A stretch of DNA of 64,000 nt from Olsenella uli (GTDB lineage: Bacteria; Actinomycetota; Coriobacteriia; Coriobacteriales; Atopobiaceae). This document shows, one piece after another, positions 1-64,000 of the stretch; the first letter of the stretch is position 1; each line of letters opens with the position of its first letter. Made by a program: the position numbers and the translations under genes. Location of the stretch: positions 1-64,000 of the forward strand of contig NZ_JACJKN010000013.1 of assembly GCF_016900775.1 (NCBI RefSeq), given 5' to 3'. The notes under the pieces are model-generated. The model was not told the origin of the DNA. It saw only the letters and a program-made list of their open reading frames with translations, and ran no database searches.

Positions 1-19
1 AGATGTGTATAAGAGACAG
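1..19 (+). other. Tn5/Nextera transposase mosaic-end adapter (library artefact)
   Basis: The first 19 bases read AGATGTGTATAAGAGACAG, which is identical to the mosaic-end sequence loaded on Tn5 transposase in tagmentation libraries. The coding frame of the following GH3 fragment becomes meaningful only after base 19. This is untrimmed adapter rather than genomic DNA. Confidence 0.95.
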
Positions 20-502
20 TCCTACAACCGCATCGGCCTCATGTACGCCGCGGCAAGCAAGCCCATCGAGCACATCCTGCGCACCGAGTGGAACTACCGG
101 GGCTTCATCATCGACGACGCCCTCACCGCCTCCGAGTACTCCTCCGCGCCCGAGATGCTCATGGCCGGCAACAACATCTTCTGCCTGGACACCGCGCGCC
201 CCACGGCCGTCGGCGAGCTCATCGAGTCCACCGACGACGGCGACCTGCTGCAGAAGGTCATCGACTCCAACCGCTACGTCTACTACGTCATGCTCCAGTC
301 CTCCATGGGCACGCTCTCCGCGGACACCGTGGTCAACGACTCCATGCCGTGGTGGAAGATGGCCCTGTACGGAGTTGACGGCGCGCTCGCCGCGGCAACC
401 GTCGGCGCTGCGGTCATGTATGCCGTCAACGCCCGCAAGGAGGGGACCAAGCCCGTGGAGGCCGGTAACCCCAGCGGCAAGAACCCTAACGAGAAGAACT
501 AG
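20..502 (+). CDS. GH3 beta-glucosidase-like protein, C-terminal fragment, membrane anchored
   Basis: Only about 160 C-terminal residues remain because the contig starts inside the gene. The fragment resembles the end of the permuted GH3 protein at 39810-42863: a barrel segment 'GFIIDDALTA' matches 'GWIITDNADT' there, followed by a short helical region and a C-terminal transmembrane segment (about 'GALAAATVGAAVMYAV') with a polar, lysine-rich tail. The Asp in 'IIDDA' sits where GH3 enzymes carry the catalytic nucleophile. It therefore looks like the end of a third membrane-bound GH3 enzyme with its (alpha/beta)8 barrel at the C-terminus. The stop lies 15 nt before the next gene, so the two are probably co-transcribed. 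Family assignment is good; substrate is unknown. Confidence 0.8.
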   Translation, partial: SYNRIGLMYAAASKPIEHILRTEWNYRGFIIDDALTASEYSSAPEMLMAGNNIFCLDTARPTAVGELIESTDDGDLLQKVIDSNRYVYYVMLQSSMGTLSADTVVNDSMPWWKMALYGVDGALAAATVGAAVMYAVNARKEGTKPVEAGNPSGKNPNEKN

Positions 503-517
503 CGGAGGTGTGAACAG

Positions 518-2095
518 ATGCTGGTTGAACGTATGAAGAGCAGGGGCCTTGGCAGCCTGCTCTGCCTGGTGGCGGCGCTCGTTGCGCTGGTAACAGCCGT
601 CGCGTTCTTTGCGACGCAGGCTGACGCCGCCCCTCTGGGTCACACGGGCATCATGCCCGGCCTGGCGCTCGTCGCGGGCGTCGCAGTGGGCATCGCCCTG
701 ACGCTCGTCCCCGTGCGCTTTGGCGCCCTTGTCCAGACCGTCGTCTACGGCGTCGCCCTGTACCTCATGGTGACGCAGCTCTACCTGGTCTTTGCCGACG
801 TGATCAACCAGGTGACCTACGCCGGCGGCAACGCGGGGCTCTGCGTCATGTACATGGCGGGCACCTTTGCGAGCTGCCTGCTCTGCGTGATCGCCTGCTT
901 CCTCGAGCAGCCCGTCTCCGCCGCGGATCGCGCCGCCTCCAAGCGCATGGTCCCCGTGGCCGTCGCGCTCGTGGTCGTTGCCGTTGCCGGCACCGTCTAC
1001 GCCACGCTTGGCAACGGAGCCCTGGCCAGCCTGGGCTCCGGGGCCTCCGCGGGAGAGGCCGCCACGATGAGCGCCGCCGACAACGAGTTCGCCGACAAGA
1101 CCATCGAGGAGCTCGTGGCCACCCCGCGCGCCGACTGGGAGGCCAAGGAGGCCAACGGCGAGGTCGCGTACTTCTTCGAGGGCCAGTACACCGAAGGCTT
1201 TGGCACCTCCGTTGACCCGGCCTGCATGGACATGTATCTCTGCAAGGACGGCTCCATGTACGGGTCCCTGAGCGGCCCGACCACCTCCGTCGCCCCCGGC
1301 GTCACCTACGTGTACGGCTACTGGTACACCACCAACGCCGACGGCGAGGATGACTTCGTCATCCATCTCACCGGCACGCAGAGCTCCGACGGCTCAACCC
1401 GCGCGACGGACCCCGCCACCGGCGAGGACACCGACATCCACATCTTTGACACCGAGCACGGCGACTACAGCTGGGAGGCCAGCTTCAGCCTGGGCCTCTA
1501 TGGCGGCTTCATGACCCGCAACATGAACATCTACGGCCAGCAGTACGCGCCAGCCCAGAGCCTCACTGTCGACGCCTCCGCGCTGGGCACCTTCTACACG
1601 GGCGACGCCTTCGACCCGTCCGCGCTCGTGGTTACCGCCGTCCGCGGCAGCGGCTCCGAGGAGAGCATCTGGGGCGGCCGCGTGAGCTACAGCGGCTACG
1701 ACTCCGAAACCGTTGGCACCAAGACCGTGACCGCCTCCTTCCTGGGCGCCACCGCCACCTTCGACGTGACTGTCGAGGAGCTGGTCGCCGACACCTACGC
1801 CGGCACCTATGGGCTGATCGTGAACGGCGCGGTGACCGACGCCGACGCCACGCTGGTAGTGGACTACTCCCACAAGACGCTCACCGTGTCCAACGCCGAC
1901 GGCAGCGTCGTGGAGACGGGCACCATCGTCGAGGCCGACAATGACGCGCTGACCGTCACCATGAACGGCAGCGAGCCCTTTGAGGCCACGATCAGCGACG
2001 GCACCATTACGCTTCCCGCGCACACCGAGGTGGTCGCCGGCTTCACAGGCAGCACCACCTACGAGGTGGGCGCGTACACCTTCACCCTGTCCTAG
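518..2095 (+). CDS. Membrane protein with extracytoplasmic Ig-like domain, function unknown
   Basis: The product has 525 residues. The first 165 or so contain four or five hydrophobic segments. A linker and a predicted outside region rich in Tyr, Gly, Asp and Thr follow. Around residues 345-420 the pattern 'GTFYTGDAFDPSALVVTA...YSGYDS..VGTKTVTASF' is typical of bacterial Ig-like (Big) domains. The last 90 residues form a beta-rich segment that looks like a small lipocalin-like or Ig-like fold. A GGAGGTG ribosome site precedes the ATG. It follows the GH3 fragment after 15 nt and may assist glycan binding at the surface, but that is inference from position only. I do not recognise a named family for the whole protein. 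Confidence 0.7.
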   Translation: MLVERMKSRGLGSLLCLVAALVALVTAVAFFATQADAAPLGHTGIMPGLALVAGVAVGIALTLVPVRFGALVQTVVYGVALYLMVTQLYLVFADVINQVTYAGGNAGLCVMYMAGTFASCLLCVIACFLEQPVSAADRAASKRMVPVAVALVVVAVAGTVYATLGNGALASLGSGASAGEAATMSAADNEFADKTIEELVATPRADWEAKEANGEVAYFFEGQYTEGFGTSVDPACMDMYLCKDGSMYGSLSGPTTSVAPGVTYVYGYWYTTNADGEDDFVIHLTGTQSSDGSTRATDPATGEDTDIHIFDTEHGDYSWEASFSLGLYGGFMTRNMNIYGQQYAPAQSLTVDASALGTFYTGDAFDPSALVVTAVRGSGSEESIWGGRVSYSGYDSETVGTKTVTASFLGATATFDVTVEELVADTYAGTYGLIVNGAVTDADATLVVDYSHKTLTVSNADGSVVETGTIVEADNDALTVTMNGSEPFEATISDGTITLPAHTEVVAGFTGSTTYEVGAYTFTLS

Positions 2096-2151
2096 CCCCT
2101 CGGTCCAGGCCTCTGGCCGAAATCCGGACCTGAAGGACATAGTCCCCCCTA

Positions 2152-2181
2152 GGGCCCGCCGCATCCCTCCGCGGCGGGCCC
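2152..2181 (+). terminator. GC-rich hairpin after the Ig-like membrane protein gene
   Basis: GGGCCCGCCGC at 2152-2162 pairs perfectly with GCGGCGGGCCC at 2171-2181 across an 8-nt loop, 56 nt past the stop. The following bases are only weakly T-rich, so termination is likely but not certain. Confidence 0.6.
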
Positions 2182-2270
2182 GTCCTCTGTTTCGGCCTCG
2201 CCGCCCGTTCAGGCAGGCGTTTTGCTCCGGCCCATCTCCGCACGACGCCTCGATCACGCATCCGCCATAA

Positions 2271-2303
2271 TTGTTTGTATACTAACTATTGCAATACGAA
2301 CAA
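2271..2303 (+). promoter_or_regulatory. Inverted-repeat operator overlapping a -10 box, upstream of marR
   Basis: TTGTTTGTAT (2271-2280) and ATACGAACAA (2294-2303) form an inverted repeat with 9 of 10 positions matching and a 13-nt spacer. The left arm overlaps a TATACT -10-like hexamer at 2278-2283. Location 20 nt before the MarR start suggests autorepression, which is usual for this family. Confidence 0.65.
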
Positions 2304-2322
2304 CCCAGACGACAGGGGCGCC

Positions 2323-2766
2323 GTGGAGCTTGACACAATCCACCACCAGCTGCTCATGGCCCAGAGCCATGCCAACCGCGCGATGATGGCCCGCGTCCGT
2401 GAGCGCGGCCTGCTGCCGGGCCAGCCCAAGGTCCTCGAGTACGTTGCCGACAACGAGGGCTGCCTGCAGCGCGACATCGCCGAGGCCTGCATGATGGACC
2501 GTGCCACGGTCACGGGCGTGCTCGCCCGCATGGAGGCGGCCGGCCTGGTCGAGCGGCGAGCCAAGCAGGGGGACCGCCGCGCGCTCGAGGTGCGCCTGAC
2601 GGACGCGGGCTGGGACGCGGCCGAGTTCGTGGCGCGCTGCGGCGCCGAGGTCGACGGAATCGCACACGCGGGCATGAGCACGGAGGAGCGCGAGACGCTC
2701 TCGCGGCTGCTCGCCCGCGTCACGGAGAGCTTTGAGCGAGAAGAGCGAGGGGATGCACATGAGTGA
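2323..2766 (+). CDS. MarR-family transcriptional regulator
   Basis: A winged-helix regulator of 147 residues. The DNA-binding part reads 'GQPKVLEYVADNEGC' followed by 'IAEACMMDRATVTGVLARME' as recognition helix and 'VERRAKQGDRRALEVRLTDAG' as the wing, a classical MarR pattern with its conserved D-x-R wing. I place the start at GTG 2323, preceded by AGGGG, because the upstream frame runs through the promoter and operator. The gene overlaps the start of the next membrane protein gene by 8 nt, indicating translational coupling. It probably represses this two-gene operon through the inverted repeat at 2271-2303. The effector ligand cannot be deduced. Confidence 0.9.
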   Translation: MELDTIHHQLLMAQSHANRAMMARVRERGLLPGQPKVLEYVADNEGCLQRDIAEACMMDRATVTGVLARMEAAGLVERRAKQGDRRALEVRLTDAGWDAAEFVARCGAEVDGIAHAGMSTEERETLSRLLARVTESFEREERGDAHE

Positions 2767-3445
2767 GTTGGTTGCGAGCATCAGGTCGAGCGTCTCTCGG
2801 GCGGAGGCGGGCAGGCTGGCCTTGCGCTACCTCTGCTTTGCGGCAGGCCTGATCGTCAACTCGTTCGGCATCGCGTTCATCACCAAGGCGGCGCTCGGCA
2901 CCTCCCCCATCTCGAGCATTCCCTACGTGCTCGACCTGCGCTTCCAGCCAACCTTTGGCGAGTTCACCTTTGTGCTCAACATGGTCTACATCGTGGCACA
3001 GGTAGTGCTGCTGCGACGTGACTTCCAGCCGATCCAGCTGCTGCAGGTCGTGGCGAACCTCGTCTTCAGCGCCTTCATCGACGTGAGCATGGGGCTGCTC
3101 TCCTGGCTCGCGCCCGCCGCGCTGCCCGCCCAGCTGGGCTCGCTCGCGCTCGGCTGCTGCATCCTGGCGTTCGGGCTCTCCATCGAGGTGGCGCCGCGCG
3201 TCATCGTGGTCCCCGGAGAGGGCATCGTGCGCGCCATTGCGTCCAAGATTGACCGCCCGTTCGGCACCTGCAAGCTCTGCTTTGACGCCACGCTCGTACT
3301 TATCGCCTGCGCGCTTTCCCTGCTGTTCTTTGGATGCATCAACGGCCTGGGCCTGGGCACGATCGTGGCCGCGCTCGCCGTTGGCCCCATCGTGAACCTT
3401 ATCAACGCGCACCTACCCCTCATCGCCGCCATCCGCCGCCTGTAA
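2759..3445 (+). CDS. YczE/YitT-type integral membrane protein
   Basis: A polytopic membrane protein of 228 residues with about five to six transmembrane segments. Features shared with YczE/YyaS-like proteins include the early 'GLIVNSFGIAFITKAALGTSPISSIPYVL' region (cited in part) and the later 'GEGIVRAIASKI..PFGTCKLCFDA' loop. Start choice: ATG 2759 has GAGGGG six bases upstream, better spaced than ATG 2753. It overlaps the end of marR, so the regulator and this protein form an operon. The biochemical role of the family is not established; a regulated transport or permeability function is only a guess. Confidence 0.8.
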   Translation: MSELVASIRSSVSRAEAGRLALRYLCFAAGLIVNSFGIAFITKAALGTSPISSIPYVLDLRFQPTFGEFTFVLNMVYIVAQVVLLRRDFQPIQLLQVVANLVFSAFIDVSMGLLSWLAPAALPAQLGSLALGCCILAFGLSIEVAPRVIVVPGEGIVRAIASKIDRPFGTCKLCFDATLVLIACALSLLFFGCINGLGLGTIVAALAVGPIVNLINAHLPLIAAIRRL

Positions 3446-3476
3446 TTTGGGGACGGGTTATTCCGTCACATAATCA

Positions 3477-3544
3477 CCGAGACAGAGGATCCGGACAGAA
3501 AGTACCTCCCAAGAGGTGGTTTCTGTCCGGATCCTCTGTCTCGG
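3477..3544 (+). terminator. Perfect 25-bp inverted repeat with inner hairpin between convergent genes
   Basis: The 25-bp arm at 3477-3501 is exactly complementary to 3520-3544. The 18-nt interval holds a further stem, ACCTC (3504-3508) with GAGGT (3513-3517). It sits between the 3' ends of the YczE gene and the YeiH gene and could terminate both. It is longer than a usual terminator and has no strong T tract. Confidence 0.6.
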
Positions 3545-3570
3545 CGCACCAAAGCCGGCTCGCCGGGCGC

Positions 3571-4605
3571 CTACCAGATGCCGAGCACGTGCTGCATGCC
3601 CAGGCTCACGGCCGCGATGGCCACCCAGCAGCAAAGACCCATGAGGATCGGCTTGCCGCCCGTGCGTACCAGCTTGACGACGTTGGTGTTGAAGCCAATG
3701 GCCGCCATTGCCATGATGATGAAGAACTTGGAGAGCTCCTTGATCGGGGCGGTCACGGCAGCCGGCAGCGCAAACACCGTGGTCACCACGCTCGCCAGCA
3801 CGAAGAACACGATGAAGAACGGGAAGGCGCGCCGCAGGCTGAAGGTGTTTCTCGCCTCGCCGCCCGCGCGGCGGGCCTGGCGGACCTGCCAGAACGCGAG
3901 CGCCAGCGTGATGGGGATGATGGCCAGCGTGCGCGTGAGCTTGACGATGGTGGCGGCGTCGAGCGTGTTAGCACCGGGGTGCATGCCATCCCACGCGGCC
4001 GCCGCGGCCGTGACGGACGAGGTGTCGTTCACCGCGGTGCCTGCAAAGAGACCAAAGCCCTCGTTGGTGAGGCCGAGCATGCCGCCGAGCGTGGGGAACA
4101 CGAGCGCCGCAATCACGTTGAAGAGGAAGATCACGCTGATGGCCTGGGCCACCTCCTCGTCCTCCGCCTCGATCACGGGCGCGGTGGCCGCGATGGCCGA
4201 GCCGCCGCAGATGGAAGAGCCCACGCCGATGAGCGTGGAGATCTTGCCCGGGATGTTGAGCGCGCGACAGAGCGCATAGGAGACCACAAGCGACGTCGTG
4301 ATGGTGGAGAGGATGATGGGCAGCGACATGGTGCCCACCTGCGCGATCTGCGCGAGGTTGAGGCCAAAGCCCAGGAGAATCACGGCGTACTGGAGGACCT
4401 TCTTGGATGTGAACTTGATGCCGGCGGCGAGCGGCGCGCCCTTCTCGGCGGGGACCAGCAGGGCGAGCACCATGCCAATGAGAATGGCAAAGACCGGACC
4501 GCCCACGACCTCGAACCGCTTGCCCAGAAGCCATGCCGGCACGGCGATGACCAGCGCAAACAGCACGCCCTTCCACGTCTTTCCAAAGTCCTTGATGAGC
4601 TCCAT
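3571..4605 (-). CDS. YeiH-family (UPF0324) putative sulfate/anion exporter
   Basis: A 344-residue membrane protein with about ten hydrophobic segments. Family hallmarks include '[19 protein letters not shown]', '[20 protein letters not shown]', '[19 protein letters not shown]' and the terminal '[20 protein letters not shown]'. These match the UPF0324/YeiH family, annotated as putative sulfate exporters although transport has been little tested. It is divergent from a LysR regulator, the arrangement of yeiH and yeiE in enterobacteria, and the 111-nt gap contains a LysR-type inverted repeat. The regulator therefore probably controls this gene. Start ATG 4605 agrees with the family N-terminus. 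Confidence 0.88.
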
Positions 4606-4657
4606 GCGCGTGACCCCCTCGTTGTTGCGTCTTCGAGGAAAGGCTACGCCTCACGGA

Positions 4658-4695
4658 TATAATCAATACCATCGGTTTGCTTATGAACCCATAAG
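4658..4695 (+). promoter_or_regulatory. Divergent control region with TATAAT and LysR-type box
   Basis: TATAAT at 4658-4663 is a consensus -10 hexamer on the plus strand. CTTATG (4680-4685) and CATAAG (4690-4695) are perfect inverted arms four bases apart and contain a T-N11-A core (T4682, A4694), the pattern recognised by LysR-type regulators. It lies just before the lysR start. Confidence 0.65.
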
Positions 4696-4716
4696 ATTTT
4701 GGCGAGAAGGACCTGC

Positions 4717-5589
4717 ATGCTCGACTATCGCACGCACACGTTTCTGACCGTCTGCCGCACCGGCAGCTTCACGCGCGCCGCAGAGCAGCTGCATGTCACC
4801 CAGCCGGCCGTCTCGCAGCACATCCGCCAGCTGGAGGCGCACTACGGCTGCGCGCTCTTTGCCAAGACCGGCCGCGGCGTTGAGCCCACGGAGGCCGGAA
4901 GGCTGCTCTATCGCGCGTTGGACGTCGCGGCCAACGACGAGACCCGGCTGCGCGCGGAGCTCGACGCCCTGAAAGGCGAGAAGAACGCGCGCCCGCCGCT
5001 GCGCCTCGGCTGCACGCGCACGATAGCGGACTACGTGGCGCCGCGCGTGCTCTCGGGCCATATGAGGCGCCACCCGGACGACCACGTCTACCTGCGAACG
5101 GGAAACACCATGGAGCTTGTGGGGCTCATCGAGGCCGGGACGATTGACTTTGCGCTGGTGGAGGGCCCGTTCGACCAGACGTCCTTCGAGGGGGAGGTCC
5201 TCTCGACAGAACCGTACCTGGCGGTAGCGGCCGCCGGGGAGCGCCCTGCGAGCGTCACCGATCTTCTCGCCCGGCGACTCGTGCTGCGCGAGCCAGGCTC
5301 GGGCACGAGGGAGATCCTCGAGCGGCACCTTGCGGCGCGCGAGCTCTCCGTGGACGACTTCGCCGGCGTCATCGAGCTCGCAAGCATCCCCGCGATCAAG
5401 GCATGCGTGGCCGCCGGCGCGGGCGTGAGCTTTCTCTACCGCGTGGCGGTGGAGCGCGAGCTCGCGTCTGGCGAGCTCGCCGACGTGACGCCGGCCGATC
5501 TTTCCATCGAGCACGACTTCTCGCTCATCTGGCAGCGCGGGAGCCGCTACGCGGGGCACTACCGCGCCCTTCTGCGCGAGTGGGCGTAA
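4717..5589 (+). CDS. LysR-family transcriptional regulator next to YeiH transporter
   Basis: A 290-residue LysR regulator. Residues 1-60 form the HTH domain ('FLTVCRTGSFTRAAEQLHVTQ' region, 'AVSQHIRQLE', 'LFAKTGRGVEPTEAG'). The rest is a periplasmic-binding-like effector domain beginning about 'PPLRLGCTRTIADYV'. The start is ATG 4717 with an AAGGAC ribosome site; the upstream part of the open frame is intergenic. Orientation opposite to the YeiH gene and the T-N11-A palindrome in the gap support a local regulator role, as for YeiE in E. coli. The next gene follows closely and may be co-transcribed. Confidence 0.9.
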   Translation: MLDYRTHTFLTVCRTGSFTRAAEQLHVTQPAVSQHIRQLEAHYGCALFAKTGRGVEPTEAGRLLYRALDVAANDETRLRAELDALKGEKNARPPLRLGCTRTIADYVAPRVLSGHMRRHPDDHVYLRTGNTMELVGLIEAGTIDFALVEGPFDQTSFEGEVLSTEPYLAVAAAGERPASVTDLLARRLVLREPGSGTREILERHLAARELSVDDFAGVIELASIPAIKACVAAGAGVSFLYRVAVERELASGELADVTPADLSIEHDFSLIWQRGSRYAGHYRALLREWA

Positions 5590-5629
5590 CATGACAGGCG
5601 CCCGGACCCGCGCCGCGTTACGGAGAACC

Positions 5630-6469
5630 ATGTCGCACAAGCTGCTCAACGTTCTGGCCATCGCGCTCGGCAACCTGCTCGTGGCCCTTGCCGTCACGCT
5701 CTTCATTGTGCCGCACGGCCTTGTGCTCGGCGGGTCGACCGGCATGGCGCTCGTGATCACCCACCTCGCGCCCCTGCCGCTCTCCCTTGTGGTGCTCGCC
5801 ATCAATGGGGCGCTCTTCCTGCTTGGGGCGCTCTTCCTCGGTCGCCGATTCGCCGCGTCGACCATCTTCAGCACGATTGCCTACCCGCTCGCTATGTCCG
5901 TGCTCGAGACCCTCCCCCTAGGGCAGCTCACCTCGGACCACATGCTCGCCGCTGTCTGCGCCGGGACCCTCATGGGCGCGGGGACCGGCCTTATCCTGCG
6001 CGCCGGCGGCTCTTCGGGCGGCAGCGACGTCATCGCCCTCGTTGCGCACAGGTACTTGCACGCCAACGTCTCGGCCCTGCTCTGGGCGATCGACGCCTGC
6101 GTCATCGCCTGCCAGCTCCCCTTCTCCAACTTCGAGCAGGTGCTGCTGGGCGTGCTTGCCCTGACGCTGCTCACCCTCGTCATGAACCGCGTCATGGTCA
6201 TGGGCCGCTCGCAGGTCCAGCTGCTCATCTTCTCCAGCGAGCACGAGGCCATCCGCCAGAACATCCTGAGCGAGCAGGACGCCGGCGTCACCGTGATACC
6301 CATTGAGCAGGGCTACACGCGCCAGGAGGGCAAGGCGATCCTCAGTGTGATTCCCCGGCGCAAGCTGTGGAGGATGCGCGAGATGATCACCGCGGTCGAC
6401 CCGGCAGCGTTCTGGGTAATCTCCGAGGTGAGCGAGATGCGCGAGCGGCAGCTGAGGCGCCGCGCGTGA
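5630..6469 (+). CDS. YitT-family membrane protein with C-terminal DUF2179 domain
   Basis: A 279-residue protein with five to six transmembrane segments in the first 190 residues, including the glycine- and serine-rich 'RAGGSSGGSDVIALVAHRYL' family signature. A soluble C-terminal domain 'GVTVIPIEQGYTRQEGKAIL' fits DUF2179. I prefer ATG 5630, which has GGAGA four bases upstream, over ATG 5591. It lies 40 nt after the LysR gene on the same strand. YitT proteins are common in low-GC and actinobacterial genomes but their substrate is unknown. Confidence 0.87.
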   Translation: MSHKLLNVLAIALGNLLVALAVTLFIVPHGLVLGGSTGMALVITHLAPLPLSLVVLAINGALFLLGALFLGRRFAASTIFSTIAYPLAMSVLETLPLGQLTSDHMLAAVCAGTLMGAGTGLILRAGGSSGGSDVIALVAHRYLHANVSALLWAIDACVIACQLPFSNFEQVLLGVLALTLLTLVMNRVMVMGRSQVQLLIFSSEHEAIRQNILSEQDAGVTVIPIEQGYTRQEGKAILSVIPRRKLWRMREMITAVDPAAFWVISEVSEMRERQLRRRA

Positions 6470-6478
6470 CATGGGGAC

Positions 6479-6519
6479 GGAGGAGCTGTCAGCGCTCCGC
6501 CTCCGTGCCCGAAGCACAA
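6479..6519 (+). repeat. Imperfect hairpin with GGGGACGGAG arm
   Basis: Just after the YitT stop, GGGGACGGAGGAGC is followed by TGTCAG and GCTCCGCCTCCGTGCC, an imperfect stem-loop. The GGGGAC element recurs in other 3'-end hairpins of this window, for example at 3450 and 17883. It may act as terminator. Confidence 0.45.
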
Positions 6520-6606
6520 AATGTGAGCATTTTACTAGCATATGAATCGGCAGAGGTCCGTCAGGTACAGGCCCATCAAGACGCGAATGGAAAGCACCCG
6601 ATGTAA

Positions 6607-6801
6607 CGCACCGCCATCGAGCAGGCAGGGGGATTGCACGCGGAGGACGGGAGCGGGGTGAGCCTTGTGCACGTGCTCGGCCCACAGACAACGGGCCGCT
6701 TTGGCCCCATCCTGATGCTCGACTCGTTTGACAGCGCCGACCCCGCGGACTGGAAGGCCGGCTTCCCGCCGCACCCGCACCGCAGCATCGAGACTTTGCG
6801 T
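6607..6801 (+). pseudogene. Pirin gene remnant (N-terminal fragment)
   Basis: The frame encodes 'GVSLVHVLGPQTTGRFGPIL' then 'MLDSFDSADPADWKAG' and 'FPPHPHRSIETL', the metal-binding N-terminal cupin signature of pirin (HPHRG.ET type with conserved His residues). An in-frame TAA at 6604 precedes it and there is no proper start or ribosome site. Similarity ends at about 6801, where sequence unlike pirin begins. A complete pirin has more than 200 residues, so this is a decayed fragment. The surrounding 427 nt hold no other gene. Confidence 0.8.
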
Positions 6802-6844
6802 GACGCATGGTCCGCGCCCAGGCGCCAAGACGGAGAATCCGGAG

Positions 6845-6895
6845 ACGTGAGACGGGGACGAAGCGGTGGCAGCTCCCTCCGTCCCCGCGCCACGC
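6845..6895 (+). repeat. Imperfect GGGGAC hairpin bordering the pirin remnant
   Basis: GTGAGACGGGGACGAAG is followed after a short interval by CTCCCTCCGTCCCCGCG, forming an imperfect stem just before the 3' end of the minus-strand GH13 gene. GTGAGAC resembles the stem of the palindrome at 18826-18874. Confidence 0.4.
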
Positions 6896-6896
6896 C

Positions 6897-8456
6897 CTAG
6901 AGCTCGAAGAAGGTAACGGAGGAGGCGGGAATGCGCAGGGCGCCGTCCGCGAGCTCGGCCGCGCCGCCGAGGGTGTAGAGCACGCGCGCGGCCTCGTGGT
7001 CGCACGGCACCTCGACCGGCCGCGCCGCCGGGTTCAGCGCCACGAGCACGCGCTGACCGCCCTCGGCGCGCTCCGTGCGCAGGTAGACGAGCGGGTACGC
7101 GTCCTTCTCGCAATAGACGAACTCTACCGCGGCATTCACGCCGAGGGCCGGCGTAGCCCGGCGCAGCGCGATGAGCCGCTGCACCTCACGCCAGAGCGAG
7201 GCGTCGTCCGCCATCTGGGCCGCCACCGTGGGTGCGTCCCCGGCCGCATCCTGCGGGATATAGAGCTGGTCAGCCGGCGCGTCGGAGAAGCCGAAGTTGG
7301 GCTCTGCGGCATCCCACTGGATCGGCGAGCGCGCGCCCGTGCGCTGGTAGCCACCCTCGACGGAGGTCACGTCCAGGTAGCGCATGCCAATCTCATCGCC
7401 GGCGTAGACAAAGGGACAGCCCGGCATGGACATGATGAAGGCAAACGCCAGCTTCATCTCCTCCGGGTCCAGATACTTGCGCAGCCGGTCCATGTCATGG
7501 TTGCCGGACGGGATGCACATGAGGCCCTTGCCGTCCGTAAGCTCCATGTTGCGGCGGTACGTGGCTACAAACTCGCTCGCGTCGCCCGCGCCCTCATGCG
7601 CGAACCACGGGTGCTCGCAGCGGAAGAGGTCCAGGTAGTGCGACGTGCCAAACTGCAGCAGGAAGTCCATGTGAAAACCCGCTCGGATGGTCTTGTCCGG
7701 CTCGCCCCACTCGGAGATGAGGACGGCATTGGGATAGTGCGCGTCCAGGAAGGCACGCATGTCCTGCCAGAGGGCGATCGTTCCCTCCTGCTCGGGGTCG
7801 TCCTTCACGAGCGAGCCGGCCATATCCACGCGGAAGCCGTCGCAGCCGCGCTCCAGCCAGAACGCCATGACGTCCTTCATGGCCTGGCGCGTGGCCAGGG
7901 CCTCGGGGGAGTCCATCGCACTCTGCCAGGGCTCGGTCACGCGGTAGAAGCCGTAGTTGAGCGCCGGCTGGAAGGCAAAGAAGTTCACGGCCACGGCACC
8001 GTTGCGCTCGGCGATGCCGCGCAGCACGCCGTTCACGCCGGGCACGTCGCCCACGGGCGTCCAGACGTCATCGGTCCAGACGTAGCGACCGGTGTACTCG
8101 TTCTTCTCGGCACGGCATGACTCCTTGAACCAGGGGTGCTCGATGGAGGTGTGGCCGGGCACGAGGTCGAGAAGAACGTGCATGTCGCGGGCGTGCGCCT
8201 CGGCAAAGAGCCGCTCGAGGTCCTCGTTGGTGCCGTAGCGCGGGGCCACCTGGCAGTAGTCCGCCACGTCGTAGCCCGCGTCGCCGAAGGGCGAGACGAA
8301 GCACGGGTTGAGCCAGAGGGCATTGCAGCCCAGCTCGCGCACGTAGTCGAGCTTCTCGATGATGCCCTGGAGGTCACCGATGCCGTCAGCGTTGGTGTCG
8401 TTGAAGCTCTGCGGGTAGATCTCGTAGAAGACGGCGTCGTCAAGCCACGTGCTCAT
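6897..8456 (-). CDS. GH13 alpha-glucosidase (oligo-glucosidase type)
   Basis: A cytoplasmic glycoside hydrolase of 519 residues with no signal peptide. The start 'WLDDAVFYEIYPQSFNDTNA' is typical of GH13 oligo-1,6-glucosidase-like enzymes. Catalytic residues are visible: nucleophile Asp211 in 'GFRVDMA', acid/base Glu249 in 'ISEWGEP' and the transition-state Asp321 in 'SGNHDMDR'. A C-terminal beta domain follows. I start at ATG 8456, preceded by AAAGGA; the frame upstream runs over the operator. A perfect LacI-type palindrome lies 42 nt upstream, so expression is probably sugar-regulated. Whether it cleaves isomalto-, malto- or other alpha-glucosides cannot be settled from sequence. Confidence 0.88.
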   Translation of the reverse strand: MSTWLDDAVFYEIYPQSFNDTNADGIGDLQGIIEKLDYVRELGCNALWLNPCFVSPFGDAGYDVADYCQVAPRYGTNEDLERLFAEAHARDMHVLLDLVPGHTSIEHPWFKESCRAEKNEYTGRYVWTDDVWTPVGDVPGVNGVLRGIAERNGAVAVNFFAFQPALNYGFYRVTEPWQSAMDSPEALATRQAMKDVMAFWLERGCDGFRVDMAGSLVKDDPEQEGTIALWQDMRAFLDAHYPNAVLISEWGEPDKTIRAGFHMDFLLQFGTSHYLDLFRCEHPWFAHEGAGDASEFVATYRRNMELTDGKGLMCIPSGNHDMDRLRKYLDPEEMKLAFAFIMSMPGCPFVYAGDEIGMRYLDVTSVEGGYQRTGARSPIQWDAAEPNFGFSDAPADQLYIPQDAAGDAPTVAAQMADDASLWREVQRLIALRRATPALGVNAAVEFVYCEKDAYPLVYLRTERAEGGQRVLVALNPAARPVEVPCDHEAARVLYTLGGAAELADGALRIPASSVTFFEL

Positions 8457-8497
8457 GGGCGTTCCTTTCTGTCTGGCGCACTCCCCGTTCCCTATTT

Positions 8498-8511
8498 TGG
8501 AAACGTTTCCA
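8498..8511. promoter_or_regulatory. LacI/GalR-type operator upstream of the GH13 gene
   Basis: TGGAAACGTTTCCA is a perfect 14-bp palindrome with the central CG typical of LacI-family operators and catabolite-response elements. It is 42 nt upstream of the GH13 start. No LacI-family gene is in this window, so the regulator is encoded elsewhere. Confidence 0.75.
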
Positions 8512-8587
8512 TTCCATGGATATTGTACTTCGGGAAATGCGCCGCGAGAAGAACGAGCCGGCGGACGGTACCCATCCGCTCCCCAAT

Positions 8588-9169
8588 TTACCCAAGTCTT
8601 CTGATGGTGAAGTGCTGCGGGCAATCGCCCTCCTCGCCCGGCAGGTCGAAGGCGCCCTCGCGCAGAACGGTCCAGCGCTCTCGTCCCGCATAGGCGGGCC
8701 ACTCACCGTTGTCCGACATGTGCACGAGCGTCACGGGCCCCGTGGCCTCGCGCTCCAGCTTGTCGAGAAACGCTGTGAGCACCGGCGTGTCAAACGGGTT
8801 GAACAGGTAGACGTGCGTGAAGCCAGCAAGCGGCAGGTCGAGCGCGCTACCTGCGACCACGCGCACGTTGGGGTAGCGCGCCGACCACGCGGCGGCCTCC
8901 GCCGCGAGCGCCGGGTCCAGCTCCACGCCCATCGCGCGCCCGGGCAGCCCTGCGCTCACGAAGTAGGCAAGCACGCGACCGGCTCCGCAGCCCACGTCGA
9001 GCAGATGGGAGTCCGCGCTGAGGTCCAACCCGCCAAGGAGGTCCTCAAGCACAAAGTAGGGCGTGGCCGTGGGGTCATGGGCGCCTGCCGCAGCATGGCG
9101 GGTCCTCTCGGCACGCTCGAGCGAGCGGCCGGCAACGGCCAGATCGCGAAGCAGGTCGGCGTCAGGCAT
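8588..9169 (-). CDS. Class I SAM-dependent methyltransferase
   Basis: A 193-residue protein with a Rossmann-type methyltransferase core: motif I 'LLDVGCGAGRVLAYF', an acidic residue after strand two ('MGVELDP'), and motif IV-like 'VYLFNPFDTP'. The NPFDTP segment resembles NPPY/NPF motifs of methyltransferases acting on nucleic acid or protein, but the target is unknown. Start ATG 9169 overlaps the end of the acetyltransferase gene by 8 nt, so the two are translationally coupled. The upstream extension of the frame is the shadow of that gene. Confidence 0.8.
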   Translation of the reverse strand: MPDADLLRDLAVAGRSLERAERTRHAAAGAHDPTATPYFVLEDLLGGLDLSADSHLLDVGCGAGRVLAYFVSAGLPGRAMGVELDPALAAEAAAWSARYPNVRVVAGSALDLPLAGFTHVYLFNPFDTPVLTAFLDKLEREATGPVTLVHMSDNGEWPAYAGRERWTVLREGAFDLPGEEGDCPQHFTIRRLG

Positions 9170-9788
9170 CGAGCCAGAACTCCTCGACCGGCCTGTCGTG
9201 GTCGTAGACGCAATCGTCCCTCTCGCCAATCTCGCGAAGCACGCGGCACGGGTTGCCCACGGCCACCACACCGACAGGCACGTCGCGCGTGACCACGCTG
9301 CCCGCGCCAACCACCGAGCCCGCGCCCACCGTCACGCCCGCCAGCACCACGCACCCGGCACCGAGCCAGGCACCCCTGCAGATGCGGACGGGCTTGTTGT
9401 ACTGCAGGCCCTTGGCGCGAAGACGCGGCGAGACGGGGTGCGACGCCGTGCAGATGGTGACGTTGGGGCCAATCATCACGTCGTCCTCGATGAAGATGTC
9501 CGCATCGTCCACCAGCGTGAGGCCCATGTTGGCGTAGACGTTGCTGCCCAGGTGCAGGTTGGCGCCGCCCCAGTTGGCGTGGAACGGCGGCTCAATCATG
9601 CAGCCCTCGCCCACCTCGGCCACGAGCTTTGCGAGAAGCGCGTCGCGCTCCTCCGAGCTGCTGAACGGCAGGGCGTTGTAGGCGTCCAGCACGTCGCGCC
9701 GGCGCTCCTGCTCGGCAAAGAGCTCCGGGCTGTTGCACGCGTAGAGCCGGCCGTCGGCCATGCGCCGCCGCACTTCCGCGAGGTCCAT
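9162..9788 (-). CDS. Maltose/galactoside O-acetyltransferase (NodL/LacA/Maa family)
   Basis: A 208-residue left-handed beta-helix acetyltransferase. The N-terminal Maa-type helical domain 'LYACNSPELFAEQERRRDVL' is followed by hexapeptide turns, the catalytic His in 'TICTASHPVSP', and 'VVGAGSVVTRDVPVGVVAVG'. It transfers acetyl from acetyl-CoA to a sugar hydroxyl; maltose, glucose or galactosides are usual acceptors in the family. A GGAGG site precedes ATG 9788. It is coupled to the following methyltransferase gene. The GH13 gene next door is consistent with sugar metabolism but not a proof of substrate. Confidence 0.87.
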   Translation of the reverse strand: MDLAEVRRRMADGRLYACNSPELFAEQERRRDVLDAYNALPFSSSEERDALLAKLVAEVGEGCMIEPPFHANWGGANLHLGSNVYANMGLTLVDDADIFIEDDVMIGPNVTICTASHPVSPRLRAKGLQYNKPVRICRGAWLGAGCVVLAGVTVGAGSVVGAGSVVTRDVPVGVVAVGNPCRVLREIGERDDCVYDHDRPVEEFWLDA

Positions 9789-9869
9789 CGAGCCTCCGTT
9801 CTTCTCGCCGGATAAGCGAGCGCCCCGCCGCTCGGAGTCGACGGGACGCTCATAATTTAGTTTAATTTC

Positions 9870-10856
9870 TTATTCCCACTCGATCGTGCCGACGGGCTTG
9901 GGCGTCAGATCGTACGTCACGCGGCAGATGCCCGGCACCTCTGCGAGGATGCGGTCGGTGATCTTCTTGAGCAGCGCCCAGTCAAGCTCGGGCACCGTGG
10001 CGGTCATGGCGTCGACGGTGTTGACGGCGCGAATGATGGCCGGCCAGTCGTAGGCGCGCCTGCCATCGCGCACGCCGGTCGCGCGCATGTCGGGCACCAC
10101 GACGAAGTACTGCCAGACCTTGCCGGCAAGCCCGGCCTCGGCGAACTCCTCGCGCAGGATGGCGTCCGCCTCGCGCAGCGCCTCCAGACGGTCGCGCGTG
10201 ATGGCGCCGAGGCAGCGCACGCCCAGGCCCGGGCCCGGGAACGGCTGACGCTCAACCATGCCCTCGGGAAGCCCCAGCGCGCGGCCCACCACGCGGACCT
10301 CGTCCTTGAAGAGCAGGCGCACGGGCTCCACGAGCTCGAACTGCAGGTCTTCGGGCAGGCCGCCCACGTTGTGGTGCGCCTTCACGCCGTCGGACTCCAC
10401 GATGTCCGGGTAGATGGTGCCCTGCGCGAGGAAGTCCACGTCGTCGGCGACCTTGCGGGCCTCCTCCTCAAAGACGCGGATGAACTCGGCGCCGATGATC
10501 TTGCGCTTGCGCTCGGGCTCGGCCACGCCGGCCAAGAGGTCGAGGAAGCGGTCCGTGGCGTCCACGTAGACGAGGTTGGCGTCCATCTGGTTCTTGAAGA
10601 CGTCAACGACCTGCTCGGACTCGCCCTTGCGCATGAGGCCGTGGTTCACGTGCACGCAGATGAGCTGCCTGCCGATGGCCTTGATGAGCAGCGCGGCCAC
10701 CACGGAGGAGTCCACGCCGCCGGAGAGGGCAAGCAGGACCTTCTTGTCGCCGACCTGCGCGCGGACGGCCGCGACCTGCTCGTCGATAAAGGCCTGCGCG
10801 AGCTCGGGAGTGGTGATGCGCGCCATGTCGTCCGGGCGCTTGTTCGGGAGGTCCAT
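9870..10856 (-). CDS. guaA: GMP synthase ATP-pyrophosphatase/dimerisation subunit, no glutaminase domain
   Basis: A 328-residue protein covering only the synthetase half of GMP synthase. The PP-loop '[15 protein letters not shown]' is near residue 43, '[13 protein letters not shown]' and '[13 protein letters not shown]' follow, and the C-terminal dimerisation domain ends with '[12 protein letters not shown]' as in full GuaA. The class I glutaminase domain (about 190 residues) that normally precedes it is absent, and AAGGAG before ATG 10856 marks a genuine start. It resembles the two-subunit arrangement known from archaea. It would need ammonia or a separate glutaminase partner, which is not in this window. 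Reaction: XMP + ATP + NH3 to GMP. Confidence 0.88.
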
Positions 10857-10956
10857 GCCAGCTCCTTTGAACGGGGAATCGATGTCTCGATTCTACCGGA
10901 GAGGAGCTAGACGAAGGTCTGAGACGCCCCCTTGACGGCGGTGCGCGGGCATGCGC

Positions 10957-11086
10957 TCCGTTTCTAGGTGTTTTTTGATGGGCGCTTCGGGTACAGCCTC
11001 TCAACCCCATCACAAAACCCCAGGTCACGAAATGCTATAGGATAAGCAGCACTTGAATCTCCCGCCGAAAAACACCTAGAAACGGA
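10957..11086. mobile_element. MITE-like element with 19-bp terminal inverted repeats
   Basis: TCCGTTTCTAGGTGTTTTT at 10957-10975 is an exact inverted copy of 11068-11086, with 92 nt between. Complementarity continues inward imperfectly for about nine more bases (mainly transitions). The interior is less GC-rich than the neighbours and has no convincing gene. The right repeat contains the TAG stop of rsmJ. No clear target duplication is visible. Alternatively it is a long-range terminator structure. Confidence 0.55.
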
Positions 11087-11783
11087 CCGCTGTGTGCTCG
11101 GCCGGCCCCCCGTTGCCCCGCGGCGGCACGATGACGTCATAGCGCACGGCCTTGCCCGCAACGGAATGGCTCGGCCTGGTGCCGGCGAGCCAGGGCCCCT
11201 TGGGCGGCCGCTTGATGACGACCTTCCGCGGGCGCACCGCCAGTGCGGCCCCCAGCAGCTCCTCCTCGTTGTCGCACGGCCGCTCGAGGTGGTGCAGGAG
11301 CTGGAACTTCTTCTTCACCGCCGCGCTCTTGGTGCGCCCGGGAAACATCGGGTCGAGAAACACCACGTCGGGCGAGAAGCCCAGCGCGTGCAGGCCGGGG
11401 ACCGAATCGCCCTCCACAAGCGTCATGCGCGCGACGACGCCCGCGAGCCGAGGATCGCGGGCCGCCCGTTCGAGCGCGTCGCGCAGGAGTGCGGCGATCA
11501 CCGGGTCCTGCTCGAACATCGTGACCGTAAACCCCGCCGCCGCCAGAAGCAACGAGTCCTCCCCGAGCCCCGCCGTGGCGTCAACGACGCATGGATCAGA
11601 GACGCCGCGCACGCGAGCCGCGCGCACGAGCAGCTCGCGCCCCAGGCGGTCCGGGCGCAGCCGGGGCAGCAGGCGCGCGAAATCTGCTCGCAGCACCATG
11701 CCGTCACCCACGAGCGCAAGCCCCTCGGCGTCGCGCCGCAGCTCGACGCCCCCCTCGCCCGTCATGGCAGGATCATCTCCCAT
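11076..11783 (-). CDS. rsmJ: 16S rRNA m2G1516 methyltransferase RsmJ-like
   Basis: A 235-residue class I methyltransferase. 'VVDATAGLGEDSLLLAAAGF' is the SAM-binding motif in the form seen in RsmJ/YhiQ, 'VFLDPMFPGRTKSAAVKKK' matches the family DPMFP..KSA.VKK signature, and 'VVIKRPPKGPWLAG' matches its K-RP motif. RsmJ methylates the 2-amino group of G1516 in E. coli 16S rRNA. I start at ATG 11783 with GGAGGG seven bases upstream; the longer TTG start has no ribosome site. The family is best known from Gammaproteobacteria, so its presence here is notable. The stop codon lies in the terminal repeat of the neighbouring MITE-like element. Confidence 0.82.
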   Translation of the reverse strand: MGDDPAMTGEGGVELRRDAEGLALVGDGMVLRADFARLLPRLRPDRLGRELLVRAARVRGVSDPCVVDATAGLGEDSLLLAAAGFTVTMFEQDPVIAALLRDALERAARDPRLAGVVARMTLVEGDSVPGLHALGFSPDVVFLDPMFPGRTKSAAVKKKFQLLHHLERPCDNEEELLGAALAVRPRKVVIKRPPKGPWLAGTRPSHSVAGKAVRYDVIVPPRGNGGPAEHTAVRF

Positions 11784-11873
11784 CGTGTTTCCCTCCGGCA
11801 AACTGTCGCGCCGCGCGAACGTTTTGCCCTAGCATGACACGCGGCGGACACGACGTCGAGCGGAAGAGGGAGC

Positions 11874-12548
11874 ATGGCGGAACAGGCGACGGCAAGAAGG
11901 GGCAAGGTGCCCGTGCGGCTCGGGCTCATCGTCATCTGTGCGGGCGGGTTCATGGACGCGTACTCGTACCTGCTGCACGACCACGTCTTTGCGACGGGGC
12001 AGACCGGCAACATCGTCCTGCTCTGCATGAACCTCGCCGAGGGGGCATGGCTCGGCGTGTCGCACTACCTCGTGTCCATCCTGGCCTTCGTGGCCGGCAT
12101 CATGCTCTCCCGCCACGTCCTCGTACGCGTGCACGGAAGGGCGACCCACCGCATGCAGAGATGGGTCGCCGTCTTCGAGGCCGTTGCGTTTGCCGTCGTG
12201 GCGCTCCTGCCGCAGGGCATGCCCGACCTGCTCGTCAACAGCGCCATCTCGTTCTGCGCCGCCGTCTCGTACGAGAACTTCCGGCAGTTCGGGACCAGGT
12301 CGGCGTACGCGAGCGTCTTTTGCACCGGCAACCTGCGCTCCCTTGGAGAGACGCTCTACGACGGCATCTTCGAGAAGGACCGCCATGAGCTGCACCGCTC
12401 GGCGCGCTACGCCGGGCTCGTCGCGTCGTTTTGCGTCGGCGCCGTGGCGTGCAAGCTCCTGATTGACGCAACAGGCAAGTTCGCCTGCCTCGCCATCAGC
12501 GCGCTCTTCCTCCTCTCGCTGCGCTACATCGTCGACCCGGACGCGTGA
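11874..12548 (+). CDS. YoaK-family (DUF1275) membrane protein
   Basis: A 224-residue protein with six probable transmembrane segments. The DUF1275 signature is clear: 'GGFMDAYSYLLHDHVFATGQ' followed by 'TGNIVLL', and later 'NFRQFGTRSAYASVFCTGNL' with 'RSLGETLY'. Members are often called putative permeases, but no substrate is proven. It has an AGAGGGAG ribosome site and stands alone on the plus strand, divergent from rsmJ (90 nt) and convergent with the MFS transporter, from which it is separated by a degenerate palindrome. Confidence 0.85.
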   Translation: MAEQATARRGKVPVRLGLIVICAGGFMDAYSYLLHDHVFATGQTGNIVLLCMNLAEGAWLGVSHYLVSILAFVAGIMLSRHVLVRVHGRATHRMQRWVAVFEAVAFAVVALLPQGMPDLLVNSAISFCAAVSYENFRQFGTRSAYASVFCTGNLRSLGETLYDGIFEKDRHELHRSARYAGLVASFCVGAVACKLLIDATGKFACLAISALFLLSLRYIVDPDA

Positions 12549-12553
12549 GGGCA

Positions 12554-12582
12554 CCTGACAAAAGTGCCAGGGGCAACTGTCA
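12554..12582 (+). repeat. Degenerate CTGACAAA-type palindrome between convergent genes
   Basis: CCTGACAAAAGTGCCAGG followed by GGCAACTGTCA is a decayed member of the family seen at 39784, 49249 and 50983: CTGACA/TGTCA ends around a GTGCC.GGGGC core. It begins six bases after the yoaK stop and may serve as terminator. Confidence 0.55.
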
Positions 12583-12606
12583 CGAGCGTCAGCTGGGCGC
12601 GTGTCC

Positions 12607-14229
12607 CTAGCGCTTCGTGATCATCGGGGTAGTTGCGAGGCCGAGAAGCACGATGACGGCCCCCACCGCGTAGGCGGCGCGCGTGGAGTCAAAGCGAGCC
12701 TGGGCATCCAGCCTCACCAGCTCGTCGCGCTCGTCCTGGGTCAGGTCGACCTGGTCGAGCTGCCGCTCGAGCTCGTCGTTGCTCTCGAGGTCGACGCTCA
12801 TGTCGGAGAGCTGCCCGCGCACCTCCGGGGAGAGGGCCGCGTCGCCCGCGATTCCCGCGTGCATCGCGTTGGTCATCCCAAAGAGCAGCACCGCGCCCAG
12901 CAGCGCCACGCCGAACGCCTGGCCAACGTTGCGCATCGTGCTCTGGATGCCGCCCGACTGGGAGGCGTCGCGCTCCGGCAGGGCGAGGGCGACGATGTTG
13001 CTCGCGTGCGAGGCCACCGTGCCCGCCCCCATACCGGCGAGAAACGCGCCCGCATAGACGCCGGCCGCGCTGGCGCCGTCCGTCGTGACCGAGAGGGCCA
13101 TGACGCCGAGGGCAAGCGCCATCTCGAGGTAGCCGGCCTGGATGACGTGGCGCGGGTTGGCGTGCGGAAGCAGCTTGGGGATGCCCAGCGAGAAGGCAAA
13201 CGTGGGCACGCCCGTCACGATTGAGACAACGCCCACGTCAACGGGCGACCAGCCGGCAACGAGCTGCAGGTAGGGCGCCATGAGGATGGACTGCGCCCCC
13301 ATGAAGAAGAACATGATCGCGTTGGCGGCAAGGCCGGCGAGCACCTGCGGCGTTCGCAGGAAGGAGCTCGGCAGGAGCGCGATGCCGTTTCTCTCCTCCA
13401 CGCGGCGCTCCACCCGCACGAGGACCGCAAGCACCACGATGCCGCACGCCATCACCGGCAAGGCCGGGGAGACCCCGAAGATCGTGAACGGGCAGCGCTC
13501 GAACGGGGTGATGAGGCCCCAAGCGGACACGTTGGAGAGGCCTATGAGGAAGAGGAACAGCCCCAGCGCGGCAAGGGTCACGCCGATTCCATCAAACGCG
13601 AGCCTCTCGCCCACGGACGCCGCGCGCGGGAGCCGCAGCGAAAGCGCCGCCACCACCGCGAAGTAGGCGGCGAGCAGCAGGAAGGTCGGCTTCATCCCGG
13701 CGTTCTCCATGACCATGCCCAGCGCGAGCGGCAGCACGGCGGAAAGGCCGGATGCCGCACCGACGCAGCCGAAGGCAACCATGCGGTTGCGACCGGCGTA
13801 GAGCACGGGGATGAGGCCGAGGATCGAGGGGACGAGCAGGCTCGCGCCGAGCCCCACGAGGACGCGGCCCACCCAGATGAAGACGGCCATGTTCGGCGCG
13901 AGCGCGAGCGCCACCTCGCCCGCGGCGCACACGACGGCGCCCGCGCGGAACGTCCGCGCCCAGCCGAGGATGGTCCCCAGAAGGCCGCCGGCAATCATGA
14001 AGGCCCCACCCACGAGCGGGTAGATCATGTTGGCGAGCTGGATGTCCGACGTCGTGGCGCCGAGGTCGCTCGCGAGGGCCGAGGCGGCGAGCGACAGGGC
14101 GCCGTTGTCGCCGGTCGTGCCCATCTGGGCGAGGATCAGAATGATGACGGGAAGGACGAGGAACTTCTCGGCCGTGGGGGACGACGCGACAGCGGCCTCC
14201 CCGCCCGCCGCTGAGGTGGGATTGCTCAT
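12607..14229 (-). CDS. MFS transporter, DHA2 (14-TM) drug/bile-type exporter
   Basis: A 540-residue major-facilitator protein with 14 predicted transmembrane segments. Family features include the early 'GATTSDIQLANMIYPLVGGA', motif A-like 'LLGTILGWARTFRAGAVVC', and the antiporter-type 'LVGLGASLLVPSILGLIPVL'. Between the last two helices it carries a hydrophilic, acidic loop ('EVRGQLSDMSVDLESNDELE'), as in several EmrB/QacA relatives. AAGGAG precedes ATG 14229. It lies 60 nt downstream of the bile salt hydrolase gene on the same strand, so an operon is likely, and export of bile acids or conjugates is a reasonable inference. Confidence 0.87.
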   Translation of the reverse strand: MSNPTSAAGGEAAVASSPTAEKFLVLPVIILILAQMGTTGDNGALSLAASALASDLGATTSDIQLANMIYPLVGGAFMIAGGLLGTILGWARTFRAGAVVCAAGEVALALAPNMAVFIWVGRVLVGLGASLLVPSILGLIPVLYAGRNRMVAFGCVGAASGLSAVLPLALGMVMENAGMKPTFLLLAAYFAVVAALSLRLPRAASVGERLAFDGIGVTLAALGLFLFLIGLSNVSAWGLITPFERCPFTIFGVSPALPVMACGIVVLAVLVRVERRVEERNGIALLPSSFLRTPQVLAGLAANAIMFFFMGAQSILMAPYLQLVAGWSPVDVGVVSIVTGVPTFAFSLGIPKLLPHANPRHVIQAGYLEMALALGVMALSVTTDGASAAGVYAGAFLAGMGAGTVASHASNIVALALPERDASQSGGIQSTMRNVGQAFGVALLGAVLLFGMTNAMHAGIAGDAALSPEVRGQLSDMSVDLESNDELERQLDQVDLTQDERDELVRLDAQARFDSTRAAYAVGAVIVLLGLATTPMITKR

Positions 14230-14258
14230 GGGTCTTCTCCTTGTTCGATTGCTTTTGT

Positions 14259-14278
14259 CCGGGCCCGGGCGGGCCCGG
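14259..14278. repeat. CCGGGCCC hairpin between bile salt hydrolase and MFS genes
   Basis: CCGGGCCC (14259-14266) and GGGCCCGG (14271-14278) form an 8-bp stem with a 4-nt loop in the 60-nt intergenic space. No T tract follows on the minus strand, so it may attenuate or protect mRNA rather than terminate fully. Confidence 0.5.
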
Positions 14279-14289
14279 GCCGCGCTGCG

Positions 14290-15255
14290 CTACGCCGCCG
14301 CTTCCACGACCACCGGCTCCGTGCCCGTGAGGTCACACCCCGCAAGCGGGTACGCCCTGATCGCGAGGTCGTCATAGGCCGCGTGATAGTAGGTGAGGCT
14401 CGCGGCGGAGAAGCAGCTCGTGTAGAGCGTCCGCTCGAAGGTGCCGTCGCCCATGCGCGCGCAGCCGTCCGGCACCGCCACCGACCCGAGGGTGCGGAAG
14501 AGCCGCGTGACGTTGGCGCGCTCCCCGTCCTGAACGGGATAGTGCGCGTTCACAAACGCCACCTTCGCAAAGCGAGAGGGGCCGCTGTAGTCGCCGGGCA
14601 TGCCGCGCATCCCCATGCCGGAGCCAAACGGGGCGAGGCCCGCCCCTCCCCACGCGGCGGGCGCAGGCTCGTCCTCGGAGAGCGTCAGGTAGTTCCGCAG
14701 GTTCTGGCGCTGCCAGCCGAAGTCCGGCTCGTTGGTGAGCACGTCGACGTCGTCCTCCCACACGCGCAGGCCGCCCTCGAGGCACTCGACGACCACGCTG
14801 CCGGTGGCGTCGCCGACGATCCAGTGGAGGTTCGCGACGGGCAGCCGCTCGTTCACCGCACGCGCCACGACGGTCACGCGCGCAAGCGCGGCGCGCACCT
14901 CGTCCACGCTCGAGAAGTTCCTCGCCACCCAGTAGGGGAACTCGTAGGCCGCGACGTTCACGCCCCCGTCCGCCGGGGCCGCGGCGTAGCGGGCGCTCTG
15001 CGGGAAGTTGAGCCCGGCGACGGCGAGGCCGGCGTCGTTGCCGCAGTCAAAGTAGAGCGGCACGCCGCCCACGACGATGCCCATGCCAATGACGGCGTGC
15101 CCCCGCTCGAGGTCATCCGGCCGCTCGAAAGCGGCCGGGACGCGCGCCGCAGGAGGGGTCATCACCACGCGCTCGCCATAGCCCTGGGTCCAGTCAAGGT
15201 TGCGGCCGAAGTACATGGCGCCGTTGGCGTCGGTGAAGCGAATCCCCGTGCACAT
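14290..15255 (-). CDS. bsh: Choloylglycine (bile salt) hydrolase / penicillin V acylase family
   Basis: A 321-residue N-terminal nucleophile hydrolase with no signal peptide. It starts 'MCTGIRF', so removal of Met exposes Cys2 as nucleophile. The other residues of the family active site are all present at expected positions: Arg18 and Asp21 in 'GRNLDW', Asn83 in 'GLNFP', Asn175 in 'LTNEPDF' and Arg228 in 'GPSRF'. The enzyme cleaves the amide bond of taurine- or glycine-conjugated bile acids, or penicillin V. Start ATG 15255 is fixed by Cys2, with GGAGGG upstream. A DHA2 exporter follows in the same operon. Bile salt rather than penicillin activity is favoured by the likely gut niche, not by sequence proof. 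Confidence 0.9.
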   Translation of the reverse strand: MCTGIRFTDANGAMYFGRNLDWTQGYGERVVMTPPAARVPAAFERPDDLERGHAVIGMGIVVGGVPLYFDCGNDAGLAVAGLNFPQSARYAAAPADGGVNVAAYEFPYWVARNFSSVDEVRAALARVTVVARAVNERLPVANLHWIVGDATGSVVVECLEGGLRVWEDDVDVLTNEPDFGWQRQNLRNYLTLSEDEPAPAAWGGAGLAPFGSGMGMRGMPGDYSGPSRFAKVAFVNAHYPVQDGERANVTRLFRTLGSVAVPDGCARMGDGTFERTLYTSCFSAASLTYYHAAYDDLAIRAYPLAGCDLTGTEPVVVEAAA

Positions 15256-15481
15256 GGGGCGGCCCCCTCCCTGCCCCGCCGTTCTTCTCGGCAGGACACG
15301 CAGAATAACAAAACGACTATCTGTTACCCACATATTCCCGACGCAAACCCAAGGCGCGCCGCTTTTCCCGGAGCGTCTAAGAATTCGGCGTCAACGGGCG
15401 GACGCGTCGCCGCATTTCCGCGCGCCTGAGCTATCATGATGACTATACGTTGGGACAACACAGCGCTTGGAGGCTCAGCCC

Positions 15482-16876
15482 ATGCCCATGACCGCGATCA
15501 TCCTCGCCGCCGGCGAGGGAACGCGCATGAAGTCCCGCCACCCCAAGGTAATGCACAAGCTTCTCGACCGCCCGCTCGTCTCGTGGGTCACGCGCGCCGC
15601 GCGCGCCGCCGGCGCCGAGCGCATCGTGGTGGTCGTGGGCAACGGCGCCCAAGAGGTGCGGGACCATCTTGCCAACGAGAAGAACGTCGAGTTCGTCGAG
15701 CAGACGGAGCGCCTGGGGACCGGCCACGCCGTCCGCGTGGCGCTCGAGGCGACCGGCATCGACGCCGGGCCCGTCGTCATCCTGAACGGCGACCTGCCGC
15801 TCATCGAGCCCGAGACCGTCCGCGCCTTCGCCGAGTCCGTGGCGGACGGCGGCCACGCCGCCTCCGTCCTCACGATGACCCCGCCCGACCCGCACGGCTA
15901 CGGCCGCATCGAGCTCGCCGAGGACGGCTCCGTGGCGCGCATCGTCGAGCAGAAGGACTGCACGCCCGAGCAGGACGCGCAGCTCCTGGAGTGCAACGCC
16001 GGCTGCTACGCCTTCGACGGTGCCCTTCTCGCCGCCCACGTGGGCGAGATCGGCAACGACAACGCCCAGGGCGAGTACTACCTCCCCGACATGGTGGAGA
16101 TCCTGCGCGGCCACGGCCACGCCACCACGATCGTCCACTGCGAGGACTACCGCGAGGGCCTCGGCGCCAACAACCGCGTGCAGCTCGCCGAGCTCGCGGC
16201 GCTCGCGCGCGACCGCATCAACGAGCGCCTCATGCTCGGGGGCGTCTCCATGCTCGACCCCACCACCACCTGGGTGGGCCCCGACGTCACCGTTGGGCGC
16301 GACACCGTTCTTCTCCCCATGACCATGCTCTGGGGCAGCACCACGGTGGGCGAGGAGTGCGTCCTCGGCCCCAACACGCGCCTCACGGACTGCACCGTGG
16401 CCGACCACGTCTCCCTGGAGGAGACCGTGGGCGTGGACGTGACCATCGAGAAGGACGTCACCTGCGGCCCGCGCGCCTACCTCCGCGGCGGTGCGCACAT
16501 CCTCGAGGGCGCCCACGTGGGCACGCACGTGGAGATCAAGAACTCCACCATCGGCGTGGGCTCCAAGGTGCCGCACCTCTCCTACATCGGCGACTGCACC
16601 ATGGGCGCGGGCGTCAACATCGGCGGCGGCTCCATCACGTGCAACTACGACGGCGTGCACAAGAACCGCACCGTCATCGGCGACAACGTCTTCGTGGGCT
16701 CCGACACCATGATGGTCGCGCCCGTCACCATCGGCGACGGCGCGCTCGTGGGCGCCAGCTCCTGCGTCACCAAGGACGTCCCTGCCGACGCGCTCTACCT
16801 CGAGCGCGCCGAGCAGCGCATCGTAGAGGGGTACGCCGCCCGGCGCCTCGAGAGACTCAAGAAAGGTGAGGCCTAG
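15482..16876 (+). CDS. glmU: Bifunctional UDP-GlcNAc pyrophosphorylase / GlcN-1-P N-acetyltransferase
   Basis: A 464-residue GlmU. The N-terminal uridyltransferase domain has the nucleotide loop 'ILAAGEGTRMKS' and 'QTERLGTGHAV'. After about residue 230 the left-handed beta-helix acetyltransferase begins, with hexapeptide repeats and the conserved 'ICNYDG'-type segment here 'ITCNYDGVHKN' and 'GDNVFVGSDTMMVAPVTIG'. It makes UDP-GlcNAc from GlcN-1-phosphate, the last two steps after GlmS and GlmM, which are also in this window. Start ATG 15482 has GGAGG eight bases before; ATG 15488 is an alternative. The stop is directly followed by the prs start, a common actinobacterial and firmicute gene pair. 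Confidence 0.96.
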   Translation: MPMTAIILAAGEGTRMKSRHPKVMHKLLDRPLVSWVTRAARAAGAERIVVVVGNGAQEVRDHLANEKNVEFVEQTERLGTGHAVRVALEATGIDAGPVVILNGDLPLIEPETVRAFAESVADGGHAASVLTMTPPDPHGYGRIELAEDGSVARIVEQKDCTPEQDAQLLECNAGCYAFDGALLAAHVGEIGNDNAQGEYYLPDMVEILRGHGHATTIVHCEDYREGLGANNRVQLAELAALARDRINERLMLGGVSMLDPTTTWVGPDVTVGRDTVLLPMTMLWGSTTVGEECVLGPNTRLTDCTVADHVSLEETVGVDVTIEKDVTCGPRAYLRGGAHILEGAHVGTHVEIKNSTIGVGSKVPHLSYIGDCTMGAGVNIGGGSITCNYDGVHKNRTVIGDNVFVGSDTMMVAPVTIGDGALVGASSCVTKDVPADALYLERAEQRIVEGYAARRLERLKKGEA

Positions 16877-17875
16877 ATGTACGAGAACCTGTGTGAGCCC
16901 ATGCCGCTGAAGAAGGAAATCAAGCTCTACACCGGCACCGGCAACCCCGCGCTGTCCCAGAAGATCGCTGACATCCTGCACCTCGAGCTTCAGGGCCTCA
17001 AGATCGAGAAGTTCGCCAACGGCGAGATCTACGCCCGCTTTGACGAGTCCGTCCGCGGCGACGACGTCTTCTTCATCCAGTCGCTCTCGGGCGCGAGCGT
17101 CAACGACCTCCTCATGGAGACCCTCGTCGTGGCCGACGCCGCCAAGCGCGCCTCCGCCTCCAAGTTCACCGCCGTGCTCCCGCACTACTGCTACGCCCGC
17201 CAGGACCGCAAGGCCTCCGCGCGCGAGCCCATCACCGCGCGCCTCGTGGCCAACCTGCTCGAGGCCGCCGGCGTCAACCAGGTCATCACAGTCGACCTCC
17301 ACCAGGGCCAGATCCAGGGCTTCTTTGACATCCCCGTGACCCACCTCACGGCGCTCTACCTCATCGGCGACTACTTCAAAGAGAAGGACTTCGACTGGGA
17401 GAGCACCGTCGTGGTCTCGCCCGACATGGGCCGCGCCAAGGTTGCCAAGCGCCTCTCCGACTACCTGGGTTGCGAGGTCGCCATTGCCCACAAGAGCCGC
17501 CCCAAGCACAACGCGTCCGAGGTCATGGGCATCATCGGCAACATCGAGGGCAAGACCTGCATCGTCAACGACGACATGATCGACACCGCGGGCACCCTCT
17601 GCAACTCCGTCCGTAAGCTCAAGGAGATGGGCGCCGGCGACATCTACGTCTCCGCCACGCACGGCATCTTCTCCGGCGAGGCCATCCAGCGCCTCGAGGA
17701 CGCGCCGCTCGTGGAGTGCGTCGTCACCGACATCATCCCCTGCGAGGCCGCCAACAAGCCGGGCTCCAAGATCAAGACCGTCTCCGTTGCCAACGAGCTC
17801 GCCGAGGCCATCAACAGCGTCTACATGCGCCGCTCCGTCTCCGAGATCTTCGGCGGCCAGGGCGCCGAGATCTAA
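16877..17875 (+). CDS. prs: Ribose-phosphate pyrophosphokinase
   Basis: A 332-residue PRPP synthetase. 'KIEKFANGEIYARFDESVRG' is the family N-terminal signature, 'HYCYARQDRKASAREPITAR' the flexible loop/ATP region, 'VVSPDMGRAKVAKRL' the metal and ribose-binding region, and 'CIVNDDMIDTAGTLCNSV' the PRPP-binding loop. It converts ribose-5-phosphate and ATP to PRPP for nucleotide, His and Trp synthesis. ATG directly follows the glmU stop, and AAAGGTGAGG provides the ribosome site, so the two are translated from one mRNA. Confidence 0.96.
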   Translation: MYENLCEPMPLKKEIKLYTGTGNPALSQKIADILHLELQGLKIEKFANGEIYARFDESVRGDDVFFIQSLSGASVNDLLMETLVVADAAKRASASKFTAVLPHYCYARQDRKASAREPITARLVANLLEAAGVNQVITVDLHQGQIQGFFDIPVTHLTALYLIGDYFKEKDFDWESTVVVSPDMGRAKVAKRLSDYLGCEVAIAHKSRPKHNASEVMGIIGNIEGKTCIVNDDMIDTAGTLCNSVRKLKEMGAGDIYVSATHGIFSGEAIQRLEDAPLVECVVTDIIPCEAANKPGSKIKTVSVANELAEAINSVYMRRSVSEIFGGQGAEI

Positions 17876-17882
17876 CCCATTT

Positions 17883-17928
17883 GGGGACGGGCTTTTCTCT
17901 CAGAGAAAATGGGGCAGGTTCCCCACCG
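17883..17928 (+). repeat. GGGGACGGG hairpin after prs
   Basis: TTTTCTC (17893-17899) and GAGAAAA (17903-17909) form an inner stem, enclosed by GGGGAC at 17883 and the GGTTCCCC at 17918-17925. It belongs to the GGGGAC/GGGGCAGG hairpins seen at many 3' ends in this window. Confidence 0.45.
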
Positions 17929-17942
17929 GTGATTTGTAGAGA

Positions 17943-17972
17943 GCGCGGGGTCGCCTTTGGGCGGCCCCGCGC
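17943..17972 (+). terminator. Hairpin terminator of glmU-prs
   Basis: GCGCGGGG (17943-17950) pairs with CCCCGCGC (17965-17972), and the stem continues inward (CGCC with GGCG) with one mismatch. It lies 67 nt after the prs stop. The right arm runs into the first unit of a 41-bp repeat array. Confidence 0.65.
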
Positions 17973-18194
17973 TTAGTAAAGGCCGGTCACTGCAGATCGA
18001 CGCCGCGTTCCGGTTAGCATATCGGAGTTGTTGCGGCGCAGAAGCCCCTCGGAGACCCGGATTGCCGCCCCAGGATGCCCGTCTGCATAGAAAACGCCGG
18101 CGATTGCGGGCTGGAAGCACGCCCCGGTTGCAACGACCCTCCAATGCTAACACCCTGGCGAGAAGAACCTGCAATGACCCCCAACCACTAACCG
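17970..18194. repeat. Diverged 41-bp-period repeat array A (five units)
   Basis: Five 26-nt units of a common pattern, roughly YGCAAYGACC-N9-CTAACCG, lie in the prs-pth gap. Minus-strand units are at 17970-17995, 18011-18036 and, weaker, 18084-18109. Plus-strand units are at 18128-18153 and 18169-18194. Adjacent units in the two good pairs start exactly 41 bp apart, with 15-nt spacers. The spacer at 18154-18168 contains GGCGAGAAGAAC. Orientation changes from minus to plus in the middle, as in array B at 57.5-57.8 kb. This 386-nt gap shows no gene. Confidence 0.7.
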
Positions 18195-18220
18195 CCTGCC
18201 GCCCTCGCCCGCGGCTCGCC

Positions 18221-18226
18221 CTACAA
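18221..18226 (+). promoter_or_regulatory. Possible -10 box for pth
   Basis: TACAAT occurs about 38 nt upstream of the pth start, just after repeat array A. No clear -35 hexamer is visible. The same TACAAT hexamer precedes nfnA. Confidence 0.4.
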
Positions 18227-18262
18227 TGGACGGACACCGGCCGTCCCAACGCAAGGAGTCCC

Positions 18263-18826
18263 ATGCCCGCCCCAGCCAAGCCCGCCGCCATCAGAATCGT
18301 CTGCGGCCTCGGCAACCCCGACGCCGAGTACGCCCGCACCCGGCACAACGCCGGCTTTGCCACCATCGACGCCGTGGCCGCGCGCCAAGGCGTCCGCTAC
18401 TGGAAGTCCGAGGCGGGCGCGCAGGTCGCCTCGATCACGGTGACCGGGAAGAACGGCGAGAAGCGCGAGGTTCTTCTCGCCAAGCCCATGAGCTACATGA
18501 ACACCTCGGGCGGGCCGCTCTCCAAGCTGGCGCGCGCCCACCGCGTGCGGCCGGAGGAGATCCTCGTGGTCCACGACGAGGTGGACCTACCCGCCGGCGA
18601 GGTCAAGCTGAAGCTGGGAGGCGGCCTCAACGCGCACAACGGCCTGCGCTCCATCGCCGACAAGCTCGGCAGCCGCAACTTCGCGCGCGTGCAGTTTGGC
18701 ATCGGCCGCCCGCCCGGGCGCATGGCCGTGGCCGACTACGTCCTGCGCGAGCTCAAGGGGAACTTCCTCGAGGACTTCGAGCTCGCCGTGGAGCGCGCGG
18801 CCGACCTCGTGGAGCAAACGCTGTAG
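18263..18826 (+). CDS. pth: Peptidyl-tRNA hydrolase
   Basis: A 187-residue Pth. It shows the family signatures 'VCGLGNPDAEYARTRHNAGF' with catalytic His28, 'KPMSYMNTSGGPL', the Asp-containing 'VVHDEVDLPAGEVKLKLGGG' and 'NAHNGLRSI'. It releases tRNA from peptidyl-tRNA that has dropped off ribosomes. I start at ATG 18263, with AAGGAG five bases upstream; the longer open frame covers repeat array A. Pth is often near glmU and prs in bacteria, as here. A 17-bp palindrome starts at the last base of the stop codon. Confidence 0.95.
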   Translation: MPAPAKPAAIRIVCGLGNPDAEYARTRHNAGFATIDAVAARQGVRYWKSEAGAQVASITVTGKNGEKREVLLAKPMSYMNTSGGPLSKLARAHRVRPEEILVVHDEVDLPAGEVKLKLGGGLNAHNGLRSIADKLGSRNFARVQFGIGRPPGRMAVADYVLRELKGNFLEDFELAVERAADLVEQTL

Positions 18827-18874
18827 GCGGCGGGTGAGACAAATGAACCTGTCCCCCTTGTCTCACCCGCCGCC
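18826..18874 (+). terminator. 17-bp palindrome with CCTGTCCCC loop, overlapping the pth stop
   Basis: The arm at 18826-18842 (ending GTGAGACAA) is exactly complementary to 18858-18874 (TTGTCTCAC onwards). The 15-nt loop contains CCTGTCCCC, the core shared with the 27-nt palindromes at 26-36 kb. The first base belongs to the pth TAG. It probably terminates transcription. Confidence 0.65.
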
Positions 18875-18915
18875 CCCGTCTCACGCCCGCCCGCCGTTCT
18901 TCTCGCCCGGCGGGC

Positions 18916-18942
18916 TTGATTGCGCCGGCACTCGGGTACAAT
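18916..18942 (+). promoter_or_regulatory. Putative promoter of nfnAB
   Basis: TTGATT (18916-18921) and TACAAT (18937-18942) resemble sigma70-type hexamers 15 nt apart, slightly short of ideal. They lie about 68 nt upstream of nfnA. Confidence 0.45.
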
Positions 18943-19009
18943 GAGGGACGTTGGAAAGGCCCTGTTCGGGCCGCCAAACTAGAGGGAATGCAGGAGAGGA
19001 GTTCGGTTA

Positions 19010-19852
19010 ATGTACAAGATCCTCGAAAAGACGCAGTTCTCTGAGAAGGTGTTCAAGTTCCGCATCGAGGCGCCCCGGATGGCCAAGCACGCGCACGCCG
19101 GCCAGTTCCTGATGGTGCGCGCCAACGAGACGGGCGAGCGCGTCCCGTTCACGCTCGCGGGCTGGAACGCCGAGGAGGGCTGGGTCGAGTTCATCTTCAT
19201 GGTGATCGGCAAGACCACGGAGATGCTGTCCACCTACGAGGCGGGCGACTCCATCCAGGACGTCACCGGCCCGCTGGGCATGCCCACCGAGATGGCCGAC
19301 GGCCCCTGCGCCGTCATCGGCGGCGGCGTTGGCCTTGCCATCGCCTACCCGGTGGCCAAGCACCTGGTGGAGACCGGCCACGAGGTCCACGCCATCATGG
19401 GCGCCCGCACCAAGGACCTGCTGCTCCTCGAGGAGCAGTTCCGCGAGCTCCTGCCGGCCGACCACATCCACATCACCACCGACGACGGCTCCTACGGCGA
19501 GAAGGGCGTGGTCACCGCACCGCTCGAGCGCCTGCTCCAGGAGAAGGCCGTCAGCCAGGTCTTCTGCGTCGGTCCCGTGCCGATGATGAAGTTCTCCGCC
19601 CTCACGGCTGAGAAGTACAACACGCCGATCACGGCGTCGCTGAACCCCATCATGGTCGACGGCACCGGCATGTGCGGCTGCTGCCGCGTGGAGGTCGACG
19701 GGCAGACCAAGTTCGCCTGCGTCGACGGCCCCGACTTCGACGCCACCAAGGTCGACTGGAACGACCTGCGCGCCCGTCAGGCCGCGTATCTCACCGAGGA
19801 GGGCCAGTCCCTCAAGGCCTATGAGGAGGCGAACTGCGCATGCCACAGGTAA
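19010..19852 (+). CDS. nfnA: NfnA-type NADH-dependent ferredoxin:NADP+ oxidoreductase small subunit
   Basis: A 280-residue FAD/NAD-binding protein of the dihydroorotate dehydrogenase electron-transfer family. The ferredoxin-reductase FAD fold at the start includes 'AGQFLMVRANETGERVPFTL'. The NAD-binding part starts with 'CAVIGGGVGLAIAYPVAKHL', and the C-terminal cysteine cluster 'GTGMCGCCRVEVDGQTKFAC' binds a [2Fe-2S] centre. With NfnB it performs electron bifurcation between NADPH, NAD+ and ferredoxin in anaerobes. AGGAG precedes ATG 19010. The next gene overlaps it by 13 nt and encodes the partner subunit. Confidence 0.9.
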   Translation: MYKILEKTQFSEKVFKFRIEAPRMAKHAHAGQFLMVRANETGERVPFTLAGWNAEEGWVEFIFMVIGKTTEMLSTYEAGDSIQDVTGPLGMPTEMADGPCAVIGGGVGLAIAYPVAKHLVETGHEVHAIMGARTKDLLLLEEQFRELLPADHIHITTDDGSYGEKGVVTAPLERLLQEKAVSQVFCVGPVPMMKFSALTAEKYNTPITASLNPIMVDGTGMCGCCRVEVDGQTKFACVDGPDFDATKVDWNDLRARQAAYLTEEGQSLKAYEEANCACHR

Positions 19853-21240
19853 ACGGTCGCTTTGTTCCGGACATGAAGTCCCCGCGCACGCCGGACAACG
19901 AGGAGCCGGCAGCCGAGCGCGCGTGCGACTTCCGCCCCGTCGACAAGGGCTTCACCAAGGAGATGGCGCTGGCGGAAGCCGAGCGCTGCATGGACTGCAA
20001 GAAGCCGTTCTGCGTCGAGGGCTGCCCCGTCAACATCAACATCCCCAAGTTCATCGAGAAGATCCGCGAGGAGAAGTTCGGCGAGGCGCTCGACATCATC
20101 CGCGAGGACTCGATGCTCCCCGCCATCTGCGGCCGCGTGTGCCCGCAGGAGAACCAGTGCGAGGGCAAGTGCATCCGCGGCAAGAAGGGCGACCCGGTGG
20201 CCATCGGCCAGCTGGAGCGCTTCCTCGGCGACCAGCCCGAGCTGGCCTCCCAGCCCAAGATGGCTCCCAAGAACGGCAAGAAGGTCGCCGTGGTTGGCTC
20301 CGGCCCGTCCGGCATCACCTGCGCCGGCGAGCTGGCCCGCAACGGCTTTGACGTCACCGTCTTTGAGGCCTTCTTCACCGGCGGCGGCGTGCTCGTCTAC
20401 GGCATCCCCGAGTTCCGTCTGCCCAAGGCCGTCGTCAAGCGCGAGATCGACGGCCTGGAGGAGATGGGCGTCAAGTTTGAGTACAACTCCGTCGTCGGCC
20501 GCATCACGGACGCCGAGGAGCTCTTCGCCGAGGGCTTTGACGCCATCTACATCGCCACGGGCGCGGGCCTGCCCAAGTTCCTCAACGTGCCCGGCGAGAA
20601 CCTGCCCAACGTCTTCTTCGCCAACGAGTACCTCACGCGCGTGAACCTCATGAAGGCGAACAAGTTCCCCGAGTACGACACGCCCACCAAGCACGGCAAG
20701 AACGTCGTGGTCTTTGGCGGCGGCAACGTGGCCATGGACGCCGTGCGCACCGCCAAGCGCCTGGGCGCCGAGCGCGCGATCATCGCCTACCGCCGTACCG
20801 AGGCCGAGATGCCCGCCCGTCGCGCCGAGCTTCACCACGCCAAGGCCGAGGGCGTCGAGGTCATGCCGCTCGTGGCGCCGCTCGAGTTTGTCAAGGGCGA
20901 GGATGGCGCCGTCTGCGCCGTTCGCGTGCAGAAGATGGAGCTCGGCGAGCCCGATGCCTCCGGTCGTCGCCGCCCCGTGCCCATCGAGGGCGCCATCGAG
21001 GAGATCCCCTGCGACGTGGCCATCTCCGCCATCGGCACCAACGCCAACCCGTTCGCCAAGATGATCGGCGACATCAAGCTCAACAAGTGGGGCTACATCA
21101 TCGCCGACGAGGACGGCCGCACCTCCGACCCGCGCATCTGGGCCGGCGGCGACATCGTCACCGGCGCGGCCACGGTCATCCTGGCCATGGGCGCCGGCAA
21201 GACCGCGGCGGCCTCCATCACGAGGACGCTCGTCGGGTAG
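19840..21240 (+). CDS. nfnB: NfnB / glutamate synthase small-chain-like flavoprotein
   Basis: A 466-residue protein. The N-terminal domain holds two Cys clusters for [4Fe-4S] centres, 'CMDCKKPFCVEGCPVNINIP' and 'ICGRVCPQENQCEGKC'. FAD binding begins with 'VAVVGSGPSGITCAGELARN', and the NADPH site is 'VVVFGGGNVAMDAVRTAKRL'. Sequence alone cannot separate NfnB from GltD, but the overlapping nfnA upstream and lack of a GltB gene strongly favour the NADH-dependent reduced ferredoxin:NADP+ oxidoreductase. It would balance NADPH, NADH and ferredoxin pools in a fermenting cell. Confidence 0.88.
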   Translation: MPQVNGRFVPDMKSPRTPDNEEPAAERACDFRPVDKGFTKEMALAEAERCMDCKKPFCVEGCPVNINIPKFIEKIREEKFGEALDIIREDSMLPAICGRVCPQENQCEGKCIRGKKGDPVAIGQLERFLGDQPELASQPKMAPKNGKKVAVVGSGPSGITCAGELARNGFDVTVFEAFFTGGGVLVYGIPEFRLPKAVVKREIDGLEEMGVKFEYNSVVGRITDAEELFAEGFDAIYIATGAGLPKFLNVPGENLPNVFFANEYLTRVNLMKANKFPEYDTPTKHGKNVVVFGGGNVAMDAVRTAKRLGAERAIIAYRRTEAEMPARRAELHHAKAEGVEVMPLVAPLEFVKGEDGAVCAVRVQKMELGEPDASGRRRPVPIEGAIEEIPCDVAISAIGTNANPFAKMIGDIKLNKWGYIIADEDGRTSDPRIWAGGDIVTGAATVILAMGAGKTAAASITRTLVG

Positions 21241-21348
21241 CGAGAAGAACCTCCGACCTGACGGCCCCGCCGGTTTTCACGCGGAAGCGCACTTCAACTT
21301 CCGCTTAGAAAACCGGCGGGGCCTTTTGCTGTCGCGAGGTTCTTCTCG
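21241..21348 (+). terminator. Two-tier terminator of nfnAB enclosed by inverted GAGAAGAAC motifs
   Basis: The outer stem GGCCCCGCCGGTTTTC (21263-21278) pairs perfectly with 21308-21323 and is followed by TTTT. Inside, GCGGAAG (21281-21287) pairs with CTTCCGC (21298-21304), leaving GCGCACTTC overlapping the loop. CGAGAAGAACCT (21241-21252) and its exact inverse at 21337-21348 enclose the whole structure. Confidence 0.8.
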
Positions 21349-21412
21349 TCAGGAGCCGCCGAAGGGCGTCTGCCGGTTTGGGAGCTCGCGGTCCGCGCTT
21401 GGTGCCCCGACA

Positions 21413-21451
21413 TCGAGTGCGGGCTAGAGCGCGCTCGACGCCCGCACTCGA
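21413..21451. repeat. 12-bp inverted repeat downstream of the nucleotidyltransferase gene
   Basis: TCGAGTGCGGGC (21413-21424) and GCCCGCACTCGA (21440-21451) are perfect inverted arms with a 15-nt loop, 10 nt beyond the stop of the minus-strand gene. GCCCGCACTCGA occurs again at 21501-21512 inside the coding end. It probably terminates that gene. Confidence 0.55.
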
Positions 21452-21460
21452 GCACAAAAC

Positions 21461-22360
21461 TCAAGAAGTGGGCCGCACTCCCTGACCCATCTCCGGAAAC
21501 CTGCCCGCACTCGATACGCGGCTTGAGATGGGCGCGTCGGCAATCAGCACGCCCTTGCGTTCGGCAAAGAGCAGGGTGCCCATGCCATCCTTGGCCCATG
21601 AGAGAAAGCGTGCGTCAAGCTTTGCGGCAAGGTCGTCTTCCGCGTTGGCGAGAAATGCTTCGAGAGCGCTGAGGATGGCCCGCGCGGCTTCCGGACAATC
21701 TCCGCGCCCCAAGCGGGCATAGATGTCCTCGAGAAGCTGGTAGTCTTCTGCGGGGATGAGCTCGTTGATCTTCTTCAGGCCGAGAAACGCGTAGCGCCGG
21801 TCGTATTGGCTGCGAACCAGCACGGAGAGCCAGCCCACCGCATCGCTCATGATCTTTGCAGCCCAGGCGTCGTTTCTGCGCGCGTACGCAGAGCTCGCCT
21901 CAACAAGGCAGTAGATCGCAGACGAGAAGCACCGGCAGAGCTCCTCGTCCGTCACGTCCGCGCGCATAGGCGTCACGTCCTTGAAGATGCCCGCCGGATC
22001 GTATGCCGCGACGACGGGATCAAGGTTGCCGACCTGCTGGGGCTCGGCCACGTAAAGGTCCACATGGAGGGCGTCGGAGAAAATCGCAAGCTTCTGAGGC
22101 AGCCCAAAGTCAACGTCCTCGATGAAGACGATGTCGCCGTACGCCGCCAGGTACCTCTCGCGTCGCTCCAGCGCGGCATCGCGATTCTGAGGAGAGACGA
22201 CGAGATAGAGATCGATGTCGGAGAACTCATCCGCATCGCCGCGGGCAATCGAGCCTTTGAGGACGACCGCCTCGCACAGACCGTCGGCAACCGCAGCATC
22301 AACGATGCGCGCGACGGCCTCGTCAAGGCGCGCGATGCCCGTGAATCGCCTCTCGTCCAA
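21461..22360 (-). CDS. Nucleotidyltransferase-domain protein (Pol beta superfamily)
   Basis: A 299-residue protein whose first 100 residues form a nucleotidyltransferase fold: 'VVLKGSIARGDADEFSDIDL' is the G-S...G and D-x-D metal-binding motif, with 'DLYVAEPQQ' as the likely third acidic strand. The remainder is helical, as in aminoglycoside adenylyltransferase-like proteins. No specific resistance family is recognised, and the substrate could be a small molecule or a nucleic acid. The TTG start at 22360 has GGGAGGGG seven bases upstream. The last 15 residues look like read-through into low-complexity sequence, so the original stop may have been lost. Confidence 0.7.
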   Translation of the reverse strand: MDERRFTGIARLDEAVARIVDAAVADGLCEAVVLKGSIARGDADEFSDIDLYLVVSPQNRDAALERRERYLAAYGDIVFIEDVDFGLPQKLAIFSDALHVDLYVAEPQQVGNLDPVVAAYDPAGIFKDVTPMRADVTDEELCRCFSSAIYCLVEASSAYARRNDAWAAKIMSDAVGWLSVLVRSQYDRRYAFLGLKKINELIPAEDYQLLEDIYARLGRGDCPEAARAILSALEAFLANAEDDLAAKLDARFLSWAKDGMGTLLFAERKGVLIADAPISSRVSSAGRFPEMGQGVRPTS

Positions 22361-22387
22361 CGTCGCCCCTCCCTAGGTCCGGACACG

Positions 22388-22954
22388 CTACTCCAGCGAG
22401 ATGACCACGTGGTCACCGTCATCCCCGTCGACCTCGACGAGCGTGCCCTTCTCGCCGTGCTTGATCGCCTCCGCGATGAGCGCCGCGTCAATGTCAGCAT
22501 TGTTGAGGCTCAGGTTGACGGCACCGGGAAGCTTGGAGCTGGCGCCGAGCACGGCGCTCGCCATGCCCAAGGGGACGTTGATGTTCACCACGTCTCCGTC
22601 GCTGCTGTCCACCTGGATGTGGAGCTTCTTGGGCCTGGGCCCATCCGCACGCGACGGCGCGGGCTGAGGCTCTGGTGCGGGCTGAGGCTCTGGTGCAGTC
22701 TGAGGCTCTGATGCGGGCTCCGCAGACGCAATCTCCTGGCCCTTGCGACCCTCCAGCAGCTCGTCCACGGTCACGCCGAGCGTGCGCGCGAGCTCCGGCA
22801 GCAGCATGATGTCGGGTGCGCTGAGGTCGTTCTCCCACTTGCTCACCGCCTGCGCCGTCACGCCCATCTTCATGGCAAGGCGCTCCTGCGTCATGCCGCA
22901 CTCCAGACGCAGCCGCGCGATGCGACGTCCCAGCGTCTCGTCCTTCTCGTCCAT
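22388..22954 (-). CDS. XRE-family regulator with proline-repeat linker and small C-terminal domain
   Basis: A 188-residue protein. Residues 5-65 are an XRE-type helix-turn-helix ('RLRLECGMTQERLAMKMGVT' and 'AQAVSKWENDLSAPDI'). Then comes a linker of Glu-Pro-Gln-Pro-Ala repeats encoded by 18-bp tandem DNA repeats, and a C-terminal domain with 'KLHIQVDSSDGDVVNINVPL' and 'GTLVEVDGDDGDHVVISLE'. The C-terminal part resembles a small repeat domain found at the end of several anaerobe regulators, but I cannot name it. Start ATG 22954 has AAAGGA upstream. The start of the next minus-strand gene is 28 nt beyond its stop, so the two may be co-transcribed. Confidence 0.78.
   Translation of the reverse strand: MDEKDETLGRRIARLRLECGMTQERLAMKMGVTAQAVSKWENDLSAPDIMLLPELARTLGVTVDELLEGRKGQEIASAEPASEPQTAPEPQPAPEPQPAPSRADGPRPKKLHIQVDSSDGDVVNINVPLGMASAVLGASSKLPGAVNLSLNNADIDAALIAEAIKHGEKGTLVEVDGDDGDHVVISLE
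22657..22719 (-). repeat. 18-bp tandem repeats coding for the Pro-rich linker
   Basis: Units of about GTGCGGGCTGAGGCTCTG occur at 22657-22674, 22675-22692 and 22693-22710, with a partial fourth. They encode the repeated EPQPAP linker of the XRE protein and could vary in copy number by slippage without shifting frame. Confidence 0.75.
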
Positions 22955-23058
22955 AGTCGGTCCTTTCCTTGGGTTCCTGCGTGTGGCTCCCACTGTGCCA
23001 TCCCCCTCGGTTGAGTTCCACCAACCATCTGACGAGTTACGATTCTACTTGTTTACCG

Positions 23059-23085
23059 GCGAGAACAACCAGTGGTTGTCCTCGC
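23059..23085. promoter_or_regulatory. 27-nt near-palindrome upstream of the XRE gene
   Basis: GCGAGAACAACCA and TGGTTGTCCTCGC are mirror arms with a single mismatch around a central G, 105 nt upstream of the XRE regulator start. It could be an operator for this regulator or another palindromic repeat. Confidence 0.45.
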
Positions 23086-23162
23086 AGGAACCGTGAAAGT
23101 ATGCCCGAGGGCCCTCCTTGGTCGAGCGGCGGCGATGGGGGCGCCGGGCGAGAGGGCACGTC

Positions 23163-23253
23163 GGTCTCCTCCCCACTGGGGGAGGAGACCCGATTGGATT
23201 GCCTAATTAGTCTCGTCAGCAGAACCCTCTGTCGAGCGGTCTCCCCGACAGAG
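23163..23253. repeat. Two hairpins in the 380-nt XRE / DUF89 intergenic region
   Basis: GGTCTCCTCCCC (23163-23174) pairs with GGGGAGGAGACC (23179-23190). CTCTGTCG (23227-23234) pairs with CGACAGAG (23246-23253). The region 22955-23337 holds divergent promoters and shows no gene; these hairpins precede the DUF89 gene and their role is unclear. Confidence 0.5.
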
Positions 23254-23337
23254 AAATGGCGGGAATGAAGAAGCCGGCGGGGACCCTCCAACCGCGCACA
23301 TGCTATCGTTTTGGAAAGCCGATGCGCGGGGGGCGCC

Positions 23338-24216
23338 ATGGAAACCACCTTGAAGAAGGCCGACTGCCGGGAGTGCTACGCCAAGCAGATGCACGAGCTC
23401 GCCGCGCTCTGCCAGCTTGACGGTGCGACGCTCGGGCAGATGCTTGCCATCAAGGACGAAGTCATCGCAGGCATGGGCGGCGAGCGCATCCGTCCGGACC
23501 GCATGGGCGAGCTTCTCTCCCGCGTGGCACCGCTCCTGGGGACCGACGACCCCTATCGTGACATCAAGCGCGCGTACAATCAGCTGCTGCTAGACCGCGA
23601 GAAGGACTGCGCCGACCGAATCCTGACCGCGGACGAGCCCTTCCAGCTTGCCCTGCGCTATGCGGTAGCTGGGAACCTCGTTGACTTTGGCGGGAAGAAC
23701 TCCTTCACGCGCGAGGATGTGACGGCGCTGATCGACCGGGCCCCCGAGATTGCGTTTGCGATTGACGACTCCGGGGTTCTTCTCGACGCGGTACGCTCTG
23801 CCCGCTCCATCATGTATCTCGCCGACAACTGCGGTGAGATCGTCCTGGACAAGCTCTTGATCGAACAGATCCTGCGTGAGAACCCCACCGTCCAGGTGAC
23901 CTATGGCGTGCGCGGGGGACCCGTCATCAACGACGTCACGCTCGATGACGCCGAGCAGGTGGGCATGGCGAACGTCGCTCGAGTGCTCTCCAGCGGCGTG
24001 GCAACCCCCACCACCGTGCTCTCGGCCAGCACCGATGAGTTTAGGAGCGCGTTCTTTGACGCTGACCTTGTCATCAGCAAGGGCATGGGCAACTTTGAGG
24101 TGCTTGTCGACGGCTGTGGGCGCAAGGACGTCTACTTCCTCCTCATGACCAAGTGCCCCCTCGTAGCGGACCTCATGAACACCCCGCTCATGTCCTTCGT
24201 CTGCAAGCGGGGGTAG
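23338..24216 (+). CDS. DUF89-family protein (ARMT1-like damage-control phosphatase)
   Basis: A 292-residue protein of the DUF89/ARMT1-like family, metal-dependent phosphatases thought to remove damaged sugar phosphates. Diagnostic motifs are the 'DCRECYAKQMHELAALCQLD' start with a CxxC, 'DNCGEIVLDKLLIEQIL' with the metal-binding Asp-Asn, and 'DLVISKGMGNFEVL' with the catalytic Lys-Gly region. The CxxC at the N-terminus is typical of the prokaryotic subfamily. ATG 23338 is preceded by GGGGGG. It stands alone; a two-tier hairpin follows. Substrate unknown. Confidence 0.83.
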   Translation: METTLKKADCRECYAKQMHELAALCQLDGATLGQMLAIKDEVIAGMGGERIRPDRMGELLSRVAPLLGTDDPYRDIKRAYNQLLLDREKDCADRILTADEPFQLALRYAVAGNLVDFGGKNSFTREDVTALIDRAPEIAFAIDDSGVLLDAVRSARSIMYLADNCGEIVLDKLLIEQILRENPTVQVTYGVRGGPVINDVTLDDAEQVGMANVARVLSSGVATPTTVLSASTDEFRSAFFDADLVISKGMGNFEVLVDGCGRKDVYFLLMTKCPLVADLMNTPLMSFVCKRG

Positions 24217-24315
24217 TACCGCTCTTTGCGCCACGGGGCGAGCTTCTTCAAGCCCCATTGCCGTATCCAGCAAGTCCTCAGAGGGTCGAGGCCCTTTGCG
24301 ACCTCAACACGAGAA

Positions 24316-24385
24316 GGGTCGCCCCGGATGTTCCGGAGAGAAGTTTCGCGCAGCGCACTTCTCGAAGGAACATCCGGGGCGACCC
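24316..24385. terminator. Two-tier bidirectional terminator between DUF89 gene and groEL
   Basis: The outer 19-bp arm at 24316-24334 is exactly complementary to 24367-24385. Inside, GAGAAGT (24338-24344) pairs with ACTTCTC (24357-24363). It lies between convergent genes. The inner hairpin shares GCGCACTTC with the terminator at 21263-21323. Confidence 0.7.
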
Positions 24386-24410
24386 GGACCGAGCGTGTTA
24401 GGCCGTGAGC

Positions 24411-26096
<1,686 letters not shown>

Positions 26097-26101
26097 GGTT
26101 T

Positions 26102-26392
26102 CTAGTCCTCGATGACGGCGTAGATGTCGTCGGCGCGCAGGAGCAGGAAGTCCTCGCCGTCGATCTTCACCTCGTTGCCGCCGAACTTGCCGTAGTAGAC
26201 CTCGTCGCCAACCTTAACGTCGATGGCGATGCGCTCGCCCTTGTCGTTCATCTTGCCAGCGCCCACGGCGACGACCTGGCCGCGCTGCGGCTTCTCCTGC
26301 GCGCCGCTGGAGATGTAGAGACCGGTAGAGGTCTTCTCCTCCTTGGGGGCGGGCTTCACGAGAACGCGATCACCAAGCGGCTTCAGAGTCAT
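26102..26392 (-). CDS. groES: Co-chaperonin GroES (10 kDa)
   Basis: A 96-residue GroES. It starts '[20 protein letters not shown]', has the mobile loop '[20 protein letters not shown]' that contacts GroEL, and ends '[15 protein letters not shown]'. With GroEL it forms the folding chamber. AAGGAGG-type sequence precedes ATG 26392. Upstream I find neither a CIRCE (TTAGCACTC-N9-GAGTGCTAA) nor a HAIR element, so heat-shock control by HrcA or HspR is not evident here. Confidence 0.96.
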
Positions 26393-26433
26393 AGTAAGGA
26401 ACCTCCTTCTTGCGCCCGAACGGGCGTGTTTCT

Positions 26434-26482
26434 GCGGTGCGGGTGACGTCGTGCACCGCCCTGTCCAACGTTCAGAATAATA
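26434..26482 (-). promoter_or_regulatory. groES leader hairpin and -10 box
   Basis: On the minus strand TATTAT (26477-26482) is a likely -10 hexamer. The leader contains a hairpin, GCGGTGC (26434-26440) with GCACCGC (26453-26459). No clear -35 or known heat-shock operator is visible. Confidence 0.4.
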
Positions 26483-26689
26483 CCCAGCCGTGCGAACTTA
26501 TACCACCTCGCGTAAAAAAATCTTCCAACTCGCACTTAGATTTTCTGAGGCGCAGCGGAGCAGGAGGAACGGGCGCGCCGCTTGCCCGCGCTTTTCGCCG
26601 CACGCGGACAGGAACGCGAGGCGGGGGGTACGTCGCGCGGCATTCAGGGTACGATAAGCTCACCACACCCCGGACGGGAGGGCGGAGCC

Positions 26690-27859
26690 ATGAGGACTCG
26701 CGTCGTGAAAGCCCTGAGAGAGCTCGTCTTCTGCGTGCTCGCCCTGCCCCTCGCGGCCACCCTGGCGGCATGCGCTCCCCAGGCCTGGGAGCCGCCTCCC
26801 GGCACCATGCAGAGCGGGTGGCGGGGCTCCTCCATGATTGGCATCAACATGCTCGTGTCCGGCTACACGTGGGACGGCGGCGCCTCCGACGCCGCGGCGC
26901 CCATGGATGTGGGTGAGGGCGTCCCGCACTTCGAGGTCGAGGGGGCCGAGACGGTGCGCGTGTACTTCTCGCAGGCCGCGACGGACGTGGACGTCGCGCG
27001 CTACTCGGCCGATGCCGAGGAGGGCGAGCCCGTGGCCGTGTCCGGAATCACCAGCGACGGCGTCACCCTCGAGGTCGAGCCCGGCTGGCGCTACGCCGTC
27101 TCCGCCCAGTTCGAGGACGGGAGCGCGGACTACCTCATCGACGTTGTGTCTGACGGGTCCGCACAGGAGGAGTTCACGAGCACGGCGATGGTCGTCCTCC
27201 TGGGCAACGGAGAGCCGCTCTTCATAGACCGGGAGACCGAGTCGCCCTACTACCCCACCCTACCGGATGACGCTCCCGAGCTCGCGACGGGCAACATTGT
27301 GCGCGTGACCGGCAACGGCATCATGCTCGAGAGCTATCCCGGGCAGTATCCCGGCATCACCAAGGTGGAGGTCATCGAGGAGGGCTCGCCCGAGGACGCC
27401 GAGAAGTACGCCGAGCTCGCCGCGCAGCTCTGGCAGCCCAAGGACCCCTCCGAGCCGGCAATCGCCACGCTCGAGTACCGCACCGAGGAGGCCTCCGTCT
27501 CGCTGCTTCCGCTCGCCAACGCCTGGACGTGGTCCTACGAGCAGAACGGCGATACGGTGACGGCCTCCAACGACGCGCCCGCCGCCAACCAGATCGATGC
27601 GACCGACCTCCCCGAGGTCGCCGCCGGAGAGACCGTCGAGGTCACCATGACCTTCGACCTGCCGCCGGTCGAGTCGGACGACTCCCGCTGGCCCGAGGCG
27701 GCGCGCTACCCCGAGAGCGACCTCGAGAAGGGCGCCGAGGCGGTGGACGTCACGCTCTCTGGCGGAGCGCTCGAGTTCGCCGTTGAGCCCGGATGGCGCT
27801 ATCGGGTCGACGTCGCGTTCGATGCCGGGCAGGTCAGCTACGTCTTCACCGTCACGTAG
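26690..27859 (+). CDS. Lipoprotein of unknown function
   Basis: A 389-residue secreted lipoprotein. The signal peptide ends in lipobox 'LAAC' with Cys28. The mature part has two related segments, each ending in the pattern 'EVEPGWRYAVSAQFEDGSADY' (about residues 125-150) and 'AVEPGWRYRVDVAFDAGQVS' with 'YVFTVT' at the end, suggesting repeated beta-sandwich domains. ATG 26690 follows GGGCGGAGCC. The next gene encodes a shorter relative with the same 'EPG.RYA' end, so the pair arose by duplication. Role unknown; surface location is inferred from the lipobox. A 27-nt palindrome starts two bases past the stop. Confidence 0.75.
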   Translation: MRTRVVKALRELVFCVLALPLAATLAACAPQAWEPPPGTMQSGWRGSSMIGINMLVSGYTWDGGASDAAAPMDVGEGVPHFEVEGAETVRVYFSQAATDVDVARYSADAEEGEPVAVSGITSDGVTLEVEPGWRYAVSAQFEDGSADYLIDVVSDGSAQEEFTSTAMVVLLGNGEPLFIDRETESPYYPTLPDDAPELATGNIVRVTGNGIMLESYPGQYPGITKVEVIEEGSPEDAEKYAELAAQLWQPKDPSEPAIATLEYRTEEASVSLLPLANAWTWSYEQNGDTVTASNDAPAANQIDATDLPEVAAGETVEVTMTFDLPPVESDDSRWPEAARYPESDLEKGAEAVDVTLSGGALEFAVEPGWRYRVDVAFDAGQVSYVFTVT

Positions 27860-27860
27860 C

Positions 27861-27887
27861 GTGCAAAGGGGACAGGCACTTTTGCAC
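27861..27887 (+). repeat. 27-nt REP-like palindrome, copy B
   Basis: GTGCAAA ... TTTGCAC ends with core GGGGACAGGCAC (forward orientation). It begins one base after the TAG of the upstream lipoprotein gene, consistent with a terminator-like position. Confidence 0.85.
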
Positions 27888-27928
27888 GGCTTCCCCCTTA
27901 GCTCGTATTGGCGGAATGGGGTACGGAC

Positions 27929-28505
27929 ATGAAGCCCAGGGCATCTCGCGGCATCGCGATCGCCGCGATTCTGGCCATCGTCGTTGTCACCTTCGCATCC
28001 TGCGTGACGCTCCCGCATGACGGCGAGCGCGGTCCCCCATGCCGACGTCCCCGGGGCGCGGGCCCTGGCATCCGGGGAGGACGGCGCCGTCGCGCTCACC
28101 CTGGGCAACTACACCTGGAGCTTCATGAACGGCAGCGAGAGGCGCATCGAGGAGCTCCGCCAAGACCCCCAGGGGTGGCGCGTCGACGAGCTGGCCCAGG
28201 TGTCGGTGGCCGAGGAAGCAACCATCACCGTGCTCTTTGACGAGAGGCCGCTCTGGGCATGCGCGCGGAGCTGGGACGAGGAGGAGCTCGCCGCCGGCTC
28301 GATAGCGGACCCACCCCTTTTCTGGCGGCTCCGCACGCTACTTGACGCGGCGGGCTCGGTGGGCGACGAGGTCCCCTCGAGCTTCGAGGACGGCGTCCTC
28401 ACGTTTGATGTCGAGCCCGGGCGCCGCTATGCAATCAGCGCGACCTACGAGCAGGGCTTCTCAGGAAACGACCGCACCGAGTACGTCTTCACCGTGCAAA
28501 AGTGA
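27929..28505 (+). pseudogene. Lipoprotein paralogue interrupted by a frameshift
   Basis: A signal peptide with lipobox begins at ATG 27929 ('RGIAIAAILAIVVVTFASC'). After about 30 codons the frame degenerates, while the downstream frame (28017-28505) continues as a beta-rich domain ending 'FDVEPGRRYAISATYEQG' and 'YVFTVQK', matching the end of the preceding lipoprotein. A change of one base between about 28017 and 28040, for instance in the C run near 28034, would join both. It is either a real frameshift or a sequencing error. The last codons, VQK and stop, are supplied by the adjoining 27-nt palindrome. Confidence 0.7.
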
Positions 28506-28520
28506 CTGTCCCCTTTGCAC
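28494..28520 (-). repeat. 27-nt REP-like palindrome, copy C
   Basis: GTGCAAAAGTGACTGTCCCC with TTTGCAC end, reverse orientation. It supplies the TGA stop of the upstream lipoprotein frame (28503-28505), and its right end is one base from the nadE stop. Confidence 0.85.
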
Positions 28521-28521
28521 G

Positions 28522-30462
28522 CTACAGCGCCTCGAGCTCGGCGAGCCAGAGCGCCGCGCAGGCGTCCGACGGCATGCGCAGGTCGCCGCGCGGGCTCACG
28601 GCCGCCGAGCCCACCTTGGGGCCGTCGGGCAGGCAGCTGCGCTTGAACTGCTGGGCGAAGTAGCGGCGGTAGAAGACCTTGAGCCAGGAGAGGATCGTCT
28701 CGTCATCGTACTTCTCGCCCAGGGCGTAGCGGGCGAGGCGGTAGACCTTGGCCGGGTTGGTGCCGCGCCGAAGGACCTCGTAGAGGAAGAAGTCGTGCAG
28801 CTCGTAGGGGCCCACGAGGTCCTCGGTCCTCTGCGCGATCGTGCCGTCTCCGGTGGCGGGCAGGAGCTCCGGCGAGACGGGCGTGTCCAGCACGTCGAGA
28901 AGGACGCGCGCCTCGTCCGCGTCCCCGCAGGTGTCGGCCACGTAGCGCACCAGATGGCGCACGAGCGTCTTGGGCACGCCGGCGTTCACCGCGTACATGG
29001 ACATGTGGTCGCCGTTGTAGGTGGCCCAGCCGAGCGCCAGCTCTGAGAGGTCGCCCGTGCCGATGACGAGGCCGCCCTCCTGGTTGGCCACGTCCATGAG
29101 AATCTGCGTGCGCTCGCGCGCCTGGGAGTTCTCGTAGGTGACGTCGTGGACAGACTCGTCGTGCCCGATGTCCGCGAAGTGCTGGCGCACCGCGGCGGCG
29201 ATGCCGATCTCGCGAAGCTCCGCGCCGACGGTGCGGGCGAGCTCGCAGGCGTTGTTGTAGGTGCGGTCGGTGGTGCCGAAGCCCGGCATGGTCACTGCGA
29301 TGACGCCGTCGCGCGGAAGCCCCAGCAGGTCGAAGGCGCGCACGGCCACGAGCAGGGCGAGCGTGGAGTCCAAGCCGCCCGAGAGACCAATCACCGCGCG
29401 GCGCGAGCGCGTGTGCGCGAGGCGCTTAGCGAGACCGTGCGCCTGGATGGCAAAGACATCCTCGCAGCGCTCCGCGCGGCGGGCGGGGTCGGTGGGCACG
29501 AAGGGGTGCGGGCCTACGTAGCGGGTGAGCGCGGTCTCGCGCGTGGCCGCGTCCGCGCCCAGCGAGAACGACGCGACCGCATAGCCCGCGGCCTCGGGCG
29601 AGGATGCGCACTCGAAGGTGGACATGCGCGTGCGCTCCTGGGCGAGCAGGCGCACGTCAACCTCCGAGACGGCGCGACCGTCGCCGAAGGTCCTGCCCTC
29701 CGCGAGCAGGCGGCCGTTCTCGGCCACGAGGTCGTGCCCGGAGAAGACGAGGTCCTGCGTGGACTCGCCGGTGCCGGCGCTCGCGTAGACGTAGCCGCAG
29801 ACGAGGCGGGCGCTCTGGCCGGACACGAGGCTGCGGCGATAGTCCGCCTTGCCCACGATGGCGTTGGACGCGCTGAGGTTGCAGATCAGCGTGGCTCCTG
29901 CCTGCGCGTGGGCCGTGGAGGGCGGCGCGGGAACCCAGAGGTCCTCGCAGATCTCTGCCGCCACCACGAGCTCGGGGAGCTCCTCGCAGGTAAAGAGCAG
30001 GTTCGTGCCAAAGAGGGTGTCCCGGTTGCCGGCAAACAGGACGAGCGTGACCTCGGCGGGGCCGGGAACGAAGTGGCGCCCCTCGTAGAACTCGTTGTAG
30101 GTGGGGATGTGCGTCTTGGGCACAAGGCCGAGGACCTCGCCGCGAGAGACCGCGGCGGCGCAGTTGTAGAGCTTGCCGCCGGCGCGCACGGGCACGCCCA
30201 CGAGGATGAGGGCGGGAAGGTCGGCGGTGCGGGCGGCAAACTCGGCGAGGCCCGCCTCGGCGGCGCGGACGAGCGACTCCTGCCAGAAGAGGTCCTCGCA
30301 GGTGTAGCCGGTGAGCGCGAGCTCGGGAAGCACGATGACGACAGCGCCGTCCTTCTCGGCAGCCTGACGTGCCGACGCCACGCAGGCCTCCACGTTGAAG
30401 GCGACGTCCGCGACCCGCACCTCCGGCGTCACCGCCGCGACCTTGACGAACCCGTCCCTCAT
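28522..30462 (-). CDS. nadE: NAD+ synthase, glutamine-hydrolysing
   Basis: A 646-residue fusion of nitrilase-type glutaminase and NAD synthetase. Glutaminase triad: Glu47 ('LPELALTGY'), Lys116 ('VPKTHIP') and Cys172 ('AEICEDLW'). The synthetase domain has the PP-loop '[20 protein letters not shown]' and '[20 protein letters not shown]'. It amidates nicotinic acid adenine dinucleotide using ammonia channelled from glutamine. GGAGGAGG precedes ATG 30462, next to palindrome copy D. It is last of a minus-strand series; the RAYT gene lies upstream with its own palindromes. Confidence 0.95.
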
Positions 30463-30475
30463 CCCAACCTCCTCC

Positions 30476-30502
30476 GTGCAAAAGGGACAGTCACTTTTGC
30501 AC
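30476..30502 (+). repeat. 27-nt REP-like palindrome, copy D (left flank of RAYT)
   Basis: GTGCAAAAGGGACAGTCAC with TTTTGCAC end, forward orientation. It is one base from the RAYT stop codon and forms an inverted pair with copy E on the other side of the gene. Confidence 0.88.
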
Positions 30503-30503
30503 G

Positions 30504-31247
30504 CTACGTCGTTGCTCTCGTGATGGTGCCGCGGCCAATGCCCGTAAGCCTCTCGACCTGCCTCACGGACAGCCCCGCCTCCCGCAACTCACAGAGTAGC
30601 GCATTGCGCCGAGCCTTCTCCTGGCTCTTGAGCTCAGATGCCGTCAGCGGTCCCAAAACCTCGCGCGCAACTTCCCCCGCCATGGAGTCAGCAAGCCTTG
30701 GCCGTGCTGGAGGGCGGTAGCGAACGCGCTCGGGAGAGCTGGAGAACCTGACGAACGCCTCGCGGCTGCCGAGCATCTCAAGCAACAGCCCGGTGTCGGC
30801 GTACTCGGGAGCACCGACGTACTCATGGTAGCTGCTCCACGGATAGTCCGCGGCCGCGCAGATGCCAGCTTTCGCAGGGTTGTTGTGGATATAGCGCATG
30901 GCCTCAAGAAGATAGGATTCGACCTCGACGGGACTGCTGTAAAACCGTCCCTGGAACACATGCCCGACGTGACCACCTCGCGTGTTGAAGCGGTGGGCGT
31001 AGCGAGTGGCGAGGGAGCGCATTAGCTCGCTTAGGCAATCGCCCGGATCTTCGAGAAGCAGGTGAATGTGATTTGACATGAGGCACCATGCCAGGACGCT
31101 TGCGCCGTGCTTGCGCGCAGCTGCCAGCAACATGTCAAGAAACGCCAAACGGTCGGCGTCGTCCTCAAAGAGGTTCTGCCGACCGTTTGCGTAAAGAACT
31201 ACGTGGTAAAAGCCAGATTCTGCGACACGTCTCGGTAATCTGGGCAT
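30504..31247 (-). CDS. REP-associated tyrosine transposase (RAYT, IS200-like Y1 HUH)
   Basis: A 247-residue single-domain transposase of the Y1 HUH class. The His-x-His metal motif is H60-I-H62 ('MSNHIHLLLEDP') and the likely nucleophile is Tyr119 in 'AMRYIHNNPAKAGI', followed by 'YPWSSYHEY', all typical of RAYTs. The last 30 residues ('LSVRQVERLTGIGRGTITRA') form a helix-turn-helix. RAYTs are single-copy domesticated IS200 relatives that act on REP palindromes. Here palindromes D and E flank the gene in inverted orientation, and eight more copies lie within about 5 kb. ATG 31247 has GGGGAGG five bases upstream. The gene is not followed by any second transposon gene. Confidence 0.9.
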   Translation of the reverse strand: MPRLPRRVAESGFYHVVLYANGRQNLFEDDADRLAFLDMLLAAARKHGASVLAWCLMSNHIHLLLEDPGDCLSELMRSLATRYAHRFNTRGGHVGHVFQGRFYSSPVEVESYLLEAMRYIHNNPAKAGICAAADYPWSSYHEYVGAPEYADTGLLLEMLGSREAFVRFSSSPERVRYRPPARPRLADSMAGEVAREVLGPLTASELKSQEKARRNALLCELREAGLSVRQVERLTGIGRGTITRATT

Positions 31248-31306
31248 AGCGCCTCCCCTCACCTTGTTGGTGAGAGATGTTATACCCCTTCAAACCTCCG
31301 ACAAGC

Positions 31307-31333
31307 GTGCAAAAGTGCCTGTCCCTTTTGCAC
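31307..31333 (-). repeat. 27-nt REP-like palindrome, copy E (right flank of RAYT)
   Basis: GTGCAAAAGTGCCTGTCCC with TTTTGCAC end, reverse orientation, 59 nt upstream of the RAYT start. It is one base from the stop of the ABC ATPase gene. Confidence 0.88.
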
Positions 31334-31334
31334 G

Positions 31335-32099
<765 letters not shown>

Positions 32100-32105
32100 G
32101 ATGTC

Positions 32106-33383
32106 CTACCTCCCCTGGCCCCGGCCGCGACGATGCTTCTTGCCATCCCGCGGGGGCGCAGCACTGACCTCTTCGGTCTTGACGGGCGTGTCAGACGTGC
32201 TGCCCACGACCTCGGCGCTCACGTTGAAGCGGTGCGCAAAGCGCCCGAGCAGCCACGTGGCCAGCATCGTGAGGATGAGGTAGGCAACCGTGGAGATGAG
32301 CGCCGTCTGGAACTGCTGATAGTAGATGCCAGCCACGGTCGTAGTTGCAAACATCAGGTCGAAGGTGCCGATGACCGAGAGCACCGACGAGTCCTTGATG
32401 TTGATGACGAGCTCGTTGGAGAGGCCGGGAATCGCGTACTTGATTCCCTGCGGGAAGACGACCTTAGCCATGGCCTGCCACTGAGAGAGACCCAGGGAGC
32501 GCGCCGCCTCGGTCTGGCCCTTGTCGACCGACTCGATACCACCGCGCAGCACCTCCATCATGTAGGCGGTCGAGTTGAGCGTGATGGTCACGAGGCCTGC
32601 GAGAAACGTCGTCCAGATGCCGTTGATCTGGGTGGTGGTGAGCGCGGTCACGCGCAGGATGCCAAAGACGCCGTAGTAGATGATCATGGCCTGGACCATC
32701 ATCGGCGTGCCGCGGACCACGGTGGAGTAGAGCTTGGCAAATCCCGAGCCAACGACCTTCCAGAAGCGCACGAAGTCGTTGTCCGGCCGGTCGATGGTCT
32801 GGATGCGCGCAAAGACGAGCAGCAGCGCCAGGAAAAACGCGATCACGGTGCCAAAGACCGCCAGCTCGACGGTGGTGACAAGGCCGGTGAAGAACGTGTC
32901 ACGCCCCTGGTAGAGGATGTAGCACATGCTCTCGAGCATGGGTTCGGGACGGTGCGGGTCCGCCGAGTTTGCGGCCTGCACGGCAACGTCCCACGCCGAC
33001 GCCACGCCCATGACCACACGGTCAACGAAGAGCACAAGCACGATTGCCCAGATCACGTACGAGGCGAGGCGCAGCGCGCGGCGGACGCCCGGGCGGGTGA
33101 AGGGCGCGGTCTCGGCGTAGGTCTTCCAGTGCGTGAGCTTGAACAGCAGCGCGACGGCGCTCACCACGAGCCACGCAACGAGCACGTAGTACATCACGAG
33201 CTCGACGGTGAACGCGTGGGCGAGGAAGCTCATCGCCGGACGGGGCGAGCTCGAGAGCAGCATGCCCGCGAGCGCCACCGCGCTCGTGCCGAGAAGGACG
33301 TAGCGATGGTCGTCAAGGAAGAACGAGGCGACGCGACCACGCGTCCTTCTCGCCGTCTGCTCGCCGGAGGGAGCGGAGCTCAT
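32106..33383 (-). CDS. Amino-acid ABC transporter permease with N-terminal membrane extension
   Basis: A 425-residue permease. The C-terminal half is a normal HisM/GlnP permease domain: 'TVVRGTPMMVQAMIIYYG' is the conserved start and 'GGIESVDKGQTEAARSLGLS' is the EAA loop that contacts the ATPase. The first 175 residues add about three further membrane segments and a soluble loop not found in usual 220-300-residue permeases. AAGGAG precedes ATG 33383. The tail is basic and hydrophilic. Forms a transporter with the flanking ATPase and binding protein. Confidence 0.9.
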   Translation of the reverse strand: MSSAPSGEQTARRTRGRVASFFLDDHRYVLLGTSAVALAGMLLSSSPRPAMSFLAHAFTVELVMYYVLVAWLVVSAVALLFKLTHWKTYAETAPFTRPGVRRALRLASYVIWAIVLVLFVDRVVMGVASAWDVAVQAANSADPHRPEPMLESMCYILYQGRDTFFTGLVTTVELAVFGTVIAFFLALLLVFARIQTIDRPDNDFVRFWKVVGSGFAKLYSTVVRGTPMMVQAMIIYYGVFGILRVTALTTTQINGIWTTFLAGLVTITLNSTAYMMEVLRGGIESVDKGQTEAARSLGLSQWQAMAKVVFPQGIKYAIPGLSNELVINIKDSSVLSVIGTFDLMFATTTVAGIYYQQFQTALISTVAYLILTMLATWLLGRFAHRFNVSAEVVGSTSDTPVKTEEVSAAPPRDGKKHRRGRGQGR

Positions 33384-33457
33384 CTTGTATCTCCTTCGTA
33401 TTTCATGCGTGCGGGCGCGCGCCCTCATCTGCGGCGCGCGCCCCTATCTTACGCGAT

Positions 33458-33484
33458 GTGCAAAAGTGACTGTCCCTTTTGCAC
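33458..33484 (-). repeat. 27-nt REP-like palindrome, copy F
   Basis: GTGCAAAAGTGACTGTCCC with TTTTGCAC end, reverse orientation. It lies within the transporter operon, one base past the stop of the binding-protein gene, and may set the expression ratio of binding protein to permease. Confidence 0.86.
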
Positions 33485-33485
33485 G

Positions 33486-34418
33486 CTACGCCGGCTGGCG
33501 ATCCATGCAGTCGTTCCACATCTGCTGGCGCTCGTCCTCGGGGATGGCGTTGATGACCTCGTTGATCTGCTCGAGGACAGTCTCCTGGCCCTTGGCGATG
33601 GCTGCGTTGTCCGGCATGACAGAGCCCTCGAACTTGTCCTCCATCTCAAGCTCCACGAAGTTGGGGTAGGTCTCGAGCAGCTTGGGCACCGAGAGCATGG
33701 AGTAGGTGATGACGTCGCTCGTGCCGGAGGCGAGGCTCTCCACGACGATGGGCACGGTCTCGCCCGGCGTCATGTGGTTGATGTCGGGGATCTGGTCGAT
33801 GACCGTGTCGTACATGGTGGCCGCCTGCCCCATGACCGACGCGCCCGCGAGGTCGGCGAAGGTCGTGGCGCCAGCGTAGGGAGAGTCCTGCGTGGTGATC
33901 ATGACGATGTCGTCGTCTATGTAGGAGTCGGAGAAGTCGGCGGACTGCGCGCGGTCCGGGTCCACGGACATGCCGGCGCAGACGATGTCGATCTGGCCGT
34001 TGTTGAGGGCGTCGATGAGGCCGGCGAAGTCGAGCTTCACGGCCACGGGCTCCATGCCCAGGGCCTCGGCGATGCGCTTGGCGACCTGCACGTCGTAGCC
34101 GTCGGCGTAGGCGCCGGAGACGTTCTCGATGGGGATGGTGAACTCGGACTCCTCGGAGACCTGCCAGTTGTACGGGGCGTAGGCGGCCTCCATGCCAACG
34201 CGGAGGGTCTCGCCGTCGCCGAGCGTGGCGGCCTCGGTGGTGTCCGCGGCGTCGTCGGCCGGCTCGTCGGTGGTATCCGTGGTGGAGTCCTGCGCGGCGG
34301 GGCCGCAGCCGGAAAGGACCATCACGCCTCCCATGCCCGCCACGAGGCTCGACAGCTTGAGAAAGTCGCGGCGAGAGACTCTTTCAGATACGTACACGTG
34401 CGTGGGGGTGGCCTTCAT
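33486..34418 (-). CDS. Amino-acid ABC transporter substrate-binding lipoprotein (Tat-type signal)
   Basis: A 310-residue periplasmic-type binding protein (SBP_bac_3). The leader contains a twin-arginine motif 'SRRDFLKL' followed by lipobox 'LSGC', so it is probably exported folded by Tat and lipidated. After a Thr/Asp/Glu-rich linker the domain starts 'LRVGMEAAYAPYNW', with 'LNNGQIDIVCAGMSVDPDRA' as the family motif. ATG 34418 is preceded by AAAGGAACCACC. It is the first gene of the transporter operon. The neighbouring, divergent cysteine desulfidase gene suggests cystine or cysteine as ligand, which is inference only. Confidence 0.9.
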   Translation of the reverse strand: MKATPTHVYVSERVSRRDFLKLSSLVAGMGGVMVLSGCGPAAQDSTTDTTDEPADDAADTTEAATLGDGETLRVGMEAAYAPYNWQVSEESEFTIPIENVSGAYADGYDVQVAKRIAEALGMEPVAVKLDFAGLIDALNNGQIDIVCAGMSVDPDRAQSADFSDSYIDDDIVMITTQDSPYAGATTFADLAGASVMGQAATMYDTVIDQIPDINHMTPGETVPIVVESLASGTSDVITYSMLSVPKLLETYPNFVELEMEDKFEGSVMPDNAAIAKGQETVLEQINEVINAIPEDERQQMWNDCMDRQPA

Positions 34419-34604
34419 GGTGGTTCCTTTCCCTTTTGTGTGAAATCCCCTTCCGCGCGACGCAACCGGAGGGGACCCATTCCCCTCCCCCTTGCAAGCG
34501 GGCGCACCCGATGCGAGAAAGTTACGCGCACGGCATGGGAGGATAGCGCGCCGGCGACCGTCGCGCGAGCTGATAGTATGCTGAGAAACACCGTCGTAAC
34601 GGGT

Positions 34605-34677
34605 GGGCGTGCAAAGGGGACAGGCACTTTTGCACGGTCCCGGGGCGTGCAAAAGTGCCTGTCCCCTTTGCACGCCC
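34605..34677. repeat. Inverted REP pair (REPIN), copies G and H
   Basis: Copy G (34609-34635) and copy H (34647-34673) are exact inverse copies. Including flanks, arms 34605-34636 and 34646-34677 are a perfect 32-bp inverted repeat with a 9-nt loop. A TTTGCACG remnant follows, then the cyuA ribosome site. The intergenic region 34419-34696 shows no gene. Confidence 0.9.
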
Positions 34678-34696
34678 TTTGCACGGGAGGAGTGCC

Positions 34697-35983
34697 ATGG
34701 ACCAGGAGACCTACGACGCCTACGTCGCCATTCTCGAGGAGGAGCTCGTCTGTGCGATGGGCTGCACCGAGCCCATCGCCGTGGCCTACTGTGCCGCGCT
34801 CGCGCGCCAGACGCTCGGGGCGCTGCCCGAGCGCGTGAGCGTTGCCGCCTCGGCAAACATCATCAAGAACGTGAAGAGCGTCGTCGTGCCCAACACGGGC
34901 GGCGCGCGCGGCATCGAGGCCGCCGCAGCGGCGGGCGTGGTCGCGGGCGACGCGGACGCCAAGCTCGAGGTGCTTGCCGGAGTGACCGGGGAAGAGATCG
35001 CCACGATGCGCGATTTTCTCGCCACGCACGAGGTCAGCGTCTCGCCGAGCGAGCGCCCGTGGATCTTCGACATCCAGGTGCGCGTCTCGGGTGACGGCCA
35101 CGAGGCGCTCTGCGAGATCGCCGGTTCGCACACCAACGTCATCCACGTGGAGCGCGACGGAAAGGTTCTTCTCAGCGAGCCCTTCGAGGAGTCCGCAGGC
35201 GAGAAGGACGCCGGGACGGACCGCGGCTGCCTTTCCATCAAGAAGATCGTCGAGTTTGCTGGCGCGGTGGAGCTGGATGACGTGAAGCAGCTGCTTGGCC
35301 GACAGATCGCCTGCAACATGGCCATCGCGCGCGAGGGTCTGGAGGGCGAGTGGGGCGCCAACATCGGAAGCGTGCTGCTCTCCGCATACGGCGACGGCGT
35401 GGCCAACCGCGCCAAGGCCTGGGCCGCCGCAGGATCCGACGCGCGCATGGGCGGCTGCGAGCTGCCCGTGGTCATCAATTCCGGCAGCGGCAACCAGGGC
35501 CTCACGGCGAGCGTGCCCGTGATCGTCTACGCACATGAGCTGGGCGTCCCCCACGAGAAGCTGCTGCGGGCGCTGGTGGTCTCCAACCTCGTGACCATCC
35601 ACCTCAAGACCGGCATCGGACGCCTCTCCGCCTACTGCGGCGCCACGAGCGCGGGCGCGGGCGCGGCGGCCGGCATCACCTACCTCTACGGCGGTCGCGC
35701 GGAAGAGATCTCGCACACCGTGGTCAACGCCATCGCCATCGACTCCGGCATGGTCTGCGACGGCGCCAAGGCGAGCTGCGCGGCCAAGATCGCGAGCGCG
35801 GTGGAGGCCGGCCTTCTGGGCATGCAGATGCAGAGCCAGGGCAAGCAGTTCTACGGCGGCGACGGAATCGTGGTCAAGGGCGTGGAGAACACGATCCGCA
35901 ACGTGGGCGTTCTGGCGGCCCAGGGCATGCGCGAGACCGACCGGACGATCATCGAGCTCATGTGCGGGTCCGGCGCGTGCTAG
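34697..35983 (+). CDS. cyuA: L-cysteine desulfidase CyuA/YhaM family (UPF0597)
   Basis: A 428-residue cytoplasmic enzyme of the UPF0597 family. It begins with 'AMGCTEPIAVAYCAALARQT' carrying a conserved cluster Cys, and has 'GSHTNVIHVERDGKVL', 'VINSGSGNQGLTASVPVIVY' and 'YLYGGRAEEISHTVVNAIA' with 'MVCDGAKASCAAKIASA' holding further conserved Cys residues. Characterised relatives use an oxygen-sensitive [4Fe-4S] centre to split L-cysteine into pyruvate, ammonia and sulfide. GGGAGG precedes ATG 34697. It is divergent from an amino-acid ABC operon, which may supply cyst(e)ine. Sulfide production would fit an anaerobe. Confidence 0.88.
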   Translation: MDQETYDAYVAILEEELVCAMGCTEPIAVAYCAALARQTLGALPERVSVAASANIIKNVKSVVVPNTGGARGIEAAAAAGVVAGDADAKLEVLAGVTGEEIATMRDFLATHEVSVSPSERPWIFDIQVRVSGDGHEALCEIAGSHTNVIHVERDGKVLLSEPFEESAGEKDAGTDRGCLSIKKIVEFAGAVELDDVKQLLGRQIACNMAIAREGLEGEWGANIGSVLLSAYGDGVANRAKAWAAAGSDARMGGCELPVVINSGSGNQGLTASVPVIVYAHELGVPHEKLLRALVVSNLVTIHLKTGIGRLSAYCGATSAGAGAAAGITYLYGGRAEEISHTVVNAIAIDSGMVCDGAKASCAAKIASAVEAGLLGMQMQSQGKQFYGGDGIVVKGVENTIRNVGVLAAQGMRETDRTIIELMCGSGAC

Positions 35984-35994
35984 ACGCGCAGACC

Positions 35995-36021
35995 GTGCAA
36001 AGGGGACAGGCGCTTTTGCAC
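35995..36021 (+). repeat. 27-nt REP-like palindrome, copy I
   Basis: GTGCAAAGGGGACAGGCGC with TTTTGCAC end, forward orientation, 11 nt after the cyuA stop. One compensating-type change (GGCGC instead of GGCAC) distinguishes it. Confidence 0.85.
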
Positions 36022-36065
36022 GGTTATCGACGCCTTGGAGGGGTAGGCTCATCTCGCCAGAACGT

Positions 36066-36178
36066 CCGCAACCTGCACGTCCGAAACTACGTGCAGGTTG
36101 CGGTCGGTTCTTCTGGTCAAAGTGACCACAACCAGCACGCTCCGGAACTACGTGCGAGTTCTGGTCGGTTCTTCTCGG
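36066..36178. repeat. Two tandem hairpin units ending in GGTCGGTTCTTCT
   Basis: CCGCAACCTGCACGT (36066-36080) pairs perfectly with 36089-36103 and is followed by GGTCGGTTCTTCT. A second, diverged unit 61 nt on has a similar AACTACGTGC loop and the same GGTCGGTTCTTCTCG ending. The ends carry the inverse of GAGAAGAACC. Located between palindromes I and J in a 223-nt gap without a gene. Confidence 0.65.
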
Positions 36179-36191
36179 CAAGGCGTCAAGC

Positions 36192-36218
36192 GTGCAAAAG
36201 TGCCTGTCACTTTTGCAC
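36192..36218 (-). repeat. 27-nt REP-like palindrome, copy J
   Basis: GTGCAAAAGTGCCTGTCAC with TTTTGCAC end. It supplies the TGA stop (36207-36209) and the last three residues, VQK, of the TsaB-RimI-TsaD fusion. Confidence 0.85.
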
Positions 36219-38663
36219 GGTCCACACGGGCGGGACGGGGGCGTCGGGCGTGGACCAGGTGCCGAGCGGCGCGTTGGGGTCCGCGTCCAGCGTGAGGGGC
36301 GAGAAGGACCCGGCGTTGTAGCTTCTGAGCGCCGCGATGCCGATCATCGCCGCGTTGTCGCCGCAGGCGCGCATGGGCGGCACGGTCACGCGCACGCCGC
36401 GCTTCTCCAGCGCCGCCTTGTACGCCGCGCGCAGGCCCGGGTTGGCCGCCACGCCACCGCCGACGCAGAAGTCCGTCACGCCGGTCTCCTCCACCGCGGT
36501 CACCGCCTTGGCCACCTGCACGTCAATGACCGCGGCCTCGAAGCTCGCCGCAAGGTCGGGCAGGTTGATCGCACGGCCGGCGCGGTTCTCGCCCTCGATG
36601 TAGGTGATAACGGCGGTCTTGAGGCCGGAGAGACTGAAGCTGTAGTCCCCGCTGTGCATCATCGCGCGCGGGAAGTGGATGGCGCGCGGGTTACCCTGCG
36701 CGGAGAGCTTGGAGATCACGGGGCCGCCGGGGTATCCCAGGCCGAGCGCCTTGGCCACCTTGTCGAAGGCCTCGCCCACCGCGTCGTCGATCGTGGCGCC
36801 CAGGAGCACGTAGTCGCCCCAGGCGCGCACGTGCACGAGCATGGTGTTGCCGCCGGAGACGATGCTCGCCACGAAGGGCGGCTCGAGGTCCGGCGTCTCG
36901 AAGAGGTTGGCCATGAGGTGGCCCTCGAGATGGTGCACGGCAATGAGCGGCAAGTCGGCGGCCGCGCAGAGGCCCTTGGCAAAGGCCACGCCCACCACGA
37001 GCGCACCCACCAGGCCCGGCCCCGCCGTCACGCCCACAGCCGCGAGGTCCGAAGGCGCCAGCGTGTCCACGCCGAAGTGCTCTCCGGCGCGCGCGAGCGT
37101 CTCCTCGAAGACGCCCACGATGGCCTCGGTGTGCTTGCGGGAGGCAATCTCGGGCACCACGCCGCCAAAGCGCGCGTGGAAGTCGATCTGCGTGGCCACG
37201 ACGCTCGCGCACACCACGCCATGGGAGTCGGTCACGGCCATGGCGGTCTCGTCGCAGGAGGACTCGATCGTAAGGATGAGCGGGCCAGCCGCCGCCAGCG
37301 CGGCCGCGGCCTCGGGCGTGCGCTCGCCGGGCACGATGGGCCACGGGCGGATGGAGGGCGCGGGCTCCGGACGACCGGTCGCGATGACGGCGTCCGCCGC
37401 GAGCGGCAGCGGCGCGCGCAGGATGAGCGCATCGTGGCCGGCGCCGTAGTAGCCCGGGCGACGGCCCTCCTCCACAAGGCCAAGCGCACCGTAGAGCGCG
37501 CGGGCGGGCTCGTTCTTGTCGTCAACCTCAAGCGAGATCGTCTGCGCGCCGAGCATCTGCGCGTCGTAGGCCACGCGCGCCACGAGGCGTGTGGCGATGC
37601 CCTCGCGCCGGCGCGCCGCGTCCACGACAACCTCCTCGACCTCGAAGTCGGCGCCGGCGAGCACGCCGCCCGCAAAGCCGATGACGGTCCCCTGGTCATG
37701 CGCGACCCACCAGCTGCGACCGGGCTGGGAGAGCTCCTCGTAGAACATCTTCTCCGTCCACGGCGTGTGCGCCGCGCCCTCGTAGGCGGCCGCCTCGAGC
37801 GCGGCCACGGCGGCGGTATCGTTCACCGTCATGGGGCGCAGCTGCAGGTGGATGCCCGCAAGCGCGTCGTCCACGCCGGTGAGCTCGACGGACGCCGGCT
37901 TCTTGAGGCCAAGGCGCGTGCGCTCCGCCTCCTCGGCGTCAGAGAGGCGCGTGTAGATGGGCAGGACCAGCGCCGGGTCGCCGGGCTGCTCGTCAAAGAC
38001 CCCAGCCTCCACGGCAGCCCGCAAGAGCCCCTCGCCCGTGGGGTACCACGCCCTCTCGGGCGAGAAGGACGCGAGCCCCGCGGCCTCAAAGCGGGCGCGG
38101 TACTTGGCCAGGCCGTTGCCCGTGAGCGTAAGCCCGGCGGCATCGGCCCGCTCCGCCCACGCGGCCACGCAGGCATCCGCCTTGAGCACGGTCTCGGCCG
38201 GGAAGGTGCGGTGCGCACCGGCCTCGTCAAGCTCGTAGATGCCGGGATAGACCTCGCCGCGCATGGCGTCTCCCGCCACGGCGAGCACGCCGCGCGCGCC
38301 CGCGGACCACGCCGACCACGCCATCGCGTCGAGCGCGGAGGTGCCATAGAGCGGAAGCCCCGCGCCGCACGCAAGGCCCTTGGCCGTGGCAATGCCAATC
38401 CGCACGCCCGTGAACGAGCCCGGGCCACGCCCCACGAGCACGGCGTCCAGGTCGCCCATCGCAAGGCCCGCGTCGGCGAGCGCCTGCTGCGCCGTGGTCA
38501 CCAGCTCCACGTTGGCCTGACGGCGACACATATGGTCGCGCGCGGCCAGCACCGTCACGGCTCCGTCCGCGCCCACGCGCCCGACGGCGCAGGCCAGCAT
38601 GTCCGTAGAGGTGTCTATGGCCAGGACGATCTTCTCGGCGGTCTCGAGGTTCTTCTCGCTCAT
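36207..38663 (-). CDS. tsaB-rimI-tsaD: TsaB-RimI-TsaD triple fusion (t6A37 tRNA modification plus N-acetyltransferase)
   Basis: An 818-residue protein joining three normally separate proteins. Residues about 10-240 are TsaB ('LAIDTSTDMLACAVGR', 'RGPGSFTGVRIGIATAKGLA'). Residues about 275-420 are a RimI-type GNAT acetyltransferase ('VEEVVVDAARRREGIATRLV'). From about 455 on is TsaD ('LTIESSCDETAMAV', metal-binding 'VHHLEGHLMANL', 'VSGGNTMLV', 'SFSLSGLKTAV'). TsaB and TsaD transfer threonylcarbamoyl to A37 of ANN-decoding tRNAs together with TsaE, encoded at 51.0-51.5 kb. RimI acetylates ribosomal protein S18. The three genes are neighbours in many actinobacteria, so fusion is a natural step. 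ATG 38663 has only a weak ribosome site. The C-terminus runs into palindrome J. Confidence 0.93.
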   Translation of the reverse strand: MSEKNLETAEKIVLAIDTSTDMLACAVGRVGADGAVTVLAARDHMCRRQANVELVTTAQQALADAGLAMGDLDAVLVGRGPGSFTGVRIGIATAKGLACGAGLPLYGTSALDAMAWSAWSAGARGVLAVAGDAMRGEVYPGIYELDEAGAHRTFPAETVLKADACVAAWAERADAAGLTLTGNGLAKYRARFEAAGLASFSPERAWYPTGEGLLRAAVEAGVFDEQPGDPALVLPIYTRLSDAEEAERTRLGLKKPASVELTGVDDALAGIHLQLRPMTVNDTAAVAALEAAAYEGAAHTPWTEKMFYEELSQPGRSWWVAHDQGTVIGFAGGVLAGADFEVEEVVVDAARRREGIATRLVARVAYDAQMLGAQTISLEVDDKNEPARALYGALGLVEEGRRPGYYGAGHDALILRAPLPLAADAVIATGRPEPAPSIRPWPIVPGERTPEAAAALAAAGPLILTIESSCDETAMAVTDSHGVVCASVVATQIDFHARFGGVVPEIASRKHTEAIVGVFEETLARAGEHFGVDTLAPSDLAAVGVTAGPGLVGALVVGVAFAKGLCAAADLPLIAVHHLEGHLMANLFETPDLEPPFVASIVSGGNTMLVHVRAWGDYVLLGATIDDAVGEAFDKVAKALGLGYPGGPVISKLSAQGNPRAIHFPRAMMHSGDYSFSLSGLKTAVITYIEGENRAGRAINLPDLAASFEAAVIDVQVAKAVTAVEETGVTDFCVGGGVAANPGLRAAYKAALEKRGVRVTVPPMRACGDNAAMIGIAALRSYNAGSFSPLTLDADPNAPLGTWSTPDAPVPPVWTVQK

Positions 38664-38792
38664 TGCGGCTCTTCTCGCTCGGTGTTTCAACCCATCCAGT
38701 GTAGCCGCTCCGCCCGGTACGCGCATGACCCGGAGTTTGCTCGCGCAAACGCGGAGAGCCCAGAACAAGCTCCGGCAAAGTAATCAGCGAAG

Positions 38793-39713
38793 TCAACGAA
38801 GGTCAAGCAGGTCAAAGCCCCCGACGAGAAGAACCTCGGGCCGCGGACGGTAGAGCGCCGCCATGAAATCGGCCGCCTCCGCGCAGATCCTGTCCAGCTG
38901 CCCGTCGCTAAAGCCGTGGGCGGCGCCGCTGACCTCGTGAAGCACGGCGTTCTCGTAGGTCTTGGCCGCACGCTGGGAATAGCCAATCGGCACCACGTCG
39001 TCCTTGTCGCCGTGATAGATCGTGACCGGCCCCGCGTAGGCCCCGATCTGCACAAAGGGGTCGAGGCCGAGGATGTCCTCGTAGTAGCGCCCGCCCACCG
39101 TGATGCCAAAGATCCCCTCCACCTCATCGGGGACGGCCGTGGCGTCCCCGAAGCGCTCGCGCGCGTCATCGGGAATGCTGAGCGCGGGGTAGAACAGGAC
39201 GAGGCCGGCAACGTCCTCGGGGCGGCGCGCGGCAACGAGGGCGGAGACCAGGCCGCCCTGGCTCTCCCCCATCAGGCAGATGCCGCCCGCGCTCGCATAC
39301 CCCTGGTCCACCAGGCCGTCCATTACGGCCTCGAGGTCGTCCGCCTCCGTCAGCACGGACATGTCCCGGATGTCGCCGTCGCTCCTGCTGTGCGCAGAGC
39401 CGCCGCAGAAGTCGAACGCGTAGCAGGCCACGCCCGCCTCGGCGAAGCGTCGGGCATACGCGGCGGTGCCGTCGCAGGTTCCCCCAAAGCCATGGGAGAC
39501 CACAACGAACGGAGTACCCTCCCTCGGGCGGGAAGGCCTATAGAGCTGGCCGTATATGGTGGCGTCACCGTTATGGAGCTCAAGCTCGCTCACCTCATAG
39601 CCCGCCGCGTCCTCGGCGCTGAAGTGGCCGGAGAGGCCGCACGCCGCCAGCCCGAGTACCACGGCCGCGGCCACGGTTGCCAGCAACGCCACAATGCCCT
39701 TGACCTGCCTCAT
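38793..39713 (-). CDS. Alpha/beta-hydrolase lipoprotein, feruloyl-esterase-like
   Basis: A 306-residue alpha/beta hydrolase. A short signal peptide ends in lipobox 'LAAC', so it is exported and anchored to the membrane. The fold shows the oxyanion segment 'VVVSHGFGGTCDGTAAYARR', 'YAFDFCGGSAHSRSDGDIRD', the nucleophile elbow 'LMGESQGGLVSAL', an acid in 'IYHGDKDDVVP' and the catalytic His in 'GAAHGFSDGQ'. This matches intestinal cinnamoyl/feruloyl esterases and related acyl hydrolases. AAGGAGG precedes two adjacent ATGs; 39713 has better spacing than 39716. It lies next to two GH3 genes, so a plant-glycan role is plausible. Confidence 0.8.
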   Translation of the reverse strand: MRQVKGIVALLATVAAAVVLGLAACGLSGHFSAEDAAGYEVSELELHNGDATIYGQLYRPSRPREGTPFVVVSHGFGGTCDGTAAYARRFAEAGVACYAFDFCGGSAHSRSDGDIRDMSVLTEADDLEAVMDGLVDQGYASAGGICLMGESQGGLVSALVAARRPEDVAGLVLFYPALSIPDDARERFGDATAVPDEVEGIFGITVGGRYYEDILGLDPFVQIGAYAGPVTIYHGDKDDVVPIGYSQRAAKTYENAVLHEVSGAAHGFSDGQLDRICAEAADFMAALYRPRPEVLLVGGFDLLDLR

Positions 39714-39783
39714 CATGCCTCCTTCATGCCCGACGCCCACGAAGCGGGGCGACGGCCCATGCGGACCGCCGCCCCGATGAAAA

Positions 39784-39814
39784 CCTGACAAACGACCCTG
39801 ACACCTTTGTCAGG
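39784..39814 (-). repeat. CTGACAAA-type palindrome supplying a GH3 stop codon
   Basis: CCTGACAAA (39784-39792) pairs with TTTGTCAGG (39806-39814). The TGA stop of the minus-strand GH3 gene (39810-39812) lies in the right arm. Same family as 49249-49316 and 50983-51017. Confidence 0.8.
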
Positions 39815-42800
39815 AAACGGGGGTGGCCTTGCGGGACTTGAGGATGCCGCGGACGGTGAGGCCCGCGATCACCACCAGGCCCACGGCGGCAACGCCGGTG
39901 ATGCCCCAGCGGATCTGGTCGGCCTTCTGCATGCCGCCCACGCCGGAGGTGTAGTGGCTGCCGGGCATGGCGCCGTTCATGCAGTGCGTGTTGGCCATCA
40001 CGTAGAGCAGGTGGTGCACGGCGTCGCGCGCGTAGCGGTACTGCGTGGCGTCGCTCTCGTCAAAGGTCCAGGTGTCGGTGGGGTCGCTCGCGGTGAGCTT
40101 GGAGTCCGCGCCGGACTCGATCATCTGGCCCGCGTTCATGAAGACGCCCGTGTCCGCGTTGTCCGTGATGATCCAGCCGTCAAAGCCCCACTCGGTGCGG
40201 ACGATGCCGGTGATGAGGTCGTAGTCGCCGCCGACCCACGTGGCGCCAACGCGGTTGAAGGCGGTCATGAGGCCCTGGCAGGCCGCCATCGTGGTGGTGG
40301 CGTTCTCGTAGGCGCCGTCACCGTTGTCCTTCACGTAGCTGACCTCGACGTCGCCCACCTTCATGCACATCTCAAAGGGACGCAGGTAGAGCTCGCGCGC
40401 GGACTGCTCGTTGAGCCAGGTCGCCATGGAGAACTGGCCGGTGCGGTCGCCGCGGTGGTTCTCCTGGTCGTTGAAGGCAAAGTGCTTGATGAGCGTGTAG
40501 ACGCCCTTCTCGGCAGCGCCCTTGACCTCCTGGGAGGCCAGCGCGCCAGAGAGGAACCCGTCCTCGGAGAAGTACTCGCCCGCGCGGCCGGAGAAGGCGG
40601 TGCGGTTGATGTTCATGGCAGGCGCGTACCAGCCGGTGGCACCACCGTGCAGCGACTCGTTACCGATGCAGAGGCCCAGCTCGTAGGCAAGCTCAACGTT
40701 CCAGGTCTGCGCGACCATGGCGGGGTTGCAGAAGGTCATGCCGATGCCGCCCCAGCTCCAGCCGGAGGTCGAGTCAGCGTCGGTGCCGGCGGGCTTCTCC
40801 ACGGAGGCGATGTAGTCGGTGCCGTAGCCCGCCTGCGTGATGAGGACGTCGTAGTCCTCGGGCGTCAGCTGGTCGAGCAGGTCGTCCCAGGCCGGGTCGT
40901 CATAGGCGAGGCCGCGCATCTGGATGAGCGTGAGGCCGTTCTTGGCGCCGTAGACGAGGTCGCCCTCCCACGCCTGGACGTCGGGGTTGCCCGAGTCGGT
41001 GGAGTCGAGCTGGGCGATGAGGTCGGCAGAGGCGGTCTTGCCGTAGGTGTAACTCACGCCGTCGTCGCCGTTGATCTCGTTGCCCCAGGTGGAGACCTGC
41101 GAGGTGGGCTCGCCGTCGTGCGTGGGGAAGGTGCCCGTCCAGTCGGAGCGGGTGAGGTAGGTGAGGCCGCCCGCGGCGTCGTCCAGGCGGTTGGTGACCT
41201 CCTCGCCGGTGAGCGTGTCCGTGGCGTAGGTGGTGGTGTCCACCTCGGCGTTGTCGGGCACGTAGGTGGCCGCCATGGCAACGTTGCCCTCGACGGCCGC
41301 GCCCTTGGCGGCGAGCACGTTGTTCACCGCGTCGTGCGCGTTGCGGCCGGCGGTCACGTAGTAGGTGCCCGCGTCGAGGACCCACGTCTTGGCGCCCTGG
41401 TAGTCGTAGGACGCCAGCTGGGACTCGTCAAAGCTGATCTCCACGGTCTGGGACTCGCCGGGCTCCAGGAGCTGCGTCTTGGCAAAGCCCACCAGGGTGA
41501 CGGCGGCTTTCTCCACGCCGTTGGCGCGGTCGTAGTCCGTGTACGGGGACTGCGCGTAGAGCTCCACCACGTCCTTGCCGGCAACGTCGCCGGCGTTGGT
41601 CACCGTCACGCGCGCGGTGCACTCGTCGCCGTCCCAGCTGGTCTGGAAGTCGGACCACTCGAAGGTGGTGTAGGAGAGGCCATATCCCAGGGGATAGCAG
41701 ACCTCGGCGTCGTAGTTGAAGTTGCCGGCATTGCCCTGGCCGAGCACGGCGTCCTCGTAGCGGGTCTCGTAGTAGCGATACCCGACGTAGATGCCCTCCT
41801 CGTAGGACACGTAGTTGTACTTGGTGAGCTCGCCCGACTCGTCAAGGTACTGGTAGTCGCCGAAGTTCTGCGCCGCGGGGGCGGCAAGCGGGTTGGCGGC
41901 GAAGGTGTCCTTGGTGCGGCCGGAGGGGTTCACGTCGCCGACGAGCACGCGCGCGAGGGACTCGATGCCGTAGGTGCCAAAGGACGGCGCGTAGAGCACA
42001 GACTTGATGTTGGGGAACTGCTCGAGCCAGTCCAGCTCAAGGGCATTGTTTGAGGTAACGAGAAGAACGGTGTTGTCGAAGTTGTCGTTCAGGTACTGCA
42101 GGATCTCGAGCTCTGTGGAGTCCGGTTCCAGGTAGGTGCGCGCCTGGTCCTCGGCGTTCGAGGCGTGGTTGTACATGGAGCGCGGCATGTCGCGGCCCTC
42201 GCCGGCCACGCGCTTGAGCACGAAGACGGGCGTGGTGCCCTCGAGCGAGTCGAGCACGCCGGCGTCCTGCATCACGGAGAGCGGGCACTCGTTGATGGAG
42301 AAGTCCTCGTCGTCGCCGTAGCTCACGGAGCCCGGGCCCATCACGTACTCGGAGCCCTCGCCGGAAGCGTAGAACTCCACAAGCGTCTGGTTGACCTTGA
42401 GGCCGGCCGCCTCCATCGCGGGCGTCACGGCGTCCACGGTCTCGCCCTCGACGCCCATCGTGGACGCGAGGATGCCCGCCGACCCCGCGCCGAGGGAGCG
42501 CGAGTTGCCGCCGACAAAGGAGAGCGTGGTGCCCTCGGCCACCGGCAGCGCGCCGTCGCGGTTCTCGAGCATGACGATGCCCTCGGCCGCGATCTGCTTG
42601 TCGAGCTCCTGCTCGTGCGTGGCAAGGTCCTCGCGGCTGTAGTCCGCCTTGTTGTACTCCAGGTCAAGGCCCTCCGTGTTGACGCCGGAGTTGTCCCAGC
42701 CCTGCTCGACGCCAAGATACGAGTTGATGACCTGCGTGTAGTTGGGAAGGATGGCGTTGGCCGCCACGATGAGGGCGACAAACACCACGGCGAGCACCGC

Positions 42801-42863
42801 GCCTATCACGCGGCGCACGATGCGGCCCGCGCCGCCCTTCTTCTTAGTCTTGCTGTCTGACAT
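39810..42863 (-). CDS. Membrane-anchored GH3 glycosidase with permuted domain order
   Basis: A 1017-residue GH3 protein with an N-terminal membrane segment (about residues 16-38) and another near the C-terminus (about 985-1005), so the enzyme faces outside. Order is reversed from classical GH3: first the alpha/beta sandwich ('AAEGIVMLENRDGALPV', 'GRTKDTF', 'GYGLSYTTFEWSDF'), then a FnIII-like domain ('TVTNAGDVAGKDVVELYAQS'), then the barrel ('NVELAYELGLCIGNESLHGG', 'KHFAFNDQENHRGDR', 'GFDGWIITDNADTG'). The Asp of 'ITDNAD' is the probable nucleophile. Such permuted GH3 beta-glucosidases are known from rumen and gut bacteria. Start ATG 42863. Its stop is provided by a CTGACAAA palindrome. Exact glycoside unknown. 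Confidence 0.87.
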   Translation of the reverse strand: MSDSKTKKKGGAGRIVRRVIGAVLAVVFVALIVAANAILPNYTQVINSYLGVEQGWDNSGVNTEGLDLEYNKADYSREDLATHEQELDKQIAAEGIVMLENRDGALPVAEGTTLSFVGGNSRSLGAGSAGILASTMGVEGETVDAVTPAMEAAGLKVNQTLVEFYASGEGSEYVMGPGSVSYGDDEDFSINECPLSVMQDAGVLDSLEGTTPVFVLKRVAGEGRDMPRSMYNHASNAEDQARTYLEPDSTELEILQYLNDNFDNTVLLVTSNNALELDWLEQFPNIKSVLYAPSFGTYGIESLARVLVGDVNPSGRTKDTFAANPLAAPAAQNFGDYQYLDESGELTKYNYVSYEEGIYVGYRYYETRYEDAVLGQGNAGNFNYDAEVCYPLGYGLSYTTFEWSDFQTSWDGDECTARVTVTNAGDVAGKDVVELYAQSPYTDYDRANGVEKAAVTLVGFAKTQLLEPGESQTVEISFDESQLASYDYQGAKTWVLDAGTYYVTAGRNAHDAVNNVLAAKGAAVEGNVAMAATYVPDNAEVDTTTYATDTLTGEEVTNRLDDAAGGLTYLTRSDWTGTFPTHDGEPTSQVSTWGNEINGDDGVSYTYGKTASADLIAQLDSTDSGNPDVQAWEGDLVYGAKNGLTLIQMRGLAYDDPAWDDLLDQLTPEDYDVLITQAGYGTDYIASVEKPAGTDADSTSGWSWGGIGMTFCNPAMVAQTWNVELAYELGLCIGNESLHGGATGWYAPAMNINRTAFSGRAGEYFSEDGFLSGALASQEVKGAAEKGVYTLIKHFAFNDQENHRGDRTGQFSMATWLNEQSARELYLRPFEMCMKVGDVEVSYVKDNGDGAYENATTTMAACQGLMTAFNRVGATWVGGDYDLITGIVRTEWGFDGWIITDNADTGVFMNAGQMIESGADSKLTASDPTDTWTFDESDATQYRYARDAVHHLLYVMANTHCMNGAMPGSHYTSGVGGMQKADQIRWGITGVAAVGLVVIAGLTVRGILKSRKATPVS

Positions 42864-42947
42864 GGGGTGATTCTCCGTTCATGACGCATGGGGCCGGGCC
42901 AGGGCGAGAAGGACCCCTCGCCCCGGCTCGACCCATCAAGTTGTGCT

Positions 42948-45900
42948 CTAGTCTTCGCTCACTTGTTCCGCGAACGCAGCGGATCCACTCTTGACATCAA
43001 CCGAGTCATACGAGGTCCCAAACTCTGCGTTATACGCATCGATGAACTCAGAGAGGTCAATCCGGTGAGTAAGGCCCGCCTTGAAGACGCCGCTTCCATA
43101 GCCGCGATCGGGCTGGTGCCAGTCGTTGATGAAGCCCTCCTGCGCGTAGACGAGCTTGCCATCCTCTCCCTTGGCGTCAACGGCCGCACCGGCTTCGTTC
43201 ATCAGCGTGAGGGTAGCGACACCGGAGCCAGATCCCGCAACCTCCCAAGAGCCCGCGTAGAAGCCGGATCCGCTCTTACCCAGCTCGAGCGTTCCATCGG
43301 CATAGAGCACGAGTGGGACGCCCGCAGCCTGTACGTAGGTGTATCGGTAGTCATCGAGCGTCTCTGCGGTCGCGAGCACCTTGACGCCCCACGCCCCCTC
43401 AGCCGTAGCATCAGCGTACATGTCAGGCACGAACTCAGCGCCAGCTTCATAGGTCTCGCCGTCGATTGTCCACCCCTGGAACTCGAGATGCTCTCCGGAG
43501 TAGGGGCATTCGGGCAGCGTCACCGCCACGCCACGGCTGAAGGTCACCCGGGCGGGGTCGTTACCGGAGACCGCGTCGTTCCCAGCGGCAAATGAAAGGG
43601 TGTATGCGGGCTGGTCGCCTGTCGCAAACATCCCACCGAGGCTCTCGTTGCACACCGTGGCAAGTTCGTAGGCAGAAACAGTATTGGCGACCTCCTGTCC
43701 GGCAATCGGCACGCTCCAAGTGAAGAGCCCGTTCTCGGACGTCACCTCAAGAGTGGTCCCGTCCAAGGCGGTCAGCGTGAGACCCTTCTCGTCAGAGTAG
43801 TCCCACGTTCCGCGCATACGCTCGCGAGGCTTCTTGTAGTCCGCTACGAAGTTCTTGTCTGCATAGAAAGATGTCGGTGCAAGGCCGTTCTCGGAGTTGG
43901 AAACGAGCAGTGGGGTATCCGTCCCAAACGTGGAGTCGTGCGTCAGCCCGTTGACCGCCGAGGAGTTGGCGAAGTTATAAAGCGCTCGGTGTACAGCCTC
44001 GAACAAGGCGTCCTGAATGACGGGGTCATTCTTGTAGTCGTCCTGGAGAAGAATGTCGTTGCAGACAACATTGTGCTCGTAGTTGCCCGCGAAGAGCCAC
44101 AGGTGGTTGCCATTGATTAGACCATCGATGGCATCCATGAAGGAACCCTCAAAGTTATCCGTGATGGTGGTTCCCGTATAGCCCAGTTCACCCTCAAGGA
44201 ACTCGTGAAGCAGCTCGGGGCTCTCGCCGGCCCACGTCATGCCAAGGCGGTTGAAGCTCGTCATGAGACCGGTAGCGCTGCCCTCGACGACCGCTTTCTC
44301 AAACTGACGGAGATAGATCTCGCGCATGGCCTGCTCGTTGCTCCATGAGGTTACGGCGTGGCGGAACTCCTCCTGGTCATTGCCAACGACGTGCTTGAGA
44401 TAAACAAGACCACCCTTCTCCTGAACGCCGCGTGTTTCCTCGGCACAGGAGCGACCGCCCAGATACGGGTCCTCGGAGAAGTACTCGAGGTTACGACCAG
44501 AGTACGGGGCGCGATGCGTGCCGCAGCTCCACCCAAGGAGGGAAACGTTACGGACGTCGCGCGTGGAAGAGTGGAGCATGTCCTCGCCGGCAAACCTGCC
44601 GATGCCCTCATTAATCTCGGTACTGAACGTTGCGGCAACAACGTCTTTAGTCGGCCACTGATCAATCGTAAGGCCAGACGCCACGCAGGCATCGCCGCTC
44701 GAGCCACCCCACCCAAGCGAGCCGTCGCGGCTCTCCGTGCCCGGCTTGCCCACGATGGGCGTGGGGTTCTCGGAGTTGATAATGAAGTTCGCCATTTCCT
44801 CGTACGTGAGCTTGGAGACGAGCTTCTCCCAGTTGGGGTCATCGTAGTCCTTACCGTGCATGTCAACGAGAACCACGTCGTTCTCAGTCTTACCGAACTC
44901 GTGGGTAGGAACGGACGAGGCGTCGCCGGAGCCCGCCTGGTACGTGAAGGGGAGGGCCAGGTCTGCGAGCTCCTCCGTGTAGACAACGCTCGACGCCCGC
45001 TTTGGGAACGTTCCCTCCCAGTCGGAGCGAGAGAGCCACGTGACGTTGTTGAGGGCACCGACCATGGAGTTCTTATTCGGGTCCCATTCGTCGAAAAGGG
45101 TCGTTATCTCCTTACCCGTGACCGAGACGGCGCAGCTCTCAGCGTCGAAGTCAGGATTGGACCACACCATGACCATGCCCTGGTCGCCATCGGCGGTCAT
45201 GCCGTCCGCAACCGTCTTTCCCTTGGCGGCAAGGATGTTGTTGATAGCCTCGTGCGCGGAATTGGCCACAGTAAAGTAGTAGTCACCCGCATCGAGGATG
45301 TAGGTCTTCGCGCCGTTGGCGTCAAAGGAGGCGAGCTCCTTTCGTGCAATGGTAATGCTCACCTGCTCCGAGGCGCCCGGCTCGAGGTCCTGCGTCTTCT
45401 CGTACCCCTTAAGCTCAACGGAGGCCTTCTCCACACCATTCTCGCGGTCATAATCGGTATAGGGGCTTTGCACATACACAGGCACAGAGACCTTGCCCGC
45501 CACGTTCCCCGTGTTGGTCACGGTCACGCTTACCGTGAAGGAGTCATCTGTCTCCTCGAGCGCGAGATCAGAGAACGAGAAAGTCGTGTAAGAGAGGCCA
45601 TAGCCAAACGGATAAGCCACATAGGCGTCATAGTCGAAGTCCCCGGCGTTGCCTTGGCCGAGCACCTTGTCCTCATAGCGCGTCTCGGGATAGCGATAGC
45701 CCACGTAAATTCCCTCAGCGTACACGTAGTTGCGACGCCAGTAGTGACCGATGTCGTTGCCGGGCTTCCACTCGTCGTAGGTGCGGGTAACCTCCTCAAT
45801 CTTCTCGTCAGAGACCTGGGAGAGATCGGCGTCGATGCGACCGAAGTTGACCATGACAGGATTGAGGCGGTTGTTCTTGTAGATGGTGTCCGGCATGCGA

Positions 45901-46733
45901 CCGGAGGGGTTGGCCGCACCGCTTAGGACCTCGGCGAAAGCCGCGCCCCCGAGCGGGAGGGCCTTCTCGTAGTTGGTGAAGCTAACGTTGCCCACCCAGA
46001 GGATAGCATCGATGGCATCGGACCAGGGGCCGTCCTCCCAGCTCACGATGTTCGACATCGAGAGTGAGACGATCATCTTGGAGAAGGTGCCGCCGCGACG
46101 GAGCTCCGCGACCCCGTTAAGCATGTCCTTCTCCTCCTGCGAGAGCGCCAAGTAGTCATGGTCCTCGTACCACTGGGCGTCACACCCCTCATGGCAGGTC
46201 CTGCCGAGAAAGACAATGGCAACGCCGCCCAACTCGGAGAAGAACGGTGCAGTTTCGATGTCCGTCCAGGAGTTCTCGTTGACCTCCCAGCTGTTCGAGT
46301 TCTGGGGGCCCTCTTCGAAGAACTTCCACGCAGCATCGTCAAAGGTGAAGCCCGCGTCCTTCATGGCGTCGTCGAGACCGGTCATGAAACGCGGACCGGC
46401 GTTTCCGAACGCCGTCACCTTTCCGTCCTCAGGGGAGAGAGGCAGCACGACGCCCTCGTTCTTGAGCAGAACGGTGCCCTCGTGAACCGTGCGGTAAAAG
46501 AAGTCCGCCTGGTCAGCAGCGAGCTTCTGCTCCCCCTCCAAGGAGTAGTCGTAATCACTCTTGTAGTAGATTTCGCCCTCCGTCACCGGCGTAGGTGCGA
46601 CGGACTCCTCGGTTGTTGCCGGAGCCTGCCCGCCGCCAGACGTCTGGCAGCCCGCCAGCCCCGCCATGACGGCGGCCGCCGCGGTGCCCAGGACAAAGCC
46701 CCTGCGCGAGATTCCCTTCCACGTTCTTCTCAT
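42948..46733 (-). CDS. Very large GH3 glycosidase lipoprotein, Tat-type signal, permuted domains
   Basis: A 1261-residue relative of the preceding protein. The N-terminus has a twin-arginine motif 'SRRGFVLG' and lipobox 'LAGC'. The alpha/beta sandwich comes first ('HEGTVLLKNEGVVLPL', 'GRMPDTIYKNN', 'GYGLSYTTFSFSDL'), then FnIII ('TVTNTGNVAGKVSVPVYVQS'), then the barrel ('TFSTEINEGIGRFAGEDML', 'KHVVGNDQEEFRHAVTSW', 'YTGTTITDNFEGSFMD'). About 250 extra C-terminal residues form beta-rich domains including 'GEHLEFQGWTIDGETYEAGA', which resembles InlB-type B-repeats. GGAAGG precedes ATG 46733. Codon use is less GC-biased than in neighbours, hinting at different ancestry. Substrate not deducible. 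Confidence 0.86.
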   Translation of the reverse strand: MRRTWKGISRRGFVLGTAAAAVMAGLAGCQTSGGGQAPATTEESVAPTPVTEGEIYYKSDYDYSLEGEQKLAADQADFFYRTVHEGTVLLKNEGVVLPLSPEDGKVTAFGNAGPRFMTGLDDAMKDAGFTFDDAAWKFFEEGPQNSNSWEVNENSWTDIETAPFFSELGGVAIVFLGRTCHEGCDAQWYEDHDYLALSQEEKDMLNGVAELRRGGTFSKMIVSLSMSNIVSWEDGPWSDAIDAILWVGNVSFTNYEKALPLGGAAFAEVLSGAANPSGRMPDTIYKNNRLNPVMVNFGRIDADLSQVSDEKIEEVTRTYDEWKPGNDIGHYWRRNYVYAEGIYVGYRYPETRYEDKVLGQGNAGDFDYDAYVAYPFGYGLSYTTFSFSDLALEETDDSFTVSVTVTNTGNVAGKVSVPVYVQSPYTDYDRENGVEKASVELKGYEKTQDLEPGASEQVSITIARKELASFDANGAKTYILDAGDYYFTVANSAHEAINNILAAKGKTVADGMTADGDQGMVMVWSNPDFDAESCAVSVTGKEITTLFDEWDPNKNSMVGALNNVTWLSRSDWEGTFPKRASSVVYTEELADLALPFTYQAGSGDASSVPTHEFGKTENDVVLVDMHGKDYDDPNWEKLVSKLTYEEMANFIINSENPTPIVGKPGTESRDGSLGWGGSSGDACVASGLTIDQWPTKDVVAATFSTEINEGIGRFAGEDMLHSSTRDVRNVSLLGWSCGTHRAPYSGRNLEYFSEDPYLGGRSCAEETRGVQEKGGLVYLKHVVGNDQEEFRHAVTSWSNEQAMREIYLRQFEKAVVEGSATGLMTSFNRLGMTWAGESPELLHEFLEGELGYTGTTITDNFEGSFMDAIDGLINGNHLWLFAGNYEHNVVCNDILLQDDYKNDPVIQDALFEAVHRALYNFANSSAVNGLTHDSTFGTDTPLLVSNSENGLAPTSFYADKNFVADYKKPRERMRGTWDYSDEKGLTLTALDGTTLEVTSENGLFTWSVPIAGQEVANTVSAYELATVCNESLGGMFATGDQPAYTLSFAAGNDAVSGNDPARVTFSRGVAVTLPECPYSGEHLEFQGWTIDGETYEAGAEFVPDMYADATAEGAWGVKVLATAETLDDYRYTYVQAAGVPLVLYADGTLELGKSGSGFYAGSWEVAGSGSGVATLTLMNEAGAAVDAKGEDGKLVYAQEGFINDWHQPDRGYGSGVFKAGLTHRIDLSEFIDAYNAEFGTSYDSVDVKSGSAAFAEQVSED

Positions 46734-47010
46734 CTTGCTTCCCTTCCTATGGCCCTCTCGGGCGCCCTTCACCCGCCCTGCGGCGGGACGTGACCCCATC
46801 CCCTCTCCCAGGGGCCGGCCAGGGAAGGGAGGGAGAGGCCAGAAGCCTCCGAGCTCTACGATAGGAAGCTGAAAGGTGGCCAAGCGGAGCGCGCGCCAGA
46901 CTGCAGAGCGTGTCGCACCAAAGTTCCCTCAGGTCACCAACGGCGCGATTTACGTTACCAACTGCAATAAACCGCTGGTCGCAGACGGTCTGAAATCACC
47001 GGTGAGCGGC

Positions 47011-47054
47011 GCCTAAAATGGGGTCGCCTAAAAGGGGCCTGTCCCCTTTTAGGC
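47011..47054 (-). terminator. GCCTAAAAGGGG palindrome after the response-regulator gene
   Basis: GCCTAAAAGGGG (47026-47037) pairs with CCCCTTTTAGGC (47043-47054) around CCTGT, preceded by a partial copy GCCTAAAATGGGG at 47011. Its CCTGTCCCC core is that of the 27-nt family, with a different stem. It lies one base past the stop of the response-regulator gene. The remainder of 46734-47055 shows no gene. Confidence 0.7.
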
Positions 47055-47055
47055 A

Positions 47056-47790
47056 TCACAGCATGATCGAGTTCTTGTCGTTCAGGTAGTCCATGTAGGC
47101 GCGGCGGGCGTCGGCCACCTTGGAGCGGCCGATGGGCACGAGGTCGCGCCCCACCACGAAGCCCTGCGGCGTGAGCTGTCGCACGTGCGCAAAGTTGACG
47201 AGGTAGCCCTTGTGGACGCGGTAGAACCCAAACGGCGCGAGCTTCTCCCCCATCTCGTCGAGGGTCGTGAGGACCTCCTCGGTGCGCCCGTTGGCCAGAT
47301 GCACGACCTTCTCGCGCCGATGCGCCTCCACGTAGGCGATGTCATCGACGGAGAACGTCCCCATGGCATGCGCCATCTTGAGGGTGATGGTGCGGTTGGT
47401 GCTCGTCTTGCGGCGCTCGCGGACGAAGGTCTCCACGGCCTCCGCCATGTCCTGGTTGAAGTGGCTCTTCCGCACAAAGCCTATCGGCCGCAGGGAGAGC
47501 GACTCGAAGACCCGGTCCTCGCTGTTGGACACGTAGATGATGTCCGTCCCAAAGCCGATCTCGCGCAGCGCGCGCCCAAACTGGATGCCGTCGATGCCCG
47601 GCATCTCGATGTCGAGAAGAACGAGGTCAAAGCCCACGGAGTCCATCCGCTTGGCCAGGTCCTCGAGCACAGTGTAGACCTCGAGCTCGGCCTGCGCGCC
47701 GCGAAGGGAGAGCTCGCGCTCGGCGGCCGTGGCTATGGCGTCCGCGGCGAAGCGCTCGTCGTCGCAGACGGCAACGTGATACTGAAGCAT
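47056..47790 (-). CDS. LytTR-family response regulator
   Basis: A 244-residue regulator with receiver and LytTR DNA-binding domains. The receiver has the acidic pair in 'VCDDER' and phospho-acceptor Asp60 in 'LLDIEMPG'. The LytTR domain includes 'DIAYVEAHRREKVVHLANG' and 'FGFYRVHKGYLVNFAHVRQL', 'IGRSKV'. Such regulators often control cell-envelope, bacteriocin or quorum genes through direct repeats. The partner kinase gene lies 39 nt upstream on the same strand. No peptide pheromone gene is visible nearby. Confidence 0.93.
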   Translation of the reverse strand: MLQYHVAVCDDERFAADAIATAAERELSLRGAQAELEVYTVLEDLAKRMDSVGFDLVLLDIEMPGIDGIQFGRALREIGFGTDIIYVSNSEDRVFESLSLRPIGFVRKSHFNQDMAEAVETFVRERRKTSTNRTITLKMAHAMGTFSVDDIAYVEAHRREKVVHLANGRTEEVLTTLDEMGEKLAPFGFYRVHKGYLVNFAHVRQLTPQGFVVGRDLVPIGRSKVADARRAYMDYLNDKNSIML

Positions 47791-47829
47791 GTCCCTCCCG
47801 TCCCCGGGGCCTCCCGCCCCACGCGCCGC

Positions 47830-49143
47830 CTACGTGGGCAGCGCAAGCATAACCCTAGCCACAAACTCTCCGTCGTAGTACGCAAAGTCGGCGGCACCGT
47901 CGTACTTCTCGGCGACCGCCCGCACGATCGAGGTGCCGTGCCCGTGGCCCTCGGGGTCCTTCTTCGTGGTCACGAGCGTTCCCGCCTCGCTGCGCCGGGG
48001 CTCGTGCGAGGAGGGGTTCACCACCGTCACCGCAAGCGCCCCCTGGTCGGCCACGATCCCCAGGCGCACGTTCTTCTCGCCGCTCTCCGCGCAGGCCTCG
48101 ATGGCGTTGTCGAGCAGGTTCATGAGCAGGCTGCAGAGGTCAATCTCCTCGTAGGGCAGCTCGGGCGGAACCGCGATGCGCGCGCTGATCTCCACGCCGG
48201 CGGAACGGGCCTTGGCGATCTCTATGTTCACGATGTCGTCCACAAGGTCGTTTCCGGTGGCCACCATGGAGAACGTGGGGTTGGCGCGCAGCGACATCTC
48301 TCCGAAGAACTCCTCCGCGCGATCGTAGTCCTTCTGCTCGAGCAGCATGCGGATGTAGGCGTACTGGTTCTTCACCTCGTGGCGGAGGCGCCGCAGGCTC
48401 TCCCCGCTCTCGCGATAGGCGACGAGCGCCTGGTAGCGGCCTTCCATGAGGTGGCGCTCCGCCTGGATGCGCTCCTTCTCGCGCAGCTCGCGCGCGAGCC
48501 GCAGGACGGCCCAGTACACCACGAGCTCCGCAAGCTGGCCGTTGACGCAGGTGAGGAAGCTCTCGAGCGTGCTCGCCGAGTAGTAGACGAGGCCGAAGTC
48601 CGAGCGGAGGTAGAGGATGGCGCGCTCGGCGAGGCCCGACGCGCAGACGATGAGTACCGGGATGACAAAGGAGAGCGAGACGTTGTCATCATCGAGCGAG
48701 TTGTGGCGCTCCAGCACGACGAGGGCCGTGCGCAGCAGGAGCATGTACGCGAGCGAGGTGACCGACGCGAGCTCGATACCGCCCTGGAGCTCCGCGTTGA
48801 TCATGTCGGCAACGGAGAGCGAGTAGAGCCATGCGCAGATGACGAGCCCTATGCGCACGAGCTGCGCCGGCGTCTTGCGGTCCCAGAAGATGGCCCCGCA
48901 GACCACGGCCGGTGCGACGGTCCACGTGATGGAGTTGGGAAAGATGAGGTCGCTCACGGTGCCGAGCAGCCACACCACGGGCAGCGCGATCGCGAGGCGC
49001 AGCGGCAGGAGCCAGAGCAGCCGCCTGCCGGCGCCGTGGAACTTGGTGAGGAGAAGAACGAGCGCCGCTGCCCAGGCAAGGTTGTAGAGCGACTCGACGC
49101 TCGCCGCGAGCGTGGTCGTGAAGGCCTGCAGCAGCTCGCCCAT
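47830..49143 (-). CDS. Sensor histidine kinase, GHKL type (AgrC/LytS-like)
   Basis: A 437-residue kinase. Six to seven membrane segments occupy about residues 10-210, followed by a coiled region ('LRLARELREKERIQAERHLM'), the phospho-acceptor motif 'LRRLRHEVKNQYAYIRML' with the H-E-x-x-N pattern, and a GHKL ATPase domain with N-box 'LLMNLLDNAIEAC' and glycine box 'GHGHGTSIVRAVAEKY'. ATG 49143 is chosen because the upstream frame lacks membrane character. It pairs with the LytTR regulator downstream. Ligand unknown; the AgrC-like layout suggests a peptide or membrane signal. Confidence 0.9.
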   Translation of the reverse strand: MGELLQAFTTTLAASVESLYNLAWAAALVLLLTKFHGAGRRLLWLLPLRLAIALPVVWLLGTVSDLIFPNSITWTVAPAVVCGAIFWDRKTPAQLVRIGLVICAWLYSLSVADMINAELQGGIELASVTSLAYMLLLRTALVVLERHNSLDDDNVSLSFVIPVLIVCASGLAERAILYLRSDFGLVYYSASTLESFLTCVNGQLAELVVYWAVLRLARELREKERIQAERHLMEGRYQALVAYRESGESLRRLRHEVKNQYAYIRMLLEQKDYDRAEEFFGEMSLRANPTFSMVATGNDLVDDIVNIEIAKARSAGVEISARIAVPPELPYEEIDLCSLLMNLLDNAIEACAESGEKNVRLGIVADQGALAVTVVNPSSHEPRRSEAGTLVTTKKDPEGHGHGTSIVRAVAEKYDGAADFAYYDGEFVARVMLALPT

Positions 49144-49248
49144 ACCCCTTCGCCCCCCTGACTTTGGACAGCTTAACGGCAGCTTAAGTGTAGTCGCAGG
49201 GGGCGCAATCGCGAGGCCGCCGCACAACCGGCGCAGTTTCCGCCACAA

Positions 49249-49316
49249 CCTGACAAAGGTGCCGGGGGCGTCTGTCAGGAAATGTTCTGACAGACGCCCC
49301 CGGCACCTTTGTCAGG
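49249..49316. repeat. Perfect 30-bp inverted repeat of CTGACAAA type (REPIN-like)
   Basis: CCTGACAAAGGTGCCGGGGG at 49249 onward is fully complementary over 30 bp to 49287-49316, with an 8-nt loop. Each arm is itself a CTGACA...TGTCAG palindrome, so two REP units face each other. The right arm contains the TGA stop (49312-49314) of the DUF3783 gene. Confidence 0.88.
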
Positions 49317-49746
49317 TCGCGTTGGCTGCGTGCTCGGCGGAGACAGCGTCAATCAGGCGCACGAGCGGCCAGGCGCGGTTGGTCTTGGTGAGCAGCGCCT
49401 TGGGGCCCACCGCGCATCCCGCCTCGCGCGAGCGGGAGAGAAACTCGTCCACCTGCGCGTCGGCGAGGCCACACAGAAGTACGAACTCCTCCGCCGCAGG
49501 CGCCGGACCGGCATAGGGAAGCGGCACCGGCCGGAACCCCGGCAGCCGCGCGAAGGCGCCCGCCGCATCGCCCAGGCGCTCCGGCAGCGCCGTGCGCGCC
49601 ACCACGCCCATCTCCTTGAGCACCGCCCGGACCGCCGCGCCCTTCTCGGAAGAGGGGTCAAGCCCCCAGAGCACCGCGCATGCCGCGGGCCCCGAGGGCT
49701 TGACCTTCTTCGATCCGGCGGCCCTCTTCTTGGGCCGGCCAGCCAT
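49312..49746 (-). CDS. DUF3783 domain protein
   Basis: A 144-residue soluble protein. A basic start ('AGRPKKRAAGSKKVKP') is followed by 'AVLWGLDPSSEKGAAVRAVL' and a DUF3783 domain with 'EEFVLLCGLADAQVDEFL' and 'ALLTKTNRAWPLVRLI'. The family is of unknown function and common in anaerobes. Its ATG overlaps the rubrerythrin stop by one base, so it is co-translated with rubrerythrin. Its stop codon (ACC TGA) is part of the CTGACAAA repeat. Confidence 0.75.
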   Translation of the reverse strand: MAGRPKKRAAGSKKVKPSGPAACAVLWGLDPSSEKGAAVRAVLKEMGVVARTALPERLGDAAGAFARLPGFRPVPLPYAGPAPAAEEFVLLCGLADAQVDEFLSRSREAGCAVGPKALLTKTNRAWPLVRLIDAVSAEHAANAT

Positions 49747-50333
49747 TAGCCGAAGTAGCGCTCGAGCAGGCCCTTGAGAGCCTTGCCGTGACGGGCCTCG
49801 TCACGCGCCATCTCGTGGACGGTGTCGTGGATGGCGTCGAGGTTGTTCTTCTTGGCGCAGGTGGCCAGCTCCACCTTGCCGGCGGTGGCGCCAAACTCGC
49901 AGTCGACGCGCCAGGCCAGGTTCTCCTTGGTGGAGGCCTTCATGTTGGGCTCAAGCTCCTCGCCCAGCAGCTCGGCGAACTTGGAGGCGTGCTCGGCCTC
50001 CTCGTAGGCGGCCTTCTCCCAGTAGAGGCCGATCTCGGGGTAGCCCTCGCGGTGAGCGATGCGCGCCATGCAGAGGTACATGCCGACCTCGGAGCACTCG
50101 CCGGTGAAGTTGGCCTTGAGCTGCTCGAGGATGAACGCCTTGTCCTCGTCGGAGATGTCGGGGTTGTCCTTCACGGTCTTGCCGTAGATGCCGTACTCGT
50201 GCTCGGCGGCGAGCTTAAGCTCACCCTCGACCTTCTCGAACTGGCTGGCCGGAGCGTGGCAGACCGGGCACTCCGCCGGCGGCTCGGCGCCCTCGTAGAT
50301 GTAACCGCAGACCTTGCAGACCCACTTGTCCAT
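49746..50333 (-). CDS. Rubrerythrin with N-terminal rubredoxin domain (reverse rubrerythrin)
   Basis: A 195-residue non-haem iron peroxidase. Rubredoxin-type Cys pairs C6/C9 ('[12 protein letters not shown]') and C22/C25 ('ECPVCHAP') are at the N-terminus, before the di-iron four-helix bundle with '[20 protein letters not shown]', '[20 protein letters not shown]' and '[17 protein letters not shown]'. This order is opposite to classical rubrerythrin and is typical of NADH-peroxidase-like reverse rubrerythrins of anaerobes, which reduce H2O2. GGAGG precedes ATG 50333. The Fur/PerR gene lies just upstream on the same strand, consistent with peroxide-responsive control. Confidence 0.93.
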
Positions 50334-50411
50334 CGTAAAACCTCCTCGTTTTCTCAGGTTGGCGAGGTCCCCTCGACCTCGCCGTCCTCTCCTATGCACA
50401 CGTCCCGGGCC

Positions 50412-50816
50412 CTATGGCCGGTCCGTAGGTGCCTCCTGCTGGCACGCGGGGCAGACGCCGTCGAACTGCAGGCTGTGGCCACAGATCCGATAGCCGGACG
50501 CCACGGCCGCCGCCTCGTCGATGCCCTCGCCGAGCGGCCCGATCATCACGTCGTCCACCCTGCCGCAGCGCACGCAGCGCACGTGGTAGTGCGGAAACGA
50601 CCGATGGTCAAAGCGGTCCGCGCCGTTGTTGATGCGCACCCGCCCGATCTCCCCCTCGTCGGAGAGCTTGTTGAGCGTACGGTAAACCGTCGCCCGACTG
50701 ATCGTGGGATGCTCCTCGCAAACGGCCTCATAGACCTCGTCGGCGGTAGGGTGGTCCGCCAGGCGCCGCAGCACGTCCTCGATAATCGAGCGCTGCACGG
50801 TGTTTCTCGTTGGCAT
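50412..50816 (-). CDS. Fur-family regulator, probably PerR
   Basis: A 134-residue Fur-family repressor. The winged helix reads 'QRSIIEDVLRRLADHPTADE' to 'ISRATVYRTLNKLSDEGEI'; the metal site region is 'RFDHRSFPHYHVRCVRCGRV', and structural zinc ligands are CVRC and CPAC. Position upstream of rubrerythrin suggests PerR rather than Fur or Zur. ATG 50816 with GGGGAGGG upstream is preferred to the in-frame GTG 50822. A Fur-type palindrome lies 37 nt upstream, so autoregulation is likely. Confidence 0.88.
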   Translation of the reverse strand: MPTRNTVQRSIIEDVLRRLADHPTADEVYEAVCEEHPTISRATVYRTLNKLSDEGEIGRVRINNGADRFDHRSFPHYHVRCVRCGRVDDVMIGPLGEGIDEAAAVASGYRICGHSLQFDGVCPACQQEAPTDRP

Positions 50817-50852
50817 GTCCACCCTCCCCTCGTGACAGGGACACTATAGCAT

Positions 50853-50876
50853 ATTGAGACTAAATCTCAATTGAGA
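50853..50876. promoter_or_regulatory. Fur/PerR-type operator with three half-sites
   Basis: ATTGAGA (50853-50859) and TCTCAAT (50865-50871) are perfect inverted arms five bases apart. The second arm overlaps another palindrome, TCTCAATTGAGA (50865-50876). The TGAGA half-sites are those of Fur-family boxes. It lies upstream of the regulator gene. Confidence 0.78.
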
Positions 50877-50982
50877 ATCTTTCCTATTTTGAGCGACCTG
50901 CCGGGTGTCGCGAATCGCCTGCCGCTGCGGCCCGCGATTGCTCTTCTCGCCGGACGCACCTCTGGCGGCGGAGCAGCAGCCG

Positions 50983-51017
50983 ATCCTGACAAACGCCCCC
51001 GGCGCCTTTGTCAGGAT
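50983..51017. repeat. CTGACAAA-type palindrome supplying the tsaE stop
   Basis: ATCCTGACAAA (50983-50993) pairs with TTTGTCAGGAT (51007-51017) around CGCCCCCGGCGCC. The TGA of tsaE (51011-51013, minus strand) is part of the right arm. Confidence 0.82.
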
Positions 51018-51496
51018 GAGAGGGCAGCGAGAAGAGCCTCGCCTCGCGCATCGTGCGCGACGAGGCGCACCTCGCGCGGCGGCTCCTCTCCGGGTGCGGC
51101 CTCGTCGTCGAGGCGCGTCACGAAGACGTCCACGCGCGCGTCGCCGATCTCGTCCGCGAACTGCTCGCCCCACTCGATCGAGCACACGCCGTCGGCACCG
51201 AGCACGTCGAAGATGCCCGTGTCCTCCAGCTGGTCCGGGTCGTCCAGGCGATAGAGGTCAAAGTGATAGAGCGGCATCTCGGCGCCCTCGTAGACCATCT
51301 CGATGGTGAAGGTGGGGCTCGTGACGTCGTCGGTCACGCCCATGCCCGCGGCGATGCCCTTGGTGAGCTGGGTCTTTCCCGCCCCGAGGTCACCCGTCAG
51401 CACGAGCACGTCACCGGGCTCGAGCGCGCGGCCGAGCCGCTCGCCGAGCGCGATCGTCTCCTCGCGCGAGCGCGTGCGGAAGCTCTTCTCGCTCAT
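51011..51496 (-). CDS. tsaE: tRNA t6A37 synthesis ATPase TsaE
   Basis: A 161-residue P-loop ATPase. Walker A is 'TGDLGAGKTQLTKGI', followed by 'VTSPTFTIEMVYEG', 'LYHFDLYRLDDPDQLEDTG' and 'CSIEWGEQFAD', all diagnostic of TsaE (YjeE). It drives turnover of the TsaB-TsaD complex in t6A formation. The partner fusion is about 12 kb away at 36.2-38.7 kb. ATG 51496 overlaps the stop of the uracil-DNA glycosylase gene by ATGA. Its last codon and stop come from a repeat. Confidence 0.94.
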   Translation of the reverse strand: MSEKSFRTRSREETIALGERLGRALEPGDVLVLTGDLGAGKTQLTKGIAAGMGVTDDVTSPTFTIEMVYEGAEMPLYHFDLYRLDDPDQLEDTGIFDVLGADGVCSIEWGEQFADEIGDARVDVFVTRLDDEAAPGEEPPREVRLVAHDARGEALLAALSS

Positions 51497-52122
51497 CGTG
51501 CCTCACTCTCGGCGGGGTTCTCGGCGGGGTGGGCGGCGAGCCACTCCCCCACCATCGTGAGGTCGGCCTCGAGCAGCGGCTGCCACTCTGCGTGGTAGAT
51601 GCAGGCCGCCGGGTGGAACGTGGGGCACACCACGAAGTGCCCGGTCTGGTGGAGCCTCCCGCGCAGCGTGGTCACGCCGGCGTTGGTGCGCAGCACGAAC
51701 TGCGAGGCGAAGTTGCCCAGGCACACGATGACGTCCGGCCAGATCGAGCGGATCTGCTCGCGCAGGAAGGGCGCGCAGGCCTCGATCTCCTCCGGCCTGG
51801 GGTTGCGGTTTCCGGGCGGGCGGCACTTGACCACGTTGGCGATGTAGATCTCGTCGCGCGTGAGGCCGGCGCAGCTGAGCAGGGCGTCCAGCTTGTGGCC
51901 GGCCGCGCCCACGAAGGGCTCGCCCTGCAGGTCCTCGTTGCGGCCGGGGCCCTCGCCGATGAACATCACGCGGGCATGCGGGTTGCCCACGCCGAAGACG
52001 AGGTTGGTGCGCGTGGCGCCCAGCGGGCAGAGCTGGCAGTTGCCCATGAGGTCGCGGATCTCCTGCAGCGTGACCTCCCGCGGCTTCTGGTGCTCGTGCC
52101 CGGGTATGTGCATGACGGCCAT
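51493..52122 (-). CDS. Family 4 uracil-DNA glycosylase, [4Fe-4S]
   Basis: A 209-residue glycosylase removing uracil from DNA. Four Cys ligands are visible: C29, C32, C100 and C116 ('GNCQLCPLG', '[13 protein letters not shown]', 'EACAPF'). Motif A is '[19 protein letters not shown]' and the distal His motif is 'TFHPAACIY'. These are diagnostic of family 4 UDGs. I start at ATG 52122, with GGGGG nine bases upstream; ATG 52113 is an alternative. It lies between alr and tsaE in a cell-wall and t6A gene run, and overlaps tsaE. Confidence 0.93.
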
Positions 52123-52156
52123 GAGGTCGAGCCCCCTTCTCTCAGCTGCGGAGCGC

Positions 52157-53323
52157 CTAGGCATAGATCTTCTCCAGGCGCATGCCAAAGTCGCAGACCA
52201 CCTCGTAGTTGATGGTGTTGCGCAGCGCGGCCATCTCGTCGGCGGTGATGCGCTCGTCGCCGTCCGCGCCGATGACGGTGACCACGTCGCCGTACTCGAC
52301 CGGCCGCGTGGGGCGATACGAGCGCGCGCCGTTGACGTCCACCGCGAACATGAACTGGTCCATGCAGATGTTGCCGACCTGGCGGCAGCGGCACCCGCCC
52401 ACGAGGACGTCCATGTTGTTGGAGAGCTCGCGCGCGAGGCCATCGGCGTAGCCGATGGGAACGGTGGCGATCTGGATGTTCTGCTTGGGAACGCGATACG
52501 TGAGGCCGTAGCCCACGCCGTCGCCCACGCTCGGGTAGAGCACGCGGACGATGCGGCCGCGCACGCTCATGACCGGCTCGAGATCGATCTGCCCGAAGGT
52601 GGTCTCGGCGGGGTGCAGGCCGTAGAGGCCCACGCCCACGCGGCACATGTCGAAGCGGCACTCCGGGTGAAGGATCGTCCCCGGCGTGTTGTCGCAGTGG
52701 ACGAGCCCGGTGTCGAGCCCCGCGCCACGCAGCGCCTCCACGGCCTCGCGGAAGCGGTTGAGCTGCAGGGCGAAGTCCCAGTCGTCGAGCACGTCGGCGG
52801 TGGCGAAGTGCGTGAAGGTGCCCGCGCACTCCAGCCCGCGGTGGAAGTCGATCGTGCGGCGCAGCTCCACCACGTCCGCACGGCGCACGCCGATGCGCGT
52901 CATGCCCGTGTCGATGGCGAGGTGGTAGCGGGCCACGCGGTTCTCGGCGGCGGCCGCCTCCCCGAGGGCGAGGGCAAAGTCCGCCGTGTAGACCGCGGGC
53001 ATGAGGTCGTACTCCACGAGCGTGCGCACGCAGTCGACAGGCGGCTCGGAGAGAATGAGGATGGGCCACTCGATGCCGGCCTCGCGCAGCGCGATGCCCT
53101 CCCGCACGGTGGCGACGGCAAACTGGTTGGCGCCCGCGGCGTGCATGGTGCGCGCGCACGGCACCGCGCCGTGGCCGTAGGCGTCCGCCTTGACGACGCA
53201 CATCATCTGCGTGCCGCGCCCGATCAGGCGCCGGAACGCCGTGACGTTGCGCCGCAGCGCCGCGAGGTTCACCTCGACCCAGGACCACCTGGTGTCCGGG
53301 CTCTTCACGGAATCCCTGCCCAT
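52157..53323 (-). CDS. alr: Alanine racemase
   Basis: A 388-residue PLP enzyme that makes D-alanine for peptidoglycan. Lys45 in '[13 protein letters not shown]' binds PLP. '[11 protein letters not shown]' is the substrate/PLP region, and the second catalytic base Tyr is in '[12 protein letters not shown]'. '[16 protein letters not shown]' is also typical. Start ATG 53323 has GAGGGGAG six bases before, better than ATG 53329. It follows nnr by 24 nt and is part of the acpS-nnr-alr-udg-tsaE run. Confidence 0.95.
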
Positions 53324-53347
53324 GGCCATCTCCCCTCGCACCGCGGC

Positions 53348-54958
53348 CTACTCGGCCAGCCCGTCAGGATAGGAGGCGTGCTCCTCCACCGCGTCCGAGG
53401 CGAGGCCGACCACGTCGATGAGGTCGCATGCCATGACGGCATGCGAGCCCACGCGCTCCGCGGCAAGCGACCCCGCGTAGCCGTGGATCTCGCACACGTA
53501 CGCGGCGAGCAGCGCGAGGTCGACGTCCTCGCCGGCGCGCTGGGCGAGGGCCGAGGCCATCATGCCCGCGAGCACGTCCCCCGAGCCCGCCGTGGCGAGC
53601 GCCGCGGGGCCGGGCTTGGGCAGCACGGCCTGCTCCACGCTCACGCAGCCCGTGGCGCAGCCCTTCGTCACCACCACGAGCTCGGAGCCGCCGTCCGCCC
53701 ACACGATCTTGCGGGCCGCATCGAGCTGGCCCACGAGGGAGTCGGGCGGGTTGGAGGCCTGCCCCACGAGCCGGCCGAGCTCGGCCCGGTGCGGGGTGAG
53801 CACGAGCGGCGCGCGGCGCCTCGTGATCTCGGGGAAGTCCGGGAGCGCCCCGTTGGTGAGGCGGGAGAGGCAGTTGAGCCCGTCCGCGTCGATGACGAGG
53901 GGCACGTCGAGGCCGAGAAGGGCGGAGACGATCGACGACGTTCCGCCCGAGACGCGCATGCCCGGGCCCACCAGCACGGCCGAGGCGCCCTCGGCCAGTT
54001 TGCGCACGACGTCCTGGGCGTCCGCGGAGATGGTCCCCTCGGCATCCTCGGGCAGGGGCACCACGGGGATCTCGAGCAGGTGCGCCTGCGCGGCGAGTGC
54101 GGCGGAGGCGGGCACGGCAAGCGTCACGTACCCCGCGCCCATGCGGGCCGCGGCGCGCGCGGCCATGACCGCCGCGCCCGGGAAGCGGCGCGAGCCGCCC
54201 ACCACGAGCACCGAGCCGCGCGAGAACTTGTCCACGGAGAGCGTCTGCGGCGCGAGGACGCCCAGGTAGTCGGCGAGGTCCGTGCGCCACGCCACCGGGT
54301 CCGCCTCGATCACGAGCCGCTCGGTCTGCTCCGCGAGCGGCGCCACGACGATGGCGCCGCAGACGTCGCGCCCGTCGTCGGCGAGAAGGCCCGGCTTGAG
54401 GGCGAGCATCGTGACCGTCATGTCGGCGATCACGCAGGAGCGCGCGGCATGGCCCGTCTGCCCCGAGAGGCCGCTCGGCACGTCGACCGCCACCACGCGC
54501 GCGGGACAGGCGTTCACGCACTCGATCCAGATGTCAAAGGGGGCGCGCACCTCGCCGTGAAAGCCCGTGCCGAGCATGCAGTCGAGCACGACGTCGGCCG
54601 TCTCGAGCAGGCCCTCGAGCTCGTCTCGGGAAGGTCCCACCACGGGGCTGATGCCCGACTTCACGGCGCTCTGCGCAACCTGCCGCGCGAGGTCGCCCGC
54701 GAGCTCGTCCGGCTCGATCGGGGTGACCACCTTGACGTTGATGCCGCGCGAGTGGAGCGCCTCGGCGGCCACCCAGCCGTCCCCGCCGTTGTTGCCCAGG
54801 CCCACGAGCACCACGACGTTGTCCACGTCCCCCAGCTCGACGACCTCCTGCGCCGCGGCAAAGCCGGCGCGGTGCATGAGCTCGGAGACGCTCACGCCCT
54901 CTCGCGTGAGGGCGACCTCGACGCGCTTCACGTCCTCGATGTTAAGCACAGGCTGCAT
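53348..54958 (-). CDS. nnr: Bifunctional NAD(P)H-hydrate epimerase / ADP-dependent dehydratase
   Basis: A 536-residue fusion. The N-terminal epimerase has '[20 protein letters not shown]' and '[15 protein letters not shown]'. The C-terminal ribokinase-like dehydratase has '[20 protein letters not shown]', '[11 protein letters not shown]', '[13 protein letters not shown]' and '[15 protein letters not shown]'. Together they repair hydrated NAD(P)H. ATG 54958 is eight bases after GAGGAG; the in-frame GTG further up overlaps the ribosome site. Gene order acpS-nnr-alr is common in Gram-positive bacteria. Confidence 0.94.
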
Positions 54959-54963
54959 ATGAA

Positions 54964-55533
54964 TCACTCCTCGAGAGAAGGTTGTCCAACCGGGTCTTCG
55001 GGGTCGCCCGCGCCAGGGGCGCCGCCCCGCGCCATGTCGTCGAGCAGGCCCTCCTGGACGCGCTCGAGCTCGTCGAGCACCGCGCGGGCCTCCTTGAAGG
55101 AGGCGGCCAGCTGGCGCGCGGCGTCATCGCGCTCGGGCGGGGCGGGGCGCACCTCGTCGGTCACCGCGAGCGCGTTCGCCACTGCCACGTCCCTCGTGTG
55201 CGAGATCGAGAGCGCGATCTCCCGCACGCCCCTCTCGCGCGCGACCTCGGCCGCCCGGCCGGCGAGAAGAACGCGGGGCCGGCCCGCCTCATCGCGCGTC
55301 ACCGAGACGTCACGCAGGCCAATCCCCCCGGAAAAGCCCGTGCCCAGCGCCTTGAGCACGGCCTCGCGCGCGGCGAAGCGCGCGGCGTAGTGCTCCGCCG
55401 GACGCGCGCTCTTCTCGCAGTAGGCGCGCTCCTCGTCCGTGAAGACGCGGCGCGCGAAGCTGGGACGGCGCTCGAGCACGCGCTCCATGCGCGAGATCTC
55501 GAGCATGTCGACCCCTATGCCTGCCGTCGCCAT
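54964..55533 (-). CDS. acpS: Holo-[acyl-carrier-protein] synthase with C-terminal extension
   Basis: A 189-residue AcpS. Metal-binding Asp9 is in 'GIGVDMLEI' and the second acidic residue in '[14 protein letters not shown]'. '[19 protein letters not shown]' is the end of the standard fold at about residue 125. A further 60 residues, partly a predicted helix ('[20 protein letters not shown]') with an acidic, Pro/Gly tail, are not part of usual AcpS. The enzyme moves phosphopantetheine from CoA to acyl carrier protein. ATG 55533 has AGGTGG upstream; GTG 55542, touching the glmS stop, is possible. Confidence 0.9.
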
Positions 55534-55542
55534 CCGCGCCAC

Positions 55543-57393
55543 CTACTCGACGGTCACGGACTTCGCGAGGTTGCGCGGCTTGTCCACGTCGCAGCCGCGC
55601 GTCCGAGCCACATAGCGCGCGAGGATCTGCAGGTGCACCACCGCCACGATGGGGACGAGCAGCTCGTCTGCCACCGGCGGGATCCACAGGACGTGCTCGA
55701 CGAGCGAGGCCACCGCCTCGTCGCCGTCCGTGGCAACCGCCACGCACGTGGCGCCGCGCGCGATGACCTCCTGGATGTTGGAGACGGTCTTGTCGTGCAC
55801 GCGGTCGGCCGGCACGATGGCGACCACCGGGAAGCCCGGCTCGAGCAGGGCGATGGGCCCGTGCTTCATCTCGCCCGCCGGATAGGCCTCGGCGTGCAGG
55901 TAGCTGATCTCCTTGAGCTTGAGCGACCCCTCGTAGGCCGTCGTGGCGTTGACGCCGCGGCCGAGGAAGAGCGCCGAGTGCGCGCGGCGGAAGACCACGG
56001 CAGCGCGCTTGTCCTGCCAGGAGCGCGAGATGACCTCGCGGATGAGGTCCGGGAGGGTGCAGAGGTCGCGGTAGTGGCGCCCCACCTCGGGCAGGTCCAT
56101 CTGCCGCTTGGCCTGGGCGAGGCGCAGGGCGAGAAGGGCGCTCGCCACCATCTGCGCGGTATAGGCCTTGGTGGACGCCACGCAGACCTCCGGCCCCGCC
56201 TGGACGTAGAGCACGCCGTCGGCCTCGCGCGCGGCCGTGGAGCCGAGCACGTTGGTCACGGCAAAGACCTTGCAGCCCATCCCCCTCATACGCCGCGCCG
56301 CGGTGAGGGTGTCCGCCGTCTCGCCCGACTGCGTGATGATCACGCAGAGGGTGTGCGGCGTCACGAGCACGTCCTGCTCGTAGTTGAACTCGGAGGCGTA
56401 GTCGCAGATGACGGGAACCTTGGCCCAGGTCTGGATGAGGGTGCGCGCGATGAGGCTCACGTGATAGGACGTGCCGCACGCGATGAGGTAGACGCGGTCG
56501 ATGGCCGCAAGCTCGCGCTCGCTCATGGAGAGCTCGTCGAGCACGATGCCCTTCTCGCCGAGGCGGCCGGAGAGCAGCCGCTCGATGGCCTCGGGCTGCT
56601 CGGCGATCTCCTTGGCCATGAAGTCGGCATAGCCGCCGAGCGTCGCCGCGGAGGCGTCCCAGTCAATGTCCACCGTCGTGGGGGCGTCCACTACGAGGCC
56701 CTCCTCGTCGTAGACGGTCACGGCGCCGCCCTGCTCGAGGCGGGCAAACTGGCCGTTCTCGAGCTGGATCACGTGGGAGGTCACGCCCGCGAGCGGGGTC
56801 ACGTCCGAGGCGGCGTAGGCCCCCCGCTCCGTCGAGGCCACCACGAGCGGCGAGCCGTTGCGGACGCAGACGATCTCGCCGGGGGCGTCGGCGCACACGA
56901 CGGCGAGCGCCCACGAGCCCCTGAGCCGGCGGCACGCGTGGCGCACGGCGGTCACGAGGTCGCCCCTGCAGGGGCCCGCCCACGCGTCCTCGATGAGGTG
57001 GGCGATCACCTCGGAGTCCGTGTCGGAGACGAGCGTGTGGCCGATCCGCTGCAGATAGCCGCGCAGCTCGCGGAAGTTCTCGATGATGCCGTTGTGCACG
57101 ATGGCGATGCGGCCCGTGCAGTCGCGGTGCGGGTGGGAGTTCTTGTCCGTGGGGGCGCCGTGCGTGGCCCAGCGGGTGTGCGCGATGCCGCAGGTCCCCA
57201 CGAGGTTCGCGGTCTCGCAGCGCTCGACGAGCGTGGCCACGCGACCTGCGCACTTGACGCCATGCAGCTCGCCGTCTGCGCCTACGACCTCGACGCCGGC
57301 GGAGTCGTAGCCGCGGTACTCGAGGGTGGAGAGGCCTTCGAGCAGGTAGCCAACCGCCTGGTCACGCCCGGTGTAGCCCACGATTCCGCACAT
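55543..57393 (-). CDS. glmS: Glutamine--fructose-6-phosphate aminotransferase (isomerising)
   Basis: A 616-residue GlmS. 'MCGIVGYTGRDQAVGYLLEG' provides the nucleophile Cys after Met removal; 'HTRWATHGAPTDKNSHPH' and 'HNGIIENFRELR' are glutaminase signatures. Two SIS domains follow with 'ACGTSYHVSLIARTLI', 'ITQSGETADTL' and 'GRGVNATTAYEGSLKLKEIS', ending 'KPRNLAKSVTVE'. It makes glucosamine-6-phosphate, the entry to UDP-GlcNAc. ATG 57393 has GAGGAGG five bases upstream. No glmS ribozyme consensus is evident in the 569-nt gap upstream, which instead holds repeat array B. Confidence 0.96.
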   Translation of the reverse strand: MCGIVGYTGRDQAVGYLLEGLSTLEYRGYDSAGVEVVGADGELHGVKCAGRVATLVERCETANLVGTCGIAHTRWATHGAPTDKNSHPHRDCTGRIAIVHNGIIENFRELRGYLQRIGHTLVSDTDSEVIAHLIEDAWAGPCRGDLVTAVRHACRRLRGSWALAVVCADAPGEIVCVRNGSPLVVASTERGAYAASDVTPLAGVTSHVIQLENGQFARLEQGGAVTVYDEEGLVVDAPTTVDIDWDASAATLGGYADFMAKEIAEQPEAIERLLSGRLGEKGIVLDELSMSERELAAIDRVYLIACGTSYHVSLIARTLIQTWAKVPVICDYASEFNYEQDVLVTPHTLCVIITQSGETADTLTAARRMRGMGCKVFAVTNVLGSTAAREADGVLYVQAGPEVCVASTKAYTAQMVASALLALRLAQAKRQMDLPEVGRHYRDLCTLPDLIREVISRSWQDKRAAVVFRRAHSALFLGRGVNATTAYEGSLKLKEISYLHAEAYPAGEMKHGPIALLEPGFPVVAIVPADRVHDKTVSNIQEVIARGATCVAVATDGDEAVASLVEHVLWIPPVADELLVPIVAVVHLQILARYVARTRGCDVDKPRNLAKSVTVE

Positions 57394-57520
57394 GCGGACC
57401 TCCTCATGGTTGGGTGCGTTTGAGTCACGTGCCCTGATTGTACCAGTGCCGCCATACCCCGCCCGCAACAGACCCGGAAACCGCGTCATGCCGTAACAGT
57501 GCGGCCACCTCCGCGCCGGG

Positions 57521-57807
57521 CCGTTAGGGAACCGCGGCAGTTGCAGCCGCGGGACCGCCCCGCGTTAGTGAGCCGCGGTCGTTGCAGCCATCGCTGCCCC
57601 CGGGGTTAAAAACGCGGGCTTGCTGCATCACATCGGGCCGCGGGCGGCCCGTTCTTCTCGCCCATGTGGCGAGAAGAACCTCGCGGGTGCGCCCCGCGCC
57701 TGCAATGACGGGCGGTTTTTAACCCTCGCCCATCCAGGCGCCGCAACGACCCCGCTTTCCTAACCGCCGGGCGCGGAAGACGCGCAACGACCGCAATTCT
57801 CTAATCG
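57521..57807. repeat. Diverged 41-bp-period repeat array B, inverted around a central hairpin
   Basis: Three minus-strand 26-nt units (57521-57546, 57562-57587, 57603-57628) and three plus-strand units (57700-57725, 57741-57766, 57782-57807) share the pattern YGCAACGACC-N9-CTAACCG. All neighbouring units start exactly 41 bp apart. The two triplets point outward from the centre at about 57665, where GTTCTTCTCGCC and GGCGAGAAGAAC form a perfect 12-bp hairpin. Units match array A at 17.97-18.2 kb. No gene is visible in 57394-57962. Confidence 0.78.
57651..57679. repeat. Central inverted pair of GGCGAGAAGAAC in array B
   Basis: GTTCTTCTCGCC (57651-57662) and GGCGAGAAGAAC (57668-57679) are exact inverse copies with a 5-nt loop. 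It is directly next to another hairpin, GGGCCGC/GCGGCCC at 57635-57650. Confidence 0.8.
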
Positions 57808-57870
57808 GCCGCGGCCCACCCCGCGCGGGCGCGTCGCCAATCCCCCGCACGGCGCCCCTGCGGGGCGCGC

Positions 57871-57936
57871 GCGACGTTTTGCGCCCAAGAAACGTCGCGA
57901 GTCCCCCGCGCAACGCCTCTGCGGGGGACTCGCGAC
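57871..57936 (-). terminator. Two mutually exclusive hairpins after glmM
   Basis: GCGACGTTT (57871-57879) pairs with AAACGTCGC (57890-57898). The second stem, 16 bp, pairs 57894-57909 with 57921-57936. Bases 57894-57898 belong to both, so only one can form at a time. They follow the glmM stop within 27 nt. Confidence 0.6.
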
Positions 57937-57962
57937 ATCCTTGCGGCGTGAGGCCGGCCTTC

Positions 57963-59300
57963 CTACGCGCGGAACTTCTCCAGGGCGTCCAGCACGAAGG
58001 CGTTGGCCCGCTTGCAGAGCTCGTCAGTGGGCGCCTCGGCGAGGGTGCGCACCAGAGGCTCGGTGCCGGAGGCGCGCACGAGCACGCGACCCCGCCCGGC
58101 GAGGAACTCCTCGGCCTTCTTGACGGCCGCGAGCACGCCCTCGTCGGACATGGCGGCGTCCTTGTCCGTCACGCGTACGTTCACGAGCTCCTGGGGATAG
58201 AGCTTCACCGGCGCGGCAAGCTGCGAGAGCTTCTCGCGCTCCGCGCGGTAGACCTCCATCACACGCAGCGACGTCATGATGCCGTCGCCCGTGCACTCGA
58301 TGTCGCCGAAGATGATGTGGCCGGACTGCTCGCCGCCCAGGCTGTAGCCGTTCTCGCGCATGCAGGCGTAGACGTTCTTGTCGCCCACGGCGGTGGTCTC
58401 GTAGGAGAGGCTCGCCTCGTCGAGCGCCTTGAACAGGCCGTAGTTGCTCATGACGGTGGGCACCACGGTGCCGGCCGTGAGGCGGCCGTGCTTGTTGAGG
58501 TAGACGCCACAGATGTAGAGGATGAGATCGCCGTCGATCACGTTGCCGCGCTCGTCCACGGCAAGGCAGCGGTCGGCGTCGCCGTCGTAGGCAAAGCCCA
58601 CGTCAAGGCCCTGCTCCACCACGTGACGGCGCAGGCGGTCAATGTGGGTGGACCCGCAGTCCACGTTGATGTTGAAGCCGTCGGGGCTGTTGTTGATCAC
58701 GCGGACGTCGGCGCCCAGCGCGTCGAAGACGGGCTTGGCGACGGACGACGCCGCGCCGTTGGCGCAGTCCAGGCCGACCTTCACGCCCTGGAGCGAGAAG
58801 TTCGCGCTCGCGATGAGGTGGGCGATGTAGCGGTTGCGCCCCTGCATGTAGTCCACGGTGCAGCCGATGGCGTCGCCGGTGGCGAGCGGCACGTCGACCT
58901 CGCCGTCGATGTAGGACTCGATCTTCTCCAGGACGTCCTCGTCCATCTTGTAGCCCTCGCCGTTCACGAGCTTGATGCCGTTGTCGGTGTAGGGGTTATG
59001 GGAGGCCGAGATCATGATGCCGCAGTCGAAGCGGCCGTCCACGGTCTCGTACGCCACGCCGGGCGTGGGGATGACGTGCAGCAGGTAGGCGTCGGCGCCG
59101 GACGCCACGAGGCCAGCCACGAGCGCGGACTCGAACATGTAGCTCGAGCGGCGCGTGTCCTTGCCCACCACCACGCGCGCCTTGCGGTCCTGGCGCGCGC
59201 CGTAGTACCAGCCCACAAAGCGGCCGATCTTGAAGGCGTGCTCGACGTCGAGCCCCTCGTTCGCGCGGCCGCGGAAGCCGTCGGTGCCGAAGTACTTCAT
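57963..59300 (-). CDS. glmM: Phosphoglucosamine mutase
   Basis: A 445-residue GlmM that interconverts glucosamine-6- and -1-phosphate. It starts 'MKYFGTDGFRGRANEGLDVE'. The phosphoserine loop 'GIMISASHNPYTDNG' has Ser100 as catalytic residue. The metal-binding loop is 'FAYDGDADRCLAVDERG', the sugar loop 'LGGEQSGHII' and the phosphate-binding loop 'VLVRASGTEPLVRTLAE'. ATG 59300 has AAGGGG six bases upstream. It follows rplM-rpsI and precedes glmS, an order typical of actinobacteria, and is separated from glmS by repeat array B. Confidence 0.96.
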   Translation of the reverse strand: MKYFGTDGFRGRANEGLDVEHAFKIGRFVGWYYGARQDRKARVVVGKDTRRSSYMFESALVAGLVASGADAYLLHVIPTPGVAYETVDGRFDCGIMISASHNPYTDNGIKLVNGEGYKMDEDVLEKIESYIDGEVDVPLATGDAIGCTVDYMQGRNRYIAHLIASANFSLQGVKVGLDCANGAASSVAKPVFDALGADVRVINNSPDGFNINVDCGSTHIDRLRRHVVEQGLDVGFAYDGDADRCLAVDERGNVIDGDLILYICGVYLNKHGRLTAGTVVPTVMSNYGLFKALDEASLSYETTAVGDKNVYACMRENGYSLGGEQSGHIIFGDIECTGDGIMTSLRVMEVYRAEREKLSQLAAPVKLYPQELVNVRVTDKDAAMSDEGVLAAVKKAEEFLAGRGRVLVRASGTEPLVRTLAEAPTDELCKRANAFVLDALEKFRA

Positions 59301-59421
59301 GGTATCCCCTTCCCCGAGGCCACCGCAGCCGACGGCGGCCAAGTGGTCTGCACTAAAAGACCCACTCATTGTTGCATAAATAGGGGGCGGGGGACGCCCT
59401 CTTGCCGCTTGCGCTCGAAAT

Positions 59422-59504
59422 ACCTCGCACCTAGCCGCTCTTTCAGCGCCTTCAATACATCTTTTTAAATTTGCAATTTATGATAGATACACGAGGTGCG
59501 AGGT
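59422..59504. repeat. 11-bp inverted repeat around an AT-rich glmM promoter region
   Basis: ACCTCGCACCT (59422-59432) and AGGTGCGAGGT (59494-59504) are perfect inverted copies separated by 61 nt of AT-rich DNA, unusual for this window, that probably holds the glmM promoter. Could be an operator pair or loop-forming site. Confidence 0.5.
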
Positions 59505-59522
59505 TCTGTGGTGACGCGGCGC

Positions 59523-59556
59523 AAAAAGGGACCCGCCGCGGCTGCGACGGGTCCCT
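59523..59556 (-). terminator. Rho-independent terminator of rplM-rpsI
   Basis: On the minus strand AGGGACCCG (59556-59548 complement) pairs with CGGGTCCCT (59535-59527 complement), followed by a run of T (AAAAA at 59523-59527 on the plus strand). It is 25 nt after the rpsI stop and is the most canonical terminator here. Confidence 0.88.
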
Positions 59557-59579
59557 GACAAGGCGCTTGGAAAGAGGTC

Positions 59580-59975
59580 TTAGCGCTTGGAGAACTGCGG
59601 GCGCTTGCGGGCCTTCTTGAGGCCGTACTTCTTACGCTCGACGGCGCGGGCGTCACGGGTGAGGAAGCCAGCCTTCTTGAGGTCCTCACGGTACTCGCCG
59701 GCGTCGAGGAGGGCGCGGGCGATGCCGAGGCGCAGCGCGCCGGCCTGGCCGGTGATGCCGCCACCGTCGCAGTTGGCGAGGACGTCAAAGCGCTCGGCGG
59801 TCTCGGTCAGGCGCAGCGGGGCAATGGCGTTGTCCACGAGCTGCTGGCGGCCGAAGTACTGTGCGGCCTCGCGGCCGTTGACGACGACCTTGCCGGTGCC
59901 GGGGACAAGACGGACGCGGGCGACAGCCTCCTTGCGGCGGCCGGTGCCGGAGTAGACTACGGTGTTCTCAGCCAT
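59580..59975 (-). CDS. rpsI: 30S ribosomal protein S9
   Basis: A 131-residue S9. It begins '[20 protein letters not shown]', includes '[20 protein letters not shown]' and ends with the basic '[15 protein letters not shown]' tail that reaches the P-site tRNA. It lies 3 nt after rplM, the near-universal gene pair. A canonical terminator follows. Confidence 0.97.
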
Positions 59976-59978
59976 CGG

Positions 59979-60419
59979 TTAGGCCCTCCAATCGATCTGG
60001 ACGGGGTTCTGGGCCGTGTGCGGGTGCTCGGGGCCGGCGTAGACCTTGAGCTTGGTGCCCTGCTTGCGGCCGAGGGTGGTCTTGGGGAGCATGCCCTTGA
60101 TCGCGTGCTCGACGACGCGCTCGGGGTGCTTCTCCATGGCCTCGCGGAAGCTCTCGAGCTTGAGGCCGCCGAGATAGCCGGAGTAGCGCCAGTACTGCTT
60201 GTGATCGGCCTTGACGCCCGTGAGGACGACCTTGTCGGCGTTGATCACGACGACGAAGTCACCGGTGTCGGCGTTGGGGGTGTACTGCGGCTTGTTCTTG
60301 CCACGAAGAATCATGGCGGCGGTGGTGGCCAGACGGCCGAGCGTCGCGCCCTCGGCGTCGATGAGCACCCACTTGCGCTCGACTTCGCCAGCCTTGGCGA
60401 ACTGAGTCGACTTCTTCAC
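59979..60419 (-). CDS. rplM: 50S ribosomal protein L13
   Basis: A 146-residue L13. Core signatures are '[20 protein letters not shown]', '[16 protein letters not shown]', '[20 protein letters not shown]' and the end '[15 protein letters not shown]'. Translation starts at GTG 60419, five bases after GGAGGAG; the longer frame upstream is leader. It heads the rplM-rpsI operon. Confidence 0.96.
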
Positions 60420-60515
60420 TTGACTCCTCCTACGTACCTGCTGAGATGACGGCTTCTGGACAAACCGCCGTGCTTTTTTGTCAGAGATTACGGGGCTCTG
60501 TGGAAAAGCTGTAAG

Positions 60516-60521
60516 AGTATA
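60516..60521 (-). promoter_or_regulatory. Possible -10 box of rplM-rpsI
   Basis: TATACT on the minus strand lies about 97 nt upstream of rplM. No convincing -35 hexamer is seen. The leader could hold a ribosomal-protein control structure, but none is recognised. Confidence 0.4.
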
Positions 60522-60593
60522 GCGCATCGCGCACCGGCTGAGCAGGTGAATTTCTTGCACACAAGCCGTACACGAGGGCCGTGCCGCCCCGGC

Positions 60594-63263
60594 TCAGGCG
60601 CCGAGAAGAACCCGCTGCCCGCAGGCGCTCACGTCGGCCCGCGGAAAGCGCACGCTCACGCGCGGGGCGCCCCGCACGCCGGCGACCATCCCCGCGAGCA
60701 CGCGCTCCTCGGCCGGCGCGAAGGTCTCTATCGCGGGCGCGCCCTCGAAGAGCCACGTGACCGTGCCGGGGGCGGGCTCGCGCGCCTCGAGCTCCTCGCG
60801 GCTCGCCGCCTCCACGGCGCGAAGCTCCTCGTCGCCGCACCAGGCGCGCACCGTGGCGGGCCGCTGGCGGACGAAGGCCCGAAACGTCGTCGAGCGCAGG
60901 GGGTCATACCCCTCGTAGCCCCCGCGCGACGCCTCGGCGAGAAGTACGACCTCGCCGTTCTTCTCGCCGCACGCGAGGGCGGTGGAGACGTGCCCGCCAA
61001 AGGAGACGCCGTCGTCCTCGTAGGCCACGTAGCGGCTCTCCCCCGGGGCGGGCCAGAACTCGATCGCGCGGACGCCGCGGTCGAGGCCGCCCGGGTTCTT
61101 CTCGCCCCGGCGTCGCGGGTTGTTGTGCGCGGGCCAGCAGGGAACGATCGCGCCCGCGCGCACGAAGAGCGGGAGCTTCCACAGCGGGGCGCCCACGCCG
61201 TCAAGCGTCTGGCCGCCGGCATGGCGCTCGCCCGTGAAGTAGTCGATCCAGGTCACATCCGGACCGCCGGGCAGATAGATGCCGTCGCGGACGTCGTTTC
61301 CGGCCGCATCTGGGCGCGTGGCGCGATAGACGGGCGCCACGAGCAGCGCGTCTCCGAGCAGAAGCTCGGTGCGGGCGGCCTCGGCGGGCGCGGCCTCGTC
61401 CGCCAGGAGCACGGAGCGCACCATGGGCAGGCCGAGGTCGTCGTTGCCCTCCCAGCCGGGGACGCACGACGCCGAGGCGGCGCAGGTCTTGAGGTAGGGC
61501 ATGAGCCGGCTCTTGAGCTTGAGGTACATCCGGCAGATGCCGGTGTGCGGGTCGCCGCCCGCGTAGGGCAGCTTGGGCAGCGTGCCCCAGCCGTCCATGT
61601 CCAGCATGACGGGCGTGAGGGCCTTCCACTGGAAGTCACGCGTGGCGATGACGGCGCTGCCCCCGAAGATGCCGTCGAGGTCAGAGGCCACGTTGGGGTT
61701 GCCCGAGAGCCCCTGGCCCAGGTAGGTGGGGACGTGCATGCGGATGTACTCCCAGTCGGAGCCGTCCTGGTCCCCGGACCACACGGCGGCGTGGCGCTGC
61801 GTGCCCGCCCAGCCGTCGAGCGTGAGGACAAAGGGGCGCGCGCCCGCCTCCTCCGCCATGATCTGGTAGCCCTGCTCGGTGGCGCTGAGGCCAAAGGAGT
61901 AGCCCTCCCCCACCCACTCCTCGTCGGTCTTGAGGGCGCGCACGCTGGCGCGGGACACCTCCGCGCGGAAGTCCCGCAGGTTCTGCCATGTGACGTCCGG
62001 ATCCGGCGAGGGCGTGATCTGCGACTGCGCCCAGAGCCCCACCTCGACGCCGCGCTCGTTGGCATAGGCCGTGAAGCGGGCGAGGTTCTCCACGTTGGCC
62101 GCGATGGCCGCGAGGCGCTCGGGCGAGCTCGCGCCGCCCGCGTCGACGCCGCCCGTCAGCTCGTAGCCGTTGTGCCCGTAGCCCGAGCCGTAGCCATCGT
62201 TGGGGAGGACCCAGCCGAGCGGCATGTCATGGCGCGCGTGCTCGTCGATGACGGCGCGCGCCGAGTACTCGTACGGCGTCTGCCCCAGATACCTCCTGGC
62301 GGAGGCGCGAAGCACCTCGTCGGGGCCGTTGAGGGACTCGGCGTCGTGGCCCTCGGGCACCACGTAGCCGCGGCGGCGGCCCAACTCGTAGCGCGTGACG
62401 CCCGGGGCGTCCGCCGGCGCCGAGCCGCGCACCGTCCACGCCTGCGCGCCCTCCTCGGGCGCCTCCGACCAGGCGTCGCGGTTGTAGGCGTTGAGGTGAC
62501 CGAGGTAGAAGGCAAAGTCGGGCAGCAGCGCGGGCGCGCCCGTGACCTTGAAGTAGGCGCGCAGGACGGACTGGGCCACGCCGCGCAGGCCCGCGGCCGG
62601 GTCGTCCGCGACGAAGAGGTAGGCGTCCAGGACGCCGTCCTCGTGCGTGGCGACGAGCGTGTCGCCCGTAGAGCCAAAGTCGTACGCTCCCGGCGCAAAC
62701 GTGTTCCTCAGCACGCCGTAGCCCGCGCTCGACCAGAAGAAGGGGCTCGGGGAGGCCACCCCGCCGTCGCCCCACTGGTTGCTGTTCATGGGCGTGGTCA
62801 CGATGCGCACCACGCTGCCCGCGTGCTCCACACGCCCGTTCTGCGTGCCGCCGCCAAAGAACCGCTCGCCCGCCGCGATGCGAAGCTCCTGCGTGGAGCG
62901 GCCCTCCCCGAGGCGCGCCGGCGCGGCCTCGCGCAGTACCTCACGCCCCCGGCGGCGCAGCGCCATCCGCCCGTCCGCCCTGCCGAGCAGGACCTCCGTC
63001 TCGCCCGCGCGGACCACGAGCGCATCGCCCTCGTCGCGCACGGAGGCGGCGGGGTGAGCGTAGGCCGCGGACTCGTCCGGCCGGACCTGGATCGTAGCCA
63101 CGTGGTCCGGCGAGACCGGGCGCGCATATGGCTCAAACGCCCCCGCCGGGTCAATCGTGACGCGGATGATGCCCTCGTCGAGGAAGGAGATGCGCCCCTC
63201 GACGCCGCGCAGTGAGACGAGCGCCTGGTAGGGACGCTCCGGACAGGTTCTGACCTCGATCAC
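60594..63263 (-). CDS. GH31 family glycosidase
   Basis: An 889-residue protein without signal peptide. The N-terminal beta domain includes 'ERFFGGGTQNGRVEHAGSVV', the GH31 entrance motif. The barrel shows 'GVEVGLWAQSQITPSPDPD', a probable nucleophile Asp in 'LKTDEEWVGEGYSF', the acid/base Asp in 'AAVWSGDQDGSDWEYIR' and 'GLSGNPNVASDLDGIFGG'. The 'WAGTQRHA..WSGDQ' region resembles GH31 alpha-N-acetylgalactosaminidases of gut bacteria more than alpha-glucosidases, but I rely on memory for that. Translation probably starts at GTG 63263, five bases after AAGGAG. It is downstream of a patatin-like gene on the same strand. Confidence 0.85.
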   Translation of the reverse strand: MIEVRTCPERPYQALVSLRGVEGRISFLDEGIIRVTIDPAGAFEPYARPVSPDHVATIQVRPDESAAYAHPAASVRDEGDALVVRAGETEVLLGRADGRMALRRRGREVLREAAPARLGEGRSTQELRIAAGERFFGGGTQNGRVEHAGSVVRIVTTPMNSNQWGDGGVASPSPFFWSSAGYGVLRNTFAPGAYDFGSTGDTLVATHEDGVLDAYLFVADDPAAGLRGVAQSVLRAYFKVTGAPALLPDFAFYLGHLNAYNRDAWSEAPEEGAQAWTVRGSAPADAPGVTRYELGRRRGYVVPEGHDAESLNGPDEVLRASARRYLGQTPYEYSARAVIDEHARHDMPLGWVLPNDGYGSGYGHNGYELTGGVDAGGASSPERLAAIAANVENLARFTAYANERGVEVGLWAQSQITPSPDPDVTWQNLRDFRAEVSRASVRALKTDEEWVGEGYSFGLSATEQGYQIMAEEAGARPFVLTLDGWAGTQRHAAVWSGDQDGSDWEYIRMHVPTYLGQGLSGNPNVASDLDGIFGGSAVIATRDFQWKALTPVMLDMDGWGTLPKLPYAGGDPHTGICRMYLKLKSRLMPYLKTCAASASCVPGWEGNDDLGLPMVRSVLLADEAAPAEAARTELLLGDALLVAPVYRATRPDAAGNDVRDGIYLPGGPDVTWIDYFTGERHAGGQTLDGVGAPLWKLPLFVRAGAIVPCWPAHNNPRRRGEKNPGGLDRGVRAIEFWPAPGESRYVAYEDDGVSFGGHVSTALACGEKNGEVVLLAEASRGGYEGYDPLRSTTFRAFVRQRPATVRAWCGDEELRAVEAASREELEAREPAPGTVTWLFEGAPAIETFAPAEERVLAGMVAGVRGAPRVSVRFPRADVSACGQRVLLGA

Positions 63264-63308
63264 ATGCACTCCTTGTCGATGTGCGCCGCCATGCCGCCGG
63301 CGCCCGGC

Positions 63309-64000
63309 CTAGCTGAGAAAGGCGCCTATCTCGGCGAGACGGGCCTCCGCCTGACGGCGGCCCTGCAGATAGAGCGTGAGCAGCGCCTCCCCCGAGCGCT
63401 CGGCCGAGCCGACGCTCACCGGCTCCTCAGGCGCGATGACCAGGCACGCCCCGGCCTCCTCCTGCTCCCACAGCCGCTCGCGCTGCGCGTTGTAGCGCTC
63501 CCCGCGCGTGGCAAGCGCCTCCAGGTAGTAGGGGTAGCGGTCGTAGCGGTGCGACTTCAGCGCGAGCGCCTCGCTGCCCGCGCCGCGCCGGTAGCCCCTG
63601 TCGCGCGTGAGCACCACGAGGGCCCGTCGCGCGGGCACGTGGCCCTCGACCTCGCCGCCCCCAGGAAGGCCCATCGCCGTCTCAAAGGGAATGGAGTCCG
63701 TGGTGCCGCCATCGAGGTAGCGGTGCCCGTCAATCTCCACCATGCGGGAGACCGTGGGCAGCGAGGCCGAGGCCCGCACCTTGTCTATGTCCTCGGGGTA
63801 GCGCCGCACGGGCAGGTAGCTCGGCGCGCCAAAGGTGACGTCCGAGACCACCACGTAGAGGGGCGTCTCGCTCGCGTTGAACGTCTCCACGTCACAGGGG
63901 TCCAGGCGGTTCTGGATCTCATCGTACATGAAGTCCGCGCCCGCCATGTCGCCCGTGGTGATGAGCGACCACAGCGACATGAAGCGCCGGTCGTCGCGGA
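63309..64000 (-). CDS. Patatin-like phospholipase, 5' end outside the window
   Basis: The C-terminal 230 residues of a patatin family protein; the frame stays open to the window edge. The conserved Asp of the Ser-Asp dyad is in 'HRYLDGGTTDSIPFETAMGL' (D-G-G motif), and the preceding 'RASASLPTVSRMVEIDG' is typical. The GxSxG nucleophile motif must lie beyond base 64000. The 'YDEIQNRLDPCDVETF' region and long helical end resemble YjjU-like bacterial patatins, predicted acyl hydrolases. Its stop is 46 nt before the GH31 start. Confidence 0.85.
   Translation of the reverse strand, partial: RDDRRFMSLWSLITTGDMAGADFMYDEIQNRLDPCDVETFNASETPLYVVVSDVTFGAPSYLPVRRYPEDIDKVRASASLPTVSRMVEIDGHRYLDGGTTDSIPFETAMGLPGGGEVEGHVPARRALVVLTRDRGYRRGAGSEALALKSHRYDRYPYYLEALATRGERYNAQRERLWEQEEAGACLVIAPEEPVSVGSAERSGEALLTLYLQGRRQAEARLAEIGAFLS

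Follow-up and report, generated by a model that had tools for sequence, protein, structure and literature searches.

The window, a 64 kb stretch of the genome of the gut bacterium Olsenella uli (G000), includes a 569 bp gap (57394-57962) between glmS (55543-57393) and glmM (57963-59369), which are both on the minus strand and have names that agree with Pfam. This gap holds an array of six 26-nt units, three on the minus strand followed by three on the plus strand, with starts exactly 41 bp apart in each triplet. The left arm consists of the outer unit L1 (57521-57546), L2 (57562-57587) and the inner unit L3 (57603-57628), which is the most diverged of the six, and the right arm of the inner unit R1 (57700-57725), R2 (57741-57766) and the outer unit R3 (57782-57807). 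The unit consensus is [CT]GCAACGACC[CG]C[CG][AG]TT[CT][CT]CTAA[CG][CG], and the 15 bp linkers between units carry little signal beyond base composition. The inner gap of 71 bp (57629-57699), which sets the inner starts 97 bp apart and thereby on the 10.5 bp ladder described below, contains a perfect 12 bp hairpin (57651-57679) with arms GTTCTTCTCGCC (57651-57662) and GGCGAGAAGAAC (57668-57679), centred one base off the centre of the array. A terminator-like perfect 16 bp hairpin on the minus strand just after glmM (57894-57936) is outside the array, and nearly the same hairpin is found in G012, which has no array here.

The first-pass annotation had described six units in an inverted array with 41 bp starts around the hairpin, and it is now clear that this array is real. 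A profile that drew on 122 units from 27 clusters outside the window recovered all six units with scores of 26.6 (L1), 28.3 (L2), 18.7 (L3), 20.6 (R1), 35.0 (R2) and 30.0 (R3). Even the weakest exceeds 15.1, the best score among 1000 dinucleotide shuffles of the gap. The only other profile matches scoring at least 12 in the 64 kb are five units of a second array of the same family (17970-18194), with minus units at 17970, 18011 and 18084 and plus units at 18128 and 18169. This array, which is taken to be the 'array A' of the first-pass annotation, is flanked by genes for ribose-phosphate pyrophosphokinase and peptidyl-tRNA hydrolase (Pfam). An inverted repeat at 10953-11090, with the core AAACCCCAGGTC at 11015, has the same layout and another arm sequence, with one different unit per arm.

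The comparison covered 31 genomes, G000 included, of one genus of the Atopobiaceae (Thermophilibacter or close to it). A model based on unit sequence alone matches at least 128 places in G000 at E values up to 5, and the G000 unit counts are lower bounds, as 150 of the 1343 first-look candidates were scored. The G000 stretches that were read contain 29 clusters of two or more units, 28 with minus units on the left and plus units on the right and one reversed. Also seen were two half arrays that run into contig ends beside sequence that looks IS256-like by eye, one more reversed pair and some isolated single units. At E values up to 0.2, there are at least 98 matches in G000, 30 in G004, 25 in G040, 23 in G042, 10 in G022, 7 in G015, 6 in G020 and 4 in G007, with 1 to 3 in nine further genomes and none in 14 of the 31, 150 candidates being scored per genome. 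When named genomes were scanned for a pattern of two units, 17 loci were detected, 15 in the Thermophilibacter group and 2 as single matches in unrelated MAGs. The viral contigs, plasmids and phages searched gave no match to the units, and a phage or plasmid origin was rejected on these grounds.

Neighbouring units of the same arm are 41 bp apart in 60 of 75 cases in G000 and 42 bp apart in 6, the other nine spacings being 32, 52, 62, 72, 73 or 82 bp. In the other species, 42 bp is the usual value (85 of 105), with 41 bp in 18 cases and 43 and 52 bp once each, and the spacing noted in the window is therefore kept in relatives at 41-42 bp. The distances between inner left and inner right starts include 34, 44, 55, 65, 76, 86, 97, 107, 118, 128, 138, 160 and 180 bp. 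They follow a period of 10.52 bp in G000 (R 0.933, n = 28), 10.54 bp in the other species (R 0.887, n = 38) and 10.52 bp when pooled (R 0.906, n = 66), and none of 2000 random sets was as periodic in any of the three comparisons. Recognised orthologues had been dropped from this set, in which at least two orthologous pairs (L136/L138 and L041/L025) remained, and R was still 0.85 at 10.5 bp when each distinct value was used once. The centres of a further orthologous pair, L172 and L183, measure 118 and 108 bp, differing by exactly 10 bp or one helical turn.

Because the arm distances lie on a 10.5 bp ladder, the array appears to act as B-form DNA with proteins on one face and not as RNA. Such phasing is not expected of neutral relics or of RNA loops, since neither need follow the turn of the DNA. 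The ladder lends strong support to the proposal of the first-pass annotation that this is a nucleoprotein assembly site whose proteins lie on one face, and from the spacing we infer, with high confidence, that the arrays are phased protein sites on DNA.

The genomic setting was described for fifty arrays of at least three units that have a called gene on both sides, using our own codon-score gene caller. Overlap with called genes amounts to 14 of 12416 array bases. The array gaps are tandem in 29 cases, convergent in 16 and divergent in 5, compared with 168, 48 and 75 in the background, such that convergent gaps are enriched (p 0.017), divergent gaps are depleted (p 0.018) and tandem gaps do not differ (p 1). 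From some 56 neighbouring genes in G000, 20 were chosen by hand and scanned against Pfam. They predict an OPT transporter, UvrD, an aldolase, Kup, OTC, S1, an aminotransferase, PhoH, RsmB, DnaX, glutamine synthetase, LeuRS, Fe-ADH, Ppx, an alpha-amylase-family enzyme, SerRS, RsgA, a HAD protein and two transposases, and no common pathway was found among these 20. Relative to the position of dnaA, the arrays showed no clear pattern along the replication axis when judged by eye. Transposase genes of the IS110, IS3 and IS256 types are located in or beside arrays (L113 6584-7669, L042 1433-2869, L035 11148-12356 and L036 3760-4920; Pfam), and the ends of the G000 contigs C65 and C21, near arrays, carry sequence that looks IS256-like by eye.

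Arrays come and go between relatives. The glmM-glmS gap was measurable in 13 of 15 genomes of the genus and carries units of the family in G000 only (1 of 13). It has no array in G012, the nearest relative by GlmS (97% identical), nor in T. provencensis, where the flanks are 91-93% identical. A role in glmS regulation was rejected, as 12 of the 13 genomes with a measurable gap keep glmS without family units there. T. provencensis also lacks the array between prs and pth and the first array of L047, and shares the second L047 array. An array-bearing query from the leuS locus was matched in full in three genomes, by one or both flanks only in 26, and not at all in 2. The gap upstream of leuS is hypervariable in the genus, ranging from ∼60 bp (G009) to ∼7 kb (G007) between the flank matches. 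At L166/L176, the array is complete in S24M but reduced to a single unit in T. gallinarum.

In five pairs of orthologous arrays from T. gallinarum and S24M, the positions to be treated as conserved were set in advance using the G000 logo. Differences affect 23 of 336 such positions and 104 of the 826 remaining array positions (p 0.0037). The flanks, with 96 of 982 positions differing, fall between the two classes. With three more pairs included, the counts are 40 of 560 conserved positions and 103 of 674 inner positions (p 7e-6), in a set that uses one locus twice and includes one pair with no differences inside the array. When positions were taken from the profile of the other species themselves, 14 of 286 differ against 56 of 441 inner positions. 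The slower change at conserved unit positions suggests that the arrays are in use where they lie and are not dead copies.

A core, AAACCSCAGKTG, occupies the array centre in T. gallinarum, S24M and some others, in either orientation. The best-matching 12-mer was taken from each of 27 inner gaps, and the 25 with no more than two mismatches were used to measure its distance to the arms. The values are 50, 59-60, 70-71, 81 or 91 bp on one side and 36, 48, 57-58 or 69 bp on the other, and the core is in phase with both arms (R 0.97 on each side in 25 of 27 inner gaps, several of them orthologous among themselves). As a bare word, the core is enriched in G004 (11 exact copies versus 0 for the control), G019 (12 versus 3) and G015 (9 versus 2) and is not enriched in G000 (2 versus 3), with 113 versus 50, about twice the control, in the 31 genomes of the genus.

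Other arm families surround the same core. Among 20 exact core sites picked by hand (8 in G019, 5 in G001, 4 in G024 and 3 in G015), 15 lie within inverted repeats that score above all of 60 shuffles each, and five do not. Two of these 15 belong to the present unit family; the arms of the rest are unrelated to it, and G019 alone has several kinds. The spacing of the unrelated units is 40 + 40 bp in two G024 arrays and one G015 array, and 40 or 41 bp in two G019 arrays. It is also 40 + 40 bp in three arrays of T. provencensis (G022) with the unit TGCAATC..GG..GGATAGTGTGAA, the third of which has an IS110-type gene inside (Pfam; a family-B array) and no exact core. In G012, one unit family is spaced at 40 or 41 bp, with some at 43 and one at 53 bp, and another at ∼30 bp. 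It may be that geometry rather than sequence is inherited, in the form of the core AAACCSCAGKTG and two opposed arms with sites about four helical turns apart in one helical phase, and we tentatively propose that this defines a new class of dispersed element. In such a class the arm sequence could, on equally provisional grounds, have been exchanged from one lineage to another, and in G019 even inside a single genome. The arrays might then be the footprint of a core-plus-arm protein complex with fast-changing arm specificity that has spread through this genus of Actinomycetota, a suggestion we make with more doubt than conviction. An attachment site, one of the roles raised in the first-pass annotation, may still apply if the term is taken loosely to mean arm sites around a core.

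The likeness between copies depends on the species. In the T. gallinarum group, the outer flanks of non-orthologous arrays share nothing, and the linkers are at most slightly more alike than their shuffles (0.36 vs 0.31 and 0.33 vs 0.27). The centres are alike across loci, for example 80% over 85 bp, which indicates that these copies share an origin. When the units of G000 copies are masked, the hairpin word and its immediate surroundings, 19-34 bp in all, are the only parts still alike. Target-site duplications were not found, the longest flank repeat having a mean length of 3.3 in 66 arrays and 3.0 in 200 controls, though old duplications could have decayed. Neither an autonomous copy with the same ends nor a candidate protein was seen in the stretches read.

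The unit also forms the ends of a 104 bp element with a plus unit on the left and a minus unit on the right, the units being 78 bp apart around an inner hairpin, ATCTACCTGC...GCAGGTAGAT, that is perfect or imperfect. Two copies were found in G000 (L043 3601-3704 and L131 3642-3745) and others elsewhere (L168, L192, L195, L202 and L203, the last being 103 bp long), each between convergent genes by our own gene calls. The copies at L043, L192 and L195 are beside different genes and are 90-94% alike over 50-52 inner bases. That the unit can also end a small repeat of this kind favours a mobile reading.

The best overall explanation, to which we give about an even chance, is that the arrays are assembly sites on double-stranded DNA for a putative cooperative DNA-binding protein and make up a dispersed, mobile-like repeat family. 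Each 26 bp unit would be one asymmetric site, and neighbouring units four helical turns apart would align protomers on one face. The arms face away from each other across a centre that varies in length almost entirely in steps of full helical turns, and in related species this centre carries a core site at a fixed phase to both arms. The protein would be expected to bind cooperatively, and bending or looping of the DNA would bring both arms and the core into contact with a single complex. Functionally, the arrays would most likely be small non-autonomous elements of a mobile or recombination type, in which the arms are bound by a transposase- or recombinase-like protein with a specificity that differs by lineage and the core by a conserved part. 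Copies would spread, and disappear again, in gaps where harm is small.

The mobile or recombination-like nature of the family is itself put at just short of an even chance. Against it stand the lack of target-site duplications and of any autonomous copy or candidate protein in what was read, and the G000 linkers and centres, which are unlike between copies save for the short stretches at the hairpin word, where recent transposition should leave full-length likeness. The slower change at conserved unit positions in orthologous arrays counts against it as well. The core also fits the preferred explanation poorly in that it is not enriched in G000 and reaches only about twice the control genus-wide. 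No movement would be needed if the arrays instead served a nucleoid-associated protein as sites for loading or bridging, by which the chromosome is looped or insulated. Loci would turn over because any safe gap suffices. This view is favoured by the slower change of conserved unit positions in place, the phase kept through a 10 bp change in one orthologous pair, the unrelated neighbours (20 scanned) and the enrichment of convergent and depletion of divergent gaps. Site-specific nucleoid proteins that bind phased sites are the comparison here. However, copy number is very uneven in the genus, with at least 98 matches in G000 and none in 14 of 31 genomes, and close species have other unit sequences, which would be odd for a basic chromosome function. 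We consider this architectural role unlikely, though a serious competitor.

The remaining explanations are much less probable. Asymmetric 26 bp sites in phased direct repeats do resemble multi-site operators, and 29 of the 50 arrays are in tandem gaps and hence upstream of one gene. But 16 of the 50 are in convergent gaps and 5 in divergent gaps, the 20 scanned neighbours have no common pathway and relatives keep glmS without the array, such that control of glmS or other neighbours by a transcription factor is improbable. A promoter for an alternative sigma factor also seems unlikely, as the two conserved blocks look too closely spaced for one. Pairing of the arms in a transcript, as a leader or 3′ element, is very improbable, even though the inverted arms of two arrays gave strong folds in silico (-150 and -108 kcal/mol, with no shuffle control) and, in species other than G000, mirrored units resemble each other slightly more than unmirrored units do (0.63 vs 0.57). 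In G000 there is no such excess (0.467 mirrored vs 0.478 unmirrored), an RNA loop has no need of arm-to-arm and core-to-arm distances that follow 10.5 bp, and arrays are found in tandem, convergent and divergent gaps alike. The structured leader RNA of glmS suggested in the first-pass annotation is unsupported on the same points, as arrays lie beside unrelated genes whatever the orientation of the gap, their phasing matches double-stranded DNA, and no Rfam family reached threshold in the gap, four weak matches being far below it. It is scarcely more probable that the arrays were left behind or are targeted by known insertion sequences. Genes of the IS256, IS3 and IS110 types do occur in or beside some arrays, but the ends of these elements, read by eye, are unlike the units, transposases make up 2 of the 20 scanned G000 array neighbours (a third being that in L035), and the arrays keep their own geometry.

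The arrays resemble REPIN/BIME and MITE populations in their dispersal but lack a tested defining feature of each. REP, BIME and REPIN elements, whose cognate enzyme is the Y1 transposase RAYT, are dispersed extragenic elements with inverted sites around a variable spacer and with lineage-specific site sequences on a common layout. The arrays likewise occur in many copies in extragenic gaps and in opposed orientations. REP hairpins were rejected, since the 302 array units fold on average less well than their shuffles (mean -1.5 vs -2.4 kcal/mol). The arrays also differ from REP/BIME in having several units per arm at 40-42 bp and a centre quantised by helical turn. MITEs, including the Tn3-derived miniature elements called TIMEs, are short, non-coding and intergenic with inverted ends, and are present or absent at orthologous loci. 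Inverted outer units and absence from orthologous loci in relatives are features of this type. Unlike MITEs, the arrays have sites in tandem and not solely at the very ends, no target-site duplication or autonomous partner was found for them, and the G000 copies are not near-identical. Likeness beyond short stretches was seen between array centres within the T. gallinarum group and between three of the 104 bp elements. The ends of Mu and Tn7 and lambda-type att sites share tandem arm sites in opposite orientation, a separate core, and helical phase between arms and core. They differ in that no array-specific recombinase gene was seen inside an array, at least 28 copies are present in G000, both arms and an intact core are found at each core-bearing locus, and the 12 bp core has no clear half-sites.

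No description of these arrays or of the word GGCGAGAAGAAC was found in the excerpts returned from the open-licence part of PubMed Central. Dispersed intergenic repeats are common, but we know of none with a helix-quantised layout that is kept across species while the sequence is replaced, and to our knowledge the nucleoid has been little studied in this class of bacteria. A helix-quantised layout makes the geometry of the protein complex predictable. If that complex is a recombinase, it would represent a new mobile system, and if it is architectural, a site-specific organiser of the chromosome.

The central hairpin of the glmS-glmM array is perfect and central, as the first-pass annotation had it, but it is not specific to arrays since the word GGCGAGAAGAAC is dispersed throughout the genome. 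The window contains 11 exact copies, and 37 with no more than one mismatch where 0.46 are expected. There are 325 copies in G000, 84-506 in 29 of the 30 other genomes and 11 in G041, while the reversed-word control gives 0-2. In 20 array-bearing stretches of G000, the density of the word per kb is 4.9 in the inner gaps of arrays, 0.55 in the rest of the intergenic sequence and 0.06 in genes, and 7 of 26 array centres carry it exactly (11 of 26 with no more than one mismatch). All 21 genic sense copies are in frame 0, and 13 more are antisense; the frame bias is a codon effect that leaves the copies in gaps unexplained. Across 120 genomes of 67 genera, strong enrichment of the word is confined to this genus and two genera of the same family (33-61 copies in g18 and 78 in g23), with weak enrichment in three others (6-22 in g25, g27 and g60).

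Being found on both strands and enriched between genes, the word may be uptake-sequence-like or terminator-like. It resembles the uptake sequences of Neisseria and Haemophilus in being a 12 bp word with hundreds of copies on both strands, sometimes in inverted pairs and enriched between genes. A point of difference is G041, where the word has just 11 copies although ComEC is present, as it is in each of the 31 genomes. The word looks strand-polar in G056 of genus g18, where the plus strand carries all 33 copies listed between 34 kb and 1.116 Mb (overall 39 are plus and 22 minus), and in G061 of the same genus it is mostly on the minus strand from 149 to 551 kb and then on the plus strand in every listed copy. 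This polarity may reflect an orienting word or a leading-strand gene bias. Elsewhere in the window, palindromes with GTGCAAAAG..GGGGACAG that look REP-like by eye are located at 34605-34677 and 35991-36222, and an Rfam Corio-PBP RNA is predicted on the minus strand at 34449-34531 (88.5 bits).
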